A stretch of 64,000 nt of DNA, taken from the NCBI GenBank assembly GCA_900317755.1, contig ONHZ01000066.1, positions 1 to 64,000 of the forward strand, given 5' to 3'. Source of the stretch: an uncultured Lachnospiraceae bacterium (GTDB taxonomy: Bacteria; Bacillota; Clostridia; Lachnospirales; Lachnospiraceae). Below, in pieces: positions 1-64,000 of the stretch (its first letter is position 1; each line of letters starts with the position of its first letter). The notes under the pieces are model-generated. The model searched no databases. It saw only the letters and a program-made list of their open reading frames with translations, and was not told the origin of the DNA. A program made the translations under genes and the position numbers.

Positions 1-10
1 ATATAGCGTG

Positions 11-87
11 AGCTTAGTACCACTACGTCGAGTCATGAGTGGGAACGGGTTTTTCAGATGTACATTTTTTTGCGACGTGAGTATATA
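11..87. repeat. Partial palindromic intergenic repeat (right part)
   Basis: Positions 18-52 closely match 33703-33740: both carry ACCACTACGTCGAGTC, then AGTGGGAACGGGTTTT. Positions 63-87 resemble the right arm of the hairpin at 36268-36287 (a T-run, then TTGCGA and GAGT). The matching left arm would lie before the window. This looks like a non-coding repeat just ahead of the rfbC ribosome binding site. Its nature, whether a small mobile palindrome or an RNA element, is not known. Confidence 0.55.
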
Positions 88-104
88 GTTTTATAGGAGA
101 AAAA

Positions 105-683
105 ATGAGTAAATTAACAGTTACTAGAAATTGCGGCGGCATTGAAGGCCTTACCATTGTAGAACCGAAGGTCTTCGGCGACAACCGCGGCTACTTTATG
201 GAGACATATAATAAGAACGATTTCGAAGAAGAAGGTCTGCATTATGACTTCGTCCAGGACAATCAGTCCGCTAGCAAGAAGGGTGTTCTCCGTGGCCTTC
301 ACTTCCAGATCAATTTCCCACAGGACAAGCTTGTCCGCGTGATCAACGGCGAGGTCTTTGATGTTGCCGTAGATCTTCGTGATGGTTCAAAGACTTTCGG
401 CAAGTGGTTCGGTGTAAAGCTTTCAGCTGAGAATAAGAAGCAGTTCCTGATTCCGAAGAACTTCGCACATGGCTTCCTTGTTCTTTCTGATTATGCAGAG
501 TTCTGCTACAAAGTTACAGATTTCTATCATCCAAATGATGAGGGCGGCCTGATGTGGAACGATCCTGACATCGGTGTAGAATGGCCATTCCCAGAAGGGG
601 TTACAGCAAATGACCTGATCCTTTCTGAGAAGGACAAAGTAAATTCTTCATACAAGGAATTTTTAAAGTCCAAAGGAATGTAA
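105..683 (+). CDS. rfbC: dTDP-4-dehydrorhamnose 3,5-epimerase
   Basis: This cytosolic cupin epimerises dTDP-4-keto-6-deoxyglucose at C3 and C5 on the route to dTDP-L-rhamnose for surface polysaccharide. The 192-residue length is normal for the family. The family signature RGLHFQ with its catalytic His is near residue 65, followed by the QDKLVRVINGEVFDVAVDLR core and FAHGFLVLSD. The start is set by TAGGAG seven bases before ATG. No other rhamnose gene is in view; the rest of the pathway may lie upstream. A terminator follows directly, so this is the last gene of its unit. Confidence 0.93.
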   Translation: MSKLTVTRNCGGIEGLTIVEPKVFGDNRGYFMETYNKNDFEEEGLHYDFVQDNQSASKKGVLRGLHFQINFPQDKLVRVINGEVFDVAVDLRDGSKTFGKWFGVKLSAENKKQFLIPKNFAHGFLVLSDYAEFCYKVTDFYHPNDEGGLMWNDPDIGVEWPFPEGVTANDLILSEKDKVNSSYKEFLKSKGM

Positions 684-706
684 TTTACTTAATATTGTTA
701 TAGAAA

Positions 707-734
707 AAGAGCACCGCTGAGGTGCTCTTTTTTT
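707..734. terminator. Rho-independent terminator after rfbC, probably bidirectional
   Basis: The arms AAGAGCACC and GGTGCTCTT enclose a 5-base loop. A run of T follows and a run of A precedes. It separates rfbC from the convergent Rpn-family gene. The same GAGCACC/GGTGCTC stem occurs after the Rrf2 gene at 35586-35605. Confidence 0.9.
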
Positions 735-752
735 AGTGTAATAAAGCAGAAA

Positions 753-1634
753 TTAGTTCGTGGGCATCTTCTTTCTGAAGGCTTCTTCAGATATTCCAGC
801 CTGATTGGCTGCGTCCTTAATAGAAAGAAGGTTTTTCTTTACCAGTGCAACAAGTGTATTATACGTGCCCTGCTGCACGCCCTGCTGCACGCCCTGCTGC
901 ATCCCTTCCTGTCTTCCTTCTTCTTTGAACATGTTCATTGTTTCTGCTTCATCGTATTCAGTTAGCATCATACCTTTCACCTCCGCTTTATGAATTTCCA
1001 AGAAAGGTTTCAAAATATAATCCTTTGGCATCTGAGAAACCGCTAGGTCAACCGCCTGCTCGATTTCCATATCCTTACTGTTTTTTCTGACCTCCGCTAC
1101 GAACCAGGAATATTCCATAAGGGGGCGGCACATATCGAGTAGTTTATGGTTCCTGCCATAGTTGATGTTAAGCATCCTTACCCTGACCTCGATGTCAGCA
1201 TCGGCTCCTTCAGGGAACGAGTCGCTCAGTTTGAGGATTTTTTCATCCGGCTCGTCGGTAGTTCCGTTGTAGAAGACTACCAGTCTAGGTACAGGAAGTT
1301 GTATCAATCTGCTGCCGAATTTGTTCAGCTTATTCTCCTTTATGTACTTCTCATAGAGGTATCCGCAATATTGTAGCTGTCGTACTGGCATGTTCGGGTT
1401 GTAGGTGCTCTGCTGCTCGTAGAGGCTCATCTCGTCAGAAATCATAAATGAGACGTCGTTGTGCATGCCAAGATACAGGACTTCCTCGATGGTCGTGATT
1501 TTGATATCGTCAGGATTCTCATAATGTGAACCATTTATCGCATTGTATAACTCCAGCGTCCACTTCCGGTTTTCCTCACGTCCGAATATGAAGCTGAAAA
1601 GCCTGTCTTTGTACTCGTCATTTACTGCTGCCAT
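753..1634 (-). CDS. Rpn-family PD-(D/E)XK nuclease/putative transposase
   Basis: The 293-residue protein matches the Rpn recombination-promoting nuclease family, often labelled PD-(D/E)XK transposase. It has an N-terminal DRLFSFIFG segment, then DVSFMI, EQQSTYNPNMPVRQLQYCGY and LPVPRLVVFYNG, which are typical family blocks. The C-terminus holds EEGRQEGMQQGVQQGVQQG, a short-period hinge also seen in relatives. In DNA this is three 12-base units at 867-902. The start is supported by GGAGG before ATG. Related proteins stimulate RecA-independent recombination; here the gene stands alone, without terminal repeats of a transposon. Confidence 0.85.
   Translation of the reverse strand: MAAVNDEYKDRLFSFIFGREENRKWTLELYNAINGSHYENPDDIKITTIEEVLYLGMHNDVSFMISDEMSLYEQQSTYNPNMPVRQLQYCGYLYEKYIKENKLNKFGSRLIQLPVPRLVVFYNGTTDEPDEKILKLSDSFPEGADADIEVRVRMLNINYGRNHKLLDMCRPLMEYSWFVAEVRKNSKDMEIEQAVDLAVSQMPKDYILKPFLEIHKAEVKGMMLTEYDEAETMNMFKEEGRQEGMQQGVQQGVQQGTYNTLVALVKKNLLSIKDAANQAGISEEAFRKKMPTN
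867..902 (-). repeat. 12-bp tandem repeat inside the Rpn gene
   Basis: Three consecutive 12-base units (GCCCTGCTGCAC twice, then GCCCTGCTGCAT, read on +) encode the QQGV/M repeats near the C-terminus. Because the unit is a multiple of three, copy-number change would alter length by four residues without a frameshift. Confidence 0.85.
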
Positions 1635-1664
1635 TCACGCCTCCTCTAAATTGTTGTTATTCAT

Positions 1665-1693
1665 ATAATATCAGCATGGGACATATTAATCAA
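1665..1693 (-). promoter_or_regulatory. Sigma-A promoter for the Rpn gene
   Basis: On the minus strand TTGATT is followed after 17 bases by TATTAT, about 30 bases before the GGAGG ribosome binding site of the Rpn gene. Confidence 0.6.
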
Positions 1694-1758
1694 ATGAAAT
1701 TTTTATGATAATGAATTATTACTTTGATGAAAAAACAAAAGGTTAGCAAAATTTAGAA

Positions 1759-1840
1759 AGTTTCCTTGCATTTGTTTTTTTTCTTGTATAATGAATTTGA
1801 TGCGTTTGAAGTTTTATATGTTAGTTGTATGGAGGAATTC
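1759..1840 (+). repeat. Promoter/ribosome-binding-site cassette, copy A
   Basis: This segment runs from AGTTTCCTTGCATTTG through TATAAT (1787-1792) to GGAGGAATTC. It precedes the lipoprotein gene and is probably its promoter and leader. A second copy, matching at roughly 71 of 82 aligned positions by eye, lies at 3224-3302 just after mutY. The best -35 candidate, TTGCAT, sits only 15 bases from the -10, so the exact promoter geometry is uncertain. Confidence 0.75.
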
Positions 1841-1844
1841 ATTA

Positions 1845-2159
1845 ATGAAAAAGAAAATAATTACTGTCCTTCTTGCTATGTCAATGGCTGTAGGACTTGC
1901 AGCCTGCGGTTCTGCATCAAGCAGCAACACAGATTCAAAAAATCCGAGTGATACTGAGTCGGCGGAGACCGCAAAATCATCTGATGACTCAAAATCAGAC
2001 ACATCATCAAAGTCAGTACCATCGGAAGTGACAGAAGATAATATTTCTGATTTTCCAGTTACTGATGAAAGCGAATTTGAGTTAGAAATTAGTAAATGCG
2101 ATAAAATTCAATTGATCACAGTACATCTTGAAAAGGGAAAGATGAAATATGAAGGATGA
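1845..2159 (+). CDS. Small Ser/Asp-rich lipoprotein, possibly truncated
   Basis: The 104-residue product starts with a lipoprotein signal peptide, MKKKIITVLLAMSMAVGLAAC, whose LAAC lipobox makes Cys20-21 the likely lipidated residue. A low-complexity Ser/Asp/Thr/Lys spacer follows, then a short folded-looking segment (ISDFPVTDESEFELEISKCDKI) that stops abruptly. The ATG is five bases after GGAGGAATTC. The end overlaps the mutY start by 11 bases. I do not recognise a family. The short mature part and the repeats flanking this gene pair suggest the C-terminus may have been replaced. Confidence 0.75.
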   Translation: MKKKIITVLLAMSMAVGLAACGSASSSNTDSKNPSDTESAETAKSSDDSKSDTSSKSVPSEVTEDNISDFPVTDESEFELEISKCDKIQLITVHLEKGKMKYEG

Positions 2160-3225
2160 GACTGCTACCTGCCTGCCGAAACAGTTGATTGAAAAATTGA
2201 CGACATGGTACGAAGAGAATAAGAGGGACCTGCCCTGGCGGCAGACAAAGAATCCATATGCGGTGTGGGTATCGGAAATCATGCTGCAGCAGACCAGGGT
2301 CGAGACGGTGATTCCATATTATGAACGCTTTCTTTCTGTGCTTCCAGATGAAAAGGCACTTGCAGACTGCCCGGAGGACAGGCTCTTGAAACTCTGGGAA
2401 GGCCTTGGATATTACAGCCGGGTTCGCAATATGCAAAAGGCTGCCCAAATAATCTGCTCGCCAGATGGATTTTCTGGAAAATTTCCAGATTCTTATGAAA
2501 GTCTTCGTTCACTTCCCGGTCTTGGCGCCTATACGGCAGGGGCGATTGCATCGATCGCCTTTGGAGAAAAGGTGCCGGCTGTGGATGGTAATGCGCTTCG
2601 GATTCTGACAAGGCTTATGGCCGACGAACGTCTAATAGATCAGGAGAAGAATAAAAGAGCGATTTCACAAGAACTCATAATACTAATGGCAGAAGAAAAA
2701 GAGACTTTTTCGCCTGGTGATTTCAACCAGTCCTTTATGGATCTTGGTTCTTTAGTCTGTCTGCAGCATGCTGCTCCCCGTTGTGAGCTCTGCCCGCTGA
2801 AAGAGGACTGCCGTGCGCATGCGCTCGGAGAAGAAGAGGCATTTCCGAAAAAAGCACCAAAGAAAGAACGCCGCATTGAAGAGCGGACCATCCTTCGGAT
2901 TCGAGACGGAGAGCGGATTTTGATTGATAAAAGACCGTCAAAGGGACTTCTTGCCGGGCTTTGGGAATTTCCAAACGCGTTCGGGCATCTTTCGGAAAAG
3001 GAAGCACTTTCTTTTACAGAGCAGCTTGGCCTTCAGCCGCTTCAGATTGTCCCGCTGCCGGAGGCAAAGCATATTTTTACGCATATTGAGTGGCATATGA
3101 CGGGCTACGAAATCCGTGTGGCGTCTTTCGAAGGAAAGGTACCTGTGTCAGGCAGCGTCCTTGTGACACCAGAAGAGCTCATGAAAAGCTATCCAATGCC
3201 ATCTGCCTTCCGGGCTTACCGATAG
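2149..3225 (+). CDS. mutY: A/G-specific adenine DNA glycosylase
   Basis: MutY removes adenine mispaired with 8-oxoguanine. The 358-residue protein shows the N-terminal glycosylase domain with catalytic Glu in SEIMLQQTRV. Helix-hairpin-helix LPGLGAYTAGAI is followed by the catalytic Asp in VPAVDGNALR. A [4Fe-4S] loop has four Cys in CLQHAAPRCELCPLKEDC. The C-terminal NUDIX-like 8-oxoG recognition domain starts around residue 235. Its start overlaps the lipoprotein gene, implying translational coupling. Its stop codon overlaps the first bases of the second promoter-like repeat. Confidence 0.95.
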   Translation: MKDETATCLPKQLIEKLTTWYEENKRDLPWRQTKNPYAVWVSEIMLQQTRVETVIPYYERFLSVLPDEKALADCPEDRLLKLWEGLGYYSRVRNMQKAAQIICSPDGFSGKFPDSYESLRSLPGLGAYTAGAIASIAFGEKVPAVDGNALRILTRLMADERLIDQEKNKRAISQELIILMAEEKETFSPGDFNQSFMDLGSLVCLQHAAPRCELCPLKEDCRAHALGEEEAFPKKAPKKERRIEERTILRIRDGERILIDKRPSKGLLAGLWEFPNAFGHLSEKEALSFTEQLGLQPLQIVPLPEAKHIFTHIEWHMTGYEIRVASFEGKVPVSGSVLVTPEELMKSYPMPSAFRAYR

Positions 3226-3302
3226 TTTCCTTGCATTTGCTTTTTCTTGTATAATGAATGTAATGCGATTGCAGTTTTATTTGTTATTGTGCGGAGGAAT
3301 TC
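3224..3302 (+). repeat. Promoter/ribosome-binding-site cassette, copy B
   Basis: Near-copy of 1759-1840, including TATAAT (3250-3255) and GGAGGAATTC, but followed only by a 15-codon frame from GTG at 3303. It points into the 3' end of the convergent ABC-exporter operon, so any transcript from it would be antisense to that operon. Confidence 0.7.
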
Positions 3303-3323
3303 GTGAGGTGCTCTGTTTTCGTT

Positions 3324-3962
3324 TCACCATTTCGCAATCCGCTTGTATGAAATCGGAAGCAGCGGGCGCTTGTCGAGCTTGATATAGAGGAGCTTGGAAA
3401 TTGCAGCGCATACGACAAAGATAGCAACAGAAATAATAATAAGAGGTGCTGTTCCAAGATTTTTGAATGCTGTGCCTCCAAGGATGACGGCAAAGCTTGA
3501 GGCACTGCCCATCAGGAATATTACGATGAAATAATTGAGCCGGTAGCTGATCGGCGTGGAGATGAGCCACAGCGAGAGCAGGAGAATTCCGGTAAACATA
3601 TAGCTCTCGTAATTCTTGATCACGAAATTTAAGATAATAAAAACAAGTGAAGTGAGCGCTGCGAAGAAAATGCAGAAATTCGGGATGATCTTTGTCATGA
3701 GGCGCTTTCGAATCGGAGAATTCATAAAGAACTTCGATGAATCAAGCGGCATGAACAGCATGAAGAAGCTCGTAAAAATCGCATTTACCATGATGACGAT
3801 ATAGAAGCTCACAAACTCTATGCCTGTGCCGTTATCCATTAATAACAGGGACAGGCTTAAGAGAATCAGGATGAGAAACATGATGACGATGAATTTCAGG
3901 CTCTTTTTCCAAACCAGATTTTTGAATATGCTGTTTAATAGTTTGATATCTGAAATCAGCAT
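3324..3962 (-). CDS. ABC exporter membrane subunit (second)
   Basis: The 212-residue protein is almost wholly hydrophobic, with about six predicted membrane helices, short charged loops and no signal peptide. It is the last gene of a three-gene unit behind an ATPase and a similar-sized membrane protein, with a 12-base gap to the latter. This arrangement fits an ABC-2-type exporter with two half-size permeases. Substrate unknown. AAGGA seven bases upstream supports the ATG. Confidence 0.75.
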   Translation of the reverse strand: MLISDIKLLNSIFKNLVWKKSLKFIVIMFLILILLSLSLLLMDNGTGIEFVSFYIVIMVNAIFTSFFMLFMPLDSSKFFMNSPIRKRLMTKIIPNFCIFFAALTSLVFIILNFVIKNYESYMFTGILLLSLWLISTPISYRLNYFIVIFLMGSASSFAVILGGTAFKNLGTAPLIIISVAIFVVCAAISKLLYIKLDKRPLLPISYKRIAKW

Positions 3963-3974
3963 ATGCAGTCCTTT

Positions 3975-4622
3975 CTATTTTTTTGTAGTAACAACAGCCT
4001 TCTTATAAATCCTGTTATTATTTTTTATTTCCAAAAATGCACTTATGATAAGAACGATCACGCTTGTCGTGACTCTTCTTGGCATCGAGTACAAGCTCAA
4101 AATTGAACCAATACTGAAGCCAAGGATTGGCAGGAAAGACATAAAAATATAAAGGTAGACGACATCCGCAAACGAAATCAGAATCCTTTCCATTATGAGT
4201 TCAAAAAGGTACATCATGATGAAGGAGGATGCGACGATTGAAGCCTGCAGCATTTTCTCGCTGTCATCTTCATAGAGAATCACTAAATATGCAAGAAGAA
4301 AATAATATAAATAATTCATAATCCTTCTTACGGTATTTCCATATATGATCTTCTTAAAAGTGGGAAGTCCTTTTGAAGACGTCAGGAAGAACGTGAAATT
4401 ATTTATTTTCTTCCCACCGTAATAATCGAACTGGGTGAAATATTCGAGCATCCATTCATATGCGCCTAAGAATCCGCCAAAAATGAAATAGCGGTAAAAA
4501 TCCATGAGATTATTATGGTTATTTGTAAGCAGCAGCGAGGCGAAAAATGGTACAAGAGGAACAAGAATAAAAACCGATAAAAATAATTTTTTTCTTCGAA
4601 CTGATAGTAAGTAATATTTCAT
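3975..4622 (-). CDS. ABC exporter membrane subunit (first)
   Basis: This 215-residue membrane protein has about six hydrophobic segments. It starts within the stop of the upstream ATPase gene (four-base ATGA-type overlap), so the two are translationally coupled. No sequence family is recognised beyond ABC-2-like permeases. It lacks a strong ribosome binding site of its own, consistent with coupling. Confidence 0.75.
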   Translation of the reverse strand: MKYYLLSVRRKKLFLSVFILVPLVPFFASLLLTNNHNNLMDFYRYFIFGGFLGAYEWMLEYFTQFDYYGGKKINNFTFFLTSSKGLPTFKKIIYGNTVRRIMNYLYYFLLAYLVILYEDDSEKMLQASIVASSFIMMYLFELIMERILISFADVVYLYIFMSFLPILGFSIGSILSLYSMPRRVTTSVIVLIISAFLEIKNNNRIYKKAVVTTKK

Positions 4623-5524
4623 AGCACCATCCCTTGGGCTCTTCGTGAATAATGCTTCATCACGGCAAGCGATATTTCAGAAAGTGAAGCCGGGCGGATT
4701 TCACTCACTTTGTCCTCGAGATTCACTTTCTCAGTCGAGAGCGCAATTCCGTCAAAGCCTTTCTTGTTCACCGTTGTATCATAGAGAAAAGACTTAATAT
4801 CATCAGAAAGCTCGCTGTCATCATGCATGAAAATGTATTTTTCCTGCAGCTCGTCAGCGAAGCCTTTTTCAACGATCTGCCCATGCTCCATGATAATGAG
4901 GTAGTCGGTGATTTTTTCCATATCGCTGATATTGTGCGTAGAGAAAAATACGGTCCGGCCGTTTTTTTCGTCAAGATAATTTAATAACATCTTATTTAAG
5001 CTGTCACGCATCAGAGGGTCAAGTGCAGCAGATGGTTCATCTAAGATGAGCAGATCCGTGTTTCTTGAGAATGCTCCGCAGAGCATCAGCTTCATCAGAT
5101 TTCCATCGGAAAGCTGCGAAACCTTGTGGTTCTTTTCTGGAAGTTCCATGTCTTTGTAAAGTGCATTAAAATGCTCATTGTCAAAGCTCTTGAAGAGGAT
5201 GCCATACATATTCTGAACCTGCTCGATGCTCCAGTCCGGAAAGAAATATTCCTTTGCCGCAGTGAAAACAAGCCGCTCCTTTATATCATTCTCATCCTCT
5301 GCCATGGATTTCTGCTCGTCGAAATATCGTATGTCGCCTTCGAAATCCCGGTTTACGCCGGATAGGATATTGAGAAGCGTCGATTTGCCTGCTCCATTTT
5401 CGCCGACTAAGGCCACGGCAAGTCCCTTCTTTATGTGAAGCTCAGGAATCGAAAGCTCAAAGCCTTTGTATTTTTTATGAATATCTTTTCCGAATATGAC
5501 ATCGGGAATATTTTGTTCTGGCAT
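4619..5524 (-). CDS. ABC transporter ATP-binding protein
   Basis: The 301-residue ATPase has Walker A GENGAGKST, an ABC signature in degenerate form (QLSDGNLMKLML), Walker B LLILDEPSAALDP and the H-loop FFSTHNISD. The first 215 residues are the nucleotide-binding domain; the remaining 80 form an extension common in antibiotic- or peptide-export ATPases. AGGAG precedes the ATG. No GntR or two-component regulator is adjacent, unlike many exporters of this kind, so its control and substrate are open. Confidence 0.85.
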   Translation of the reverse strand: MPEQNIPDVIFGKDIHKKYKGFELSIPELHIKKGLAVALVGENGAGKSTLLNILSGVNRDFEGDIRYFDEQKSMAEDENDIKERLVFTAAKEYFFPDWSIEQVQNMYGILFKSFDNEHFNALYKDMELPEKNHKVSQLSDGNLMKLMLCGAFSRNTDLLILDEPSAALDPLMRDSLNKMLLNYLDEKNGRTVFFSTHNISDMEKITDYLIIMEHGQIVEKGFADELQEKYIFMHDDSELSDDIKSFLYDTTVNKKGFDGIALSTEKVNLEDKVSEIRPASLSEISLAVMKHYSRRAQGMVL

Positions 5525-5835
5525 TCTTTTCTCCTATTTGATGTTCAGGCTCTTATTTTGCTCTTTCATGTTAACAGATGACTGACCGATTGTTTTCTTC
5601 TATTGCCTAAAAATATATAGTAGTAAATTTTACCTCTTATATTTTATCACAGAAAGATGAATTCATTAAATAGTATGCTGCTATATTTGCTTTTTTACAG
5701 AGAATGATATTGTTAATGAATCATTTCATGCGTAATTAGTAAATTTTTGATGGCATTATTCTGATATTTGCTTTAGAATGGGTGAAATGTTTTTGGTTTG
5801 CGCTTGGCTATAGAATATTAAGATTGGAAGATAAT
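5525..5835. other. Divergent intergenic region, exporter operon / mnmA
   Basis: About 310 AT-rich bases separate two divergent genes. On the minus strand TTAATG, 17 bases and TAAAAT near 5650 form a plausible promoter for the exporter operon. No clear mnmA promoter, RNA structure or small gene was found. Confidence 0.5.
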
Positions 5836-7029
5836 ATGGCAGAAAATGAAAAGACAGCACTAATTGCAATGAGCGGGGGAGTGGACAGCTCTGTTTCGGC
5901 TGTGCTCATGCTTGAAAGGGGATATACCTGCATGGGCGCGACGATGAAGCTCTATGACAGCCCGGAGAAGAATCTTAAGAAGACGAAGACCTGCTGCTCA
6001 GACAGGGATATTTATGATGCGGCATACGTGGCTATTAAGCTCGGCATGCCCTATGAGATCATTGATCTTTCTGATGAATTCAAAGACAAGGTCATCATGC
6101 CCTTCATCAAGACATACGAGGCCGGCGGCACGCCGAATCCCTGCATTGAATGCAACAGGTATTTGAAATTTGTTGCCCTTCGGAAGCTTGCAAAGGAAAA
6201 GGGTTATGACAATATCGTGACCGGGCATTATGCGCAGATTGAGTACAATGAAGAGACCAGGCGTTATTTACTTAAGCGTTCTGTTGATGCAAAGAAGGAC
6301 CAATCCTATGTATTGTATTCTCTTACGCAGGAAGAGCTTGCGCATACGATTTTCCCGCTTGGCGGTATGACGAAGGATGAGACACGTGCGATTGCAGAAA
6401 AGCATGGACTCATCAATGCGGAAAAGGGCGATTCTCAGGATATATGTTTTGTTCCGGACGGCGATTATGTCGGCTTCATGGAAAGGTACCAGAACAAGAG
6501 CTATGCGCCTGGGGATTTCATTGATGAAAATGGAAAAGTAATAGGCCAGCACAAAGGCGCCGTGCATTATACGACTGGACAGAGAAAAGGGCTTGGCATT
6601 GCAGCAGGTGAGCGGATTTTTGTCTATGACAAGGACATGGAGAAAAATCTTGTCTTCGTGGGTTCTGAGGATAAGGTTTTTTCAAAGGAATTTATTGTCC
6701 GTGATGTAAACTGGATTTCTGTGCCTTCAATTGACGCGCCAGTCCGGCTTTCCATCATGACGCGCTACCGCGGGAAGGAAGCTATGGGGACGGTTGAAAA
6801 AATTTCTTCAGAAGAAGTTTCGGAATACTATGCTTCACGGGGACGGAATTTTTCAGCAGCTGAAACTCATTCTGAGAATGGGCAGGAAGATTTCAATACA
6901 TCAGATTCATATTACAAGGTCACGTTTGACACGCCGCAGCGTGCTATCACAACCGGCCAGGCTGCAGTATTCTATGATGGTGAATATGTATATGGTGGTG
7001 GAACAATCGACCTCGTACTGAAAGACTGA
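5836..7029 (+). CDS. mnmA: tRNA-specific 2-thiouridylase MnmA
   Basis: MnmA makes 2-thiouridine at position 34 of tRNA-Lys, -Glu and -Gln using ATP and sulfur passed from a cysteine desulfurase. The P-loop SGGVDSS starts near residue 11. The catalytic Cys pair is in NPCIECNR and in the later QDICFV. The 397 residues exceed the usual ~360 because of an insert near the C-terminus (around residues 325-365, rich in Ser and Glu). The ATG at 5836 is preferred because the upstream in-frame extension has no family match. Confidence 0.93.
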   Translation: MAENEKTALIAMSGGVDSSVSAVLMLERGYTCMGATMKLYDSPEKNLKKTKTCCSDRDIYDAAYVAIKLGMPYEIIDLSDEFKDKVIMPFIKTYEAGGTPNPCIECNRYLKFVALRKLAKEKGYDNIVTGHYAQIEYNEETRRYLLKRSVDAKKDQSYVLYSLTQEELAHTIFPLGGMTKDETRAIAEKHGLINAEKGDSQDICFVPDGDYVGFMERYQNKSYAPGDFIDENGKVIGQHKGAVHYTTGQRKGLGIAAGERIFVYDKDMEKNLVFVGSEDKVFSKEFIVRDVNWISVPSIDAPVRLSIMTRYRGKEAMGTVEKISSEEVSEYYASRGRNFSAAETHSENGQEDFNTSDSYYKVTFDTPQRAITTGQAAVFYDGEYVYGGGTIDLVLKD

Positions 7030-7062
7030 TATTGTTTTTTGACATGGATTTTCTATGTTGAA

Positions 7063-7161
7063 GCTACCACAAATGCTAATAGTACTGGATGTGGTAGCCA
7101 AATTCCAAAATCAAATTTATTACTAGCTACCACAAGTAGCATTAGGGCATCATGTGGTAGC
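7063..7161. repeat. Two tandem 36-bp palindromes
   Basis: Each unit (7063-7098 and 7126-7161) has perfect 9-base arms GCTACCACA and TGTGGTAGC around an 18-base centre. The units repeat every 63 bases. They lie between mnmA and the shikimate kinase gene. They could be operators for a dimeric repressor, hairpins in RNA, or a small repeat family; nothing in the sequence decides between these. Confidence 0.8.
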
Positions 7162-7182
7162 CAGAATGTGGGAAAAAGAAAA

Positions 7183-7686
7183 ATGAAAAAGAATAATATT
7201 GTTTTAATCGGCATGCCGGGTGTGGGAAAGAGCACAGTCGGCGTCATACTTGCAAAAGAGATCGGATATGAGTTTGTGGATTCTGATCTTCTGATTCAGA
7301 AGAGGGAGAAGAGGCTTCTTCACGAGATTATTGAAGACGAAGGCACGGATGGCTTTCTAAAAATCGAGGAGGATGTAAATGCTTCCATCGAGACAGAGCA
7401 TTCTGTCATAGCTACCGGAGGCAGCGTTGTCTATGGTCAAAGAGCGATGGCGCATTTAAAAGACATTGCGACAGTTGTCTATCTGAAGCTTGACTATGAA
7501 GATCTTTCAAAGAGGCTAGGAAATCTTCATAACCGCGGCGTTGTCTTGAAGGACGGTCAGACATTGAAGGACATTTATGATGAGCGGTGTGCACTTTATG
7601 AAAAATATGCAGATGTCGTTGTAGATGAGAAGGGAAGGGACATTGAGGCAACACTTGAACTTGTCAGGCAGAAGATTCAGCAGTAA
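7183..7686 (+). CDS. aroK: Shikimate kinase
   Basis: The enzyme phosphorylates shikimate in aromatic amino acid synthesis. The 167-residue product begins MKKNNIVLIGMPGVGKST, with the P-loop GMPGVGKST. The family DSD metal/substrate motif is in FVDSDLLIQ, and the glycine loop is ATGGSVVY. The ATG at 7183 is chosen because the frame upstream runs through the two palindromes and has no domain. No other aro gene is adjacent; gluconate-kinase-type relatives are less likely given the DSD motif. Confidence 0.87.
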   Translation: MKKNNIVLIGMPGVGKSTVGVILAKEIGYEFVDSDLLIQKREKRLLHEIIEDEGTDGFLKIEEDVNASIETEHSVIATGGSVVYGQRAMAHLKDIATVVYLKLDYEDLSKRLGNLHNRGVVLKDGQTLKDIYDERCALYEKYADVVVDEKGRDIEATLELVRQKIQQ

Positions 7687-7766
7687 TGTCTCAATACTTG
7701 CAAGATGACGAATGCTTACAGCCTATTTGGTATTGAAAATAGTGCGAAGTAACCTTTGATTTTGCA

Positions 7767-7795
7767 TTGTTAATTCGCTGTCAAAATGCTATACT
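7767..7795 (+). promoter_or_regulatory. Sigma-A promoter for purM
   Basis: TTGTTA, 17 bases, TATACT. It gives a leader of about 100 bases before purM. No purine-riboswitch core was seen in that leader. Confidence 0.6.
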
Positions 7796-7905
7796 AGTCA
7801 CGGTGTGTTTGGCACTGTGGCTTTCTATGCAGAAATTTGCCCGATGAATTTCTTAAATGGTTCGTTGGCAGCGCTGCATTCAATAAATTTTAATTGGAGA
7901 GAGAT

Positions 7906-8940
7906 ATGGATTACAAGAGCTCAGGCGTAGATATCGAAGCAGGATACAAATCAGTTGAACTTATGAAAAAGTATGTCAAGGAGACAGTAAGACCTGAGGT
8001 TTTGGGTGGTCTTGGCGGATTTTCCGGTGCGTTTTCACTTGACAAAATTAAAGACATGGATGAGCCGGTGCTGGTTTCCGGAACGGACGGTGTCGGCACG
8101 AAAATCAAGCTTGCCTTTCTTCTTGACAAGCATGACACAATCGGAATCGACTGCGTTGCCATGTGCGTAAACGACATCGCATGTGCAGGTGGCGAACCTC
8201 TTTTCTTCCTTGACTATATTGCCTGCGGAAAGAATTATCCTGAGAAAATTGCGGAAATCGTAAAGGGCGTAGCAGAAGGCTGCAAGCAGTCTGACTGTGC
8301 ACTGATCGGCGGCGAGACTGCTGAGCATCCTGGCCTCATGCCTGAAGAAGAATATGATCTCGCTGGCTTTTCAGTCGGTGTTGTAGATAAGAAAGACATT
8401 ATCACAGGTGAGAATCTGAAGGCTGGTGATGTCCTTGTCGGAATGGCATCAACGGGCGTACATTCAAATGGATTTTCGCTGGTAAGAAAGGTCTTTGAAA
8501 AGGAACTTACACCTGATGGTCTCAGGGCTCCTGTCGAAGAACTCGATGGGAAATCACTTGGCGAAGTTCTTCTTGCACCTACCAGGATTTATGTAAAGGC
8601 ACTTAAAGCCATCAAGGATGCCGGCATAAAGGTAAAGGCTGCCAGCCACATCACAGGCGGCGGCTTCTATGAGAATGTACCGAGAATGCTGATTGATGGC
8701 AAGCGTGCAGTCATTGAAAAGAGCTCATATCCAGTTCCTGCAATTTTCGGCCTCATCCAGAAGAAGGGCGACATCGAAGAACGCATCATGTACAACACCT
8801 TCAACATGGGCATCGGCATGGTTCTTGCAATTGACAGGAATGAAGTTACGGGTGCTATGAAGGCCATCCGTTCAGCAGGTGATACACCTTACATCATTGG
8901 TGAAATTGCTGACGGCGAGAAAGACGTGGAGCTCATATGA
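7906..8940 (+). CDS. purM: Phosphoribosylformylglycinamidine cyclo-ligase
   Basis: PurM closes the imidazole ring to give AIR in purine synthesis. The 344-residue protein has the family's GTKIKLAF substrate loop, [13 protein letters not shown] and the [12 protein letters not shown] glycine motif near residue 250. ATG at 7906 follows GGAGAG at the right distance; an upstream TTG in the same frame overlaps that site and is rejected. It is followed by purN and purD on the same strand. Its TGA stop lies inside the first bases of a palindromic element. Confidence 0.95.
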
Positions 8941-9092
8941 GGGAGTGACTTTTCAGCGAAGCTGAAATAAATTGTCACGAATCTTGTCATAGGGATGTCA
9001 GCGAAGCTGACAGGAACCCCTATGACGTTAAATTTTTACAAAGTAAAAATCGACTTGCCGCCGAGTTCACAAAGTGAATGAGGGGGCGTTAC
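8941..9092. repeat. Intergenic element of four triloop hairpins
   Basis: Four hairpins follow each other: TTTCAGC-GAA-GCTGAAA (8951-8967), a nested one at 8986-9026 with inner GTCAGC-GAA-GCTGAC, ATTTTTAC-AAA-GTAAAAAT (9032-9050) and TTCAC-AAA-GTGAA (9066-9078). All have three-base loops closed by C-G. ATGAGGG-type sequence appears at both ends (8937 and 9078). It resembles the palindromic repeats common between genes in gut Clostridia and sits in the purM-purN transcript. Confidence 0.8.
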
Positions 9093-9104
9093 CTTGGAGA
9101 AAAT

Positions 9105-9731
9105 ATGTTGGATTTAGTTGTAATGGTTTCTGGCGGCGGAACAAATCTGCAGGCCATCATTGACAAGATCAATAATGGCACGATTACAAATGCGAGAATC
9201 CGTGCCGTGATTTCAAATAATAAAAATGCTTATGCGCTTGAGCGTGCAAGAAAAGCAAATATCGAGACGGCAGTCGTAAGCCCGAAGGATTATCCTGACA
9301 GGGAATTATTTAATAGAGCATTAATCACAAAGATTGACTCATTCCATCCGGGGCTCATTGTCCTCGCAGGCTTCTTAGTCGTCATTCCACCTGCACTTGT
9401 TGAAAAATATAGATACCAGATTATCAATATTCACCCGTCACTGATTCCTTCTTTCTGCGGAAAGGGCTACTACGGACTGAAGGTTCATGAGGCAGCTCTG
9501 GAGCGTGGCGTGAAGGTCACAGGCGCGACGGTGCATTTTGTTGATGAGGGCACGGACACAGGTCCGATTATTCTTCAAAAGGCAGTCGAGATCAAGAATG
9601 GCGACACGCCTGAAGTCCTTCAGAAGAGGGTAATGCAGGAGGCCGAATGGGTGATTATGCCGAAGGCAATTGACCTCATTGCTAATGGCAAGGTCAGAAT
9701 CGAAGGCAGAAAGACCATCATTCTTGACTGA
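9105..9731 (+). CDS. purN: Phosphoribosylglycinamide formyltransferase
   Basis: PurN transfers a formyl group from 10-formyl-THF to GAR. The 208-residue protein starts LVVMVSGGGTNLQAI. It shows the active-site NIHPSLIPSFCGKGYYG with catalytic Asn-His, then GATVHFVDEGTDTGPII with the catalytic Asp. TTGGAG ten bases upstream supports ATG at 9105. It shares the purine transcript with purM and purD. Confidence 0.95.
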   Translation: MLDLVVMVSGGGTNLQAIIDKINNGTITNARIRAVISNNKNAYALERARKANIETAVVSPKDYPDRELFNRALITKIDSFHPGLIVLAGFLVVIPPALVEKYRYQIINIHPSLIPSFCGKGYYGLKVHEAALERGVKVTGATVHFVDEGTDTGPIILQKAVEIKNGDTPEVLQKRVMQEAEWVIMPKAIDLIANGKVRIEGRKTIILD

Positions 9732-9828
9732 TGCGTTATCTATTTGCTTTTTAAATATTTTTTACACTTGACAAAGTTACACGATGATATCCACGCAGCT
9801 ATCGAGTGTTAACTAAATATTATTAAGA

Positions 9829-9856
9829 AATAGCAGATTACTTCAAATCTGCTATT
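9829..9856. other. Hairpin between purN and purD
   Basis: Perfect 11-base arms AATAGCAGATT and AATCTGCTATT enclose a six-base loop. No T-run follows, so it is more likely a processing or mRNA-stability stem than a complete terminator. Confidence 0.5.
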
Positions 9857-9894
9857 CATAATTACAGTATTACATATTAAGAACGGAGAAAATC

Positions 9895-11166
9895 ATGAAG
9901 GTTCTTGTAGTTGGTGGAGGCGGAAGAGAGCATGCAATCGTGCAGGCTGTTTCCAAATCAAAGAAAGTTGATCAGATATACTGCGCACCGGGAAATGCCG
10001 GAATCGCATCACTGGCAGAATGCGTTCCGATTACGCCGATGGAGTTTGACAAATTAGTTGCATTCGCTAAAGAAAAAGAAATCGACCTTACCATCATCGG
10101 AATGGATGACCCGCTCTGCGGCGGCATCGTTGATGAATTCGAGAAGGCAGGCCTTCGTGTTTTCGGACCAAGGAAGAATGCTGCAATCCTCGAAGGCAGC
10201 AAGGCTTTTTCAAAAAATCTCATGAAGAAATACGGCATTCCTACAGCAGGCTATGAAGTATTCGATAGCCCTGAAGCAGCTAGGGAATACCTAAAGACTT
10301 CAAAATACCCGATTGTCCTTAAGGCTGACGGCTTAGCACTTGGCAAGGGTGTTCTCATCTGTAATTCCTGGGAAGAAGCTGATGCCGGCGTCAAGGAACT
10401 CATGGAGGATAAGAAGTTCGGCGCAGCAGGAAATGAAATCGTCATCGAAGAATTTATGACCGGCCGCGAGGTTTCAGTACTTTCATACTGCGACGGCAAG
10501 ACCATCAAGATTATGAGTTCTGCACAGGATCATAAGCGGGCATGCGATGGAGATACGGGACTTAATACCGGCGGCATGGGCACATTTTCACCGAGCCCGT
10601 TCTATACGCCTGAAGTCGACAAGTTCTGCAAAGAGCATATTTACCAGAAGACTGTCGATGCAATGGCGGCAGAAGGCAGGGGATTCAAGGGCGTTATCTT
10701 CTTCGGTCTTATGATTACAGAAGATGGTCCAAAGGTCTTAGAGTACAATGCCCGCTTCGGCGATCCAGAGGCGCAGGTCATACTGCCTCGTATGGAAAAT
10801 GACATCATCGACGTGATGGAAGCCTGCATTGACGGAACGCTTGATACGATAGATCTTAAGTTTGCCGATAACGCAGCAGTATGCGTAGTTCTTGCAAGCG
10901 ACGGCTATCCTGTCAAGTATGATAAGGGCTTCAAGATCACAGGCTTCGACAAATTCGACAATAAGAATTATTTCTGTTTTCATGCAGGCACGAAGTTTGA
11001 TGAAAATGGCGATATCGTTACTAATGGAGGAAGGGTGCTCGGTATTACCGCACTTGGAAATGATTTAAAGGAAGCTCGTGCAAATGCTTACAAGGCTACT
11101 GAGTGGATCGACTTCAAGAATAAGTATATGAGGCACGACATAGGACACGCTCTCGATGAAATCTGA
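9895..11166 (+). CDS. purD: Phosphoribosylamine-glycine ligase
   Basis: PurD joins glycine to phosphoribosylamine with ATP, the second step of purine synthesis. The 423 residues start VLVVGGGGREHAIV. ATP-grasp blocks are visible: PIVLKADGLALGKGV, EEFMTGREVSVL, DHKRACDGDTGLNTGGMG and EYNARFGDPEAQ. AACGGAG precedes the ATG. The last 11 bases overlap the next gene, a CapA-like protein. Confidence 0.96.
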   Translation: MKVLVVGGGGREHAIVQAVSKSKKVDQIYCAPGNAGIASLAECVPITPMEFDKLVAFAKEKEIDLTIIGMDDPLCGGIVDEFEKAGLRVFGPRKNAAILEGSKAFSKNLMKKYGIPTAGYEVFDSPEAAREYLKTSKYPIVLKADGLALGKGVLICNSWEEADAGVKELMEDKKFGAAGNEIVIEEFMTGREVSVLSYCDGKTIKIMSSAQDHKRACDGDTGLNTGGMGTFSPSPFYTPEVDKFCKEHIYQKTVDAMAAEGRGFKGVIFFGLMITEDGPKVLEYNARFGDPEAQVILPRMENDIIDVMEACIDGTLDTIDLKFADNAAVCVVLASDGYPVKYDKGFKITGFDKFDNKNYFCFHAGTKFDENGDIVTNGGRVLGITALGNDLKEARANAYKATEWIDFKNKYMRHDIGHALDEI

Positions 11167-12463
11167 TAAACAGCTTGGAAAATTAAGCAAAAGAATTAAT
11201 ATTACCCTGATTCTCGTACTTATTGTGACCGTAATCACAGCAGTCACGTGTATTATCATATTAGCAAATGAGAAACAGCGAAAGAATGCGTTAAGTGCCC
11301 AGACTGATGCTGCAATGCAGCAGGGTAAGGGCAGTGTTGAGACTTCAGCAGATACTACCGATACTACAACCGATTCAGCAAATTCAGATCATACGCCCGA
11401 ACCAGATGAGGCTGCTGTATTAGACAGCGGCGCAGAAAATTCGTCTGGCAGCGAACCAGCATCCGGAAGTGCTGTTGCAGGTTCCGGTGCCGCTACAGCT
11501 TCTTCAAACAGCACTACAAATACGAACGCTGATACAAACATCATTTTTACTGGTGATGTGATGCTGAGTCCCTATGTCCAGAAAAATTACGACAAGGGCG
11601 GCATTGATTCCGTTGTAGAGCCAGCATTAAAAGAAAAGCTTGTTAATGCAGATATTCTCGAAATAAATGAGGAATTCCCTTTTGGTACAAAAGGCACGCC
11701 TGAATCAGACAAGCAGTACACCTTCAGGGTGGATCCTAAATATGTTCCTGTATTCACTGATATGGGTGTTGATGTAGTTGGCCTTGCTAATAATCATATA
11801 TTAGACTATGGGCAGGACTGCATGCAGCAGACGCTTGCAGAACTTGCTGCTGTAAGCATACCAGAGACCGGTGTTGCAGAGAATCTTGATAGTGCAAAAC
11901 AGCCTGTCGTAATAGAAAAAAATGGAAAGAAATATGCATTTATCGCTGCAAGCCGTGTACTTCCTAAGGGTTCATGGGATTTAAGGAACAGAAACTGGAC
12001 TGTGTTTGGCGCATACGATACCACAGCTGTCATTGATGCGATTCAGTCTGCGAAGAGCCAGTATGATTATGTATTCGTAATGATTCACTGGGGTACAGAA
12101 AAGACCACGACGCTTACAAATTACCAGCAGAAGATGGGGCATTCATTTATTGATGCTGGTGCAGATGCTGTGATTGGTTCTCATCCACATGTACTTCAGG
12201 GAATTGAATACTATAATGGCAAGCCAATCTTCTACAGCCTTGGCAATTTCATCTTCAATCAGACGATTAATGAGACGGCAGCACTGAGTCTTACAGTTTC
12301 ACCGGATGGGACTACGACTTATTCCCTGATTCCGGCAAAAGCTGTGAATGGTACGACTCAGCTTGAGTCAGTTACTGAGGCGGCAAAGACAATTGAGGGC
12401 ATGCGGAAGATCAGCCCCGGTGTGAATATTGATGACAGCGGCGTGGTAACTGCTGGAGAGTAA
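11156..12463 (+). CDS. Membrane-anchored CapA-family metallophosphatase-like protein
   Basis: The 435-residue protein has a basic N-terminus, one membrane helix (residues ~15-40) and a low-complexity Ser/Thr/Ala/Gly/Asp linker to ~residue 120. An extracellular CapA domain follows: IIFTGDVMLS, NEEFPFG, GLANNHILDYG, VMIHWGTE and IGSHPHVLQG, then FYSLGNFIF. Family members act in poly-gamma-glutamate or surface polymer metabolism, but the true reaction is not established. It overlaps purD yet has no metabolic link to purines, so the overlap looks positional. Confidence 0.85.
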   Translation: MKSDKQLGKLSKRINITLILVLIVTVITAVTCIIILANEKQRKNALSAQTDAAMQQGKGSVETSADTTDTTTDSANSDHTPEPDEAAVLDSGAENSSGSEPASGSAVAGSGAATASSNSTTNTNADTNIIFTGDVMLSPYVQKNYDKGGIDSVVEPALKEKLVNADILEINEEFPFGTKGTPESDKQYTFRVDPKYVPVFTDMGVDVVGLANNHILDYGQDCMQQTLAELAAVSIPETGVAENLDSAKQPVVIEKNGKKYAFIAASRVLPKGSWDLRNRNWTVFGAYDTTAVIDAIQSAKSQYDYVFVMIHWGTEKTTTLTNYQQKMGHSFIDAGADAVIGSHPHVLQGIEYYNGKPIFYSLGNFIFNQTINETAALSLTVSPDGTTTYSLIPAKAVNGTTQLESVTEAAKTIEGMRKISPGVNIDDSGVVTAGE

Positions 12464-12507
12464 ATAATAAAATATGCAGGCAAACAGCATTTGCTAGCTT
12501 AAAAAAT

Positions 12508-12536
12508 TTGTGCATAATCGAATCAGTGCATAATAT
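12508..12536 (+). promoter_or_regulatory. Sigma-A promoter for pta
   Basis: TTGTGC, 17 bases, TAATAT, followed by GAAAGGA as ribosome binding site for pta. Confidence 0.65.
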
Positions 12537-12580
12537 GATGCGATTAATATATACTATTTCAAAGGTGAAAGGAAATAAAA

Positions 12581-13576
12581 ATGAGCGAGTATGGTTTTGG
12601 CGGAATGATTGAAAAGTTAAAGAAATCTCCAAAGAAGATTGTCTTTACTGAGGGTACAGATCCGAGAATTCTTGAAGCAGCATCAAGACTTTTAGCAGGA
12701 AATTTTCTTACTCCTATTCTATTAGGAGATCCAAAGGAAATTCATGAAGCCGCTGCAGATTCAGGCTTCAGGGTTGACGGCGCACCAATCATTGATCCAA
12801 AGAACTATGACAGATTTGACGATATGGTAGATCTTTTCTGCGAACTCAGGAAGAGCAAGGGTGTTACTCCCGATCAGGCTAAAGAGATTCTGAAGGGTTC
12901 TAATTATTTTGGAACCATGCTCGTAAAGATGGGTGTTGCTGATGCACTTCTTGGCGGCGCTACTTATTCCACTGCTGATACAGTACGTCCTGCACTTCAG
13001 CTTATTAAGACAAAGCCTGGTAATTCCATCGTTTCTTCATGCTTCATCCTTGTACGTGATGCGGCAACAGGTGACCGTGAAGTCATCGCCATGGGCGATT
13101 GTGCAATCAACATTAAGCCTACTGAGGACGACCTTGTTGAAATCGCAGGCGAGACAGCAGAGTGCTCAAAGATTTTCGGTGTGGATCCAAGGGTCGCATT
13201 TCTTTCATACTCTACGCTTGGTTCAGGAAAGGGCGAAGATGTTGATAAGATGAGAAATGCCGCAGCAAAGGCAAAAGCAAAGTATCCGGATCTTCCAATC
13301 GATGGCGAATTACAGTTTGATGCAGCTGTATCTCCCCGGGTTGCAAAGACAAAGTGCCCTGATTCAAAGGTAGCAGGCCATGCCAATGTATTCATCTTCC
13401 CTGACATTAATGCAGGAAATATTGGCTACAAGATTGCCCAGCGTCTTGGAAATTTCGCAGCATACGGACCTATTCTATTAGGACTCAATGCGCCGATCAA
13501 TGACCTTTCAAGAGGCTGCAACGGCAACGAAGTTTATTCAATGGCAATTATTACAGCAGCACTTGCCTGTGACTGA
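12581..13576 (+). CDS. pta: Phosphate acetyltransferase
   Basis: Pta interconverts acetyl-CoA and acetyl phosphate for acetate formation and ATP gain. The 331-residue length is that of the short clostridial form. Family blocks include IVFTEGTDPRILEAA, GGATYSTADTVRPALQ, FLSYSTLGSGKG and GELQFDAAVSPRVA. The partner acetate kinase gene is not next to it, as it often is in other Clostridia; instead a cupin and a left-handed beta-helix protein follow on the same strand. Confidence 0.95.
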   Translation: MSEYGFGGMIEKLKKSPKKIVFTEGTDPRILEAASRLLAGNFLTPILLGDPKEIHEAAADSGFRVDGAPIIDPKNYDRFDDMVDLFCELRKSKGVTPDQAKEILKGSNYFGTMLVKMGVADALLGGATYSTADTVRPALQLIKTKPGNSIVSSCFILVRDAATGDREVIAMGDCAINIKPTEDDLVEIAGETAECSKIFGVDPRVAFLSYSTLGSGKGEDVDKMRNAAAKAKAKYPDLPIDGELQFDAAVSPRVAKTKCPDSKVAGHANVFIFPDINAGNIGYKIAQRLGNFAAYGPILLGLNAPINDLSRGCNGNEVYSMAIITAALACD

Positions 13577-13589
13577 TGAAGGATTTGCT

Positions 13590-14003
13590 ATGCAGGTAGT
13601 TAAGTACATGTTTCAGCCCCATGGGGATGACAGGGGACAGCTGATTGCTCTTGAAGAATTTAAGGATATTCCCTTCTCTGTAAAGCGTGTATACTATATG
13701 TATGACACGAAGGAAGGCGTCGTGCGTGGAAAACATGCCCATAAGTCCTTACAGCAGATTCTTATTTGTATTCATGGTTCGTGCAAGATCCTTCTGGACA
13801 ATGGCTTTGAGAAAAAGGTTGTTCCACTTGAGAAGCCATACGAAGGTCTCTACGTTGCCAATGATATGTGGCGTGAAATGTATGACTTTTCGCCGGATGC
13901 AGTTCTTATGTGCCTGGCTTCAGATTACTATGATGAAAGCGACTACATCAGGGATTATGATGAATTCTTAAAGATGGTCCATGAGAAGCAGGAGAAAGGA
14001 TAA
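13590..14003 (+). CDS. WxcM/FdtA-type cupin, sugar isomerase-like
   Basis: The 137-residue cupin contains RGKHAHKSLQQILICIHGSC with the paired His typical of the FdtA/QdtA family of dTDP-4-keto-6-deoxyhexose 3,4-ketoisomerases, then GLYVANDMWREMYDF. Such enzymes make rare amino sugars for surface glycans, but no aminotransferase is adjacent. The ATG at 13590 follows AAGGA; a longer frame overlaps pta and is rejected. It ends just before the acyltransferase-like gene and probably shares its transcript. Isomerase activity is inferred from family only. Confidence 0.78.
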   Translation: MQVVKYMFQPHGDDRGQLIALEEFKDIPFSVKRVYYMYDTKEGVVRGKHAHKSLQQILICIHGSCKILLDNGFEKKVVPLEKPYEGLYVANDMWREMYDFSPDAVLMCLASDYYDESDYIRDYDEFLKMVHEKQEKG

Positions 14004-14007
14004 TCGT

Positions 14008-14499
14008 ATGAGAAGTATTGATGAGAGTGTATATATTGCTGATTCTGCTGATGTTGTCGGTGATGTTACCATCGGAAAGGACTCAAGTGTCTGGAATCAT
14101 GCTACAGTACGTGGGGACAGGGCACCTGTAGTTATTGGGGAAGGCTCCAATGTTCAGGATAATGCTGTACTTCATGTAGAAAACGATCTTCCTGTCATAG
14201 TCGGCGATTATGTTACAATAGGACATTCTGCAATCGTTCATGGCTGCAGTGTAGGTGACAATACCTTAGTCGGTATGGGTGCCATCATCATGAACGGTGC
14301 AAAGGTCGGAAAAGACTGCGTAATTGGAGCAGGCGCACTTATTACAGAAAATACTGTGATTCCAGACGGTTCTCTTGCCGTTGGCGTTCCTGCAAAGGTA
14401 ATAAAGCAGGTTTCTGATGAGCAGAAAAAAGAATTTAGAATAAATGCCATGGAATATGTTGCAGAGGCAGCAGAATATAAAAAGAAGCAGAATAATTAA
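14008..14499 (+). CDS. Gamma-carbonic-anhydrase-like left-handed beta-helix protein
   Basis: The 163-residue protein is built of hexapeptide repeats (VVGDVTIG, VVIGEGSNVQDNAVLH, VIVGDYVTIGHSAIVHGC). Three His in NAVLHV, IGHS and VHGC match the zinc ligands of the gamma-class carbonic anhydrase/YrdA family. AGGAG before the ATG at 14008 supports the start. Given the cupin next to it, a sugar acyltransferase role is possible, but the His set favours the carbonic-anhydrase-like group. A terminator follows. Confidence 0.85.
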   Translation: MRSIDESVYIADSADVVGDVTIGKDSSVWNHATVRGDRAPVVIGEGSNVQDNAVLHVENDLPVIVGDYVTIGHSAIVHGCSVGDNTLVGMGAIIMNGAKVGKDCVIGAGALITENTVIPDGSLAVGVPAKVIKQVSDEQKKEFRINAMEYVAEAAEYKKKQNN

Positions 14500-14521
14500 T
14501 AATAAAATCCAAACAAAAAAG

Positions 14522-14546
14522 CAGCCCGGAAAAACCGGGCTGTTTT
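14522..14546 (+). terminator. Terminator after the pta-cupin-gamma-CA unit
   Basis: CAGCCCGG-AAAAA-CCGGGCTG followed by TTTTC. Confidence 0.88.
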
Positions 14547-14591
14547 CGTGTACAGGTGTAAATTTGTCAGCAGTCAATGCCTGACCAGATA

Positions 14592-14771
14592 TTATTCATA
14601 AAGTATTGGAGCTGATTTCAGATATGATACATAATGAAAAATGTCCTCTTCTGTATCATAGTAACCAGGCTCATTAAAAAGAGAAGCATTAACTGCAGCA
14701 GCGATTTCTTTGTTTTCGTATGGATCTTTAGCTGCGGAAGATTCATTGTAATTTGACCTAAGTTTACTCAT
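14592..14771 (-). CDS. Small unknown protein, 59 residues
   Basis: A 60-codon frame including its stop reads MSKLRSNYNESSAAKDPYEN at the start and ends HYVSYLKSAPILYE. Support comes from a full AGGAGG site seven to eight bases before ATG, and from a promoter at 14812-14840 (TTGTGC, 17 bases, TATTAT). The product is soluble and acidic, with five Tyr in the second half and no signal peptide. I recognise no family. It lies alone between convergent and divergent neighbours. Confidence 0.75.
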   Translation of the reverse strand: MSKLRSNYNESSAAKDPYENKEIAAAVNASLFNEPGYYDTEEDIFHYVSYLKSAPILYE

Positions 14772-14811
14772 AATAATGCCTCCTATCTAAAATTTTTTGT
14801 TGTTAAGCAGA

Positions 14812-14840
14812 ATAATACAGGCTTAAAGAAAATTGCACAA
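14812..14840 (-). promoter_or_regulatory. Sigma-A promoter for the 59-residue gene
   Basis: On the minus strand TTGTGC, 17 bases, TATTAT, about 40 bases before the ATG at 14771. The rest of 14841-15063 is AT-rich and shows no further gene. Confidence 0.65.
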
Positions 14841-15063
14841 TATACAAAATGCACAAAAATTAATTTTATTCTCAAAAGACGAATACGATTTCGCCAATTT
14901 CGAAGCGTTTCGTAAAAATAGTTTCCTGTAGTCAGATTTTTAACTGAATGATATAATAAAGGCTGCAGGAAAAGGAAGAATAAAAACGAGTTTCCTTAGT
15001 ATTTGTACAATTTTCTTATGCTATTGTGAAAATTTTTTTAGAACTTAAATAAAAGAAAATTAT

Positions 15064-16284
15064 ATGGAAAAAAATATAGAAATCAGTACGGAAGAATATT
15101 TTCAGGATCAGGGAAGATATCATATTATTGATATCAGAAAAGAAGATGACTTTACTTATGGTTCGCTGCCGGGAAGTGTGAATATACCGGAGAATCAGTT
15201 ACTTTCTTTAGTTAATGGAGAAAATGAAAATAGAGAGAGCATAGCAAAGCGCCTGTATGGGTATTTTGAGCCATCAAATGATTGTAATAAGCCATTTCTT
15301 CTGGTATGCAGGGTTGGGCGTGAGAGTCTTCCGATTGCAGAGAAGATGAATGAATTTGGCATCGAGGCATTCAGCCTTCAGGGCGGTTATGCAGATTTCG
15401 TATTAAAGGACGCAATGCTTCTGGATAAAAACAGCGGTTTTTCAAAGGAAAACGATTTCCGGCAGAAAATAGAAACGGACCTGATTACCAGGTACAGAAA
15501 GCCAATTTGGAGCCGTTTTACGAAGGCTGTAAATGACTATGAACTTATTCATGAAGGCGATACTGTTGCCTGCTGTATGTCTGGCGGAAAGGATTCATTT
15601 CTTATGGCAAAGCTCCTGCAGGAGCTTTCACGTCACAGCAAAGTGAATTTTCATGTGATTTATCTTTGCATGGATCCGGGCTATGCTCCGGAGAACAGGG
15701 CATTGATTGAAAAGAATGCAGAGAATCTTGGCATCGACATTCAGATTTTTGAATCAGATATTTTTGATAATGTTTTTCATATTGAAAAAAATCCATGCTA
15801 TATATGTGCAAGGATGAGAAGAGGGTATTTATACAGGGCGGCAAAAGAGCGAGGTGCGAATAAAATTGCACTTGGTCATCATTATGATGACGTGATTGAG
15901 ACAATTCTGATGGGAATGCTCTATGGCGGACAGTTTCAGACAATGATGCCAAAGCTTCACAGCAATAATTTCGAAGGCATGGAACTAATAAGGCCGCTTT
16001 ATCTAATAAGGGAGGATGACATAAAGAAATGGCGAGATGATAATGGCCTTCATTTCCTTAGATGCGCCTGCCATTTTACGGATACCTGTTCTGTTGATGG
16101 AGGGGACACCTCATCTAAAAGAATCGAGACAAAGAGGCTGATTAGGGAACTCAAGAAAACAAATCCCTTTGTCGAAAAAAACATCTTTAAGAGCGCGGAA
16201 AATGTGAATCTGAAAACAATTATTGCTTATAAGGAAAATGGAACTAAGCACAGTTTTTTAGATGATTATGATGCTGAAGCTTAA
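15064..16284 (+). CDS. Rhodanese-TtcA fusion, probable tRNA thiolation enzyme
   Basis: The 406-residue protein joins two domains. Residues ~8-120 are a rhodanese sulfurtransferase with the active loop VCRVGRES (Cys82). Residues ~140-370 are a TtcA-type PP-loop ATPase with CMSGGKDSF (173-178), CYIC (245-248) and a later CAC (334-336), matching the CxxC plus third Cys that hold an iron-sulfur cluster in TtcA. The pair suggests sulfur carried by the rhodanese Cys is delivered to a tRNA cytidine. Stops of this gene and of convergent PBP1A are seven bases apart. Weak ribosome binding site. Confidence 0.85.
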   Translation: MEKNIEISTEEYFQDQGRYHIIDIRKEDDFTYGSLPGSVNIPENQLLSLVNGENENRESIAKRLYGYFEPSNDCNKPFLLVCRVGRESLPIAEKMNEFGIEAFSLQGGYADFVLKDAMLLDKNSGFSKENDFRQKIETDLITRYRKPIWSRFTKAVNDYELIHEGDTVACCMSGGKDSFLMAKLLQELSRHSKVNFHVIYLCMDPGYAPENRALIEKNAENLGIDIQIFESDIFDNVFHIEKNPCYICARMRRGYLYRAAKERGANKIALGHHYDDVIETILMGMLYGGQFQTMMPKLHSNNFEGMELIRPLYLIREDDIKKWRDDNGLHFLRCACHFTDTCSVDGGDTSSKRIETKRLIRELKKTNPFVEKNIFKSAENVNLKTIIAYKENGTKHSFLDDYDAEA

Positions 16285-16291
16285 TAATATA

Positions 16292-18979
16292 TTATTCTCC
16301 GCCAGTGGTTTCCGTGCCGGTATCTGACTGCGTTGTCGTAGCGCCTGCCTCCGGTGGAATATCTGTAGTACTTCCATCTGTTGCAGCAGCACCATCATTC
16401 GTTCCTGGAATTGTAATAGGGAGGGCGGTTGCAGGAGATATTGTGGTCGTACCGTCAGGATTCGTAATGACTCCGTTATGGATATTGCAGGTTGCAGCCA
16501 GCTGGTCGGCAGACAGAGAATATGGACTGTCCTGAGAACCGGAACCTGCACCTACAATAAATACGCTTGAAATAATCTGGTCAATCGGGCAGTTTGGTCC
16601 TGCTGGAAGATATGATGCCGTGCAGATATCAATTTTCGTATGGTGATCGCAGGTATCTGTCGGAACGGTTCCTGCTGCAAAATATTCGTTATATAGCTGC
16701 GAGCCTCTTGGGTCTGAATCACAGACGCCTTCAATCGGAAGCAGGCCTGACTTCGCGCAGACCGTGGCAGATGTCACACTTGAAGGCTTGTCGAAATCCT
16801 TATATTCCAGATTTTCATGAATCCTTTGCATTACATTTTTCCATATCGTCTTTGAATATTTCGTAATGCTCTGCGGCGTATTGTCGTCATAACCGCCCCA
16901 GATTCCACATGTATAATATGGCGTAAATCCTTCGAATACGGCATCCTTATCATCCGTGGTAGTACCAGACTTACCGGCAATAGCCTGGCCTGAAAAGCTG
17001 GCTGCACGTCCGGTTCCCTTGCTCATGACATCCTTCATGGCGCTTGTAAGGAGCCATGCCGTGGAATCCTTAAGAACCTGTTTTGTAGCATCTGTAGAGC
17101 TGTCAAGCAGGACTTCTCCGGTGTTTGAAAGCACCTTCGTATAAAGAACAGGTCTATGGTAGATGCCGCCATTTGCAATGCAGGCATAGGCACCTGTGAG
17201 GTCAATATTTTTTACACCGTTTGTAATACCGCCAAGAGCGAGTGCCTGATTATTGTCTCCGCTTTCAAGAGTAGTGATTCCAAGATCCTGGGCATACTGG
17301 AAGCCAAGACCGGTTCCAATCTGTGTAAGGGTTTTTACCGCTACGACATTTATTGAGTATGTAATACCGGTACGGATATTTGTGTAACCTCTGTACTGGT
17401 TGTCATAATTGTGAAGAGGCGTACCATTTGTATATGAGGTAGGGCAGTCGTCCTGTACGCTTGCAAGCGTAAGGCCGCCAGCATCTAATGCGGCTGCGTA
17501 GGCTGCGATAATCTTGAAGGTAGAACCAGGCTGTCTTGTGATGTCAGTTGCCCTGTTCAGCGTCTTTGATGCGGTCTTGTCACCACGGCCTCCTGTAAGC
17601 GCCACTACATGACCTGTTGACTGGTCTATGATCGTCATAGCGACTTCAGGCTGGAGCGTATAGGTAATGGATTCTCCGGCATCAGGAATGGTATCGCCAG
17701 GTCCGATGATTTCGGATTTGTATTGTTCGTAGGCTGCCTGTGCTTCTTCTTTCGTTGAGAAGTTTAAGGAGTAGGATTTATTCTTGCTGGCATAGTAAGA
17801 CTTCATTGTCTGCTCACTGTAGTTTTCAAATGTACCATCAGCTTTCTCCACTGTCAGCCTGAAGGACATGGAATATTTAGGATCTCCAGAATAATTGGCC
17901 TGATTGTTCACTTCATCATCTACTATTGCCTGAATAGATGGGTCAAGGGTAGATTCAATTGTGAGTCCGCCGCTGTACAGGAGCCTGAAAGCCTCAGTCT
18001 CATCAATACCCTTCTGTTCAATCAGATCTTCCTTTACCTGGTCTGTAAGGGCATCTACAAAGTAGGTAGTGGCAGTATTTGTCATCTCATTATTGACAAC
18101 CTGGATTCTTGAATACACATCATCTGCGAGGGCTTCCTTATAGGCTTTTTTGTCTATGTAGCCCTGGTCAAGCATATTTTTCAGAACCTTTTTACGCCTG
18201 TCTTTATTATTATCAGGATTAGAAATAGGATTGTACTTTGATGGATTCTGGGTAATTCCTGCTATAACGGCATCTTCTGACAGCGTAAGATCCTTTACGT
18301 CTTTATTGAAATATCTTTGTGAAGCTGCTTCGACGCCTAAGGTATTCTGACCGAGATTTATAGTATTCAGATAATTTTCAAGAATTGTATCCTTATCGGT
18401 AACTTTCTCGAGCTGTACAGCCAGATACTGCTCCTGAATCTTCCTGTCGAGTCTGTCCTTCAGGGATGATTCGGAGGTCCAGCTTGTAAAGTAGTTATTT
18501 TTAAGAAGCTGCTGGGTAATCGTTGAAGCGCCCTGTGAAGGCTTTCCGCCGGATGCGACAGAAGTAATGGCAGAGAAGCCGGCACGGATGATTCCCTTCA
18601 TATCAATGCCATTGTGTTCGTAGAATCTTTCGTCTTCTATGGCAACAAAGGCATGCTGAAGGTCGAGCGGAATCTCATCAATCGTCACATACTGTCTGTT
18701 TGCACCACTGGCAGCGAGGGTCTCTATTTGATTTCCGTCCTTGTCCAAAATATTTGTAGAATAACCTTCTGGAGAAATATTGATTTCGGAAATGTCTGGT
18801 ACTTTTTTGATGAGAGAAGAAGCATAAATATAAAAGCCTCCTACCAGGGTGGCAGCAAGAATAATAAAAATAATGAATATTGTTTTAATGAAGCTGATGG
18901 CAAAGCGCTTGCCAGCCTTTTTCTTATCGTGCTTTAACTTCTCTAATCTCTTGTGAGTCTGTTCTTTTCCGTAATTCAT
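16292..18979 (-). CDS. Class A penicillin-binding protein (PBP1A type)
   Basis: This bifunctional glycan polymerase and transpeptidase builds peptidoglycan outside the membrane. The 895-residue protein has a basic N-terminus and one membrane helix (~residues 26-52). A GT51 transglycosylase domain follows with EDERFYEHNGID and QGASTITQQLLKN. The transpeptidase domain has STFK, SIN and KSGT motifs. The Thr/Ala/Gly/Pro-rich tail of ~70 residues is typical of clostridial forms. ATG at 18979 is chosen over GTG six bases upstream because CGGAG overlaps the GTG. Confidence 0.94.
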   Translation of the reverse strand: MNYGKEQTHKRLEKLKHDKKKAGKRFAISFIKTIFIIFIILAATLVGGFYIYASSLIKKVPDISEINISPEGYSTNILDKDGNQIETLAASGANRQYVTIDEIPLDLQHAFVAIEDERFYEHNGIDMKGIIRAGFSAITSVASGGKPSQGASTITQQLLKNNYFTSWTSESSLKDRLDRKIQEQYLAVQLEKVTDKDTILENYLNTINLGQNTLGVEAASQRYFNKDVKDLTLSEDAVIAGITQNPSKYNPISNPDNNKDRRKKVLKNMLDQGYIDKKAYKEALADDVYSRIQVVNNEMTNTATTYFVDALTDQVKEDLIEQKGIDETEAFRLLYSGGLTIESTLDPSIQAIVDDEVNNQANYSGDPKYSMSFRLTVEKADGTFENYSEQTMKSYYASKNKSYSLNFSTKEEAQAAYEQYKSEIIGPGDTIPDAGESITYTLQPEVAMTIIDQSTGHVVALTGGRGDKTASKTLNRATDITRQPGSTFKIIAAYAAALDAGGLTLASVQDDCPTSYTNGTPLHNYDNQYRGYTNIRTGITYSINVVAVKTLTQIGTGLGFQYAQDLGITTLESGDNNQALALGGITNGVKNIDLTGAYACIANGGIYHRPVLYTKVLSNTGEVLLDSSTDATKQVLKDSTAWLLTSAMKDVMSKGTGRAASFSGQAIAGKSGTTTDDKDAVFEGFTPYYTCGIWGGYDDNTPQSITKYSKTIWKNVMQRIHENLEYKDFDKPSSVTSATVCAKSGLLPIEGVCDSDPRGSQLYNEYFAAGTVPTDTCDHHTKIDICTASYLPAGPNCPIDQIISSVFIVGAGSGSQDSPYSLSADQLAATCNIHNGVITNPDGTTTISPATALPITIPGTNDGAAATDGSTTDIPPEAGATTTQSDTGTETTGGE

Positions 18980-19120
18980 TTTCACTCCGAACTATCCCAT
19001 ATGATGCCAGCTTTGTGGTATCAAGTTCATTTCAGCCAGACTAAATCATATTTACTGCCAAAATCCTTCACATTATAGCAAATTTTCTGTTATTATAATA
19101 GTGATTTTTTTGGAGGCTTT

Positions 19121-19762
19121 ATGGCAGGATTTGAAATAATAGAGGGCGGAAGCTCAGAAATAATAATAAAAAAATCGAGATTCATCTGTGAGGCTTTTGC
19201 AGTGCATTCGAGAGAGGATGCTGCAAGGATTCTAAATGAAACTGTGAAAAAGTATTATGATGCGAAGCATCACTGCTATGCTTATGTGATCAAAGAGGAG
19301 AATATCGAAAAAGCTTCGGATGATGGTGAGCCTTCAGGTACGGCTGGAAAGCAGATTCTTTTTAATCTCCATGAGAAGAAGCTGAATAATGCACTTGTCA
19401 TCGTTACCAGGTATTTTGGCGGAATCCTGCTTGGAACAGGCGGGCTTTGTGAGGCATACAGGGATGCATCTTTAGAAGCAATAAAGAATTCAGATATTTC
19501 CGAGGTGATGGAGGGGCTGGAGTATTGTCTTACTATTAATTATGACGATTATGGGAAAATAGATTATTTCCTGAAGCAGGAAAATTATTTTACTTTTCCA
19601 CCGGAATTTTCAGATAAGGTTGCATTAAAGGTAATGGTCCAGTCAGGAAATGAAGGGCAGTTTGAAAAGAAAATAAATGAAATTTCTGCCGGAAGAGCAG
19701 GCTATTCACGATCTGAGTTATTGAAATACTGCAGGGTAAATAATTCCATAAAATATTTTTAA
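19121..19762 (+). CDS. YigZ/IMPACT-family protein
   Basis: The 213-residue protein is of the UPF0029/YigZ type. The N-terminal IMPACT domain carries KSRFICEAF, HHCYAYVI, DDGEPSGTAGKQIL and VTRYFGGILLGTGGL; the smaller C-terminal domain is of the DUF1949 kind. Bacterial function is not settled; eukaryotic IMPACT binds Gcn1. TTGGAGG before the ATG fixes the start. It is a single gene, followed by the tRNA-Gln promoter. Confidence 0.93.
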   Translation: MAGFEIIEGGSSEIIIKKSRFICEAFAVHSREDAARILNETVKKYYDAKHHCYAYVIKEENIEKASDDGEPSGTAGKQILFNLHEKKLNNALVIVTRYFGGILLGTGGLCEAYRDASLEAIKNSDISEVMEGLEYCLTINYDDYGKIDYFLKQENYFTFPPEFSDKVALKVMVQSGNEGQFEKKINEISAGRAGYSRSELLKYCRVNNSIKYF

Positions 19763-19770
19763 ATTTCTGC

Positions 19771-19799
19771 TTGACAATTTTCAAATTGCCCTTTATAAT
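19771..19799 (+). promoter_or_regulatory. Promoter for tRNA-Gln
   Basis: Consensus TTGACA, 17 bases, TATAAT, 20 bases before the mature tRNA. Confidence 0.9.
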
Positions 19800-19819
19800 A
19801 TCACTTGCTTTTGACAAAT

Positions 19820-19892
19820 TGGCCCATCGCCAAGCGGTAAGGCAACGGACTCTGACTCCGTCATTTCCAAGGTTCGAATCCTTGTGGGCCAG
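19820..19892 (+). tRNA. tRNA-Gln (CTG anticodon)
   Basis: Acceptor arms TGGCCCA and TGGGCCA with discriminator G. Anticodon stem ACGGA/TCCGT with loop CTCTGAC gives anticodon CTG, reading CAG. T-arm GGTTCGAATCC is canonical. The CCA end is not encoded. Confidence 0.95.
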
Positions 19893-19897
19893 CGATT

Positions 19898-19927
19898 TCC
19901 CGCAGTAAGTGACTGCGGGATTTTTTT
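19898..19927 (+). terminator. Terminator after tRNA-Gln
   Basis: TCCCGCAGT-aagtg-ACTGCGGGA followed by seven T, five bases after the tRNA. Confidence 0.92.
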
Positions 19928-20029
19928 ATGCAGGAAATGATATTAATACACTAGAAAGAATGGCATCAGGCTGTTTAACCTGGCAGTGAGTAGAAGCTTG
20001 AGAGACTTTCGTTTATAAGAGGAATAGAA

Positions 20030-21190
20030 ATGTACGATAAAGAATTTAACCGGGACGAAAATAAAGAACACAGAGACCACCATAGCAGCTATGGACATGC
20101 CAGCAATCGTGAGCATAGGGGGAGCTATGGACATGGCAGAAGTGGTGGCAATCATAGCTACGGGCATGACAGTGGTGAGCATCACGGCGGATACGGCCAT
20201 GGTGGCAGCGGAGCGCGTCGTGGAAGCTATGACCACAAGGATTTTGAACATCGTGGGGGTGAGAAGGGCAGACGTCCGATGCCAGCTTATGATGCGAAAA
20301 ACAGCCCCATCAAGCTTGGCATCATCCAGAAGCTTTATGTGCAGCGCTTTGTAGAGTTCGGTGCATACTTAGGGGTGACAGAAGAAAAGGTCACGAAAGA
20401 TGAAAAGGAAACTGCTCCCAAGGGTGTTATATTAGAAGTTCTGCTTCCGAGGAATGAACTTTCGGAGGAGGTAAGGACTGGTGAACCATTGGATGTTTTC
20501 GTTTATCTCGATTCTTCCGACAGGCCTGTTGCGACACTTTCAAAACCAAAGCTTACATTAGACTCTTTTGCACCGCTTACAGTGAAGGAACTTTCCAATT
20601 TTGGCGCATTCCTTGACTGGGGTCTTCCAAAGGATCTCTTTATGCCGTTTGGAGAAATGAAGGAGCATCCCAGAGAAGGCGAAACTGTACTTGTACGTCT
20701 TTATATTGACAAGTCCGGAAGGCTTGCAGCATCTGAAAAAGATATTTACAAAATGCTCTCGACTGATTCACCTTACAAGAAGGATGATGATGTCACAGGA
20801 CGGGTCTATGAGCTTGGCGTTGATTTCGGAATTTTTGTAGCAGTGGATGACAAGTATTCTGCCATGATACCGAAGTCTGAAAAGCATGACGAGCTTCACA
20901 TTGGTGACGTGATCAATGCAAGAGTCATGGATGTAAAGGAAGATGGCAAGCTGGACATTTCTCTTCGTGATAAGGCGTATGTGGAAATAGATAATGATGC
21001 AGAAGCCCTGTACCAGCTCCTTGATGAATATGGCGGTGTTTTTCCATTCACAGAAAAGGCTACTCCTGCAGTCATCGAACGTGAAACAGGACTTTCAAAA
21101 GCTGCCTTCAAGCGTGCCATTGGACGCCTCTACAAGGAACGTAAGATCACTCTGAATAATGGGGTCATCAGGAAAGCGGTAGAAGAATAA
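20030..21190 (+). CDS. CvfB-like S1-domain RNA-binding protein with His/Gly-rich tail
   Basis: The 386-residue protein has an odd N-terminus: residues ~15-82 are rich in His, Gly, Tyr, Ser and Arg, with repeats such as SYGHG and GGYGHG. From ~residue 92 it follows the CvfB family: two S1-like segments, a clear S1 domain (DDVTGRVYELGVDFGIFV to LDISLRDKAY) and a C-terminal winged helix (ERETGLSKAAFKRAIGRLYKERKI). CvfB binds RNA and affects virulence factors in staphylococci. The tail is not usual for the family. Start chosen at the ATG after GAGGAATAGAA. Confidence 0.82.
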   Translation: MYDKEFNRDENKEHRDHHSSYGHASNREHRGSYGHGRSGGNHSYGHDSGEHHGGYGHGGSGARRGSYDHKDFEHRGGEKGRRPMPAYDAKNSPIKLGIIQKLYVQRFVEFGAYLGVTEEKVTKDEKETAPKGVILEVLLPRNELSEEVRTGEPLDVFVYLDSSDRPVATLSKPKLTLDSFAPLTVKELSNFGAFLDWGLPKDLFMPFGEMKEHPREGETVLVRLYIDKSGRLAASEKDIYKMLSTDSPYKKDDDVTGRVYELGVDFGIFVAVDDKYSAMIPKSEKHDELHIGDVINARVMDVKEDGKLDISLRDKAYVEIDNDAEALYQLLDEYGGVFPFTEKATPAVIERETGLSKAAFKRAIGRLYKERKITLNNGVIRKAVEE

Positions 21191-21216
21191 TATCAGGAAT
21201 TACTGATTACATCAAA

Positions 21217-21250
21217 AAAGGGACCATGCACTTACCGCATGATCCCTTTT
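21217..21250. terminator. Bidirectional terminator between cvfB-like gene and chemoreceptor
   Basis: AAAAGGGACCATGC and GCATGATCCCTTTT form a stem with one mismatch, with A- and T-runs on both sides, between convergent genes. Confidence 0.88.
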
Positions 21251-21275
21251 AACTTGCTTATTTTCTGAAATATTC

Positions 21276-23003
21276 TTAGCACGTAAACTGCTGCATATTC
21301 TGCTCGAGGGCATTCGCAATATTCTTTAGCTCGTCAGAATTGTTCTTCATATCGCCTGCGATATTTGAAATCGTAGATACTGAAGCGGAAGATTCCTCAG
21401 TAGATGCTGCATTTTCTTCTGCGATTGCAGAAAGACTTTCTACAGTAGATACTACATTTGCTCTTGCTTCTTCCATTGAATTCATCTTTTCTGCAATAGA
21501 ATTGATTCCATTTTCTGAACTCTCTATGCCATCAGAAACAGCCTGGAATGCTTCTGAAGTCCTGTCAACGTCAGAAGACTGCCTTTCAATGATGTCTTTT
21601 ACTTCCTCCATTGTTGCAACAGATTTTTCAGATTCCTGAATCAATACATCTATGATCTTTTCAATCTGCTTTGCAGAATTGTCAGACTGGTCTGCAAGCT
21701 TTTGAATCTGGCTTGCTACAACGGCAAAGCCACGTCCTGCTTCACCAGCACGGGCAGCCTCGATAGAAGCATTGAGGGAGAGAAGATTTGTTTCTTCTGC
21801 AATGTCTGAAATAAGCCCGGTAACTTCGCGAATCTTCTGGGTGGATTCGTTTGTAGCACGGGTCTGTTCAGAAATAGTCTGAATAGTTGCCTTTGTCTCG
21901 TTATTTACTTCGCCGAGCTCTTCAAGCGTCTTTACTGCATCATCATGAGCACTGCGCATCTTTGCGGCTGTGTTCTTTAGTTCATTTACCTCAGAGGTTG
22001 TTTCCTGAATCATTGAACCAATCTGCATTACAGAATCTGAAGCATTTGATGTTTCCTGAGCCTGGCTCGTTGCACCATTTGCGATTTCTTCAACGGCAGT
22101 ATCGACCTGTGCTGAAGTATCAGACATATTTGATGCATTTTTATAAATATTTGTAGAAGAATTCAGAAGAGTAGAACTCTGTGAACGGATATTGTTTATC
22201 GTATTTGAAAGTGTCTGCTCAAGTCTGATGATCGCACGACCCTGGACGCCAAATTCATCATTTCTTGAAGAAAGAGCCTTTTCACGATCATGGATTCTGA
22301 AATCAAGCTTTGACATACGGTTGATGACATGAGTAGCTTCAAATATAGGTTTAATAACAGTATTCAGAATCATTGCAAATATGACAGCGATAATGAAACC
22401 TATGATGAACGCTATGATGGTAATCAGAAGGATCATTTTTGAAACTACGCCTGTGACATCGCTCTGGTCAGCGGAGCATATCAATACGAAATCATTCGAC
22501 TTCGAAACATAGTAAGATGACATCTTGATTGTTCCGTTAAAGTCGTATGTGGTGAAGGCACCTTTTGGAGAATTCCCGGCCTGTATCTCAGCAACGACTC
22601 CCTTTATTGCAGCATTCTCTACAGGCTGTCCGATTTTGTCAGCTGTAGGATGGTAAAGCATCGTGCCGTCACTGCTTACGATATAGAAATACGATGAGCC
22701 AAGTCCTGTGATTTTCTTCCCTTCAAGCATAGGCGTGAGCGTATCTGTCGAAAGGACTGATTCCTTATCCTCATTTCCGTTGAGCCTCAAATCAATACTA
22801 TCACCAATTGAATCAACCATGTCTGTCATGGAATTTTCAATAAGTTTAAGAGAGGTTTTCCTGGTAAGAATACTAGTAATAATAAGACATGAAATCAGAA
22901 TGCAGGCCATTCCAATATTAATCATAATGATCAGCCTGAGCTTAATTGAGAACTTAGGCTTATCCCCTGAAAGGTTTTCGTTTGGCATACTCTGTGTATC
23001 CAT
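21276..23003 (-). CDS. Methyl-accepting chemotaxis protein
   Basis: The 575-residue chemoreceptor has an N-terminal membrane helix (~20-48), an extracellular CACHE-type sensor (~60-180 with [14 protein letters not shown]), a second helix (~190-218), HAMP, and a long coiled-coil signalling domain. The hairpin tip [28 protein letters not shown] is the universal CheA/CheW contact. It implies a chemotactic, probably flagellated cell. The ligand is unknown. GGAGG before ATG supports the start. Confidence 0.95.
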
Positions 23004-23061
23004 AAAAGCGTCCTCCGTTTGTGAAACATTAACAATTTATTTTTCTAAAATCAATTAATTT

Positions 23062-23089
23062 ATTATAACTTTTTATGCAAAATATTCAA
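23062..23089 (-). promoter_or_regulatory. Promoter for the chemoreceptor gene
   Basis: On the minus strand TTGAAT, 16 bases, TATAAT, about 60 bases before the ATG. This is a sigma-A-type site; no flagellar sigma-28 sequence was seen. Confidence 0.65.
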
Positions 23090-23251
23090 GTTAATTTTGG
23101 CATTAATAAGATTAATAATTGAAAATGTAGTTCATTTTTCGCATAATAGATTAAAACAGCAATACGGCGGTTTGATCAAAATAAAAAACAGCGGAACGTT
23201 TGTTAGATAAATAATATTATTTTTTTAGAACAGATCAGGACAGGGAAAATA

Positions 23252-25021
23252 ATGCAGCAGGAAAAATGGATAGTATATGCAAAAAAGGCAGATTTTAAGG
23301 CGCTTTCAAATAAGTATGGAATAGACCAGGTTACTGCCAGAATAATAGTCAACAGGGGAATAGATGAGGAAGGCTTTTCGGATTATCTTAATCCATCACT
23401 TGAAAAATTATATTCCCCACATTTATTACTGGACCTGGATAAAGGCGTTGAAATCGCTTCAGATGCGGTAAAAAATAATAAAAAAATCCGGATTATTGGT
23501 GATTATGACTGTGATGGCATAAATTCTACATATATCCTTACTTCTGCCTTGAAGGAAATCGGGGCAGATGTCTCATATGATATTCCTGACCGGGTACAGG
23601 ATGGCTATGGACTGAATACCCGTCTTGTAGAAAAAGCAATCAATGATGGTGTTGATCTGATTATTACCTGTGACAATGGAATTGCCGCATTTGATGCAAT
23701 AAAGGAAGCGGAGGATTCCGGCATCACCGTTATCGTGACGGACCATCATGAGGTGCCATTTGAAAAAAATGAAGCTGGTGAAAAAATCGAAATTCTTCCA
23801 CCAGCATCCTGCGTGATAAATCCTCACAGAGAGGGAGACAGATATCCATTCAAGGAGATCTGCGGAGCAGTAGTTGCATGGAAATTTGTCTCTGCTCTTT
23901 TTGAAAAATCAGGTAAAGCCGGTGACGAAAAAAAGTACATTGAAAATGCTGCTTTTGCGACAGTATGTGACATCATGCCGCTTAAATCTGAGAACAGGAC
24001 CATTGTTTCCATAGGTCTTCAAGTGATGGCACATACAAGGAATATCGGCATGCAGGCGCTGATAAAAGAAACCGGGATTTCAGGGAAAAAACTTACGGCA
24101 TACCATTTTGGCTTTGTACTCGGACCCTGCTTTAATGCGACAGGAAGGCTTGATACGGCAAAATTAGCATTGTCCCTGTTATTTTCTACTGATCAAGATG
24201 AAGCAGTGCGTATTGCATCCGAGATTCATTCCATGAATGAAGAACGGAAGGAGATGACAGAGCAGGGCAGGAAGAAGGCAGATGAGATGCTTTCTGAAAT
24301 GAATATTGAAGAAAACCCCGTCATTATCTTAAATATTCCGGATCTTCATGAAAGTTTATGCGGTCTTGTGGCAGGAAAAATAAAGGAAGAATATTATCAT
24401 CCGACATTTATCCTTACAAAAGGTGAAAATGGGCTTAAGGGAAGCGGCAGATCAATCGAGGCCTATTCGATGTTTGAGAAGATGTCCGAGTGTAAGAAAT
24501 TATTTACGCAGTTTGGTGGGCATCCTATGGCGGCAGGTCTTACTATTCCAGAAGAGAATTTTGAGAAATTTAAGAAACGCATGAATGAAAATTCAGGACT
24601 TTCTGATAAGGATTTCCAGAAGAAGGTGATGATAGATGTTCCCATGCCCCTTTCTTATCTTGCTTCGCACCAGGGCATTATTGATGAATTAGAGAGGCTT
24701 TCTCCATTTGGAAATGGGAATGAGACGCCGCTTTTTGCAGACAAGGATGTGCCTGTAAAGAAAATTTCCACGATTGGCAGGGTGACGAAGTACTGGAAGA
24801 TCACTTTTTTCATAAATGAGTCATACAGTATAGAGGCATTGTATTTTGGAGATGCTGATGAGTTTAAGCATTATTATGTAAACAAATATTCTGAAAATGA
24901 CTGGAATTTAGCTATTGCAGGGAAGAAACAGAAACTTGCAATGACTTTCTGCTATCAGCCTGAGTGGAATGAATACAGGGGACAACGCACGATGCAGATT
25001 ATCATTAATCATTTTCAATAA
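23252..25021 (+). CDS. recJ: Single-stranded-DNA-specific exonuclease RecJ
   Basis: RecJ degrades single-stranded DNA 5' to 3' in recombination and repair. The 589-residue protein shows the DHH phosphoesterase motifs: GDYDCDGINSTYI, ITCDNGIAAFDA, VTDHHEVP and a conserved NPH. The DHHA1 block is LKGSGRSIEAYSMFEK and GGHPMAAGLTI. The C-terminal OB fold follows. Length fits the clostridial RecJ. AGGACAGGGA before ATG is a usable ribosome binding site. Confidence 0.94.
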   Translation: MQQEKWIVYAKKADFKALSNKYGIDQVTARIIVNRGIDEEGFSDYLNPSLEKLYSPHLLLDLDKGVEIASDAVKNNKKIRIIGDYDCDGINSTYILTSALKEIGADVSYDIPDRVQDGYGLNTRLVEKAINDGVDLIITCDNGIAAFDAIKEAEDSGITVIVTDHHEVPFEKNEAGEKIEILPPASCVINPHREGDRYPFKEICGAVVAWKFVSALFEKSGKAGDEKKYIENAAFATVCDIMPLKSENRTIVSIGLQVMAHTRNIGMQALIKETGISGKKLTAYHFGFVLGPCFNATGRLDTAKLALSLLFSTDQDEAVRIASEIHSMNEERKEMTEQGRKKADEMLSEMNIEENPVIILNIPDLHESLCGLVAGKIKEEYYHPTFILTKGENGLKGSGRSIEAYSMFEKMSECKKLFTQFGGHPMAAGLTIPEENFEKFKKRMNENSGLSDKDFQKKVMIDVPMPLSYLASHQGIIDELERLSPFGNGNETPLFADKDVPVKKISTIGRVTKYWKITFFINESYSIEALYFGDADEFKHYYVNKYSENDWNLAIAGKKQKLAMTFCYQPEWNEYRGQRTMQIIINHFQ

Positions 25022-25029
25022 ATGTTCAC

Positions 25030-25058
25030 TTGTATTCGCAGGTCTTTTTGTATATTAT
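25030..25058 (+). promoter_or_regulatory. Promoter for the hydrolase-membrane protein pair
   Basis: TTGTAT, 17 bases, TATTAT, 35 bases before the ATG at 25093. Confidence 0.55.
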
Positions 25059-25092
25059 TAATAATAATGCTAATGCATTGGGGGTTGATCAT

Positions 25093-26049
25093 ATGTCAAA
25101 AGTTGAGAATTACAGTTTTAAGTCTTCAGATGATGAACAGACCACGATTCATGCAGTAAAGTGGTCACCGGATGAGGGAAAGCCTGTTGCAGTGCTTCAG
25201 CTTGTGCATGGGATGATCGAGTACACTGAGCGGTATGATGAGTTTGCAAGATTCCTTGCAGACAGGGGATTCATCGTGATGGGACATGACCACATTGGAC
25301 ATGGAGATTCTGTCAAGAGCGAGAGTGACTGGGGCGTTTTTCATACAAAGAATCCTGATGTGACTCTGGTAGAGGATATGTTTACGAATTACCAGATTAT
25401 AAAGGAACAGTACCCGGATATTCCATATTTTATCCTGGGACATTCTATGGGTTCATACCTTCTTCGTGAATTTCTCTCTATGAAGGCAGGTGAGCTTCAG
25501 GACGTAAATGGCGCAATTATCATGGGAACTGGCACAGTGCCAGATAAAACCCTGAAGGCTGCGCTTGCAATTGCAAACATCATTTCCGTATTCCACGGGC
25601 CGGATTACAAGAGCAAATTCCTTGCAAATCTTTCGAGCGGCGGTGCTTCATACAAGGATTATGACTGCACGGGAAAGGATCCGGAAAAGAGCTGGCTTTC
25701 AAAGAATGTGGAATCTGTTACGAAATATTATAAGGATCCAAAGGACACATTTCTTTTTTCAGTCAATGGCTGGAAAATTCTTTACAATTCATGCCGGTAT
25801 GACAACAACATGGAAAATGTAAAGAAGATGAATATGGAGATTCCGGTGCTTTTCGTTTCAGGAAGTGAGGATCCGGTGGGGGATTTAGGCGAAGGAGTAA
25901 AACTAGCCTACAAGTCTTTCCTGGATGCCGGCGTGAAGGACTGCACGATGCATCTTTATGAAAATGACAGGCATGAGCTTTTACAGGAGACTGACAGGGA
26001 AAAGATATATTCAGATCTTTATGATTTTATGAAAGAAAGAATGAGATGA
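25093..26049 (+). CDS. Alpha/beta hydrolase, monoacylglycerol-lipase-like
   Basis: The 318-residue soluble enzyme has the HG oxyanion region in LVHGMIEY and GHDHIGHGDS. The nucleophile elbow is GHSMGSYLLREF, the Asp is in FVSGSEDPVGD and the catalytic His in YENDRHELLQE. This set matches Serine aminopeptidase_S33/lysophospholipase-like proteins. The substrate is not known. GGGGG before the ATG at 25093 supports the start. The stop overlaps the next gene by four bases (ATGA). Confidence 0.88.
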   Translation: MSKVENYSFKSSDDEQTTIHAVKWSPDEGKPVAVLQLVHGMIEYTERYDEFARFLADRGFIVMGHDHIGHGDSVKSESDWGVFHTKNPDVTLVEDMFTNYQIIKEQYPDIPYFILGHSMGSYLLREFLSMKAGELQDVNGAIIMGTGTVPDKTLKAALAIANIISVFHGPDYKSKFLANLSSGGASYKDYDCTGKDPEKSWLSKNVESVTKYYKDPKDTFLFSVNGWKILYNSCRYDNNMENVKKMNMEIPVLFVSGSEDPVGDLGEGVKLAYKSFLDAGVKDCTMHLYENDRHELLQETDREKIYSDLYDFMKERMR

Positions 26050-26666
26050 GAAATACACAATACTTTGAGAGGTTATGGAATTCCTTCCGTGCGATTCTGA
26101 AGGAACCCGTAAATGTGGGAAAGCAGTTTGTGGAAAGCAGGGATTATCTGCTTGGCATAGGATTTATTGTTGCTGAGGTGCTCTGTTCTGGTCTTTACTT
26201 TTTTCTATTTGGCTTCAGGCTGAATCTTGGTGTTATTAAGGCTTTCAAATATCTTTCTGCACTTTCTGCAAAGCACTTATCGTTGCTTTCGTATTTTGGA
26301 TTTGGACTTTTAAGCTATGCAATTGATGCCGGGCTTTTGCTGCTTATTATGTTTCTTTTCTCAAAGCTTTTCTCAAATCCTAAGGTAGATATTCAGAATG
26401 CCGTAATACTTATTTCCCTTCAGGCGATTTTTGACATACCAGTCACTCTTGCTGCAGGCTGCGTATCATTTTTGAGTTCAGCGGCAGGGCTGTTTGTTTA
26501 TAGTGCAGGAAAATTATTAGGGCTTCTCATAGTTTCAAAGCTCTATCCTTATGAAGATTCAAACGGCAGTGAAAAGTCATCTTATATTGTATTTTCGATT
26601 TATGGTGCAGCTGCGCTGGCAAAGGGAATAGTAGACATGCTCTATATTTCCATGATGCTGAAGTGA
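26046..26666 (+). CDS. Integral membrane protein, unknown
   Basis: The 206-residue protein has about five hydrophobic helices starting near residue 33, after a short amphipathic N-terminus (NSFRAILKEPVNVG) reminiscent of Yip1-type membrane proteins. It is coupled to the hydrolase gene by a four-base overlap. Function unknown; co-translation suggests a membrane or lipid role. Confidence 0.75.
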   Translation: MRNTQYFERLWNSFRAILKEPVNVGKQFVESRDYLLGIGFIVAEVLCSGLYFFLFGFRLNLGVIKAFKYLSALSAKHLSLLSYFGFGLLSYAIDAGLLLLIMFLFSKLFSNPKVDIQNAVILISLQAIFDIPVTLAAGCVSFLSSAAGLFVYSAGKLLGLLIVSKLYPYEDSNGSEKSSYIVFSIYGAAALAKGIVDMLYISMMLK

Positions 26667-26669
26667 TAC

Positions 26670-27707
26670 TTATACTTTTTTTGACAGGATATTCTTCAGT
26701 TTTTCAATCCAACCGAAATCATTCTGAACCTTCTCGACCTTTCTTCTGTTTTCTTCTGAAAAGCCTACGAGAATATCATGATTTGCTTCAGCAAGGTAGT
26801 CCATGATTCCGTCGATGTTCGTCTTTGTGTTTTTCGGGCACTTGATATAGATTTTCTTTTTCGCTGTGATATAGAGCGTATAGGAAATTGCAAAATGGTG
26901 CCAGAGAATTTTGTGAAGCGTCGAATACTTATAAATCCAGATGATTTCTGAAATTGGCACAATTGCAATTCCGTATTTTGAAGTTTCAATAAAATAATGC
27001 TGGGTGATAAACATATCCTCAGTTGCAAGCTGTGGGAGTGTCTCTAATTCTTCTTCCGCTTCGTCAAGCATCTTTACAGGATTTCCATAAGAAGACAGTC
27101 TTAAGACTGGCGGAGAAAGTTTTGGAAATGCAATGAACAGAAGCGAGAGAAAAAGACTCACAAACGAATAAATAATAAAAAATAGATAGATGAACCGTAA
27201 TAGTCTTGCAGAAGTTCCATCTCCATCAGGCTCAGAGAGCATGCACATTGAAACGGAATTCGTAAGTCCCCTTGTATTCCATGAAAGATCTTTTGCAAGA
27301 TTTTTAAGAAGTTCTTTTTCTGAATGTGAATTTCTTATGATCTTTGCATTGATTGTGACTTGATCAAGCTTAGGCTCGCCAGACTGGCAGGTATCAGGCT
27401 TCAGCAGCAGGATGATACATTCGTCACCATGCATTACATAATAATAATAGCCATTCGTCCTGTTCATAAAACGCTTGCGGTAGCCGGTGAAATAGGCATT
27501 CGTAAAAGTTCCGGAAACATATCTCACCCTTTTTGAATACAGAGTTTCTATTGAGTCCGAATCTGTAATATTTTTTGGAGCCAGGATTGACCTTATTGGA
27601 AAAATAAACGATAATAGAACAAGTGCTGCTAAAAAAATAATGGGTGCAGCAAGTTTTCTTTTATAGTATGAACGTATGCTTTTTATGATATAATGTCGTA
27701 AATCCAT
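26670..27707 (-). CDS. Two-helix membrane protein of unknown function
   Basis: The 345-residue protein has a basic N-terminus, a membrane helix at ~21-42 and another at ~165-190. A soluble segment lies between them. After the second helix comes a region (YGIAIVPISEIIWIYKYSTLHK and following) that resembles the PH-like beta-sandwich of Lachnospiraceae membrane proteins of unknown function. It converges on its neighbour with a three-base gap and has no clear terminator. No strong ribosome binding site was seen. Confidence 0.7.
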   Translation of the reverse strand: MDLRHYIIKSIRSYYKRKLAAPIIFLAALVLLSFIFPIRSILAPKNITDSDSIETLYSKRVRYVSGTFTNAYFTGYRKRFMNRTNGYYYYVMHGDECIILLLKPDTCQSGEPKLDQVTINAKIIRNSHSEKELLKNLAKDLSWNTRGLTNSVSMCMLSEPDGDGTSARLLRFIYLFFIIYSFVSLFLSLLFIAFPKLSPPVLRLSSYGNPVKMLDEAEEELETLPQLATEDMFITQHYFIETSKYGIAIVPISEIIWIYKYSTLHKILWHHFAISYTLYITAKKKIYIKCPKNTKTNIDGIMDYLAEANHDILVGFSEENRRKVEKVQNDFGWIEKLKNILSKKV

Positions 27708-27783
27708 AGGTTTAAGTATAGATTTTTGTTAATAAAAAAGCAATATTTTATGAAGGTAGAATTATTTAGATAGGAGTAGAGTG

Positions 27784-28674
27784 ATGCAGGACTATATGGT
27801 TAGGGCATCTGCAAATGATGATACGATCAGGGCATTTGCCGTTACATCTAAAGTGCTTACGGAAGACGCCAGGGTTCGTCATAATCTTTCGCCCATCTGT
27901 ACAGCGGCACTTGGGCGTGCGATGTCGGCAGCCCTTATGATGGGATATATGATGAAGAATGACAAGGATCTTCTGACACTGGTGTTTTCAGGAGACGGTC
28001 CAATGGGAGGACTCACTGTCACTTCAAACAATAAGGGTGAAGTAAAAGGCTTCGTAAATAATCCTGATGTATATCTGAAGGACAAATTTGCCGGACATTT
28101 AAATGTCGGTGAGGCTATGGGACACGGAACACTTCGTGTTATGAAGGACACAGGCCTGAAGACTCCGTATTCTGGAACTGTCGCTCTTCAGACGGGAGAG
28201 ATTGCGGATGATCTTACCTATTATTTTGCTGCCTCTGAGCAGGTTCCATCAGCAGTAGGGCTTGGTGTTCTTATTAATAAAGACATGTTTGTGGACTATG
28301 CCGGCGGCTTCATTATTCAGGTAATGCCTGAGGCTGATGAAGATACGGTTACCAAAATCGAAAAAAATATTAAGAGCCTTCCTCCTGTTACGACCCAGCT
28401 TGCCAGCGGCTGCTCACCTGAGGATATCATCAGGAATGTTCTTGCAGGCCTTCGTGTAGAGATTCATGACAGCCGTCTTTGTTCATTCCATTGCGACTGC
28501 TCGAAGGAAAAAGTAAAAAATGCAATCATGATGCTGAATGTTTCCGATATAGATGAGATGACAAAGGGTGGTGAACCTATTGAGACAGTCTGCCAGTTCT
28601 GTGGAAAGAAATATGTCTTTTCAGCAGAAGAGATCAGACAGAGCCTTTATCAGAAGGTCGGAAACGGGGAATGA
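27784..28674 (+). CDS. hslO: Hsp33 redox-regulated chaperone
   Basis: Hsp33 is a cytosolic holdase activated by disulfide formation after zinc loss. The 296-residue length is standard. The protein begins DYMVRASANDDTIRAFAV. The C-terminal zinc site is present as CDCSKE and CQFCGKKY, four Cys in the CxC and CxxC order. ATG follows AGGAG at seven bases; a GTG three bases upstream is less likely. nadE begins one base after its stop, so the two are co-transcribed. Confidence 0.95.
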   Translation: MQDYMVRASANDDTIRAFAVTSKVLTEDARVRHNLSPICTAALGRAMSAALMMGYMMKNDKDLLTLVFSGDGPMGGLTVTSNNKGEVKGFVNNPDVYLKDKFAGHLNVGEAMGHGTLRVMKDTGLKTPYSGTVALQTGEIADDLTYYFAASEQVPSAVGLGVLINKDMFVDYAGGFIIQVMPEADEDTVTKIEKNIKSLPPVTTQLASGCSPEDIIRNVLAGLRVEIHDSRLCSFHCDCSKEKVKNAIMMLNVSDIDEMTKGGEPIETVCQFCGKKYVFSAEEIRQSLYQKVGNGE

Positions 28675-28675
28675 C

Positions 28676-30607
28676 ATGAATGACGGATTTGTAAAGGTAT
28701 CCTGCGTGACACCGTCGCTTAAAGTTTGTGATATCGAATTTAATACTTCAGAAATATTAAAATATATGAAGGAGACTTCAGAAAATGGTGCCAAGGTCAC
28801 TGTTTTTCCAGAACTCTCAATCACAGGTTATACATTAAATGATCTTTTTGCACAAGGCCTCATTCTCGAAAAATCAAAAGAGGCACTTATCACTATTGCA
28901 AAGGAATCAGCAAAATATGATGGTATTTTCTTCGTAGGGCTTCCATTTGAGTTTTTGGGCAAATTATATAATGCTGCAGCCGCTGTTTCCGGTGGAAAGA
29001 TACTAGGAATTATACCAAAGAAATACCTTCCGAATTATCATGAATTTTATGAGAAGAGGCAGTTTGCAAGAGGCTTTGAAAAGCCTGTAAAGATTGCTTT
29101 TGGACCATACGAGACATATTTTGGAATGAATCTTTTGTTTACTCCTGATTCTATGCCAGACATGCATATTGCGGCAGAACTCTGTGAGGATCTCTGGGTT
29201 ATAGATCCGCCCAGTGTTTCCCATGCAGAGCATGGAGCAAATGTAATCGTCAATCTTTCTGCCTCAAATGAAGTCATCGGAAAGGAAAGCTACAGGCTTT
29301 CACTTGTTTCTTCCCAGTCTGCAAAATTATATTCAGCCTATCTTTACTGCAGCGCAGGACCGGATGAATCGACACAGGATATCGTGTTTTCCGGACACAA
29401 TATCATAGCAGAGGATGGAGCGGTTCTTGCATCATCAAAGCTTTTCTCAGAGGGAGCTTTATATTCTGAAATTGACATAGAGAAACTAAATAGTGAGCGG
29501 CGCAGGATGGATACCTTTGAAATGAGTACGCCGTCTGAAACGGATTCTTCCTATGAGAATATTTCTTTTCATCTTTCGAAGGAAGAAACTGTTCTCACAA
29601 GGAAAATAGAAAAGCTCCCGTTTGTTCCTGCAGAAAGCAGCGAACTTAAAAACCGTTCCTCAAAAATTCTCGATATCCAGACCTATGGCCTTGTAAAGAG
29701 ACTGAAGCATACAGGCTCTAAATGCGCCGTAATTGGAATTTCCGGAGGGCTCGATTCTACGCTGGCACTGATTGTCACGGTTCGTGCCTTTGATATTCTG
29801 TCGCTTGACAGAAAGGGAATCATCGCAGTTACGATGCCTGGTTTCGGTACGACTGACAGGACATACAATAATGCAGTCACAATGGTAAATGCTTTTGGTG
29901 CGACGCTCAGGGAAGTTTCTATCAGCAAGGCTGTCATCCAGCATTTTTCGGATATCGGCCAGGACATGGAGAATCATGATGTCACTTATGAGAATTCCCA
30001 GGCCCGTGAGCGGACGCAGATTCTCATGGACATAGCAAACAAAGAAAACGGACTTGTAATAGGTACTGGCGATTTATCAGAACTTGCACTCGGCTGGGCA
30101 ACCTATAATGGCGACCATATGTCAATGTACGCTGTAAATGTTTCTGTCCCAAAGACACTGGTCCGCCATCTCGTAAAATATTATTCTGATTTTATTGCTT
30201 CTTCTGATGAATTAAAGACAGCACTGAATGATGTCCTTGCGACACCGGTTTCTCCGGAGCTACTTCCGCCTGAGAATGGCAATATTTCCCAGAAGACAGA
30301 AGACCTGATAGGTCCATATGAGCTTCACGATTTCTTTCTATATTATATGATGCGTTTTGGATTTTCCCCGAAGAAGATTTTCAGAATGGCAAAATATGCA
30401 TTTAATGGCACATATTCTGATGGGATTATTCTGAAATGGGAAAAGGTATTTTTCAGACGTTTCTTTACCCAGCAGTTCAAGAGATCATGCATACCTGATG
30501 GCCCGAAGGTAGGTTCAGTTTCCTTAAGTCCAAGGGGAGACCTAAGGATGCCATCAGACGCTTCAAGCATATTGTTTCTGAAAGAACTTGACGAAATAAA
30601 AATTTGA
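28676..30607 (+). CDS. nadE: Glutamine-dependent NAD+ synthetase
   Basis: This enzyme amidates deamido-NAD using ammonia from glutamine. The 643-residue protein has an N-terminal nitrilase-type amidase with Glu in VFPELSITGY, Lys in IPKKYLPN and Cys in AELCEDLW. The C-terminal synthetase has the P-loop GISGGLDSTLAL and GTGDLSELALGW. ATG at 28676 follows GGGGA. A longer upstream frame overlaps hslO and is not part of the family. Confidence 0.95.
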   Translation: MNDGFVKVSCVTPSLKVCDIEFNTSEILKYMKETSENGAKVTVFPELSITGYTLNDLFAQGLILEKSKEALITIAKESAKYDGIFFVGLPFEFLGKLYNAAAAVSGGKILGIIPKKYLPNYHEFYEKRQFARGFEKPVKIAFGPYETYFGMNLLFTPDSMPDMHIAAELCEDLWVIDPPSVSHAEHGANVIVNLSASNEVIGKESYRLSLVSSQSAKLYSAYLYCSAGPDESTQDIVFSGHNIIAEDGAVLASSKLFSEGALYSEIDIEKLNSERRRMDTFEMSTPSETDSSYENISFHLSKEETVLTRKIEKLPFVPAESSELKNRSSKILDIQTYGLVKRLKHTGSKCAVIGISGGLDSTLALIVTVRAFDILSLDRKGIIAVTMPGFGTTDRTYNNAVTMVNAFGATLREVSISKAVIQHFSDIGQDMENHDVTYENSQARERTQILMDIANKENGLVIGTGDLSELALGWATYNGDHMSMYAVNVSVPKTLVRHLVKYYSDFIASSDELKTALNDVLATPVSPELLPPENGNISQKTEDLIGPYELHDFFLYYMMRFGFSPKKIFRMAKYAFNGTYSDGIILKWEKVFFRRFFTQQFKRSCIPDGPKVGSVSLSPRGDLRMPSDASSILFLKELDEIKI

Positions 30608-30616
30608 CTCTATAAT
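30588..30616 (+). promoter_or_regulatory. Promoter for the L,D-transpeptidase gene
   Basis: TTGACG (inside the nadE end), 17 bases, TATAAT, then AAAGGATG and the ATG at 30651. Confidence 0.7.
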
Positions 30617-30650
30617 TCCCATTTGTTAAAAAGGATGAAAGAGAAAAATT

Positions 30651-32333
30651 ATGACAAAGAAGAAGTTAGGATTAATTATCGGTATCGTTGTGGCAGTGCT
30701 TCTTGCTGTTTATTTCGGATTTGCACTGTTCTTCAGTTCGCATTTTTATTTTGGTTCCACAGTAAATGGAGTAAACAGCTCCGGAAAGACAGTTGACGAT
30801 GTCAAACGTGCGCTTTCAAAGGCAACTGATGATTATTCACTTACATTGGAAGAAGCTGATGATCAGGAAGAAAAGATTTCTTCAAAGGATGCCGGTCTTA
30901 CCATTTCTTTTAAGGGTGGTGAGGTAGATGAGCTTCTTGATAAGCAGAGCCCATTTAAATGGATCAGTGGCATTGCTTCGAAGAAGAAATATACTTCAAA
31001 GAATATTGCTGAGATAGATGACGGCGTTCTCGATGATACGCTCCAGTCTCTTGACTGCGTGAAGAATTCAGATTCGGGAACACAGACTGCTGATGCTACG
31101 TACGAATTTTCTGATGGAAAATTTCAAATCAAGGATGAAGTCTACGGTACGAACATCGATATGGATGCGTTCACGAAAAATGTGAAGACTGCTCTTACGA
31201 ATTTTAAGCCTACACTCAGCCTTTCTGATTCAAAATCTTATGTACAGCCAGCTGTTACAAAAGATGATAAGGATTTAAATAATACAGTCGACGAATTAAA
31301 TAAAAGAGTCGGCATGAAGATTACATATACCGGGGTGAATGAGACAGTTCCTCCTGATGTACTTGCCGGTTTCCTTACGACGGATGATGCGGGTAATGTC
31401 ACAGCAGATACAGGCAAGATTTCAGAATATGTTGATACGCTCGTAAAGAAATATACTACGGCCGGTCACTCAAAGACGCTTCATACTTCCTACGGAAAAG
31501 ATGTCACGATTTCAAATGGTGACTACGGATGGAAAATTGATAAGGATAAAGAAATCGCAGAGCTCGCCAGTGATGTTGAAAAGGGCGAGGACGTCTCAAG
31601 GGAAATCAACTGGAAGACGACAGCCGCCAGCCATACAGGCAATGATTATGGCAATTCCTATGTCGAGGTAAACATTACCGCGCAGCATTTATTCCTTTAT
31701 GTGAATGGCGCAAAGGTTCTTGATACGGATGTAGTTACCGGAAATCCAAATAAAGGAAATTCAACACCTACCGGAGCTTATGGTATTACCTACTGCGAGA
31801 AGGATGCTACTCTGAAGGGTGAGAATTATACTTCTAAGGTTAAGTACTGGATGCCATTCTGTGGGAATGTCGGCATGCATGATGCTCCCTGGCGTTCACA
31901 GTTCGGTTCTGATATTTATATGAGAAGCGGTTCCCACGGCTGCGTGAACCTTCCGCCAAGTATTGCACCAAAGATTTTCGCGCAGGTAAAGACAAATTTC
32001 CCTGTACTTGTCTATACGCTTCCTGGTACTGGAAAATCAATAAATACTGATGCTGCAAATGCAGTAGTTGCAAAGATTAATGCAATTGGGAATGTGAGCC
32101 TTGAAAGCGAATCGTTAATCACGGATGCAAGAACTTCTTATGATGCGCTTGACTCTGCATCAAAGACAGCGGTTACAAATTATGAGACACTTACAAATGC
32201 AGAGTCTGCACTTGCTGCTCTGAAGGCTGCAGGAGCAGCTGCTACACCTGCACCAGCTGATGGTACGACAACAACAGATGGTACGGTAGCAGATCCAAAT
32301 GCTGCTGCAACTGATGCGTCTGCAGTACAGTAA
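30651..32333 (+). CDS. L,D-transpeptidase (YkuD) with membrane anchor
   Basis: The 560-residue wall enzyme makes 3-3 peptide crosslinks or anchors proteins. It has an N-terminal membrane helix (~6-28), then a long extracellular region of PG-binding-4-like repeats (~35-330). The YkuD domain follows (~343-465) with active-site SHGCVNLP near residue 429. A short helical segment (AVVAKINAIGNVSLESESLI onward) and an Ala/Thr/Pro/Asp tail end the protein, a layout often seen in clostridial surface proteins. It has its own promoter and is followed by hisC. Confidence 0.9.
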   Translation: MTKKKLGLIIGIVVAVLLAVYFGFALFFSSHFYFGSTVNGVNSSGKTVDDVKRALSKATDDYSLTLEEADDQEEKISSKDAGLTISFKGGEVDELLDKQSPFKWISGIASKKKYTSKNIAEIDDGVLDDTLQSLDCVKNSDSGTQTADATYEFSDGKFQIKDEVYGTNIDMDAFTKNVKTALTNFKPTLSLSDSKSYVQPAVTKDDKDLNNTVDELNKRVGMKITYTGVNETVPPDVLAGFLTTDDAGNVTADTGKISEYVDTLVKKYTTAGHSKTLHTSYGKDVTISNGDYGWKIDKDKEIAELASDVEKGEDVSREINWKTTAASHTGNDYGNSYVEVNITAQHLFLYVNGAKVLDTDVVTGNPNKGNSTPTGAYGITYCEKDATLKGENYTSKVKYWMPFCGNVGMHDAPWRSQFGSDIYMRSGSHGCVNLPPSIAPKIFAQVKTNFPVLVYTLPGTGKSINTDAANAVVAKINAIGNVSLESESLITDARTSYDALDSASKTAVTNYETLTNAESALAALKAAGAAATPAPADGTTTTDGTVADPNAAATDASAVQ

Positions 32334-32356
32334 GCAGATTTTAGGTAATTAATTAA

Positions 32357-33424
32357 ATGGAAAAAGAATTAGCATTTTTTGATAAAATCAGAACGGTAAC
32401 GCCATATACGCCAGGCGAGCAGCCAAAAAATCAGAATGTCATCAAGCTGAATACGAATGAGAATCCATATCCGCCATCACCGAAAGTTCAGAAAGTTCTC
32501 GAGGCTTTTGAGGCAGGTGTCTTAAGAAAATACCCGGATCCACTCTGCACGGAGCTTATTGATGCGCTTTCAAAAGAATACGGTGTTTCAAAGGACAGGA
32601 TCTTTGTCGGCGTAGGCTCTGATGATGTGCTGGCAATGAGTTTCCTTACATTCTTTAATTCAAAGAAGCCGATCGTATTTCCTGATATCACTTATTCTTT
32701 CTATGATGTATGGGCAGACGTTTTCAGGATTCCATACGAGATGATTCCTCTGAAGGATGATTTTACGATTAATACTGAAGCTTTTGTAAATACCGACTGC
32801 GGCGGCGTTGTGATTCCAAATCCGAATGCGCCGACAGGCGTCATTCTTGAGACTTCTGCTATCGAAGAAATTATCAAGGCACATCAGGATTCTGTCGTCA
32901 TTATTGATGAAGCCTATGTGGATTTTGGCGGACGGTCTGTTCTTCCGCTCATTGATAAATATGAAAATCTTCTGGTGGTCCAGACTTTCTCAAAGTCAAG
33001 GTCACTTGCAGGCTCACGAATCGGCTTTGCCTTCGGCTCAGAAAAACTCATCAAATATTTATCTGATGTGAAGTTTTCCTTCAATTCCTACACGATGGAT
33101 TCCATTACGCAGAAGATTGGTGCAGCTGCACTTTCGGACAAAGAATATTTTACCGAGACTACGAAGAAGATTGTCAAGACAAGAGAATATTTTAAGAAGG
33201 AAGTCTCAAAGCTCGGTTTTACCTTCCCAGATTCGATGAGCAATTTCGTATTCATCCATCACGATCAGTATAATGCAAAGGATTTATTTGCTGCATTAAA
33301 GGAGAACAATATCTTTGTCCGCTACTTTGATAAGCCTAGGATCAATGATTATCTCCGCGTGACAATTGGAACGAAGGAAGATATGGATAAGATATTAGCA
33401 TTCTTATCGGAATATACAAAGTAA
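32357..33424 (+). CDS. hisC: Histidinol-phosphate aminotransferase
   Basis: HisC transfers the amino group to imidazole-acetol phosphate in histidine synthesis. The 355-residue PLP enzyme has LNTNENPYPPS, NPNAPTG, DEAYVDFGG and the PLP lysine in FSKSRSLAGSRIGF. No other his gene is nearby, so a broader aromatic aminotransferase role is possible. A small membrane-protein gene starts one base after its stop. Confidence 0.9.
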   Translation: MEKELAFFDKIRTVTPYTPGEQPKNQNVIKLNTNENPYPPSPKVQKVLEAFEAGVLRKYPDPLCTELIDALSKEYGVSKDRIFVGVGSDDVLAMSFLTFFNSKKPIVFPDITYSFYDVWADVFRIPYEMIPLKDDFTINTEAFVNTDCGGVVIPNPNAPTGVILETSAIEEIIKAHQDSVVIIDEAYVDFGGRSVLPLIDKYENLLVVQTFSKSRSLAGSRIGFAFGSEKLIKYLSDVKFSFNSYTMDSITQKIGAAALSDKEYFTETTKKIVKTREYFKKEVSKLGFTFPDSMSNFVFIHHDQYNAKDLFAALKENNIFVRYFDKPRINDYLRVTIGTKEDMDKILAFLSEYTK

Positions 33425-33425
33425 T

Positions 33426-33608
33426 ATGGAATGGAAAAATCTAATCATAAATGTCATTGCGATTTTCGCAGGACTCTTTATCTATATCGGAATCTCTTAC
33501 ACCAAGTGGGGGAAGAAACATTCTGACATGCAGTTTTTCATCATGCTCGTGTCGATTCTTTCACCAGTGGTCATTGTAGGATTAATCAGGTATTTTGTGG
33601 GAATATAA
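33426..33608 (+). CDS. Small two-helix membrane protein
   Basis: The 60-residue frame has two hydrophobic helices (~8-26 and ~36-58) joined by a basic loop (TKWGKKHSD). It starts one base after the hisC stop, so it is probably translated by coupling; no strong ribosome binding site. No family recognised. Confidence 0.55.
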   Translation: MEWKNLIINVIAIFAGLFIYIGISYTKWGKKHSDMQFFIMLVSILSPVVIVGLIRYFVGI

Positions 33609-33626
33609 AATGAAGACATCGACATG

Positions 33627-33755
33627 AATGTGGGCAAATGAAAACTCTGACTCGGACGTTGGTGCTTGCTGAATGCGAGTCGCCAGGCGAAGCATGAAGC
33701 TTATGCACCACTACGTCGAGTCCGAAGTGGGAACGGGTTTTCATGGCCCACATTT
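33627..33755. repeat. Long imperfect palindrome
   Basis: The left arm 33627-33665 and right arm 33705-33755 pair over most of their length (AATGTGGGC with GCCCACATT; GAAAAC with GTTTTC; GACTCGG..GGTGC with GCACC..CGAGTC). An inner TCGC-CAG-GCGA stem lies in the loop. The right arm is shared with the window start (11-60). It looks like a MITE-like repeat or a structured RNA element between hisC and the small Cys protein. Confidence 0.7.
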
Positions 33756-33778
33756 ATGGAGATGGCTGGAGTAAATTT

Positions 33779-33961
33779 ATGGATGATTCTCTGTGTGCGA
33801 CATGCAATAATTTAATATATGACGAAGACGAAGAGGCCTACATCTGTGATGAAGATATGGACGAAGACGACTATGCGCACTTCATGCTGTCGGAGAGGAA
33901 ACGTTGTCCGTTCTATGAATCGAATAATGAATACGAGGTCGTGAAGCATCAGGCATTCTGA
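33779..33961 (+). CDS. Small Cys-rich acidic protein (DUF6472-like)
   Basis: The 60-residue protein starts MDDSLCATCNNLIYDEDEEA. It has four Cys (CATC, YICD and RCPFYE), a short acidic middle and a conserved-looking end EYEVVKHQ. It resembles small Lachnospiraceae proteins I recall as DUF6472, with a probable metal site; family assignment is from memory. ATG at 33779 is chosen for GGAG eight bases upstream; an earlier ATG at 33743 lies in the palindrome. A terminator follows. Confidence 0.75.
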   Translation: MDDSLCATCNNLIYDEDEEAYICDEDMDEDDYAHFMLSERKRCPFYESNNEYEVVKHQAF

Positions 33962-33977
33962 GGTATTGAAGCTTTGT

Positions 33978-34010
33978 ATGGACAGGAAGCAAAATTCCTG
34001 CCCATTTTTT
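33978..34010 (+). terminator. Terminator after the small Cys protein
   Basis: ATGGACAGGAA-gcaaaa-TTCCTGCCCAT followed by TTTTT. Confidence 0.88.
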
Positions 34011-34046
34011 ATGTCTACGCATTTCAAAATTTTTTTATTTTATGTA

Positions 34047-34075
34047 TTGACAAACGAAGACGATAATCATATAAT
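34047..34075 (+). promoter_or_regulatory. Promoter for cysK
   Basis: TTGACA, 17 bases, TATAAT. Downstream of the -10, 34083-34104 holds CCTAGGAACTAAGTAGG, an imperfect CCTA/TAGG dyad that could bind the Rrf2 regulator encoded after cysK. Confidence 0.8.
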
Positions 34076-34135
34076 CCTATAAAACCTAGGAACTAAGTAG
34101 GAAATAAAAATTAGTTGATTTTATAGGAGGCAGTT

Positions 34136-35068
34136 ATGTCAAAGATCGTTGAAAGTGCAACAGAATTAATCGGAAACACACCTATTCTCAAGGCATCAGG
34201 CTATGCAAAGGCCGCAGGAGTTCCTGATGCGAACATTTTAGCAAAGCTCGAGTACTTAAATCCAGCCGGATCCGTAAAGGACAGAATCGCTTATGCGATG
34301 ATCAAAGATGCTGAGGAAAAGGGCGAGCTGAAGCCAGGCGCTACCATCATTGAACCTACCAGTGGAAACACAGGCATCGGCATCGCAGCAGTTGCAGCAG
34401 CAAGAGGCTACAAAGCAGTCCTTACATTACCTGATACAATGAGTGTTGAGAGAAGAAATCTCTTAAAGGCTTACGGTGCAGAGCTTGTTCTTACAGAAGG
34501 CGCAAAGGGCATGAAGGGAGCCATCGCAAAGGCAGAAGAGCTTCATGAGAAGACACCTGGTTCCGTCATCTTAGGACAGTTCGACAACCCTGCAAATCCA
34601 AAGGCGCATGAAGAGACCACAGGACCTGAAATCTGGGAGCAGACAGACGGCAAGGTTGATTACTTCGTAGCCGGTGTTGGTACAGGCGGAACACTTTCAG
34701 GTGTAGGGCATTTCCTTAAGAGCCAGAATCCTGATGTCAAAATCATCGCAGTTGAACCTGCTACAAGCCCTGTACTTTCAAAGGGCACAGCTGGTCCTCA
34801 CAAGATTCAGGGAATCGGCGCCGGCTTCGTTCCGAAGACACTTGACACAAAGGTTTATGATGAGATTATACCGATCGAGAACGATGACGCATTTGAAGAA
34901 GGCAGACGTTTTGCAGTAAGTGAAGGAATCCTTGTTGGAATTTCTTCAGGCGCAGCACTGAAGGCTGCTGATATCCTTGCAAGTCGTCCTGAGAACAAGG
35001 GCAAGAATATTGTTGTTCTTCTTCCAGATTCAGGAGACAGATACCTTTCTACTGCATTATTTTCATGA
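34136..35068 (+). CDS. cysK: Cysteine synthase A
   Basis: CysK joins sulfide and O-acetylserine to give cysteine. The 310-residue PLP protein starts with [10 protein letters not shown]. The PLP lysine is in NPAGSVKDR. The substrate loop is [12 protein letters not shown] and the phosphate loop [17 protein letters not shown] precedes ATG. In B. subtilis CysK also binds the Rrf2 protein CymR to sense cysteine; the adjacency to an Rrf2 gene here fits that scheme. Confidence 0.96.
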
Positions 35069-35080
35069 TAGGATTTCCAT

Positions 35081-35515
35081 ATGAAGATTTCTACAAAAGG
35101 AAGATATGCGCTTCGGCTGATGCTCGATCTTGCCATCTATGACACCGGCGACCCGATTTCCCTAAAGGATGTGGCGAAGCGTCAGAAAATTTCAGAGAAA
35201 TATTTGGAGCAGATTATCTCTGTCCTAAACCGCGGCGGCCTTGTAAAAAGTGTCCGTGGAGCGCAGGGCGGATATGTGCTTCGGAAGAAGCCGCCGGACA
35301 TTACTGTCGGTGACATCTTAAGGCTCACCGAAGGTGACCTCGCACCCGTCGCATGCGTAGGAAAAGATCCCGAGGAATGCGACATGAAGTCGACCTGCGT
35401 CACGATTTATGTCTGGAACAAGCTTGCCAAGGCAATCGCAGATGTCGTCGACAACATCACCCTCCAGGACCTGGTTGACGAAAGCGCCGCGAAGGCGGAT
35501 ACATATGTGATATAA
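35081..35515 (+). CDS. Rrf2-family regulator with three-Cys motif
   Basis: The 144-residue regulator begins MKISTKGRYALRLMLDLA, the Rrf2 winged helix. The recognition helix region is LEQIISVLNRGGLVKSVRGAQGGY. A Cys cluster CVGKDPEECDMKSTC (C-x7-C-x5-C) resembles the iron-sulfur ligands of IscR/NsrR-type members and is absent from CymR as I know it. It sits 12 bases after cysK, suggesting autoregulation and control of cysteine or Fe-S genes. Whether it acts as a CymR or an IscR is undecided. Confidence 0.9.
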   Translation: MKISTKGRYALRLMLDLAIYDTGDPISLKDVAKRQKISEKYLEQIISVLNRGGLVKSVRGAQGGYVLRKKPPDITVGDILRLTEGDLAPVACVGKDPEECDMKSTCVTIYVWNKLAKAIADVVDNITLQDLVDESAAKADTYVI

Positions 35516-35585
35516 TTTGACCAGTTTACCGTTCACACATGCGTTATCATGAAGAATAATGAATGAACTGTAATTGATTTAAAAA

Positions 35586-35611
35586 GAGCACCATAGCAGG
35601 TGCTCTTTTTT
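35586..35611 (+). terminator. Terminator after the cysK-rrf2 unit
   Basis: GAGCACC-atagca-GGTGCTC with flanking A- and T-runs; the stem repeats that at 709-727. Confidence 0.9.
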
Positions 35612-35627
35612 GCACGAATCTCTCCAC

Positions 35628-35656
35628 TTGTCAAAAGCTTGAATTAGCGTTATGAT
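35628..35656 (+). promoter_or_regulatory. Promoter for def
   Basis: TTGTCA, 17 bases, TATGAT; the ATG of def is 37 bases downstream. Confidence 0.65.
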
Positions 35657-35692
35657 TATTTTTCATGAAAACTATGAAAGGAATTTGAAATA

Positions 35693-36190
35693 ATGGCTTT
35701 AAGAGAAATAAGAATACAGGGGGATCCGATACTTGAGAAGGTCTGCAAGCCGGTAGACAAGCTTACGGACAGACTGAATACACTAATAGATGATATGCTT
35801 GAGACAATGCATGATGCAAATGGCGTCGGACTTGCAGCACCTCAGGTCGGCGTGCTTCGAAGAATCGTTGTTATCGATGTCGAGGACGAGCACGGACCGT
35901 ATGTCCTCATCAATCCAGAAATCACAGAATCCGATGGCGAGCAGGATGGAGAAGAAGGCTGCCTCTCACTGCCAGGCAAGATGGGAGAAGTAAAACGCCC
36001 GAATCATGTCATCTGCAAGGCTCTCAATCGTAATATGCAGGAGCAGACCATAGAGGGCACTGAGCTCCTCGCCCGCTGCATCTGCCACGAACTCGACCAC
36101 CTCGATGGCCATATGTACACCGAGAAAGTCATCGGTGCCCTTCAGGACGTCCCGACTGAGGACGAGGGAGATACTGATACTGAAGATTGA
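35693..36190 (+). CDS. def: Peptide deformylase
   Basis: Def removes the N-formyl group from new proteins, a metal-dependent cytosolic step. The 165-residue enzyme has all three family motifs: GVGLAAPQVG, EGCLSLPG and CHELDHLDG (Cys and two His bind metal, Glu is catalytic). It precedes fmt, the enzyme that adds the formyl group, but the two are split by a 95-base palindrome. The acidic C-terminal tail (TEDEGDTDTED) is lineage-specific. Confidence 0.96.
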   Translation: MALREIRIQGDPILEKVCKPVDKLTDRLNTLIDDMLETMHDANGVGLAAPQVGVLRRIVVIDVEDEHGPYVLINPEITESDGEQDGEEGCLSLPGKMGEVKRPNHVICKALNRNMQEQTIEGTELLARCICHELDHLDGHMYTEKVIGALQDVPTEDEGDTDTED

Positions 36191-36196
36191 GTTACA

Positions 36197-36287
36197 AACT
36201 CGAGCGAAGCAAAAATGAACAAAATTCCCATATTGAATGTGACGCGAGCGTATATTGGAGAATATATTCATTTTTGCGATGCGAGTT
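36197..36287. repeat. Palindrome between def and fmt
   Basis: Arms of about 20 bases, AACTCGAGCGAAGCAAAAATGA (22 bases; 36197-36218) and its near-complement at 36268-36287, enclose about 50 bases that can also pair weakly. The right arm resembles 63-87 in this window. It lies in the probable def-fmt transcript. Confidence 0.7.
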
Positions 36288-36304
36288 GATAGTAAGAGGT
36301 TCGT

Positions 36305-37258
36305 ATGAAAATTTTGTTCATGGGCACTCCGGATTTTGCCTTGACGATTTTGAAAAGCGTTGCGACGAAGCACGAGATTTCGCTCGTCGTCACGCAGCCT
36401 GACCGTGTGAATGGCCGCGGCGGCAAGATCACGATGTCTCCTGTGAAGGAGTGGGCTCTTAAGAATGGAGTCGAAGTTTTCCAGCCTGAAAAAATTAAAT
36501 CAGAAGAATCAGTGGCATTCCTGAAAGAATATGCCGAGAAGATTGGTGGCTTTGATGTCGCAGTTGTCGCAGCTTATGGTCAGATTCTGCCGACTTCCAT
36601 ACTGTATCTGCCGAGGCTTCATTCAGTGAATGTTCATGCCTCACTTCTTCCGAAGTACAGGGGCGCAGCACCGATTCAATGGGCGATCTTAAATGGCGAT
36701 AAAGTCACCGGTGTCACTACGATGCTGATGGGACCAGGCCTTGATGATGGTGACATTCTAGAGCAGCGCAGCGTCACGATTTTTGATGACGAGACAGGCG
36801 AGAGCCTTTTCGATAAGCTGGCCTACGTAGGCAGTGAGCTGATCCTCGATACACTTGACAAGCTTTCAAAAAATGAAATTATTCCGATAAAACAGGATGA
36901 GGAAAATGCTACGCATGTTTCTATGATCAAGAAGGATATGGGAAGGCTTGATTTTTCAAAGCCTGCAGAGGTGCTCGAGCGGTATGTAAGGGGACTTTAT
37001 TCCTGGCCGGGTGCATTCTTTGTATTCCAGGGGAAGAATGTGAAAATTATTAAGGCATCCATCATGGATGATCCTGAATCAGATGAATATCAAACGGCAT
37101 CTACAGGCACAATGTTCTGTGATGGAAAATCACTCCTTTATATCAAGACAGGCAATAATGCACTAAAGATTGAAAGACTTCAGATTCCGGGGAAGAAAGC
37201 AATGGATACTGCTGACTTCCTGCGTGGACACAAGGTAAATCCGATTGAAAAACTCTAA
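36305..37258 (+). CDS. fmt: Methionyl-tRNA formyltransferase
   Basis: Fmt formylates initiator Met-tRNA using 10-formyl-THF. The 317-residue protein begins MKILFMGTPDFALTIL. The catalytic block VNVHASLLPKYRGAAPIQWA contains Asn and His, followed by the DDGD motif in GPGLDDGDIL. The C-terminal OB-like tRNA-binding domain is complete. AAGAGG precedes the ATG. It overlaps rsmB by 14 bases. Confidence 0.96.
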   Translation: MKILFMGTPDFALTILKSVATKHEISLVVTQPDRVNGRGGKITMSPVKEWALKNGVEVFQPEKIKSEESVAFLKEYAEKIGGFDVAVVAAYGQILPTSILYLPRLHSVNVHASLLPKYRGAAPIQWAILNGDKVTGVTTMLMGPGLDDGDILEQRSVTIFDDETGESLFDKLAYVGSELILDTLDKLSKNEIIPIKQDEENATHVSMIKKDMGRLDFSKPAEVLERYVRGLYSWPGAFFVFQGKNVKIIKASIMDDPESDEYQTASTGTMFCDGKSLLYIKTGNNALKIERLQIPGKKAMDTADFLRGHKVNPIEKL

Positions 37259-38663
37259 TACGAAAAGTAAATCAAAGGACAGTAAGTCATCAGGAAATGT
37301 TGCTGGGAAAAATAATGTGAGAAAAGCACAAAAAAATGCTGTGCATTTCAATGCCCGTGAAACTTCACTTCTCATTATCATGGATGTCCTCGAGGACAAG
37401 AAATATTTAAAGGATGCCAGAGAAAAGCATTTCTATGATCTTCGGAAGAATGGCATTTACCCTGATTCCCGCGACAGGTCTTTCATAAATTCGCTTTCAA
37501 AAGGCGTGGTAGAAAAATGCCTCACGCTTGATTATATGATTGATTCATATTCAAAGACCTGGACTTTTGAAATGGAGCCTGTCATCAGGAGTATTCTCCG
37601 CATGGCAGTATACGAATTATTTTTCTTCGACAGGACACCGGATTATTCTTCGATAAATGAAGCCGTAAATCTCACGAAGAGACACGGCTACACACGCCTT
37701 TCAGGTTTTGTAAACGGGGTGCTTCGGAATATTTCAAGGCACAAGGATGAGCTAATCTCAAAGATAGATAAAAATCAAAAGGCAGAGGTAAAATACTCGA
37801 TTCCAAATGAAATTTTCAGGGCTTTTGAAGTAGACTACGGGTATGATCAGGCAGTAAAAATTGCAGAAGCTTTTGAACTTCCTGAGACTATTACAGCAAG
37901 AGTAATCACACAGAGAATCTCTGCAGATGCGCTTATTCAAAAGCTTTCAGACGAGAATATCGATGCAGAAAAATATGATGATGTCTCAATCGTCATAAAG
38001 GATTCTGAAAAAATTCTTTCATCAAAGACATTCAAGGATGGGCTATTCTATATTCAGGACCTGTCTTCTATGATGGTGGAGAGGGAATTCTCAAAGATAG
38101 AAAATGCGATTGATAAGAATTCTGAAAATGAGAAAATTCATCTTCTCGATCTTTGCAGCGCACCGGGCGGAAAATCCATAGATTTTTCTGATACCTATGG
38201 AGAAAATATTAATATTATTTCATGTGACGTCTCGGAGAAAAAGATAAAAAAAATTAATGAAAATACTAAAAAATTTTCTCTTTCAAATATTACTTCGACT
38301 GTAAATGACGCTTCAGTATTGAATCCAGATTTTGAGAATGCATTTGACATTGTGCTCTGTGATGTCCCCTGCTCTGGCCTTGGCACCTGCTCACACAGAC
38401 CGGAAGTCAAGTACCGTCAGTCAGAAGCTGGATTTTGTGATCTTCGTATCATCCAGACAAAGATAATAGAAAATGCATCGAAATATGTGAAAGCAGGCGG
38501 CTTTCTCATTTACTCCACCTGCACTTTTAATAAAGAAGAGAATGATGAAATCATAGAAAAATTTCTTGCAGAGCATAGTGCATTTAAATGCGTAGAGCAG
38601 AAGACCATATTTCCTGATGCACTGCATGATGGATTTTTTATTTCAATACTCAGGACGCAATAA
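37245..38663 (+). CDS. rsmB: 16S rRNA (cytosine-967-C5)-methyltransferase
   Basis: RsmB methylates C967 of 16S rRNA with SAM. The 472-residue protein has an N-terminal NusB-like RNA-binding domain (~38-170) and a C-terminal Rossmann methyltransferase with LLDLCSAPGGKS, ALFDIV-type LCDVPCSGLGTC (catalytic Cys) and STCTFNKEEND. The start is uncertain: TTG at 37245 overlaps fmt, and GTG at 37317 is the next option, since no ATG occurs before the NusB domain. The first ~25 residues are Lys/Ser/Asn-rich and unconserved. Confidence 0.92.
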   Translation: MKNSNTKSKSKDSKSSGNVAGKNNVRKAQKNAVHFNARETSLLIIMDVLEDKKYLKDAREKHFYDLRKNGIYPDSRDRSFINSLSKGVVEKCLTLDYMIDSYSKTWTFEMEPVIRSILRMAVYELFFFDRTPDYSSINEAVNLTKRHGYTRLSGFVNGVLRNISRHKDELISKIDKNQKAEVKYSIPNEIFRAFEVDYGYDQAVKIAEAFELPETITARVITQRISADALIQKLSDENIDAEKYDDVSIVIKDSEKILSSKTFKDGLFYIQDLSSMMVEREFSKIENAIDKNSENEKIHLLDLCSAPGGKSIDFSDTYGENINIISCDVSEKKIKKINENTKKFSLSNITSTVNDASVLNPDFENAFDIVLCDVPCSGLGTCSHRPEVKYRQSEAGFCDLRIIQTKIIENASKYVKAGGFLIYSTCTFNKEENDEIIEKFLAEHSAFKCVEQKTIFPDALHDGFFISILRTQ

Positions 38664-38796
38664 AGAGTTAACTATTGCAGTGAACAGGTATAATGAATGC
38701 TGGAATCTGTATTCGGAAGATAGTAATTAACAACTGATTCTGTACAGAAAAATAATTGATGTGAGAATAATAAAAGTAAAAGAAGACTGGTAAACC

Positions 38797-39837
38797 ATGA
38801 CAGACGAAAAAATAGACATCCTGTCTCTTACAAATGAAAAACTAAAAGCCTTCATCACAGACGACTTCCAGGAGAAGCCCTTCCATGCAAAGCAGATTTT
38901 CACCTGGCTTCATCAGCGCAACTGCACAAGTTTTGACGAGATGACGGACCTTTCGAAGAATCTTCGAGAAAGCCTAAAAGATAAGGCTGCAATCAGCACG
39001 CTGAAGGTTCTAAGGAAGCAGGTTTCAAAGCTTGATGGTACACGGAAATACCTATTCGAACTCGCGGATGGAAATACGATAGAGTCTGTCTTCATGCAGT
39101 ATGAATATGGCGCATCGGTCTGCGTCTCTACAGAAGTAGGCTGCGATATGGGCTGCTCCTTCTGTGCCTCCACGGTTGGTGGAAAGGTGAGGGAACTCAC
39201 GGCCGGCGAGATGCTTTCGCAGGTTTATGAAATAGAAAAGGACAGCGGCATACGAATTTCCCACGTCGTCCTGATGGGTATGGGCGAGCCATTGAACAAT
39301 CTTGAGAATGTGCTTGATTTTATCGAAATTCTTACAGATAAAAATGGAAAGAATCTATCCGAGCGGAATATTACGATTTCAACATCGGGCATTGTTCCGA
39401 AAATAAAAGAGCTTGCTGACAAAGAACTTCAGATTACACTTGCACTGTCGCTTCATGCATCGACGCAAGGTGCGCGGGAGAAATTAATGCCTGTTGCAAA
39501 AAAATATTCTCTTGATGAGACGATTGATGCGATGCGCTATTATTTTGAAAAGACAGGACGAAGGGTGTCCTTTGAGTATGCCCTGATAAAAGGTGAAAAC
39601 GATACAGATTCTGATGTCGAAAATATTTACAGACTCCTACATGGCATAAACTGTCATCTGAATCTGATTCCGGTAAATCCAGCACGCGGTGACGCATTTA
39701 CTGCGCCGGACAGACAGGCTACAGAACTATTTCAAAAGAAACTTGAAAAAATGGGGATAAATGTTACTATTAGAAGAGCGCTTGGTCGCGATATAGACGG
39801 AGCATGTGGAGAGCTTAGAAGAAAAGTAATGAACTAA
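38797..39837 (+). CDS. rlmN: 23S rRNA (adenine-2503-C2)-methyltransferase
   Basis: This radical-SAM enzyme methylates A2503 of 23S rRNA and A37 of some tRNAs. The 346-residue protein has the cluster motif CDMGCSFCAS (CxxxCxxC), GEMLSQVYE, VVLMGMGEPLNN and ISTSGIVPKIKEL. A C-terminal Cys in GACGELRRK acts as the methyl-carrying residue in the family. It sits 133 bases after rsmB and nine bases before the phosphatase gene. Confidence 0.96.
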   Translation: MTDEKIDILSLTNEKLKAFITDDFQEKPFHAKQIFTWLHQRNCTSFDEMTDLSKNLRESLKDKAAISTLKVLRKQVSKLDGTRKYLFELADGNTIESVFMQYEYGASVCVSTEVGCDMGCSFCASTVGGKVRELTAGEMLSQVYEIEKDSGIRISHVVLMGMGEPLNNLENVLDFIEILTDKNGKNLSERNITISTSGIVPKIKELADKELQITLALSLHASTQGAREKLMPVAKKYSLDETIDAMRYYFEKTGRRVSFEYALIKGENDTDSDVENIYRLLHGINCHLNLIPVNPARGDAFTAPDRQATELFQKKLEKMGINVTIRRALGRDIDGACGELRRKVMN

Positions 39838-39845
39838 GGTAAAAT

Positions 39846-40571
39846 ATGCAGAGTATTGGTATTTCAGACAAGGGAATAAGGCGTGAAAAGAATGAAGATT
39901 CTTTTTATCGGACGGACGAGAGTATTGGGGCACTTAAGAATCTTTATGCTGTCTGTGATGGCATGGGCGGACACAAGGCAGGTGAGGTCGCAAGCCAGAC
40001 TGCAATAGATGTCCTTACAGAGTGCATTATGAATCATGACTATGAAGACGCAGTCAGCGTCATTCAGGATTCGATCACAGAGGCAAATAAAGAAGTATAT
40101 TCCTTTGCAAATTCAGACAGGTCTCGAAACGGCATGGGAACCACACTGGTTGCTGCTACTATTGATGAGAACAATATGACAGTTGCAAATGTCGGTGACA
40201 GCAGGCTGTATGTTATTTCTAAAGACAAAATCAGACAGATCACGGTAGACCATTCTGTAGTCGAGGAACTCTTACGCAGTGGTGCGATTACAGAAGATTC
40301 AGAAATATATCATGCTCAGAAGCACAAAATCACCAGGGCAGTAGGTGCAGAAGAAACAGTGGATATTGATTTCTTTCACTACACACTTTCAATGGATGAC
40401 TATGTATTACTGTGCTCTGACGGTCTTACAAATGAAGTAAAAAATGAAGAGATCCTGACTGTAGTAAGTGGCGAGGGCTCGGTAGAGGAAAAGGCAAAGA
40501 CGCTTGTCAATCTCGCAAACGAACATGGTGGAAATGATAATATTACGGTTTTACTTATAAAACCTTTTTAA
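39846..40571 (+). CDS. PP2C-family Ser/Thr protein phosphatase
   Basis: The 241-residue Stp/PrpC-type phosphatase reverses phosphorylation by the kinase encoded next. Metal-binding motifs are visible: KNEDSFY, AVCDGMGGHKAGEVAS, GTTLVAA, VGDSRLY and CSDGLTNEV, with the final NDNITVLL. It lies 17 bases before the kinase gene and is probably co-translated with it. Conserved location in Firmicutes supports the assignment. Confidence 0.95.
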   Translation: MQSIGISDKGIRREKNEDSFYRTDESIGALKNLYAVCDGMGGHKAGEVASQTAIDVLTECIMNHDYEDAVSVIQDSITEANKEVYSFANSDRSRNGMGTTLVAATIDENNMTVANVGDSRLYVISKDKIRQITVDHSVVEELLRSGAITEDSEIYHAQKHKITRAVGAEETVDIDFFHYTLSMDDYVLLCSDGLTNEVKNEEILTVVSGEGSVEEKAKTLVNLANEHGGNDNITVLLIKPF

Positions 40572-40588
40572 TATGAGAGGGAATCTTA

Positions 40589-42730
40589 ATGGATAATATG
40601 AATACAAATGTTGAATCCGGTATTATGCTTGCAAACCGATATGAAATACTGGATAAAATCGGTGCAGGCGGAATGAGTGATGTTTTTCTTGCAAAGGATC
40701 ACTCATTAGGCCGTGAGGTTGCTGTAAAGATCCTGAAGCAGGAGTTTGCAGAGGACAGGACCTTTGTCGCAAAGTTTCGTGCAGAGGCACAGGCAGCAGC
40801 AGGACTTGAGCATCCGAATATTGTCAGCATTTACGACGTTGGCAGTGAAGGCAGCCTTTATTATATCGTAATGGAATATGTTGAGGGCATTACCCTGAAG
40901 ACATATATAAATAAAAAGGGCAGACTTACATACAATGAAGCCCTTTCCATTGCAATACAGGTAGGCCGGGGAATTGAAGCTGCCCACAAGAAGAATATTA
41001 TCCATAGGGATATTAAGCCTCAGAATATCATCATTTCACGTGAGGGCAAGGTAAAGGTCATGGACTTTGGTATTGCCCGTGCAGTGACTTCGAATACCGT
41101 CAGCGCAGATATTATGGGGTCTGTGCATTATGCTTCTCCTGAACAGGCAAGAAATGGCTATGTTACCTTTACGACTGATATCTATTCTCTCGGAATTGTG
41201 ATGTATGAAATGGTGACAGGACGTGTGCCGTACGATGGAGAGACTACTGTTGCCATTGCGATCCAGCATCTGCAGGGTGAAATGGTTCCTCCTTCAGAGT
41301 ATGCACCGGATCTCCCAATTGCTGTCGAGCGCATTATCCAGAAGGCTACGATGAAGACGCAGAGCAGACGTTATCAGACAATGGGCGATATGCTTATCGA
41401 TTTGAAAAAGGCTCTTGCAAATCCAAATGACGATTTCGTTGTCATCCCTGATGCTGATGAAAATATGAAGACCAGGGTCATCACGGATGAGGAAATGGAC
41501 GAGATTCAGAAAAATGCTGAAAAGGCATTTATGAAGCAGGCCGAAGAAGATGATGATGAGGATGACGAGGACGAGGAAGAAGAGAGACCCAAAAAGAAGA
41601 GAAAGTCAAAACCTAAAGATGAAGATGAGGATGATGACGAAGAAGACGATGAAGAGGATGATGACGAAGAGGATGATGACGACGACGATGAAAGCTCAGG
41701 ACGTGAAAAAGTCATCACAGTGCTTGGAATCATCGCGGCCATCGTTATTGTTATTATCATCATTGTAATTGCAGCCAGCTCGCTTGGACTCTTCAAGAGA
41801 ATAAAGTCAAACAGTTCAAATTCATCTGGAGCGATTACAGAAGAAACGGATGATTCTTCAAGTGATGCATCAAGCGGTACCAGCGATTCATCAGATAATG
41901 TCACAGTGCCTTCAGTCATAGGAATGAATAAGACGGATGCAAAGAAGACCTTAAAGGATCAGGGACTAGGCTTTAAGGATGGCGGCGTTCAGTCTTCAGA
42001 TGATTATGAAGAAGGTCTTGCTGTTTCCCAGGATGCAGAAGCAGGTTCTGAAGTAAAGAAAAACACTACAGTCACTGTCAAATTCTCAAGCGGCAAGGGT
42101 GCGATTACCATTCCTTCAGTAGTAGGTTATGACGAGGCATCTGCAATAAATACCCTTACGGATGCAGGTTTCAAGTATGTAAGGAATTATGATTACAGTG
42201 ATTCTGTAGAAACTGGAAAAGTCATCTCCCAGTCTCCTGAAGGAAATACTGCAGGAAAATCAGGTGATACAATTACTATTATGGTAAGCCAGGGCAAGGA
42301 ACAGAAGAAGGTTCCATCTATTGTTGGAAAGACACAGGCAGATGCTGAAAGTGCAATTACAGCAGCAGGTCTTGTAGTCGGTGACATCACTGAGGTGAAC
42401 AGTGATACCGTTGCAGCAGGAAGTGTAATAGAGCAGGATCCTGCGACAGGCACGAATGTCGACAGCGGAAGCCCGGTTAATTTTGTGATCTCCCTTGGCA
42501 AAGAAGAAGTATATTATTCATATTCAGGTTCTGTAGAATCTAAGAATAATGAGAAAACTACATGGACTTTAAAGGATGGAAATCAGAATGTCATAAATAC
42601 ATGGTCTGTTGATGCCGGAAGCTCGCTTACCATCAGTGCAAATGGCATGTCCACAAGCTCGGGTACACTTTTCTATGAGACTGAATCAGGACAGACAGGT
42701 TCACAGTCAGTGAACTTCACAAAGCAGTGA
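40589..42730 (+). CDS. PASTA-domain Ser/Thr protein kinase (PrkC/Stk)
   Basis: The 713-residue membrane kinase senses wall fragments and controls growth and division. The cytosolic kinase domain has GAGGMSDVF, AVKILK (Lys47), HRDIKPQN (Asp141) and DFGIA (Asp159). A juxtamembrane stretch at ~319-369 is almost pure Asp/Glu with a short basic break (RPKKKRKSK). One helix follows at ~375-398. Outside are three PASTA repeats (~430-640) and a Ser/Thr-rich C-terminal domain. The long acidic stretch is unusual. Confidence 0.95.
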   Translation: MDNMNTNVESGIMLANRYEILDKIGAGGMSDVFLAKDHSLGREVAVKILKQEFAEDRTFVAKFRAEAQAAAGLEHPNIVSIYDVGSEGSLYYIVMEYVEGITLKTYINKKGRLTYNEALSIAIQVGRGIEAAHKKNIIHRDIKPQNIIISREGKVKVMDFGIARAVTSNTVSADIMGSVHYASPEQARNGYVTFTTDIYSLGIVMYEMVTGRVPYDGETTVAIAIQHLQGEMVPPSEYAPDLPIAVERIIQKATMKTQSRRYQTMGDMLIDLKKALANPNDDFVVIPDADENMKTRVITDEEMDEIQKNAEKAFMKQAEEDDDEDDEDEEEERPKKKRKSKPKDEDEDDDEEDDEEDDDEEDDDDDDESSGREKVITVLGIIAAIVIVIIIIVIAASSLGLFKRIKSNSSNSSGAITEETDDSSSDASSGTSDSSDNVTVPSVIGMNKTDAKKTLKDQGLGFKDGGVQSSDDYEEGLAVSQDAEAGSEVKKNTTVTVKFSSGKGAITIPSVVGYDEASAINTLTDAGFKYVRNYDYSDSVETGKVISQSPEGNTAGKSGDTITIMVSQGKEQKKVPSIVGKTQADAESAITAAGLVVGDITEVNSDTVAAGSVIEQDPATGTNVDSGSPVNFVISLGKEEVYYSYSGSVESKNNEKTTWTLKDGNQNVINTWSVDAGSSLTISANGMSTSSGTLFYETESGQTGSQSVNFTKQ

Positions 42731-42740
42731 TGATAGTTTG

Positions 42741-42770
42741 GGGACAAGACAGGTCTTGTCCCTTATTTTT
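42741..42770 (+). terminator. Terminator after the PASTA kinase gene
   Basis: GGGACAAG-acaggt-CTTGTCCC followed by a T-rich tract. It lies where rsgA is found in many relatives. Confidence 0.88.
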
Positions 42771-42794
42771 AATTATTAATGGACTGGAGTTTTT

Positions 42795-43451
42795 ATGAAT
42801 TGTTTATCACCCTCAATATTAAGCTGTGATTTTACACGCCTCGGCTCTGAAATAAGCGCAATAGATTCTGCTGGTGCACAGTATGTTCATATAGATGTCA
42901 TGGATGGACATTTCGTTCCAAATATTTCACTTGGCATTCCTGTTGTAAAGTCAATCCGGAATATTACCGACAGGCTTCTGGATGTGCATCTCATGATTGA
43001 TGACCCGGAAAAATATATCGATGCATTTGCAAAGGCAGGTGCAGATATCATCACGATTCATGCAGAGGCAACAAACCATCTTGACAGGGCAATAGAAATA
43101 ATTCATGAGGCAAAGTGCGTTGCAGGAGTTGCACTGAATCCTGCGACTCCGGTCTCATCGATAAAGTATGTTCTTCCGAAAATAGATATGGTTCTTCTCA
43201 TGAGCGTAAATCCGGGCTTTGGAGGGCAGAAGTTCATACCTTATACCTTTGATAAATTAAGAGATCTTAATGCACTTATTGAAGAGGCGGGTGTTGATCC
43301 TGACATAGAGATAGATGGCGGCGTGAATCTGAATAATGCCAAGGCTCTTCTTGACAGCGGTGCAAATATACTTGTTGCAGGAAGTGCAGTATTTTCTGAT
43401 GATGATGAGATAGAGGATAATGTCAGGGCGTTCCTTGAGCTTATGGAATAA
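42795..43451 (+). CDS. rpe: Ribulose-phosphate 3-epimerase
   Basis: Rpe interconverts ribulose-5- and xylulose-5-phosphate in the pentose phosphate pathway. The 218-residue TIM barrel begins LSPSILSCDF. It shows HIDVMDGHFVPN, DVHLMIDDPEKYI, GVALNPATP, MSVNPGFGGQKF and EIDGGVN, with the metal His and Asp in place. It follows the kinase terminator and precedes thiN by 23 bases. Confidence 0.96.
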   Translation: MNCLSPSILSCDFTRLGSEISAIDSAGAQYVHIDVMDGHFVPNISLGIPVVKSIRNITDRLLDVHLMIDDPEKYIDAFAKAGADIITIHAEATNHLDRAIEIIHEAKCVAGVALNPATPVSSIKYVLPKIDMVLLMSVNPGFGGQKFIPYTFDKLRDLNALIEEAGVDPDIEIDGGVNLNNAKALLDSGANILVAGSAVFSDDDEIEDNVRAFLELME

Positions 43452-43474
43452 GAAAGATGAATAGGAAATAAGAA

Positions 43475-44179
43475 ATGCAGGAAATATTTGCGGAGAATTC
43501 CGGGAAAATTGAAGAAGGTGAAGATTCCGTCATTATTTTTTCTGGTGGAAGTATAGATATTCCATGTGCAATAAAGCTTTTGGATGCGCACAAAAATGCT
43601 GTGCTTATTGCGGCTGATAAGGGCATAGAGACCATGGCTGAAATGAACCTGATGCCTGATTTTATTATTGGCGATTTTGATTCTGCGTCAGAAGATGCTG
43701 TAAAGATTATTAAGAATCTGAATGAAGTTTATGGTATTTCGGTTGAAAAGCTCGTCCCGGAAAAGGATGATACGGATACGGAAGATGCCGTGAAGCTGGC
43801 ACTTTCGCATACGCTTGGCGACATATATATCCTTGGCGGGACTGGTACCAGGATAGACCATGTTTTAGGAAATATTGCAGTCCTTGGTATGGGACACGAT
43901 GCCCATCGCCGTATTATTTTACAGGACAGCCATAATAGAATCGAGCTTCTTTTTGAAGATACAGTTATTAAAAAAGAAGAACTTTTTGGAAAATATATAT
44001 CATTCTTTCCTTTTGGAGACAGGGTCGAAGGGCTGACGCTTGAAGGGTTCAAATATCCGCTGAAGAACTATTCTTTTGGAGGCTTCAATTCTCTTGGTGT
44101 GAGTAATGAATTGGCTGCTGAAGAAGGACATATTTCCTTCAATAGCGGCGTGCTCATCATGGTGCAGTCGAAGGACTAA
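43475..44179 (+). CDS. thiN: Thiamine pyrophosphokinase
   Basis: ThiN converts thiamine to thiamine diphosphate in one step. The 234-residue protein has ADKGIETMAEMNLMPDFIIGDFDSA, the GDFDS metal motif, KDDTDTEDAVKLAL, and GGTGTRIDHVLGNI. Placement after rpe is the usual Firmicutes order. The first ~25 residues are less conserved, and the real start could be slightly later. Confidence 0.93.
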   Translation: MQEIFAENSGKIEEGEDSVIIFSGGSIDIPCAIKLLDAHKNAVLIAADKGIETMAEMNLMPDFIIGDFDSASEDAVKIIKNLNEVYGISVEKLVPEKDDTDTEDAVKLALSHTLGDIYILGGTGTRIDHVLGNIAVLGMGHDAHRRIILQDSHNRIELLFEDTVIKKEELFGKYISFFPFGDRVEGLTLEGFKYPLKNYSFGGFNSLGVSNELAAEEGHISFNSGVLIMVQSKD

Positions 44180-44187
44180 TATGTTTT

Positions 44188-44454
44188 TTATGCATTCATT
44201 TTCTCTGCGTTCTTATTCAGATAGTCTGTGATTTTCTGCATTCCTTCTTCAGAAAATTCCTCTGTATGTTTTTCTTTCAGGGAGTCATCCGTCTTCTCGA
44301 AATTGAAGGGACCAGGCCAGGTCGTGACCAGAAACTTGTCGGTTCCGTCATCATCAGTGATTTTTTCTATTTTATATCTCAGCTTTCCAAGGCTTCCTTT
44401 GAAAGGAGACATCTTATAAAATGTAAGATCAAGGAGATCGTTTCTATCAAGCAT
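44188..44454 (-). CDS. Small conserved-looking protein, unknown
   Basis: The 88-residue soluble protein has a compact order: MLDRNDLLDLTFYKMSPFKG, then LGKLRYKIEKI, FLVTTWPGPFNFEKT and a C-terminal helix. I recall similar small Lachnospiraceae proteins without assigned function. AAAGGAT before the ATG supports the start. It lies convergent to thiN. Confidence 0.7.
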   Translation of the reverse strand: MLDRNDLLDLTFYKMSPFKGSLGKLRYKIEKITDDDGTDKFLVTTWPGPFNFEKTDDSLKEKHTEEFSEEGMQKITDYLNKNAEKMNA

Positions 44455-44546
44455 TTCTTTATCCTTTTATATTATTATGCTGCAGAAAAAATTCAATTCC
44501 TCATTAGAACTGGGCATGAAGGACTGTAGCATTTACATCAGATGGT

Positions 44547-44575
44547 TTGAATTTTTATATTAATTTTGCTATACT
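44547..44575 (+). promoter_or_regulatory. Promoter for the 98-residue gene
   Basis: TTGAAT, 17 bases, TATACT. It places transcription start near 44582, which excludes the earlier in-frame ATG at 44566 as the start. Confidence 0.7.
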
Positions 44576-44667
44576 GGAACAAATATTTCAAGAATTATTT
44601 TTGCCGATTTCTCGCCTGTTTTCTTTTGATTCAGACAGTTATTTTCGGCAGTATGCGAGGCCTGATC

Positions 44668-44964
44668 ATGTCTGAATTTGAAAATAATACAGCTCCATCT
44701 GACAGTAAAGAAACATTTCATGAAAAAACATGTGAAGAGTATATGATGGAGGTTCTTGACGAAGATGATTTTGCAAAGAAGTATGAGCTTCTCGAAAAGA
44801 TGCGTCTGGCTCCAGGACTTTCTGATCTCATCATAGATAATATTGCATCAACTATGGACATTGTGATTGATGACGGCGAGCCGGAAGACAGGCTTGATGA
44901 GCTGATGCGCTGTGTACATACGAGGGCAAAGTTTGAGACAAACAGGCTGAGAGGCGGAGTCTGA
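44668..44964 (+). CDS. Small acidic protein, unknown
   Basis: The 98-residue product begins MSEFENNTAPSDSKET and is strongly acidic. It is helical in outlook (CEEYMMEVLDEDDFAKKYEL and following), with no membrane segment. GAGG seven bases before the ATG at 44668 and the promoter at 44547-44575 decide the start. Nine bases separate it from the convergent CYTH gene. No family recognised. Confidence 0.7.
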   Translation: MSEFENNTAPSDSKETFHEKTCEEYMMEVLDEDDFAKKYELLEKMRLAPGLSDLIIDNIASTMDIVIDDGEPEDRLDELMRCVHTRAKFETNRLRGGV

Positions 44965-44973
44965 AAAAAGCTT

Positions 44974-45435
44974 TTATTCAGGCTTTCCGAATTTCGACAT
45001 ATATGCATTCTTATATCTTCGGTCCTCTGTCACATCTTCTATGAACCACTCTGGACCAATGAATTGCTTTGCATCGTCTACTGTTTCAAATTCCACTTCA
45101 GCGACGATAAGTGGTGCTAATTCCTTTTCAAAAATATCAAGTTCTATTGTATATTTTTTTTCATTTTCTGAGTATGGTATAAAATACCTCGTCTTTTCTA
45201 TGATCGTATCGTCTGCCTTATTAAGAAGATGCTCAAAGCTTTCCTGCGTGAGCGGGAGATTGTATTCTTCATGCGCAAGCATTCCTGCCCCTTTATAAGT
45301 CAGAAAATATTCTCCAGCCTCATCTCGGACGCGGACTGTAGGATTTGCAGAGAGATAGCCCTGTACAAAGTGCTTGTGAGGAAAGTTCTTAATATTTTCG
45401 GGAAGATCAACTAAAAATTTTCTTTCAATTTCCAT
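44974..45435 (-). CDS. CYTH-domain protein (triphosphate tunnel metalloenzyme)
   Basis: The 153-residue protein opens with MEIERKFLV, the ExExK signature of CYTH proteins. It continues with alternating charged beta strands (RVRDEAGEYFLTYKGAG, YTIELDIFEKELAPLIVAEVEFE) that line a phosphate tunnel. Bacterial members hydrolyse inorganic triphosphate or related substrates. Which reaction occurs here is not shown. AAGGAAAAAG precedes ATG. Confidence 0.9.
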   Translation of the reverse strand: MEIERKFLVDLPENIKNFPHKHFVQGYLSANPTVRVRDEAGEYFLTYKGAGMLAHEEYNLPLTQESFEHLLNKADDTIIEKTRYFIPYSENEKKYTIELDIFEKELAPLIVAEVEFETVDDAKQFIGPEWFIEDVTEDRRYKNAYMSKFGKPE

Positions 45436-45605
45436 ACTTTTTCCTTTTCTATATGATTATACAGTTCACGCGCCTTTTTACATTCGTGATTTATTATCGT
45501 TAAAAATCAGTCTATCACTTTTTATTGATTTGTGGTAACCTTATCAATGTGTTTTAAGAATATACTTCGATTTTATTATGAATAAATTATAGAAAGAAGG
45601 GCATT

Positions 45606-46163
45606 ATGGCAAAAATAGCATTATTTTTAGCAGACGGCTGTGAAGAAATAGAAGCACTGACCCAGGCAGACATCCTGAGACGTGCAAGAATGGATGTCGA
45701 CATCCTTTCTATTATGGATACTGAGAATGTCATCACCAGCCACAATATTCACGTCAAGGCAGACGGAATGATTGGTGATGCAGACTTTTCAAAATATGAT
45801 GGTATTATTCTTCCGGGTGGACTCAAGGGTACTGAGAATCTTAAAAAGCATCCTATTGTAAGGAAGGAAGTTCAGGAATTCTTTGATGCAGGAAAGCTTG
45901 TTGCAGCTATCTGTGCCGGTCCTACAGTTCTTGGTGACGTTGGAATCTTAAAGGGCAAGAGGGCTACCTGCTATCCTGGCTGCGAGGAAGGGCTTATAGG
46001 TGCAGAGGTCATCAAATCTGCACCGGCAGTCCGGGACGGAAATATCATCACAGCACGTGGAGTGGGTGCATCTATTTCGTTCGGTCTTCAGATTCTCGAA
46101 TATTTTGAGGGTGAGGAAGCCGCAAAGAAGATGGCTGAAAAGATAATATACAGGATTTATTAA
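45606..46163 (+). CDS. DJ-1/PfpI-family protein
   Basis: The 185-residue protein follows the DJ-1/ThiJ/YajL fold: LFLADGCEEIEALTQADILRR with the conserved Glu, GIILPGGLKGTENL, and the nucleophile elbow AAICAGPTVLG with Cys near residue 101. Members act as chaperones, deglycases or amidases; the reaction here is unknown. GAAAGAAGGGC before the ATG is the ribosome binding site. metY follows after 17 bases. Confidence 0.92.
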   Translation: MAKIALFLADGCEEIEALTQADILRRARMDVDILSIMDTENVITSHNIHVKADGMIGDADFSKYDGIILPGGLKGTENLKKHPIVRKEVQEFFDAGKLVAAICAGPTVLGDVGILKGKRATCYPGCEEGLIGAEVIKSAPAVRDGNIITARGVGASISFGLQILEYFEGEEAAKKMAEKIIYRIY

Positions 46164-46180
46164 TGTTTTGGAGGAATACG

Positions 46181-47473
46181 ATGGATTTAAGCAAAACTGG
46201 AATTGGAACAAAGTGTGTGCAGGCAGGATATACGCCGGGAAACGGCGAGCCGAGACAGATTCCTATTATTGAATCGACGACTTTCAAGTATGACACAAGC
46301 GAGGATATGGGAAAGCTTTTCGACCTTGAGGCTGAGGGATATTTCTATTCAAGGCTTCAGAACCCGACCTGCGACTATGTGGCAAAAAAGATTGCAGAGA
46401 TGGAAGGCGGTACTGCAGGGCTTCTCACATCATCAGGACAGGCTGCAAATTTCTTCGCATTATTTAATATCTGCTCTGCAGGCGACCACATTGTTGCCTC
46501 ATCTTCAATCTATGGCGGCACGTTTAACCTCATAAAGACCACTATGGCAAAGATGGGAATCGAGTCCACTTTCGTTTCACCGGATGCGACAGAAGAGGAG
46601 CTTAACGCCGCTTTTCAGGATAATACAAAGGCAATGTTCGGCGAATCAATTGCAAATCCGGCCCTTACCGTTCTTGATATTGAGAAGTTTGCGAAAGTCG
46701 CTCACGCACATGGTGTTCCGCTGATTGTGGACAATACCTTCCCAACGCCTGTAAATCTTCGTCCGATTGAGTGGGGTGCAGACATCGTCACACATTCCAC
46801 GACGAAGTATATGGACGGCCACGGCGTCCATGTAGGTGGCGCAATCGTCGATAGCGGCAAATTCGACTGGATGGCGCACAAGGATAAATTCCCTGGACTT
46901 ACGACGCCTGATGAATCCTATCACGGCATTATCTATGCAGAGAAATTCGGAAATGCCGGTGCATTCATTACAAAGGCTGTTTCACAGGTCATGAGGGATT
47001 TAGGTTCTGTTCCATCACCGCAGAGTGCATTTTATCTTAATATGGGACTTGAATCTCTTCACGTCAGGATGCCAAGACATGTTGAAAACGGCCAGGCTGT
47101 TGCAGAATTTCTTGAGAAACAGTCCCTTGTCACACATGTAAATTATCCGGGACTTCCGTCAAGCCCTTATTATGAGATTGCAAAGAAGTATATGCCACAT
47201 GGCGGCTGTGGTGTTGTTTCATTTGAGCTTGAGGGCGGAAGAAAGACAGCAGAGAACTTCATGAAGCACCTTAAGCTTGCTGCAATTGAGACGCATGTTG
47301 CTGATGCAAGGACCTGCTGCCTCAATCCTGCAACCAGCACGCACAGACAGCTGAATGATGAGGAACTCAAAGAAGCCGGCGTACCTGCAGGAATGATTCG
47401 TATTTCCTGCGGTCTCGAGGATAAGGGAGATATTATCGCAGACCTAAAGCAGGCACTTGAGGCGTGTGAGTAA
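46181..47473 (+). CDS. metY: O-acetylhomoserine aminocarboxypropyltransferase
   Basis: This PLP enzyme makes homocysteine directly from O-acetylhomoserine and sulfide. The 430-residue protein of the Cys/Met metabolism family has ESTTFKYDTSEDMGKLFDL, SGQAANFFALF and the PLP lysine in HSTTKYMDGHG. ATG at 46181 follows GGAGG at the right distance, so the earlier in-frame ATG is rejected. No SAM riboswitch was found upstream. A strong terminator follows. Confidence 0.94.
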   Translation: MDLSKTGIGTKCVQAGYTPGNGEPRQIPIIESTTFKYDTSEDMGKLFDLEAEGYFYSRLQNPTCDYVAKKIAEMEGGTAGLLTSSGQAANFFALFNICSAGDHIVASSSIYGGTFNLIKTTMAKMGIESTFVSPDATEEELNAAFQDNTKAMFGESIANPALTVLDIEKFAKVAHAHGVPLIVDNTFPTPVNLRPIEWGADIVTHSTTKYMDGHGVHVGGAIVDSGKFDWMAHKDKFPGLTTPDESYHGIIYAEKFGNAGAFITKAVSQVMRDLGSVPSPQSAFYLNMGLESLHVRMPRHVENGQAVAEFLEKQSLVTHVNYPGLPSSPYYEIAKKYMPHGGCGVVSFELEGGRKTAENFMKHLKLAAIETHVADARTCCLNPATSTHRQLNDEELKEAGVPAGMIRISCGLEDKGDIIADLKQALEACE

Positions 47474-47559
47474 AAAGGTGCCGCAAGCAATTTAATATAC
47501 AGAATAATTTGTTTGTAAGCAAACATGATAATGCATATTAAGTATGTGTGAACTTAAAA

Positions 47560-47604
47560 AAGCACCTGTATCCAAATTTACTGGATACAGGTGCTTATTA
47601 TTTT
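47560..47604. terminator. Bidirectional terminator between metY and alcohol dehydrogenase genes
   Basis: Perfect 15-base arms (AAGCACCTGTATCCA at 47560-47574; complement at 47582-47596) with T-rich tracts on both sides. Confidence 0.92.
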
Positions 47605-47624
47605 TCTGAAATTATATTATTTCA

Positions 47625-48785
47625 TCAGAATGCAGCTTCAAATATTTCCTTTACGTCATCTTTTGAAAGTGGTACGAAGCAGCCTTCGCAGCCCTTTGAT
47701 GCTTTTTCAGCCATCTTGTCAAAGTTTGTCTTTTCAGTGATTCCAACGGCACGTAAGTTAGCAGGCATTCCCATTGTTTCAAAGAAGAATTTCTTTGTTG
47801 CTTCAATAGCTTCCTTTGCAACAGTCATGTCATTATCGCCTGTGAGACCGAGAACATTTTTGCCATATGTTGCAATGATAGGAGCGGTCTTATCTGAAAG
47901 GATGTGTTCCATCCAGACAGGGGTAAGGATAGCAAGACCTTCACCATGTGTAATGTCATAGAATGCAGAAAGCTCATGCTCCATAGGATGAACACACCAT
48001 CCAGGAGCGTTTCCGACTCTTGTGAGACCGTTAATAGCATGGGAAGCAGCCCACATGAGGTTTGCTCTTGCATCATAATTTGTAGGATCATTCAGAGCAA
48101 TCGGACCATACTTCATCATTGTCATCAGAAGACCCTCGCCAAAGCGCTTCGGAACATCTGCACCCTCCTCGAAGCTGAAATAGTTCTCGAAGGTATGGCT
48201 CATCATGTCAGCTGTTCCAGCAGCAGTCTGCTTTTTTGACACAGAATATGTATATGTAGGATCAAGAACTGACATCTTTGGCTTCAGGCACTCAGCAGCA
48301 GTTCCCCACTTTTCATTCTTTGACATATCTGTAATAACAGCGAATTCATCCATCTCTGAACCTGTTGCGGAAAGTGTAAGAACAGAATAGATTGGAAGTG
48401 CGCTCTTGATCTTTGAACCGTCAAGAACTAAGTCCCATGGATCTCCATCGTATTTAGCACCTGCGGAAACAACCTTTGCGCAGTCAATTGTGCTGCCGCC
48501 GCCAATGGCAAGAACCATATCGATGCCTTCTGTTTTACAGATCTCAGCACCCTTTCTTACTGTCTCAATACGGGGATTTGGCTCTACCCCCGAAAGCTCT
48601 GTGACTGAAAGACCGGCTTCCTTTAAGATTTCCATTGCCTTGTCATAGATTCCATTTCTCTTTATGGAACCACCGCCATAAACCATGAGGACTTTGGATC
48701 CACTTTCCTTAAGCTCAGACAGATGTGAAATCTGCCCCTCTCCAAAATGAATCCTGGTAGGTACATAGAATGTGAAATTGTACAT
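47625..48785 (-). CDS. Iron-containing alcohol dehydrogenase
   Basis: The 386-residue protein is a group III alcohol dehydrogenase, close to NADH-dependent butanol dehydrogenases. The N-terminal dinucleotide-binding part has IHFGEGQI, VYGGGSIKRNG and LAIGGGSTIDCAK. The metal site is HPMEHELSAFYDITHGEGLAIL, with three conserved His. Its physiological alcohol is not evident. AGGAGG precedes ATG, with a promoter at 48821-48849. Confidence 0.93.
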   Translation of the reverse strand: MYNFTFYVPTRIHFGEGQISHLSELKESGSKVLMVYGGGSIKRNGIYDKAMEILKEAGLSVTELSGVEPNPRIETVRKGAEICKTEGIDMVLAIGGGSTIDCAKVVSAGAKYDGDPWDLVLDGSKIKSALPIYSVLTLSATGSEMDEFAVITDMSKNEKWGTAAECLKPKMSVLDPTYTYSVSKKQTAAGTADMMSHTFENYFSFEEGADVPKRFGEGLLMTMMKYGPIALNDPTNYDARANLMWAASHAINGLTRVGNAPGWCVHPMEHELSAFYDITHGEGLAILTPVWMEHILSDKTAPIIATYGKNVLGLTGDNDMTVAKEAIEATKKFFFETMGMPANLRAVGITEKTNFDKMAEKASKGCEGCFVPLSKDDVKEIFEAAF

Positions 48786-48820
48786 AAATAACCTCCTAAC
48801 AAATAAAACTTAATAGTAGC

Positions 48821-48849
48821 ATTATATTAAATATTTTGTGAAAAGTCAT
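48821..48849 (-). promoter_or_regulatory. Promoter for the alcohol dehydrogenase gene
   Basis: On the minus strand ATGACT, 17 bases, TATAAT. Confidence 0.55.
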
Positions 48850-48908
48850 TGTATTTTTCGGAACAATGCTAAGAATAACGAGAAAATTAGACATTCCAGA
48901 ATAATAAC

Positions 48909-48934
48909 AAAAAAACCACCGGATAAACCGATGG
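48909..48934 (-). terminator. Terminator after tRNA-Ser
   Basis: On the minus strand CCATCGG-tttat-CCGGTGG followed by seven T. Confidence 0.85.
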
Positions 48935-48943
48935 CTGATACAA

Positions 48944-49029
48944 CGGAGAGGGTGGGGTTCGAACCCACGTGCCCTTGCGGACAAACGGTTTTCAAGACCG
49001 CCTCGTTATGACCACTTCGATACCTCTCC
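48944..49029 (-). tRNA. tRNA-Ser (TGA anticodon)
   Basis: Acceptor arms GGAGAGG and CCTCTCC with discriminator G; long variable arm typical of Ser; anticodon loop CTTGAAA gives TGA, reading TCA. T-arm GGGTTCGAACCCC is canonical. CCA not encoded. Confidence 0.95.
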
Positions 49030-49033
49030 ATAG

Positions 49034-49082
49034 GCTTTGCGAAAAGCTTCATGGGTCGTCGAAACTTCAAGAACCGCAAAGC
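49034..49082 (-). other. Inverted repeat in the tRNA-Ser leader
   Basis: Eight-base arms GCTTTGCG (49034-49041 on +) and CGCAAAGC (49075-49082) enclose 33 bases just before the mature tRNA. It may fold in the precursor. Confidence 0.5.
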
Positions 49083-49136
49083 GATGATTATATTATCACA
49101 ATCGATATATGAATGCAAGTAGTTTTTATTTTTTTT

Positions 49137-50135
49137 TCAGCTCTCCAGATATTCCTTCAGCTTTGGAATGATGTTGTTCGTATCCTTTACGCCGAGGTCG
49201 TAGAGCGCACCAATTTTTTCAAGATCCGAGTCAAGACGGCTGACTGTCGGAGGAGTGGAAGGAGTAATCTGAAACAGGCGTCCTTCTTTTTCCAATCGCA
49301 GCAATTCTTCACACTGCCTGTTATAAATTTTGTGACCATCCTTAAGTTCCTGCAGGAAATCAGGATAATTCCGGTATTTGAATTCTTCAGCTTTTGTAGT
49401 AGCAACACCATCTGTTCCTTCAGGCTTTCTGAAGCCTCTTGTCCTCGTACGTACAACTACGATTTTCTCAAAGCCCTGGTCTATCGCCCACTGGTATGCA
49501 ATGGGCATGCTGCAGCCGCCGTCAAGGAAATTTCCGCCTTCAAGATGAACAGGCTCTGAAAGGACTGGGAGAGTAGCTGAGCATCTCATTGCTGTGAAAA
49601 TATCAGAGCATTTATTCTTTTCAAAATAAACGGGGCGGGCCGTTGAAATATTTGTGGCAACGGCAACGAAGCGCCTCTTTGGATCATTAAATCTCTTGTA
49701 GTTGAAAGACTCGACATTACTGGTATCTGAAAACATATATCTGAAGCCGAATGGTGAGCGGTTTTCAATAAAGGCTGCAATCCCGAAATAACGCTGGTTG
49801 AAGCGGTTTGAAAGATTGAATCTTGCAGAGCGGCCAATCTGTCCTGAGACATAATTTGCACCATTAAGTGCTCCGGCTGAGACGCCAATTGTGGTCTGGA
49901 AATTGATGTCATTTTCCATCAGGGCATCAAGGACACCGCTTGTATATAAGCCTCTTAAAGAGCCGCCCTCAAGAACGAGGCAGCCTTCAGTAATTTTTTC
50001 TGAGGCATTTTCTGTCGGGATTCTTCCGATGCCTGAATATGATTTGTTTCGAATATTGTCTTTGTAGTAGCTGTAGGCGCCGTATGAAGCGAGACCATAC
50101 AGCCCAAGTCTGATTAATGGATGTTTCTTTGACAT
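49137..50135 (-). CDS. Patatin-like phospholipase
   Basis: The 332-residue protein has the patatin oxyanion block LVLEGGSLRGLYTSGVLDAL, nucleophile GVSAGALNG and the Asp-Gly dyad in FLDGGCSMPIAY, with RCSATLPVLSEPV between. The first ~30 residues have a weak hydrophobic stretch (LIRLGLYGLASYGAYSYY) that could sit on the membrane. Probable lipid acyl hydrolase, substrate unknown. GGAGGCAGTC precedes ATG. Confidence 0.9.
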   Translation of the reverse strand: MSKKHPLIRLGLYGLASYGAYSYYKDNIRNKSYSGIGRIPTENASEKITEGCLVLEGGSLRGLYTSGVLDALMENDINFQTTIGVSAGALNGANYVSGQIGRSARFNLSNRFNQRYFGIAAFIENRSPFGFRYMFSDTSNVESFNYKRFNDPKRRFVAVATNISTARPVYFEKNKCSDIFTAMRCSATLPVLSEPVHLEGGNFLDGGCSMPIAYQWAIDQGFEKIVVVRTRTRGFRKPEGTDGVATTKAEEFKYRNYPDFLQELKDGHKIYNRQCEELLRLEKEGRLFQITPSTPPTVSRLDSDLEKIGALYDLGVKDTNNIIPKLKEYLES

Positions 50136-50493
50136 GACTGCCTCCTTATCAAATATTCAAGTCATAATAGAGATTCTTTACTATCTAAATTGCCTTACAG
50201 GAAAAATTCTAATTCAGTTTTTCATAAAGTCAATAATCTTATTTTTTGAAATGTAGGTCTTTTGGCTGATTCATTAAATGTTTCGATAATAAGCAATCTT
50301 ATTACATTTTGTGAAATTTGTACAAAAATCCCCTGTGTAATTTTTAAGTAAAACCTGACTTAAAATAGTGTTATTAGAAAACTGTATGGATTATAATCGT
50401 TTCTGAGAAACGAAAATCATTAATAAATATACTGATTTTTACGCTTCTAAAAAGAATATGACGTCAGGGTTTTTATGGATTGGGAGACTGAAT
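50136..50493. other. Divergent intergenic region, patatin / MFS transporter
   Basis: About 360 AT-rich bases without a gene. They hold three inverted repeats: TTTTAAGT/ACTTAAAA (50342-50365), CGTTTC-TGA-GAAACG (50398-50412) and AAAATCA/TGATTTT (50413-50439). These lie in the upstream region of the transporter gene and could serve as operator or RNA stems. Confidence 0.5.
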
Positions 50494-51771
50494 ATGGAAG
50501 AGAATAAAAAGGGACTGACTTCTCTTGAGAAAAAATGGGTGCTCTATGATGTTGCAAATTCTGCATTTATTCTAATGGTATCTACGCTGATACAGATATT
50601 TTTCCATGATATTGCTGTAGCGGCAGGTGTTTCAGAGCCTAATACGGTGGCATACTGGAATTATGCCGGAACCGCCTGTACGATTGCCGTCGTGTTTTTA
50701 GGACCGGTCTTTGGAACACTTGCTGACAGGCGGAGAATGAAAAAACAGCTTTTTGTTTTCACTGTAGTGGCTGGTGCGCTCTGTACACTGCTGCTTGGCG
50801 TTTCAACGAACTGGATCTTCTTCATTATTATTTTTGCAATAGCAAAAGTCTGGTATCAGGTGAGCCTTGTCGTATATGATTCAATGCTTAATGATGTCAC
50901 GACAGATGAGAGGGCGGACACCGTTTCGTCTCATGGATATGCATTTGGCTATATTGGCTCAGTAATTCCTTTTATATGCAGCCTGATTCTTTATATTTTA
51001 GCTTCATTTGGAAAGATTGGGATTTCTGACACTGTTGCCATGCAGATTTCATTTGTAATAACTGCAATATGGTGGTTCGTATTTTCAATCCCGCTCATAA
51101 AGGAATATAAGCAGATCCGCTTCGAAGCAGAAGGCACCGGTGAATCAAATGGATTCAAGGAATTTTTTCATTCGATAGCGGAACTTGGCAGGACAAATAA
51201 AAAGGCATTATTTTTTGTCATCGGATTTTTCTTTTACATAGATGGTGTTTATACGATCATAGATAATGCGTCAATATATGCAAAGTCTTTAGGACTTGCA
51301 TCGACTGGTCTTTTGCTTGCACTTCTTGTTACCCAGTTTGTCGCATTTCCATGTGCGATCATCACAGGAAAAATGGCAAAGAAATGGGGAAGCGAAATTA
51401 TTATTTCTGTATGCATATTGGGATATACGGCAATTGCAATCCTGGCATTCTTTATGTCGAATCAGATTCATTTCTGGATTCTATGTGTAATGGTAGGTCT
51501 TTTCCAGGGTGGCATCCAGGCACTGTCGAGATCTTATTTTGCAAAAATAATTCCAAAGGAAAAATCAGGGCAGTATTTTAGTATTTTTGATATTTTTGGA
51601 AAAGGCGCATCCGCCCTGGGTGCATTCATTTTCGGATTTATTACAAATGTGACTGGAAACCAGCATATCGGGATTCTGCCAATTGTATTTTTCTTTGTCA
51701 TCGGCTTTGCGTTCTTCAGGAAGTCATGGAAGACGGAGTCTGTGGTTTCAAAGGAAGAGAGTGCGGCGTGA
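50494..51771 (+). CDS. MFS transporter, UMF1/Atg22-like
   Basis: The 425-residue protein has about 12 membrane helices. The loop ADRRRMKKQ after helix 2 is the MFS signature position. The opening EKKWVLYDVANSAFILMV resembles the UMF1 family, whose eukaryotic member Atg22 exports amino acids from the vacuole. Substrate unknown. GGGAG before ATG at 50494 is preferred over an upstream in-frame ATG. Confidence 0.87.
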   Translation: MEENKKGLTSLEKKWVLYDVANSAFILMVSTLIQIFFHDIAVAAGVSEPNTVAYWNYAGTACTIAVVFLGPVFGTLADRRRMKKQLFVFTVVAGALCTLLLGVSTNWIFFIIIFAIAKVWYQVSLVVYDSMLNDVTTDERADTVSSHGYAFGYIGSVIPFICSLILYILASFGKIGISDTVAMQISFVITAIWWFVFSIPLIKEYKQIRFEAEGTGESNGFKEFFHSIAELGRTNKKALFFVIGFFFYIDGVYTIIDNASIYAKSLGLASTGLLLALLVTQFVAFPCAIITGKMAKKWGSEIIISVCILGYTAIAILAFFMSNQIHFWILCVMVGLFQGGIQALSRSYFAKIIPKEKSGQYFSIFDIFGKGASALGAFIFGFITNVTGNQHIGILPIVFFFVIGFAFFRKSWKTESVVSKEESAA

Positions 51772-51825
51772 TAAAGCCGGTGCATATTTATGAATAATAA
51801 ATGTGGTGAAATTTAATAAAAAACC

Positions 51826-51853
51826 TTTACTTTTCAAAGAAATATTGTATAAT
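51826..51853 (+). promoter_or_regulatory. Promoter for the 121-residue gene
   Basis: TTTACT, 16 bases, TATAAT, with a leader of about 90 bases before the ATG at 51954. Confidence 0.6.
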
Positions 51854-51953
51854 ATTTTCGTGTGTGTAAAACACAGAGGCTAATGTAATATTATTCAGAG
51901 GGTTTACAGAAAGCTGAAAAAGTTAGCCTTAATAGTCTTAAAGGGGACATTTG

Positions 51954-52319
51954 ATGAGCATAGCAATCAGCAGAATAGGTTCAGTTGGAGCAGGAAGGGC
52001 AGCTGCGATTTCATCACAGTATTCAAGCGTTGTGAATAATGCTTACAATGTAGAGAATGAGTCAAAGGTTTCATCTGCATACACTGAAAGAGCAAAAGCG
52101 CCTGAAAGTGTCAATGGTGTTTCGCCTTCAGATCCTGTCACATATTCTAATGCAGTAGTTCAGAAGAATGCTGTGAATCATGTGGATTCAAGTATTGAGG
52201 CAAATAAAGCATACAATGCATTGGCAGATGAATTTTCCGGACAGAATGTTTCATATGACAGATACTCGAATGGAGCTTCATATGAGATGATTGGTGCGCA
52301 TATTGATGCTTATGCGTGA
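51954..52319 (+). CDS. Ser/Ala/Asn-rich small protein, unknown
   Basis: The 121-residue protein begins MSIAISRIGSVGAGRAAAIS and is rich in Ser, Ala, Asn, Val and Tyr, with no signal peptide or membrane helix. AAGGGG upstream supports ATG at 51954; the TTG three bases earlier is rejected. It has its own promoter and terminator. The composition recalls proteins exported by the flagellar apparatus, but this is only an impression. No family recognised. Confidence 0.7.
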   Translation: MSIAISRIGSVGAGRAAAISSQYSSVVNNAYNVENESKVSSAYTERAKAPESVNGVSPSDPVTYSNAVVQKNAVNHVDSSIEANKAYNALADEFSGQNVSYDRYSNGASYEMIGAHIDAYA

Positions 52320-52380
52320 GATTACTTGAAATGTGACGGAGAAAAAAGGATTTTCTTTCCAAAATATTAATGGAATTAGA

Positions 52381-52415
52381 ATGAGTAGGGGATGAAAACT
52401 CTACTCATTTTATTT
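52381..52415. terminator. Terminator between the 121-residue gene and tRNA-Thr
   Basis: ATGAGTAG (52381-52388) and CTACTCAT (52401-52408) form the stem, with a T-rich tract on the + side. It may serve both convergent units. Confidence 0.75.
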
Positions 52416-52425
52416 ATAAAAAATA

Positions 52426-52498
52426 AGCTGATGACCGGAATCGAACCGGTGACCTCCTCACTACCAATGAGGTGCGCTACCGACTGTGCCACATCAGC
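52426..52498 (-). tRNA. tRNA-Thr (GGT anticodon)
   Basis: Acceptor arms GCTGATG and CATCAGC with discriminator T; anticodon stem CCTCA/TGAGG with loop TTGGTAG gives GGT, reading ACC/ACT. T-arm CCGGTTCGATTCCGG is canonical. CCA not encoded. Confidence 0.95.
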
Positions 52499-52525
52499 TT
52501 GTGTCGGAAAATGACCGACCTATGA

Positions 52526-52554
52526 AATATACAATAGAGAAATAGCATTGTCAA
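52526..52554 (-). promoter_or_regulatory. Promoter for tRNA-Thr
   Basis: On the minus strand TTGACA, 17 bases, TATATT. A GTCGG/CCGAC hairpin (52502-52518 on +) lies between it and the tRNA. Confidence 0.8.
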
Positions 52555-52622
52555 GAAATTTTTGCTTTGCATTTGATAATTATTGATGACGATTATATTA
52601 CTATACTGATAAGGAAATAGCT

Positions 52623-53276
52623 ATGAATCTTAAGATATCTGGTGATAACAGTACATTCGTATATGAGAATGAATTCTCAAAGGATTCGTCTGGGAACGCT
52701 TTTGAATCAGAGTTATTGAACCTTCAGACAGCACTTTATGGTGCAAAAAAGCTGGAAGAATTAAAAAGCAGGAATGCTTCATTTGACTTGAATCCATTTG
52801 CTAATGCTGCAAAAGTACCAGTAAATTCAGTATCTGCTGGCACATCAGTATCAGTAAGTGCTGATGCATCTTCTGAGTCAGAAAGGGAAAAGGCTCTGGA
52901 TTCGATTTTTACAGAGGCTTCTGAAAAATTTGGAGTTGACAAGGCTTTGCTTCTGGCGATTGCAAAGCAGGAGTCAGGCTTCAGGACGGATGCTGTTTCA
53001 AAATCTGGCGCAATGGGTGTAATGCAGCTTATGCCTGAGACGGCAAAAGGACTCGGGGTCACAGATGCTTTAGATGCATACCAGAATATTATGGCTGGCG
53101 CAAATAAGATTTCCGGACTTATTTCAAAATATAATGGAGATCTCTCACTGGCACTTGCTGCTTACAACTCCGGAGTAGGCAATGTGTCAAAATATGGAGG
53201 TATTCCGCCATTTCAGGAGACCCAGACATATATTTCCAAAGTGCTTTCAAATTACGAAGGCTACATGAATGCCTGA
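52623..53276 (+). CDS. Lytic transglycosylase without signal peptide
   Basis: The 217-residue protein ends in a complete SLT domain (~93-215) with AIAKQESGFRTDAVS (catalytic Glu), GAMGVMQLMPETAKGLG, and LALAAYNSGVGNVSKYGG. Residues 1-90 are polar, Asn/Ser-rich, with no signal peptide or membrane helix. In flagellated bacteria such enzymes are often exported by the flagellar machinery and clear a path through the wall; no flagellar gene is in view to confirm this. AAGGAAATAGCT precedes the ATG. Confidence 0.88.
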   Translation: MNLKISGDNSTFVYENEFSKDSSGNAFESELLNLQTALYGAKKLEELKSRNASFDLNPFANAAKVPVNSVSAGTSVSVSADASSESEREKALDSIFTEASEKFGVDKALLLAIAKQESGFRTDAVSKSGAMGVMQLMPETAKGLGVTDALDAYQNIMAGANKISGLISKYNGDLSLALAAYNSGVGNVSKYGGIPPFQETQTYISKVLSNYEGYMNA

Positions 53277-53347
53277 AAAGCATTCTTTCTTTGTCTCATT
53301 CATAGAGATATAAATATTTTTCTATAGATTTCTGTGCATTTTTCATT

Positions 53348-53376
53348 TTGACACATATTCACATGTGGTTTAAAAT
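53348..53376 (+). promoter_or_regulatory. Promoter for the amylase gene
   Basis: TTGACA, 17 bases, TAAAAT. Confidence 0.8.
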
Positions 53377-53432
53377 TACTTACGTTTTTAGAAATTTGTA
53401 TATCTAATTAGCAGTATACGTATGACTGCGAT

Positions 53433-53463
53433 TTGCAAACACCCTATAGTGAAGTGTTTGCAA
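53433..53463 (+). promoter_or_regulatory. Palindrome in the amylase leader, operator or hairpin
   Basis: Perfect 10-base arms TTGCAAACAC and GTGTTTGCAA are separated by 11 bases, about 60 bases after the promoter and just before the GGAGG site. The GCAAAC/GTTTGC halves recall LacI/MalR-type sugar operators, though the spacing is wider than usual. An RNA hairpin is the alternative. Confidence 0.65.
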
Positions 53464-53484
53464 GTATTGATTGGAGGCAGTATT

Positions 53485-54825
53485 ATGTGGGCAGAACATT
53501 CAGTATTTTATCAGATATATCCTTTAGGCATGTGCGGTGCACCGCATGAAAACAGAGCAGCAGATGATGAAGCAGGTCTTAAGGAAGAGGAATCAAATCA
53601 TAGGATTCTGAAGGTCATAGATTTCATTCCGCATCTTACGAAACTCGGCATTGATGCAGTCTATTTTTCTCCAGTTTTTCAGTCCGACTGTCATGGGTAT
53701 GACACAAGGGATTACAGGAAAATCGATTCAAGGCTTGGCACGAATGACGATTTCAAGAAGGTCGTTTCTGAGCTTCATGCAAATGGCATAAAGGTAATCA
53801 TTGACGGCGTTTTCAATCATGTCGGCCGTGGCTTCTTCGGATTCCTTGATGTGCTAAAGAATCGTGAGGGCTCGCAGTACAAGGATTGGTTCAATATCAA
53901 TTTCGGCGGAAATGACGGCTACAACGATGGTCTATGGTACGAGGGCTGGGAAGGCTGCTACGACCTAGTGAAATTAAATTTGAGAAATCCTGCAGTTGCG
54001 GACTACCTCATTGAAAGTGTAAGAGGCTGGGTCAATGAATTTGACATCGATGGGCTGAGGCTTGATGTCGCATACATGGTAGACCGTGATTTCTTAAAGA
54101 GATTAAGGTGGGAGACATCTCAGATGAAGGATGAATTCTTTCTTCTTGGAGAAATTTTAGGCGGTGATTACAGGACCATCATGAATAATGAGATGTGCCA
54201 TTCAGCCACGAACTATGAATGTTTCAAGGGCATCTGGAGCGCAATAAATTCCGACAATCTTTTCGAGATTATGCACTCAATCAAGAGGCAGTTCGGACCG
54301 GAGGAGTGGACGCTTTACAAGGGAATGCATCCGGTTTCATTTGTCGATAATCATGATGTTTCAAGAATTGCATCGACGCTGAAGGATGAGAAATTAATCC
54401 CTGCCGCATACGCATTGGCTTTCGGCATGCCTGGAATTCCTATGGTATACTATGGCTCTGAATGGGGTATAAAGGGCGACAAGAAGGATGGTGACTGGGG
54501 ACTTAGACCAGCAGTAGATGCTCCAGAATGGAATTATATTACAGATGCCGTTGCAGGACTATGCAAAGCAGTGCATGAAAATTCCGCATTATCCTATGGT
54601 GGTATTGATGTTCCTATCTTACAGAATAAGCAGACGGTTTTTGAGAGAAATGACGGTCAGAACAGAGTCATCGTTGCAATCAATATTGATGACAATGATT
54701 TTCGTGCAAACTTCGATGCACGTGCTGGACGTGGCTTTGACTATATCTCAGGCGAATATAAAGATTTCGGTGGAGGACTTCTGATCCCGCCAAAGACTGC
54801 ATTCGTACTTGGCAAACTTGACTAA
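53485..54825 (+). CDS. GH13 alpha-amylase family enzyme
   Basis: The 446-residue intracellular enzyme (no signal peptide) has the GH13 motifs: DGVFNHVGRGF, GLRLDVAYMVD (nucleophile Asp), LLGEILGGDY (acid/base Glu) and FVDNHDVSRI (third Asp). It opens VFYQIYPLGMCG. The small family members of this size act on maltodextrins or cyclomaltodextrins. GGAGG before ATG at 53485 fixes the start and excludes an upstream in-frame ATG. The gene has its own promoter and a leader palindrome suggesting sugar control. Confidence 0.92.
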   Translation: MWAEHSVFYQIYPLGMCGAPHENRAADDEAGLKEEESNHRILKVIDFIPHLTKLGIDAVYFSPVFQSDCHGYDTRDYRKIDSRLGTNDDFKKVVSELHANGIKVIIDGVFNHVGRGFFGFLDVLKNREGSQYKDWFNINFGGNDGYNDGLWYEGWEGCYDLVKLNLRNPAVADYLIESVRGWVNEFDIDGLRLDVAYMVDRDFLKRLRWETSQMKDEFFLLGEILGGDYRTIMNNEMCHSATNYECFKGIWSAINSDNLFEIMHSIKRQFGPEEWTLYKGMHPVSFVDNHDVSRIASTLKDEKLIPAAYALAFGMPGIPMVYYGSEWGIKGDKKDGDWGLRPAVDAPEWNYITDAVAGLCKAVHENSALSYGGIDVPILQNKQTVFERNDGQNRVIVAINIDDNDFRANFDARAGRGFDYISGEYKDFGGGLLIPPKTAFVLGKLD

Positions 54826-54961
54826 TAAATAAATGTGATATAAAATCCACATTCGAAACTTTTAGCGCTTGTATCAGTTTATTTTCTTTGCAGGATTTTC
54901 GCTATTCTTGCAGAAATTTTTAGAAAGCGCATAGATTTTTTTGACATACAGAGGTGGCATT

Positions 54962-56242
54962 TTGAAGAAGACTCCGTTTATTACAAAAGAGAAGGCAGAA
55001 GAGATTATTAAGGCCGGGCATCCGACACCATTTCATATTTATGACGAGAAAGGCATCCGCGAAAATGCGAGAAGGGTTAATAAGGCGTTTTCCTGGAATA
55101 AGGGCTACAGAGAATATTTTGCAGTAAAGGCGCTTCCGAATCCATTTATTATGGATATTCTTAAGGAAGAGGGCTGCGGCGTTGACTGCTCATCCATGGC
55201 AGAGCTTAAGCTTTCAGATGCATGTGGATTTTCAGGTCACGAGATCATGTTTTCATCAAATGATACGCCTCTCGAGGAATTTTCCTACTGCGCATCACTT
55301 GGCGGAATTATCAATATCGATGACCTGACACAGGTAAAGAAGGTCGAGTCTGTTCTCGGCGGTTTTCCTGAAACAGTCTGCTGCCGTTTCAATCCGGGCG
55401 GAATCTATGAGGTTTCAAACGGCATCATGGACAATCCCGGCGATGCAAAATACGGCATGACAGAAGAGCAGATCATTGAGGCATATAAATACCTAAAGTC
55501 AAAGGGCGTAAAGACCTTCGGCCTTCATGCTTTCCTCGTTTCAAATACGGTTTCTAATGATTATTATCCTGAGCTTTCAAAGACATTATTCAAGCTCGCC
55601 GTAAAGATTAAGGAAGAAGCAGGCGTTTCGCTTTCCTTCATCAATCTTTCAGGCGGTGTCGGGATTCCTTATAAACCTTCCGATACGCCGAATGATATTG
55701 CAATTATTGGTGAGGGTGTTCACAAGGTATTTGATGAAATCCTTGTTCCAAACGGTCTTAGTGACATCAGCATCTTTACAGAGATGGGACGTTTCATGAC
55801 AGGTCCTTACGGCGCACTTGTCACTACCGCTATCAATGAGAAGCATATCTATAAGGAATACATTGGCGTTGATGCCTGCGCTGCAAACCTCATGCGTCCT
55901 GCCATGTATGGTGCATACCATCATATCACAGTCCTTGGAAAAGAGGATGCGCCTTGCGACCACAAGTATGATGTCACAGGGAGTCTCTGCGAGAATAATG
56001 ACAAGTTTGCGATAGACCGTGAACTTCCGAAGATTGACATGGGTGATATCCTTTATATTCATGATACCGGTGCCCATGGCTTTGCAATGGGATATAATTA
56101 CAACGGCAGGCTTTGGTCTGAGGAAGTCCTGTTACACGAAAATGGAAGCTTTGATACAATCCGCCGCGCCGAAACGCTGAAGGATTACTTTGCTACATTT
56201 GACTGCTTCCCGGTTTATAAGAAATTGTTCCCGGAAGGATAA
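54962..56242 (+). CDS. lysA: Diaminopimelate decarboxylase family protein
   Basis: The enzyme decarboxylates meso-diaminopimelate to lysine in the family. The 426-residue protein has the PLP lysine in YFAVKALPNPF, substrate block SSMAELKL, and GGVGIPY. The usual EPGR motif reads EMGR (TEMGRFMTGPYG), and the later Cys region is LCENND rather than CESGD. These changes mark a divergent branch, so substrate is less certain. TTG at 54962 after GAGGTGG is the likely start. A terminator follows. Confidence 0.82.
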   Translation: MKKTPFITKEKAEEIIKAGHPTPFHIYDEKGIRENARRVNKAFSWNKGYREYFAVKALPNPFIMDILKEEGCGVDCSSMAELKLSDACGFSGHEIMFSSNDTPLEEFSYCASLGGIINIDDLTQVKKVESVLGGFPETVCCRFNPGGIYEVSNGIMDNPGDAKYGMTEEQIIEAYKYLKSKGVKTFGLHAFLVSNTVSNDYYPELSKTLFKLAVKIKEEAGVSLSFINLSGGVGIPYKPSDTPNDIAIIGEGVHKVFDEILVPNGLSDISIFTEMGRFMTGPYGALVTTAINEKHIYKEYIGVDACAANLMRPAMYGAYHHITVLGKEDAPCDHKYDVTGSLCENNDKFAIDRELPKIDMGDILYIHDTGAHGFAMGYNYNGRLWSEEVLLHENGSFDTIRRAETLKDYFATFDCFPVYKKLFPEG

Positions 56243-56278
56243 TTCAATTTTTATACTACAAAACTAGAAAAATGTGTG

Positions 56279-56317
56279 AAGAGTGTCTATTTCCTTTTGA
56301 CACTCTTTATATTTTTT
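56279..56317 (+). terminator. Terminator after lysA, overlapping the tRNA-Leu -35
   Basis: AAGAGTGTC and GACACTCTT enclose an 11-base loop, followed by a T-rich tract. The right arm contains most of TTGACA, the -35 of the next promoter. Confidence 0.8.
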
Positions 56318-56325
56318 GATAGACT
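56297..56325 (+). promoter_or_regulatory. Promoter for tRNA-Leu
   Basis: TTGACA, 17 bases, TAGACT; the mature tRNA begins at 56362. Confidence 0.75.
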
Positions 56326-56361
56326 ATATTATTAAAGCACTTAAGTGGTGCTATTAACTTC

Positions 56362-56444
56362 GCAGGAGTGGCGGAATGGCAGACGCATCAGACTCAAAAT
56401 CTGACGATGGCAACATCATGTGGGTTCAAGTCCCATCTCCTGCA
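56362..56444 (+). tRNA. tRNA-Leu (CAA anticodon)
   Basis: Acceptor arms GCAGGAG and CTCCTGC with discriminator A; anticodon stem TCAGA/TCTGA with loop CTCAAAA gives CAA, reading TTG. The long variable arm and GGGTTCAAGTCCC T-arm fit tRNA-Leu. CCA not encoded. Confidence 0.95.
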
Positions 56445-56600
56445 GCGTCAGAGAACTTAATGAGCACGAGCTGAAAGCAAAGTGCGAATTTAGTCGTAGA
56501 CCTGTCTCCGAAGTTAGCGAAATCGAGCCGGTAGGCGATGATTGAGCTTAGAGAGGAGATAACCAGAATTCTAAGGAAGACCTTTCTTCAGGAGGTTCCT

Positions 56601-57332
56601 ATGAAATTTACAAAATTAAACGAAAATACAATAAAGTGCCAGATTTCAAGCGAGGAGCTTGAGGCGAGGGGAATGCATATCGAAGACATCCTCCAGGATC
56701 ATGAGAAGGCAGAGGAATTCCTTCAGGATGTACTGAACGAAGCGAAGACTGAGACGAATTTTGACGTCAAAGGGAATTCACTAAATGTCCAGCTTTCTGT
56801 GATGAAGGATGGAACGATCAGCCTTCTTATTTCTGATGACAGGAATGCGGCGATAAAGGCATTACTTAATGAAGTAAAAGGGGAGCTTAAGTCCTTCCTT
56901 GCAAAGCTTACGCAGGGTGGGAATTCTCCTGAGGATGTGATCGAGATTCCATCAGGTAAGAAACTGCCGATGAACTACAATCAGCTTCTCAAGGATGCAA
57001 ATACAAAGAAGCTTTCATCACCGAAGTTCAATGAAAAGATTTCGATGCACATCTGGGCAGAAATCGATTCAATGGAAAAGAGCATTGCGCTTGCAAAGGA
57101 ACTCTGTGGCGCAAATGATATTGAGTTCTCAAGATTTTACAAATACAGAAACAAATATTATTATGAAGTCGAGCTTTCTGATACCAGGAGAAATCTTGCA
57201 TCAAAGATTTTCACCCTTTCAGAATATTCGAATTTCATGTATTCTGACACAGGAACTGTACGTGAAATGTACGAGCATGGAAAGCTTCTCATTGGAGAGA
57301 ATGCCGTTGCAGTATTAAGTGAGATGAAGTAA
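56601..57332 (+). CDS. mecA: Adaptor protein MecA
   Basis: MecA delivers substrates to the ClpCP protease. The 243-residue protein begins MKFTKLNENTIKCQISSEEL, the conserved substrate-binding N-domain. An acidic/basic linker follows, then a C-terminal domain (~135-243) with YKYRNKYYYEVEL and the ClpC-binding fold. AGGAGG before ATG at 56601 fixes the start; an open in-frame stretch of 21 codons upstream after tRNA-Leu is not part of the family. No terminator separates tRNA-Leu from mecA. Confidence 0.88.
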   Translation: MKFTKLNENTIKCQISSEELEARGMHIEDILQDHEKAEEFLQDVLNEAKTETNFDVKGNSLNVQLSVMKDGTISLLISDDRNAAIKALLNEVKGELKSFLAKLTQGGNSPEDVIEIPSGKKLPMNYNQLLKDANTKKLSSPKFNEKISMHIWAEIDSMEKSIALAKELCGANDIEFSRFYKYRNKYYYEVELSDTRRNLASKIFTLSEYSNFMYSDTGTVREMYEHGKLLIGENAVAVLSEMK

Positions 57333-57367
57333 AACATAAATGCATTTCAAAGACGAAAGGAGCTATT

Positions 57368-58465
57368 GTGGCATACAAAGTTGGCGTCATCAAGGGCGAT
57401 GGAATCGGGCCTGAAATCGTAAACGAGGCCCTGAAGGTACTTGACAAAGTTTCAAAGGTTTATGATCTTGATTTTTCTTATACCGACATTCTCATGGGCG
57501 GTATTTCCATTGACAAGACAGGCGAGCCTCTTACAGACGAGGCAGTCAAAACAGCAAAGGCACAGGATGCGATCCTGATGGGCTCAATCGGCGGAAATAC
57601 GACGACTTCCCCATGGTACAAGCTTCCGCCTGAAAAGCGTCCGGAAGCAGGACTTCTTCGAATCAGAAAGGAATTAGGCCTTTTTGCTAATCTTCGTCCT
57701 GCCATGCTTTATAGCGAATTAAAAGAGGCATGCCCGCTAAAGCAGAGCTTCATTCCACAGGGCTTTGACCTCGTGATGGTGCGCGAGCTTACAGGCGGCT
57801 TATATTTCGGCGACAGGGAAACCAAGGAAATCGACGGAAAGCTCGTTGCGAAGGACACGCTCACCTATTCAGAAGACGAGATCAGACGAGTTGCCATCAA
57901 GGCCTTTGACATTGCTGAAAAGAGAAAGAAGCATGTTACATCTGTCGACAAGGCAAACGTTCTCGACAGCTCACGTCTCTGGAGAAAAATTGTCGAGGAA
58001 GTTGCAAGGGATTATCCTGATGTCCGTCTCGACCATATGCTTGTTGACAATACAGCAATGCAGCTTGTAAAGAATCCTGGACAGTTCGATGTTATCCTTA
58101 CAGAGAACATGTTTGGCGACATTCTTTCAGATGAGGCATCCATGATTTCGGGCTCTCTCGGAATGCTTTCATCAGCTTCGCTGAATGAAACAAAATTCGG
58201 TCTCTATGAACCTTCAGGCGGATCAGCACCAGACATTGCAGGCAAAGGCATTGCAAATCCAATCGCCACGATTCTTTCTGCAGCTATGATGCTTCGTTTT
58301 AGTTTTGATCAGGACAAGACAGCAGATTCAATTGAGAATGCTGTAAAGCAGGTACTGAAGGAAGGTTACCGTACAATCGACCTTATTTCTGATGAGCATA
58401 CAGGAGTCGTAAAGAGAGTAAATACTGCCGAGATGGGTGACCTGATTGCGGACAGAATTGTCTGA
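57368..58465 (+). CDS. leuB: 3-isopropylmalate dehydrogenase
   Basis: LeuB oxidises and decarboxylates 3-isopropylmalate in leucine synthesis. The 365-residue enzyme starts at GTG after AAAGGAG. It has [25 protein letters not shown] (substrate Arg cluster), [27 protein letters not shown] (catalytic Lys/Asp) and [15 protein letters not shown]. It is followed by ilvD and ilvB. leuA and leuCD are not in view. Confidence 0.96.
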
Positions 58466-58528
58466 TAAAAAGAAAGTCTTTTGATATAGATATCTTTTAT
58501 TTTATCAGTTGAAAATTAGGAAGTTATT

Positions 58529-58556
58529 TCCGGCAGAGATTCTGCCGGATTATTTA
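58529..58556 (+). terminator. Hairpin after leuB
   Basis: TCCGGCAGA-GAT-TCTGCCGGA followed by TTATTT. The stem is strong but the T-tract is weak, so termination may be partial. Confidence 0.6.
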
Positions 58557-58590
58557 AGAGATTAAATTAGTTATCTCAAATCACGAATTT

Positions 58591-58618
58591 TTGAAATAAT
58601 AGTAATTTATATTAAACT
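58591..58618 (+). promoter_or_regulatory. Possible promoter for ilvD
   Basis: TTGAAA, 16 bases, TAAACT, about 35 bases before ATG. No T-box or leader-peptide attenuator was recognised in 58466-58651. Confidence 0.45.
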
Positions 58619-58651
58619 AACTATATTTATTTTGGATTAGGAGAAAAAATC

Positions 58652-60319
58652 ATGCTTAGTGACAATGTAAAAAAGGGAATGCAGCAGGCTCCGGCACGAA
58701 GCCTCTTCCATGCACTTGGATTCACAAAAGAAGAGATGGAAAAGCCAATGGTTGGCATCGTTTCATCTTACAATGAAATCGTTCCAGGACATATGAACAT
58801 CGACAAGATTACCGAGGCTGTCAAGATGGGCGTTGCAGAGGCAGGCGGAATGCCTGTAGTATTCCCTGCAATTGCAGTCTGCGACGGTATCGCAATGGGA
58901 CATGTCGGAATGAAATATTCACTTGTCACACGTGACCTAATCGCTGATTCTACAGAATGCATGGCAATTGCCCATCAGTTTGATGCCCTTGTCATGATTC
59001 CGAACTGCGACAAGAATGTTCCGGGACTTCTGATGGCAGCAGCAAGAATTAATGTTCCTACCGTATTTGTTTCCGGTGGTCCTATGATGGCTGGCCATGT
59101 TGACGGCAGGAAGAGATCTCTTTCTTCCATGTTTGAGGCAGTCGGCTCATATGCCGCAGGCACAATGACAGAAGATGATGTGACAAATTACGAAGAACAT
59201 GTATGCCCGACCTGTGGCAGCTGTTCAGGCATGTATACAGCAAATTCCATGAACTGCCTTACTGAAGCAATTGGCATGGGTCTTCGTGGCAATGGCACCA
59301 TTCCAGCTGTTTATTCTGAAAGACTTGCCCTTGCAAAGCGTGCAGGCTATACAGTCATGGAATGCTTAAAGAAAAATATCCGTCCTCGCGACATCATTAC
59401 AAAGGAATCCATCATCAATGCCCTCACAGTTGATATGGCACTTGGATGCAGCACGAACACAATGCTTCATCTTCCTGCAATCGCTCATGAGGTCGGCTTT
59501 GATTTTGATATTTCCTATGCAAATCCAATTTCTGAGAAGACACCGAACCTCTGCCATTTAGCACCGGCAGGTCCTACCTATATGGAAGACTTAAATGAAG
59601 CTGGCGGCGTTTATGCAGTCATGAAGGAGCTTGCTGATGCGGAACTTCTGAATACAGACTGCATGACTGTTACAGGTGAGACGATTGGTGAAAATATCAA
59701 GGACGCAGTAAACAAGAATCCTGAGGTCATCCGTCCTCTTGATAATCCATATTCTTCAACAGGCGGTCTTGCCGTATTAAAGGGCAATCTTGCACCAGAC
59801 GGCTCAGTCGTCAAGAGATCTGCCGTTGCAAAAGAGATGCTCGTTCATGACGGTCCGGCAAGAGTCTTCGATTCAGAAGAGGATGCCATCAAGGCAATCA
59901 AGGGCGGCGATATCCATGAAGGTGATGTCGTAGTCATCCGCTATGAAGGCCCTAAGGGCGGCCCTGGCATGAGAGAAATGCTGAATCCGACATCTGCCAT
60001 CATCGGCATGGGCTTAGGCTCAACAGTTGCCCTTATTACAGACGGAAGATTTTCAGGTGCTTCCCGTGGTGCTGCAATCGGCCACGTTTCCCCTGAGGCA
60101 GCAGTCGGCGGTCCGATCGCATTAGTCCATGAAGGCGATATGATCCACATCGATATTCCTAATATGGAATTAACGCTGAAGGTTTCAGATGAAGAGCTTG
60201 CAAAGAGAAAGGCCGAGTGGAAGCCGAAGGAAACAAATGTCACAGGATACTTAAAGCGTTACCAGGCACTTGTCACATCAGGAAACAGAGGAGCAGTTCT
60301 CGAGCTTCCGAAAGCTTAA
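58652..60319 (+). CDS. ilvD: Dihydroxy-acid dehydratase
   Basis: IlvD is an Fe-S dehydratase in valine and isoleucine synthesis. The 555-residue protein has cluster Cys in PNCDKNVPG and [40 protein letters not shown] and [24 protein letters not shown] are the other conserved blocks. GGAG precedes the ATG. It forms a branched-chain unit with leuB and ilvB. Confidence 0.97.
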
Positions 60320-60351
60320 GGTTTATTATTGTTTGGTTTAGGGTTTGGTTT

Positions 60352-60371
60352 TTTGCACAATGACGTGCAAA
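60352..60371. other. Small hairpin between ilvD and ilvB
   Basis: TTTGCAC-aatgac-GTGCAAA, preceded by T/G-rich sequence. It lacks a trailing T-run. Confidence 0.45.
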
Positions 60372-60434
60372 GCAGGTAGATAATTAGTATGCATTTAATT
60401 GTATATTAATTCTGTCTGCAGGGATGATATAAAA

Positions 60435-62108
60435 ATGTTACTTACAGGAGCAGAAATTGTAATAGAATGCCTCAAGGAGCAGGGAGTTGATACCGTATTC
60501 GGCTATCCGGGCGGGGCAATACTGAATGTTTATGACGAATTATATAAGCATAGAGATGAAATCAGACACATAAGGAGCTCACACGAGCAGGGCGCAGCAC
60601 ATGCGGCTGATGGCTATGCGAGGGCATCAGGAAAAGTAGGTGTCTGCATGGCAACAAGCGGCCCCGGTGCTACAAACCTTGTTACAGGAATTGCGACAGC
60701 GTACATGGATTCCGTACCGATTGTTGCAATCACATGTAATGTCACGGTTCCCCTTCTTGGCAAGGATTCCTTTCAGGAAGTCGATATCGCAGGCGTCACA
60801 ATGCCAATCACAAAGCACAATTTCATCGTAAAGGATGTAAACAATCTGGCAAAGACTTTAAGGCGTGCGTTCAGGATAGCGCAAAGTGACCGTCCAGGTC
60901 CTGTGCTTGTCGATATTCCAAAGGATGTCACAGCAGCAAAATGCGAGTATACCTTTGAAAAGGCAGAGCCTATTGAAAGAGTTTCAGATACGATTTCTGA
61001 TGTTGACATCGACAATGCAATTTCGATGATTTCCGAAGCAAAGAAGCCTTACATTTTCGTTGGCGGCGGGGCAGTCATCTCAGGCGCATCCGAAGAATTA
61101 AAGCAGTTCGTTTCCCTTGTCGATGCACCTGTCTGCGATTCGCTTATGGGCAAGGGCGCCTTTGATGAGACATCGCCATATTATACCGGAATGCTTGGCA
61201 TGCATGGAACGAAGGTCTCAAACTTTGGTGTTTCAGAATGCGATTTACTTATTGCAGTAGGCACGAGATTTTCTGACCGTGTGCTTGGAAATCCGAAGAC
61301 CTTTGCAGACAATGCAAAGATTCTTCAGTTCGACATCGATCCAGCTGAAATCAATAAAAATATCATTGTTGATGCGTCTGTCATCGGAGACATTAAGGAA
61401 ATTCTTACAAGGATAAATGCAAAACTCAAGCGCTGTGACCACAGCTTCTGGAGAAAGCATATTGAGGACTTAAAGAAGAAATTCCTTGTTACCATCCCAG
61501 GTGGCTCATTAAATGGTCCTTACATTATTGATGAAATTTATAAGGAGACAAAGGGCGATGCCATTATGGTTACCGAGGTTGGTCAGCATCAGATGTGGGC
61601 AGCCCAGTATTATAAATACAGTCATCCAAGGCAGCTTCTTACATCAGGTGGTCTTGGAACTATGGGCTACGGTCTCGGTGCTGCCATCGGCGCAAAGACG
61701 GCCTGCCCAGATAAGACGGTTATCAATATTGCAGGAGATGGCTGTTTCAGAATGAACATGAATGAGCTCATCACGGCAGTCAGAAATGATCTTCCAGTTA
61801 TAGAAGTCATCATGAACAACCACGTTCTCGGCATGGTCCGCCAGTGGCAGGATCTCTTCTATGACAAGAGATATTCTGCAACAGTTCTGGACGATGGTGC
61901 CGACTATGTCAAACTCGCCGGAGCCATGGGTGCAAAGGGCTACCGTGCAAAGAACAGGACTGAGTTTAATGAAGTCTTCCAGAAAGCATTAGCTGACAAC
62001 TGCCCAGTCGTCATCGACTGCATCATCGGCATGGATGACAAGGTCTGGCCGATGGTAGCACCAGGTAAACCGATCAGCGAGTGCTTTGATGAGTCGGATT
62101 TAAGTTGA
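60435..62108 (+). CDS. ilvB: Acetolactate synthase large subunit
   Basis: The ThDP enzyme condenses pyruvate with pyruvate or 2-oxobutyrate. The 557-residue protein has the catalytic Glu in RSSHEQGAAHAADGYARASG, the ThDP-Mg motif GDGCFRMNMNELITAVRNDLPVIEVIMNNHVLG (read in parts) and VRQWQDLFYD. ATG at 60435 is used. The regulatory small subunit ilvN and ilvC do not follow, as they often do; the next gene is serC. A catabolic AlsS role is less likely because of its branched-chain neighbours. Confidence 0.93.
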   Translation: MLLTGAEIVIECLKEQGVDTVFGYPGGAILNVYDELYKHRDEIRHIRSSHEQGAAHAADGYARASGKVGVCMATSGPGATNLVTGIATAYMDSVPIVAITCNVTVPLLGKDSFQEVDIAGVTMPITKHNFIVKDVNNLAKTLRRAFRIAQSDRPGPVLVDIPKDVTAAKCEYTFEKAEPIERVSDTISDVDIDNAISMISEAKKPYIFVGGGAVISGASEELKQFVSLVDAPVCDSLMGKGAFDETSPYYTGMLGMHGTKVSNFGVSECDLLIAVGTRFSDRVLGNPKTFADNAKILQFDIDPAEINKNIIVDASVIGDIKEILTRINAKLKRCDHSFWRKHIEDLKKKFLVTIPGGSLNGPYIIDEIYKETKGDAIMVTEVGQHQMWAAQYYKYSHPRQLLTSGGLGTMGYGLGAAIGAKTACPDKTVINIAGDGCFRMNMNELITAVRNDLPVIEVIMNNHVLGMVRQWQDLFYDKRYSATVLDDGADYVKLAGAMGAKGYRAKNRTEFNEVFQKALADNCPVVIDCIIGMDDKVWPMVAPGKPISECFDESDLS

Positions 62109-62132
62109 CATTTTTATTTTATGTATTAAAAT
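62105..62132 (+). promoter_or_regulatory. Promoter for serC-serA
   Basis: TTGACA overlapping the ilvB stop, 16 bases, TAAAAT. Confidence 0.75.
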
Positions 62133-62181
62133 AGGTGCGTTATGCTTTTAGCATCATTTTGAAAAAGAGAAGGAGTTTATC

Positions 62182-63264
62182 ATGGGTAGAGTTTACAATT
62201 TTTCGGCAGGACCTGCAGTCCTTCCAGAAGAGGTACTTAAAGAAGCAGCAGAAGATATGCTCGACTACAAGGGATGCGGCATGTCCGTTATGGAGATGTC
62301 ACACAGGTCCAAGATGTTCGATGACATCATCAAGACTGCAGAAGCTGATTTAAGGGAATTACTTGGTATCCCTGACAATTACTCCGTTATATTTTTACAG
62401 GGCGGTGCCACACTTCTTTTCGCCGGCATCCCTATGAACTTCCTTCATAAGAAGGCTGGCTACATTCTTACAGGCCAGTGGGCTACAAAGGCCTTCAAGG
62501 AAGCAAAGAAGCAGGGAGAGGCAGTAGAACTTGCATCTTCAAAGGACAAGACATTCTCCTACATTCCTGACTGCTCAGATCTGCCAATCACAGATGACAT
62601 GGATTATGTTTACATCTGCGAGAACAATACCATCTATGGTACAAAGTATCACACACTTCCAAATACAAAGGGCGTTCCGCTTATTTCTGATGTTTCAAGC
62701 TGCTTTCTTTCAGAGCCGATGGACGTTACAAATTATGCATTCGTATATGCAGGCGTTCAGAAGAATGTTGGACCTGCAGGAACACAGATCGCCATCGTAA
62801 GAAATGACTTCCTTACAGATGACATCAAGCCTTACACACCAGATGTCATGAACTACAAGCTTATGGCTGAGAAGGAATCACTTCTCAATACACCTCCATG
62901 CTGGGGCATCTACATCTGCGGCCTCGTATTCAAGTGGCTCAAGAAGAACGGTGGCCTTACAGCCATGAAGGAAAAGAACGAGAAGAAGGCAAAGCTTCTT
63001 TATGATTATCTTGATTCTTCAAAGCTCTTCAAGGGCACAGTAAGAAAAGAAGACCGTTCCATCATGAACGTTCCATTTGTAACTGGCGATGACGAACTCA
63101 ATGCCAAGTTCGTTGCAGAGTCTAAGGCAGCAGGCCTTGAAAACCTCAAGGGTCACCGTACAGTCGGCGGCATGAGAGCTTCTATCTACAACGCTATGCC
63201 ATACGAAGGTGTTGCAAAGCTCGTCGAATTCATGGAAGACTTCGAAAAAAAGAACCTTAAATAA
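62182..63264 (+). CDS. serC: Phosphoserine aminotransferase
   Basis: SerC makes 3-phosphoserine from 3-phosphohydroxypyruvate. The 360-residue PLP enzyme has NFSAGPAVLPEEVL, MSHRSKMFDDII, LQGGATLLFAGIPMNFL and the PLP lysine in AGVQKNVGPAGT, then GGMRASIYNAMPYEGV. AGAAGGAG before ATG. serA follows after 18 bases, so the first two serine-pathway steps are co-transcribed. Confidence 0.97.
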   Translation: MGRVYNFSAGPAVLPEEVLKEAAEDMLDYKGCGMSVMEMSHRSKMFDDIIKTAEADLRELLGIPDNYSVIFLQGGATLLFAGIPMNFLHKKAGYILTGQWATKAFKEAKKQGEAVELASSKDKTFSYIPDCSDLPITDDMDYVYICENNTIYGTKYHTLPNTKGVPLISDVSSCFLSEPMDVTNYAFVYAGVQKNVGPAGTQIAIVRNDFLTDDIKPYTPDVMNYKLMAEKESLLNTPPCWGIYICGLVFKWLKKNGGLTAMKEKNEKKAKLLYDYLDSSKLFKGTVRKEDRSIMNVPFVTGDDELNAKFVAESKAAGLENLKGHRTVGGMRASIYNAMPYEGVAKLVEFMEDFEKKNLK

Positions 63265-63282
63265 TAAAAGGAGAAATGCAAA

Positions 63283-64000
63283 ATGTACTTATATCACTGC
63301 CTCAACAATATTTCAGACAAGGGTCTTAACAAATTTTCTACAAACTACATGGCCATCGACAACGACAAGGACGCTGATGTCATCCTTGTACGTTCTGCAA
63401 AGATGCATGACATGGCGTTTGGCGAGAGACTGATCGCTGTTGCCCGTGCAGGCGCAGGCGTAAACAATATCCCTCTTGACAAATTAGCTGACAAGGGTGT
63501 TGTCGTATTTAATACCCCTGGTGCAAATTCAAACGCCGTTAAGGAAATGGTGCTTTGCGGAATGCTTCTTGCAAGCCGTGACATCATCGGCGGAAATAAG
63601 TGGGTTGACGAGAATAAAGACAATCCAAACATTTCAAAGGATATGGAGAAGGCAAAGAAGCAGTTCACAGGAACTGAGCTTGAGGGTAAGTCTTTAGGCG
63701 TTATTGGTCTTGGCGCAATCGGCGTTAAGGTTGCAAATGCAGCGCTTGACCTTGGCATGAATGTATATGGCTATGATCCATACCTTTCTGTAAATGCAGC
63801 ATGGAATCTTTCAAAGGATGTCCATCACGTTACTAATGCAGATGACATTTATGCAAACTGCGATTTCATTACCATCCATGTTCCGCTTATGGATTCTACA
63901 AAGGGAATGATCAACCGCGATGCCATCGAGAAGATGAAGAAGGGCGTTATTATTCTTAATATTGCCCGTGATCTTCTTGTTGATGAGCAGGCAGTTCTTG
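63283..64000 (+). CDS. serA: D-3-phosphoglycerate dehydrogenase (3' end outside window)
   Basis: SerA oxidises 3-phosphoglycerate, the first step of serine synthesis. About 239 codons are visible with no stop before the window edge. They show ARAGAGVNNI, NTPGANSNAVKEMVL, the NAD fold GVIGLGAIGVKVANAALDLG and the ILNIARDLLVDE block with catalytic residues still to come. AAGGAG precedes ATG at 63283. Whether a C-terminal ACT domain is present cannot be seen. Confidence 0.93.
   Translation, partial: MYLYHCLNNISDKGLNKFSTNYMAIDNDKDADVILVRSAKMHDMAFGERLIAVARAGAGVNNIPLDKLADKGVVVFNTPGANSNAVKEMVLCGMLLASRDIIGGNKWVDENKDNPNISKDMEKAKKQFTGTELEGKSLGVIGLGAIGVKVANAALDLGMNVYGYDPYLSVNAAWNLSKDVHHVTNADDIYANCDFITIHVPLMDSTKGMINRDAIEKMKKGVIILNIARDLLVDEQAVL

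Follow-up and report, generated by a model that had tools for sequence, protein, structure and literature searches.

A duplicated promoter-like leader flanking a lipoprotein-like ORF and mutY in a Lachnospiraceae genome

Among known systems, the closest to the locus described here is the ordinary local segmental duplication, in this instance of a promoter and leader. The locus resembles such duplications in having two close copies in direct orientation that were not found in the relatives searched. However, it differs in that only a non-coding control region is recognisable, and no duplicated gene is left. A looser comparison can be made with gene-activating tandem duplications as described in one report (PMC11111574); the idea that a duplication can alter gene expression is common to both, but at our locus any activation is putative, and 11% divergence already separates the copies. 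A literature search on mutY with duplication, promoter and Lachnospiraceae found nothing relevant among the titles listed, and a search on promoter duplication likewise found nothing relevant there apart from this report. On balance, we think it probable that the locus reflects a lineage-specific local duplication of a promoter-like leader, in which copy 1 starts a transcript that spans mutY as well as the lipoprotein-like ORF, while copy 2 survives as a remnant. The mechanism is an ordinary one, not a new one.

The window, i.e., the whole stretch of 64,000 nucleotides that was analysed, corresponds to positions 1-64000 of contig C65 in the assembly G000 (2,148,490 bases in 72 contigs, 98.8% complete), and the duplicated segment is situated 1.7 kb from the beginning of this contig (Table 1). 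In a local alignment of 1756-1840 with 3221-3302, 73 of 85 columns are identical (86%), and the differences comprise 9 substitutions, one 2-base indel and one 1-base indel. The alignment score of 105 compares with a maximum of 28 among 200 shuffles, and a BLAST search of the genome against itself pairs the copies with an E-value of 9.5e-21. An earlier note on this DNA, which had counted 71 of 82 positions between coordinates that agree with ours to within a few bases, and which had described the repeats as flanking a 1.38-kb segment, is therefore confirmed in these respects; the interval is 1,380 bases (1841-3220), and the copies are in direct orientation at the same locus. Because the longest exact runs common to the copies, as read from the alignment, are just 16-19 bases, a collapse of the short-read assembly here is unlikely. 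Identity ends abruptly at both edges of the copies. Nothing adjoining either copy is duplicated, and no flanking homology above shuffles was detected on either side. The earlier note had a recent rearrangement in view, but the 11% divergence and the loss of any flanking homology lend this no support; the duplication is apparently old, local and specific to this lineage.

Table 1. Features at and around the duplicated segment (coordinates in the window).
Feature	Coordinates	Strand	Basis
Rpn-like protein gene	753..1634	-	Weak TIGR01784 match, 24.8 bits, below the 52.1 cut-off
Copy 1 of duplicated segment	1756..1840	+	Alignment; TTGCAT 1766, TATAAT 1787, leader, GGAGG ribosome-binding site 1831; "promoter" is an inferred label
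Small lipoprotein-like ORF, 104 aa	1845..2159	+	ORF call; lipobox read off the sequence
mutY, A/G-specific adenine glycosylase, 358 aa	2149..3225	+	TIGR01084, HhH-GPD, NUDIX_4, PDB MutY matches
Copy 2 of duplicated segment	3221..3302	+	Alignment; first bases contain the mutY stop; no clear + strand gene after it
Operon of three genes, convergent with copy 2 (two membrane proteins, ABC ATPase)	3324..5524	-	ORF calls, profile searches

In both copies, TTGCAT and TATAAT are separated by a T-rich spacer and followed by a leader and GGAGGAATTC. The run of T in the spacer consists of 8 T in copy 1, and of C followed by 5 T in copy 2. Differences between the copies affect 3 of the 48 columns that make up the promoter core and the ribosome-binding site, versus 8 of 34 in the leader between them (Fisher p 0.045, for regions picked after the alignment had been viewed and with column 3 excluded), which gives a weak hint that the function of both copies was retained for a time. 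The two hexamers are separated by 15 bases in copy 1 and 13 in copy 2, outside the 16-18 bases of a sigma-70-type promoter, and a consensus promoter scan limited to spacers of 16-18 bases lists neither pair. Because of these results, the strength of both putative promoters is doubtful. It had been suggested that the event put mutY behind a lipoprotein promoter; mutY does stand directly behind the lipoprotein ORF, but the spacers and the scan do not bear out an active promoter.

It is conceivable that both copies are still used, with copy 2 driving a short transcript, a 15-codon ORF starting with GTG (3303) or an antisense RNA into the ABC operon. The full retention of the hexamers and ribosome-binding site in copy 2 would agree with such a role, but we consider it improbable, given the 13-base spacer of that copy and the lack of a convincing ORF after it. 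Moreover, the predicted RNA folds of the two copies are not significant (z 0.13 and -0.90), and Rfam searches over positions 1-8000 gave two sub-threshold matches, neither on a copy, and none at the gathering score. On these fold and Rfam results, a structured cis-regulatory RNA leader was also rejected; covariation from two sequences is uninformative. Slippage in the T-run of a retained leader pair could in principle tune expression of the DNA-repair gene and hence the mutation rate, an idea to which we give almost no credence.

A different possibility is that a common promoter type, or a short mobile repeat, happens by chance to lie on both sides of the lipoprotein ORF and mutY. In one relative, G043, TTGCATTTG and a T-run form a promoter-like core that resembles copy 1 and is spaced 17 bases from TATACT. 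It precedes what looks by eye like an rpsB start, so that the core, taken alone, may represent a common style. However, the 2.15-Mb assembly holds two cassette-length copies only, which makes this possibility very improbable and rules out a scattered promoter family. The next BLAST match is 18 bases long (E 0.016), nine weak own-genome matches (L003-L011) turned out on re-alignment to be short matches only, and the pattern TTGCAT-N8-18-TATAATG has seven sites in the genome, of which the five beyond the copies have unrelated spacers. Two copies also fall short of the several dispersed copies that characterise MITE- or REP-like repeats. Mobile elements were further ruled out by a comparison of 1640-3400 with plasmids and phages, which gave no match at megablast sensitivity, and by a search of viral contigs, which contain no exact match to the core.

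Searches of related genomes gave a consistent picture. A 521-base query found nothing in five congeners (three of the five are <85% complete). With a 406-base query, 110 of 397 family genomes (including G000) had some match at E-values up to 0.01; the matches are short and fall mostly on the ribosome-binding site and signal-peptide codons, and none in the 396 other genomes is of cassette length. The longest match within a copy outside this genome (G383, 57 bases, 78%) was rejected, as it consists of T-rich sequence, a degenerate -10 and then further T-rich repeats. Nor was a comparable copy found among 395 relatives (394 besides G000, in a set that overlaps the congener and family sets); nine besides G000 have matches, which are 21 to 48 bases long, and by eye the majority are not obviously promoters. 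The leader motif with GGAGG, for which about 0.04 sites per genome are expected by chance, occurs at three sites in G000, all on contig C65. In the 396 other family genomes, it occurs at 16 sites versus 16 control sites, i.e., at background, which is further evidence against a common promoter type. The third site in G000 (48834-48792, minus strand) has ATATAAT and then a AAGTTTTATTTGTTAGGAGG leader before an iron-alcohol-dehydrogenase-like ORF (gene named by eye), and is a possible third relative of the duplicated leader.

With two copies in the assembly and none comparable in the relatives searched, the duplicated segment belongs to no scattered promoter family and does not reflect an ancient, fixed gene order. 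The earlier note had itself raised both of these explanations as ones that would make a recent rearrangement unnecessary; the cassette is not scattered, and the gene order around mutY is not fixed in relatives, as described below.

The MutY protein scores 300.5 bits against TIGR01084, above the cut-off of 286.5, has HhH-GPD and NUDIX_4 domains and matches solved MutY structures in the PDB; the gene at 2149-3225 is a normal member of the family. Its closest matches are congeners (68-70% identity, compared to at most 56% for loci of other genera), and for this reason we take mutY to be native to the genus and not acquired from afar. It starts at ATG 2149, with an 11-base overlap with the lipoprotein ORF. 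As noted earlier, its stop codon (TAG 3223-3225) lies inside copy 2. The C-terminus ends at the copy 2 boundary and is the shortest of the set compared; of 82 relatives, 9 were excluded from the count, and each of the 73 that align up to or past residue 355 extends at least one residue more. These data fit a junction that formed at the extreme 3' end of mutY and at which copy 2 supplies the stop codon. The junction on the 5' side is equally tight.

We recovered mutY in two of the five congeners, G002 and G003; its absence from the matches of the other three is perhaps due to incompleteness. The neighbours of mutY in G000 differ from those in G002 and G003 on both sides, and because of this a rearrangement beside mutY is likely. 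The mutY stretches of these two congeners have no match, at E-values up to 1e-2, to the seven non-mutY proteins of 105-7029 that were tested. In both, the gene that directly follows mutY encodes a sensor (89.5% identity across 669 residues), and the intergenic regions are related as well. In G000, the sensor gene is not found after mutY, where there is a different neighbour, and only distant paralogues exist (27-32%). Nor do 80 mutY loci from other genera contain the sensor gene, at a threshold of 1e-5. Among G000, G002 and G003, the MutY proteins hardly differ in their identities to one another (70, 68 and 72%), so G000 may be an outgroup to the other two, and the downstream order in G002 and G003 may be non-ancestral. 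Neither copy resembles the region after mutY in G002 or G003 clearly above shuffles; in the best case, 32 of 300 shuffles reach the score. Relatives of the ABC ATPase are found in G001 and G003 (45-47%), in stretches that, as far as they were read, do not contain mutY. The two membrane proteins of the same operon have no family match in profile searches.

The lipoprotein-like ORF (ATG 1845, 104 codons) directly follows copy 1 and encodes a signal peptide, a LAAC lipobox-like motif (read by eye) and a Ser/Asp-rich stretch; it does not reach the curated cut-off of any family. The earlier note described it as looking short. We found no support for truncation; a search of the 396 other family genomes with the C-terminal half gave no convincing homologue (best E 0.044). 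The possibility that this lipoprotein adjoins mutY in other genera is likewise unsupported, as tblastn gave no match at 1e-3 in 80 mutY loci (the neighbour table of these loci covers 40 of the 80).

Under the local duplication that we favour, a promoter-like region would have been copied locally in this lineage, together with the untranslated leader and the ribosome-binding site that follow it, and the event would have left mutY directly behind the lipoprotein ORF. Copy 1 most likely initiates a transcript of the lipoprotein ORF and, through the overlap of the two ORFs, of mutY. Copy 2 abuts the mutY frame, gives it its stop codon and reads into the end of the convergent ABC operon. Since no recognisable gene lies behind copy 2, we prefer to see it as a remnant; it is most likely a leftover of the duplication or rearrangement, whose remaining traces would have decayed or been removed. 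We infer promoter activity, co-transcription and the order of events.

The main alternative is that an ancestral unit of mutY, promoter and lipoprotein was duplicated in tandem, that a shortened lipoprotein was fused to the start of mutY, and that the outer mutY and lipoprotein were lost. Such a history accounts for the direct orientation of the copies, for copy 2 abutting mutY and for the lipoprotein ORF ending just inside mutY. However, it requires two later deletions, and one of them must have stopped precisely where copy 1 begins. A mutY remnant upstream of copy 1 and a lipoprotein remnant downstream of copy 2 were both sought, and nothing rose above shuffles; without such remnants outside the copies, a simple tandem duplication needs additional losses. 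The position of the mutY stop within copy 2 and the short C-terminus also favour a new junction at the 3' end of mutY over an ancestral neighbour. We therefore regard the tandem unit as a serious but unlikely alternative. The proposal of a tandem duplication or recombination event thus stands as regards homologous local copies and an altered mutY neighbourhood, but the flanks, which are not duplicated, lend no support to a tandem event. Read as a local duplication, the locus is a small, clear case in which a control region was copied next to a repair gene, and it illustrates the drift of gene order around mutY in Lachnospiraceae. If mutY expression truly changed, this lineage might have a different mutation rate.

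Some further observations concern neighbouring genes. The Rpn-like gene (753-1634, minus strand) contains QGVQQGVQQG repeats in frame, and contig C41 carries a closely similar paralogue of it (L013, 347-1204). DNA similarity between the two also covers the pre-gene region 1654-1702, and the pair looks recently copied. E. coli Rpn proteins are reported to raise RecA-independent recombination when overexpressed (PMC5350276), and in another study Rpn proteins are described as toxin-antitoxin, anti-phage proteins (PMC10327210); a role of the Rpn-like gene in the rearrangement is speculation. Right after an mnmA-like ORF (5782-7029), there are two 39-base repeats (7062-7100 and 7125-7163; 74%; AGCTACCACAA...TGTGGTAGCCA). 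Finally, a chemotaxis-sensor-like match at 21273-22679 (minus strand) contains one in-frame TAA, and is perhaps a broken gene or a match extending past the end of a gene.
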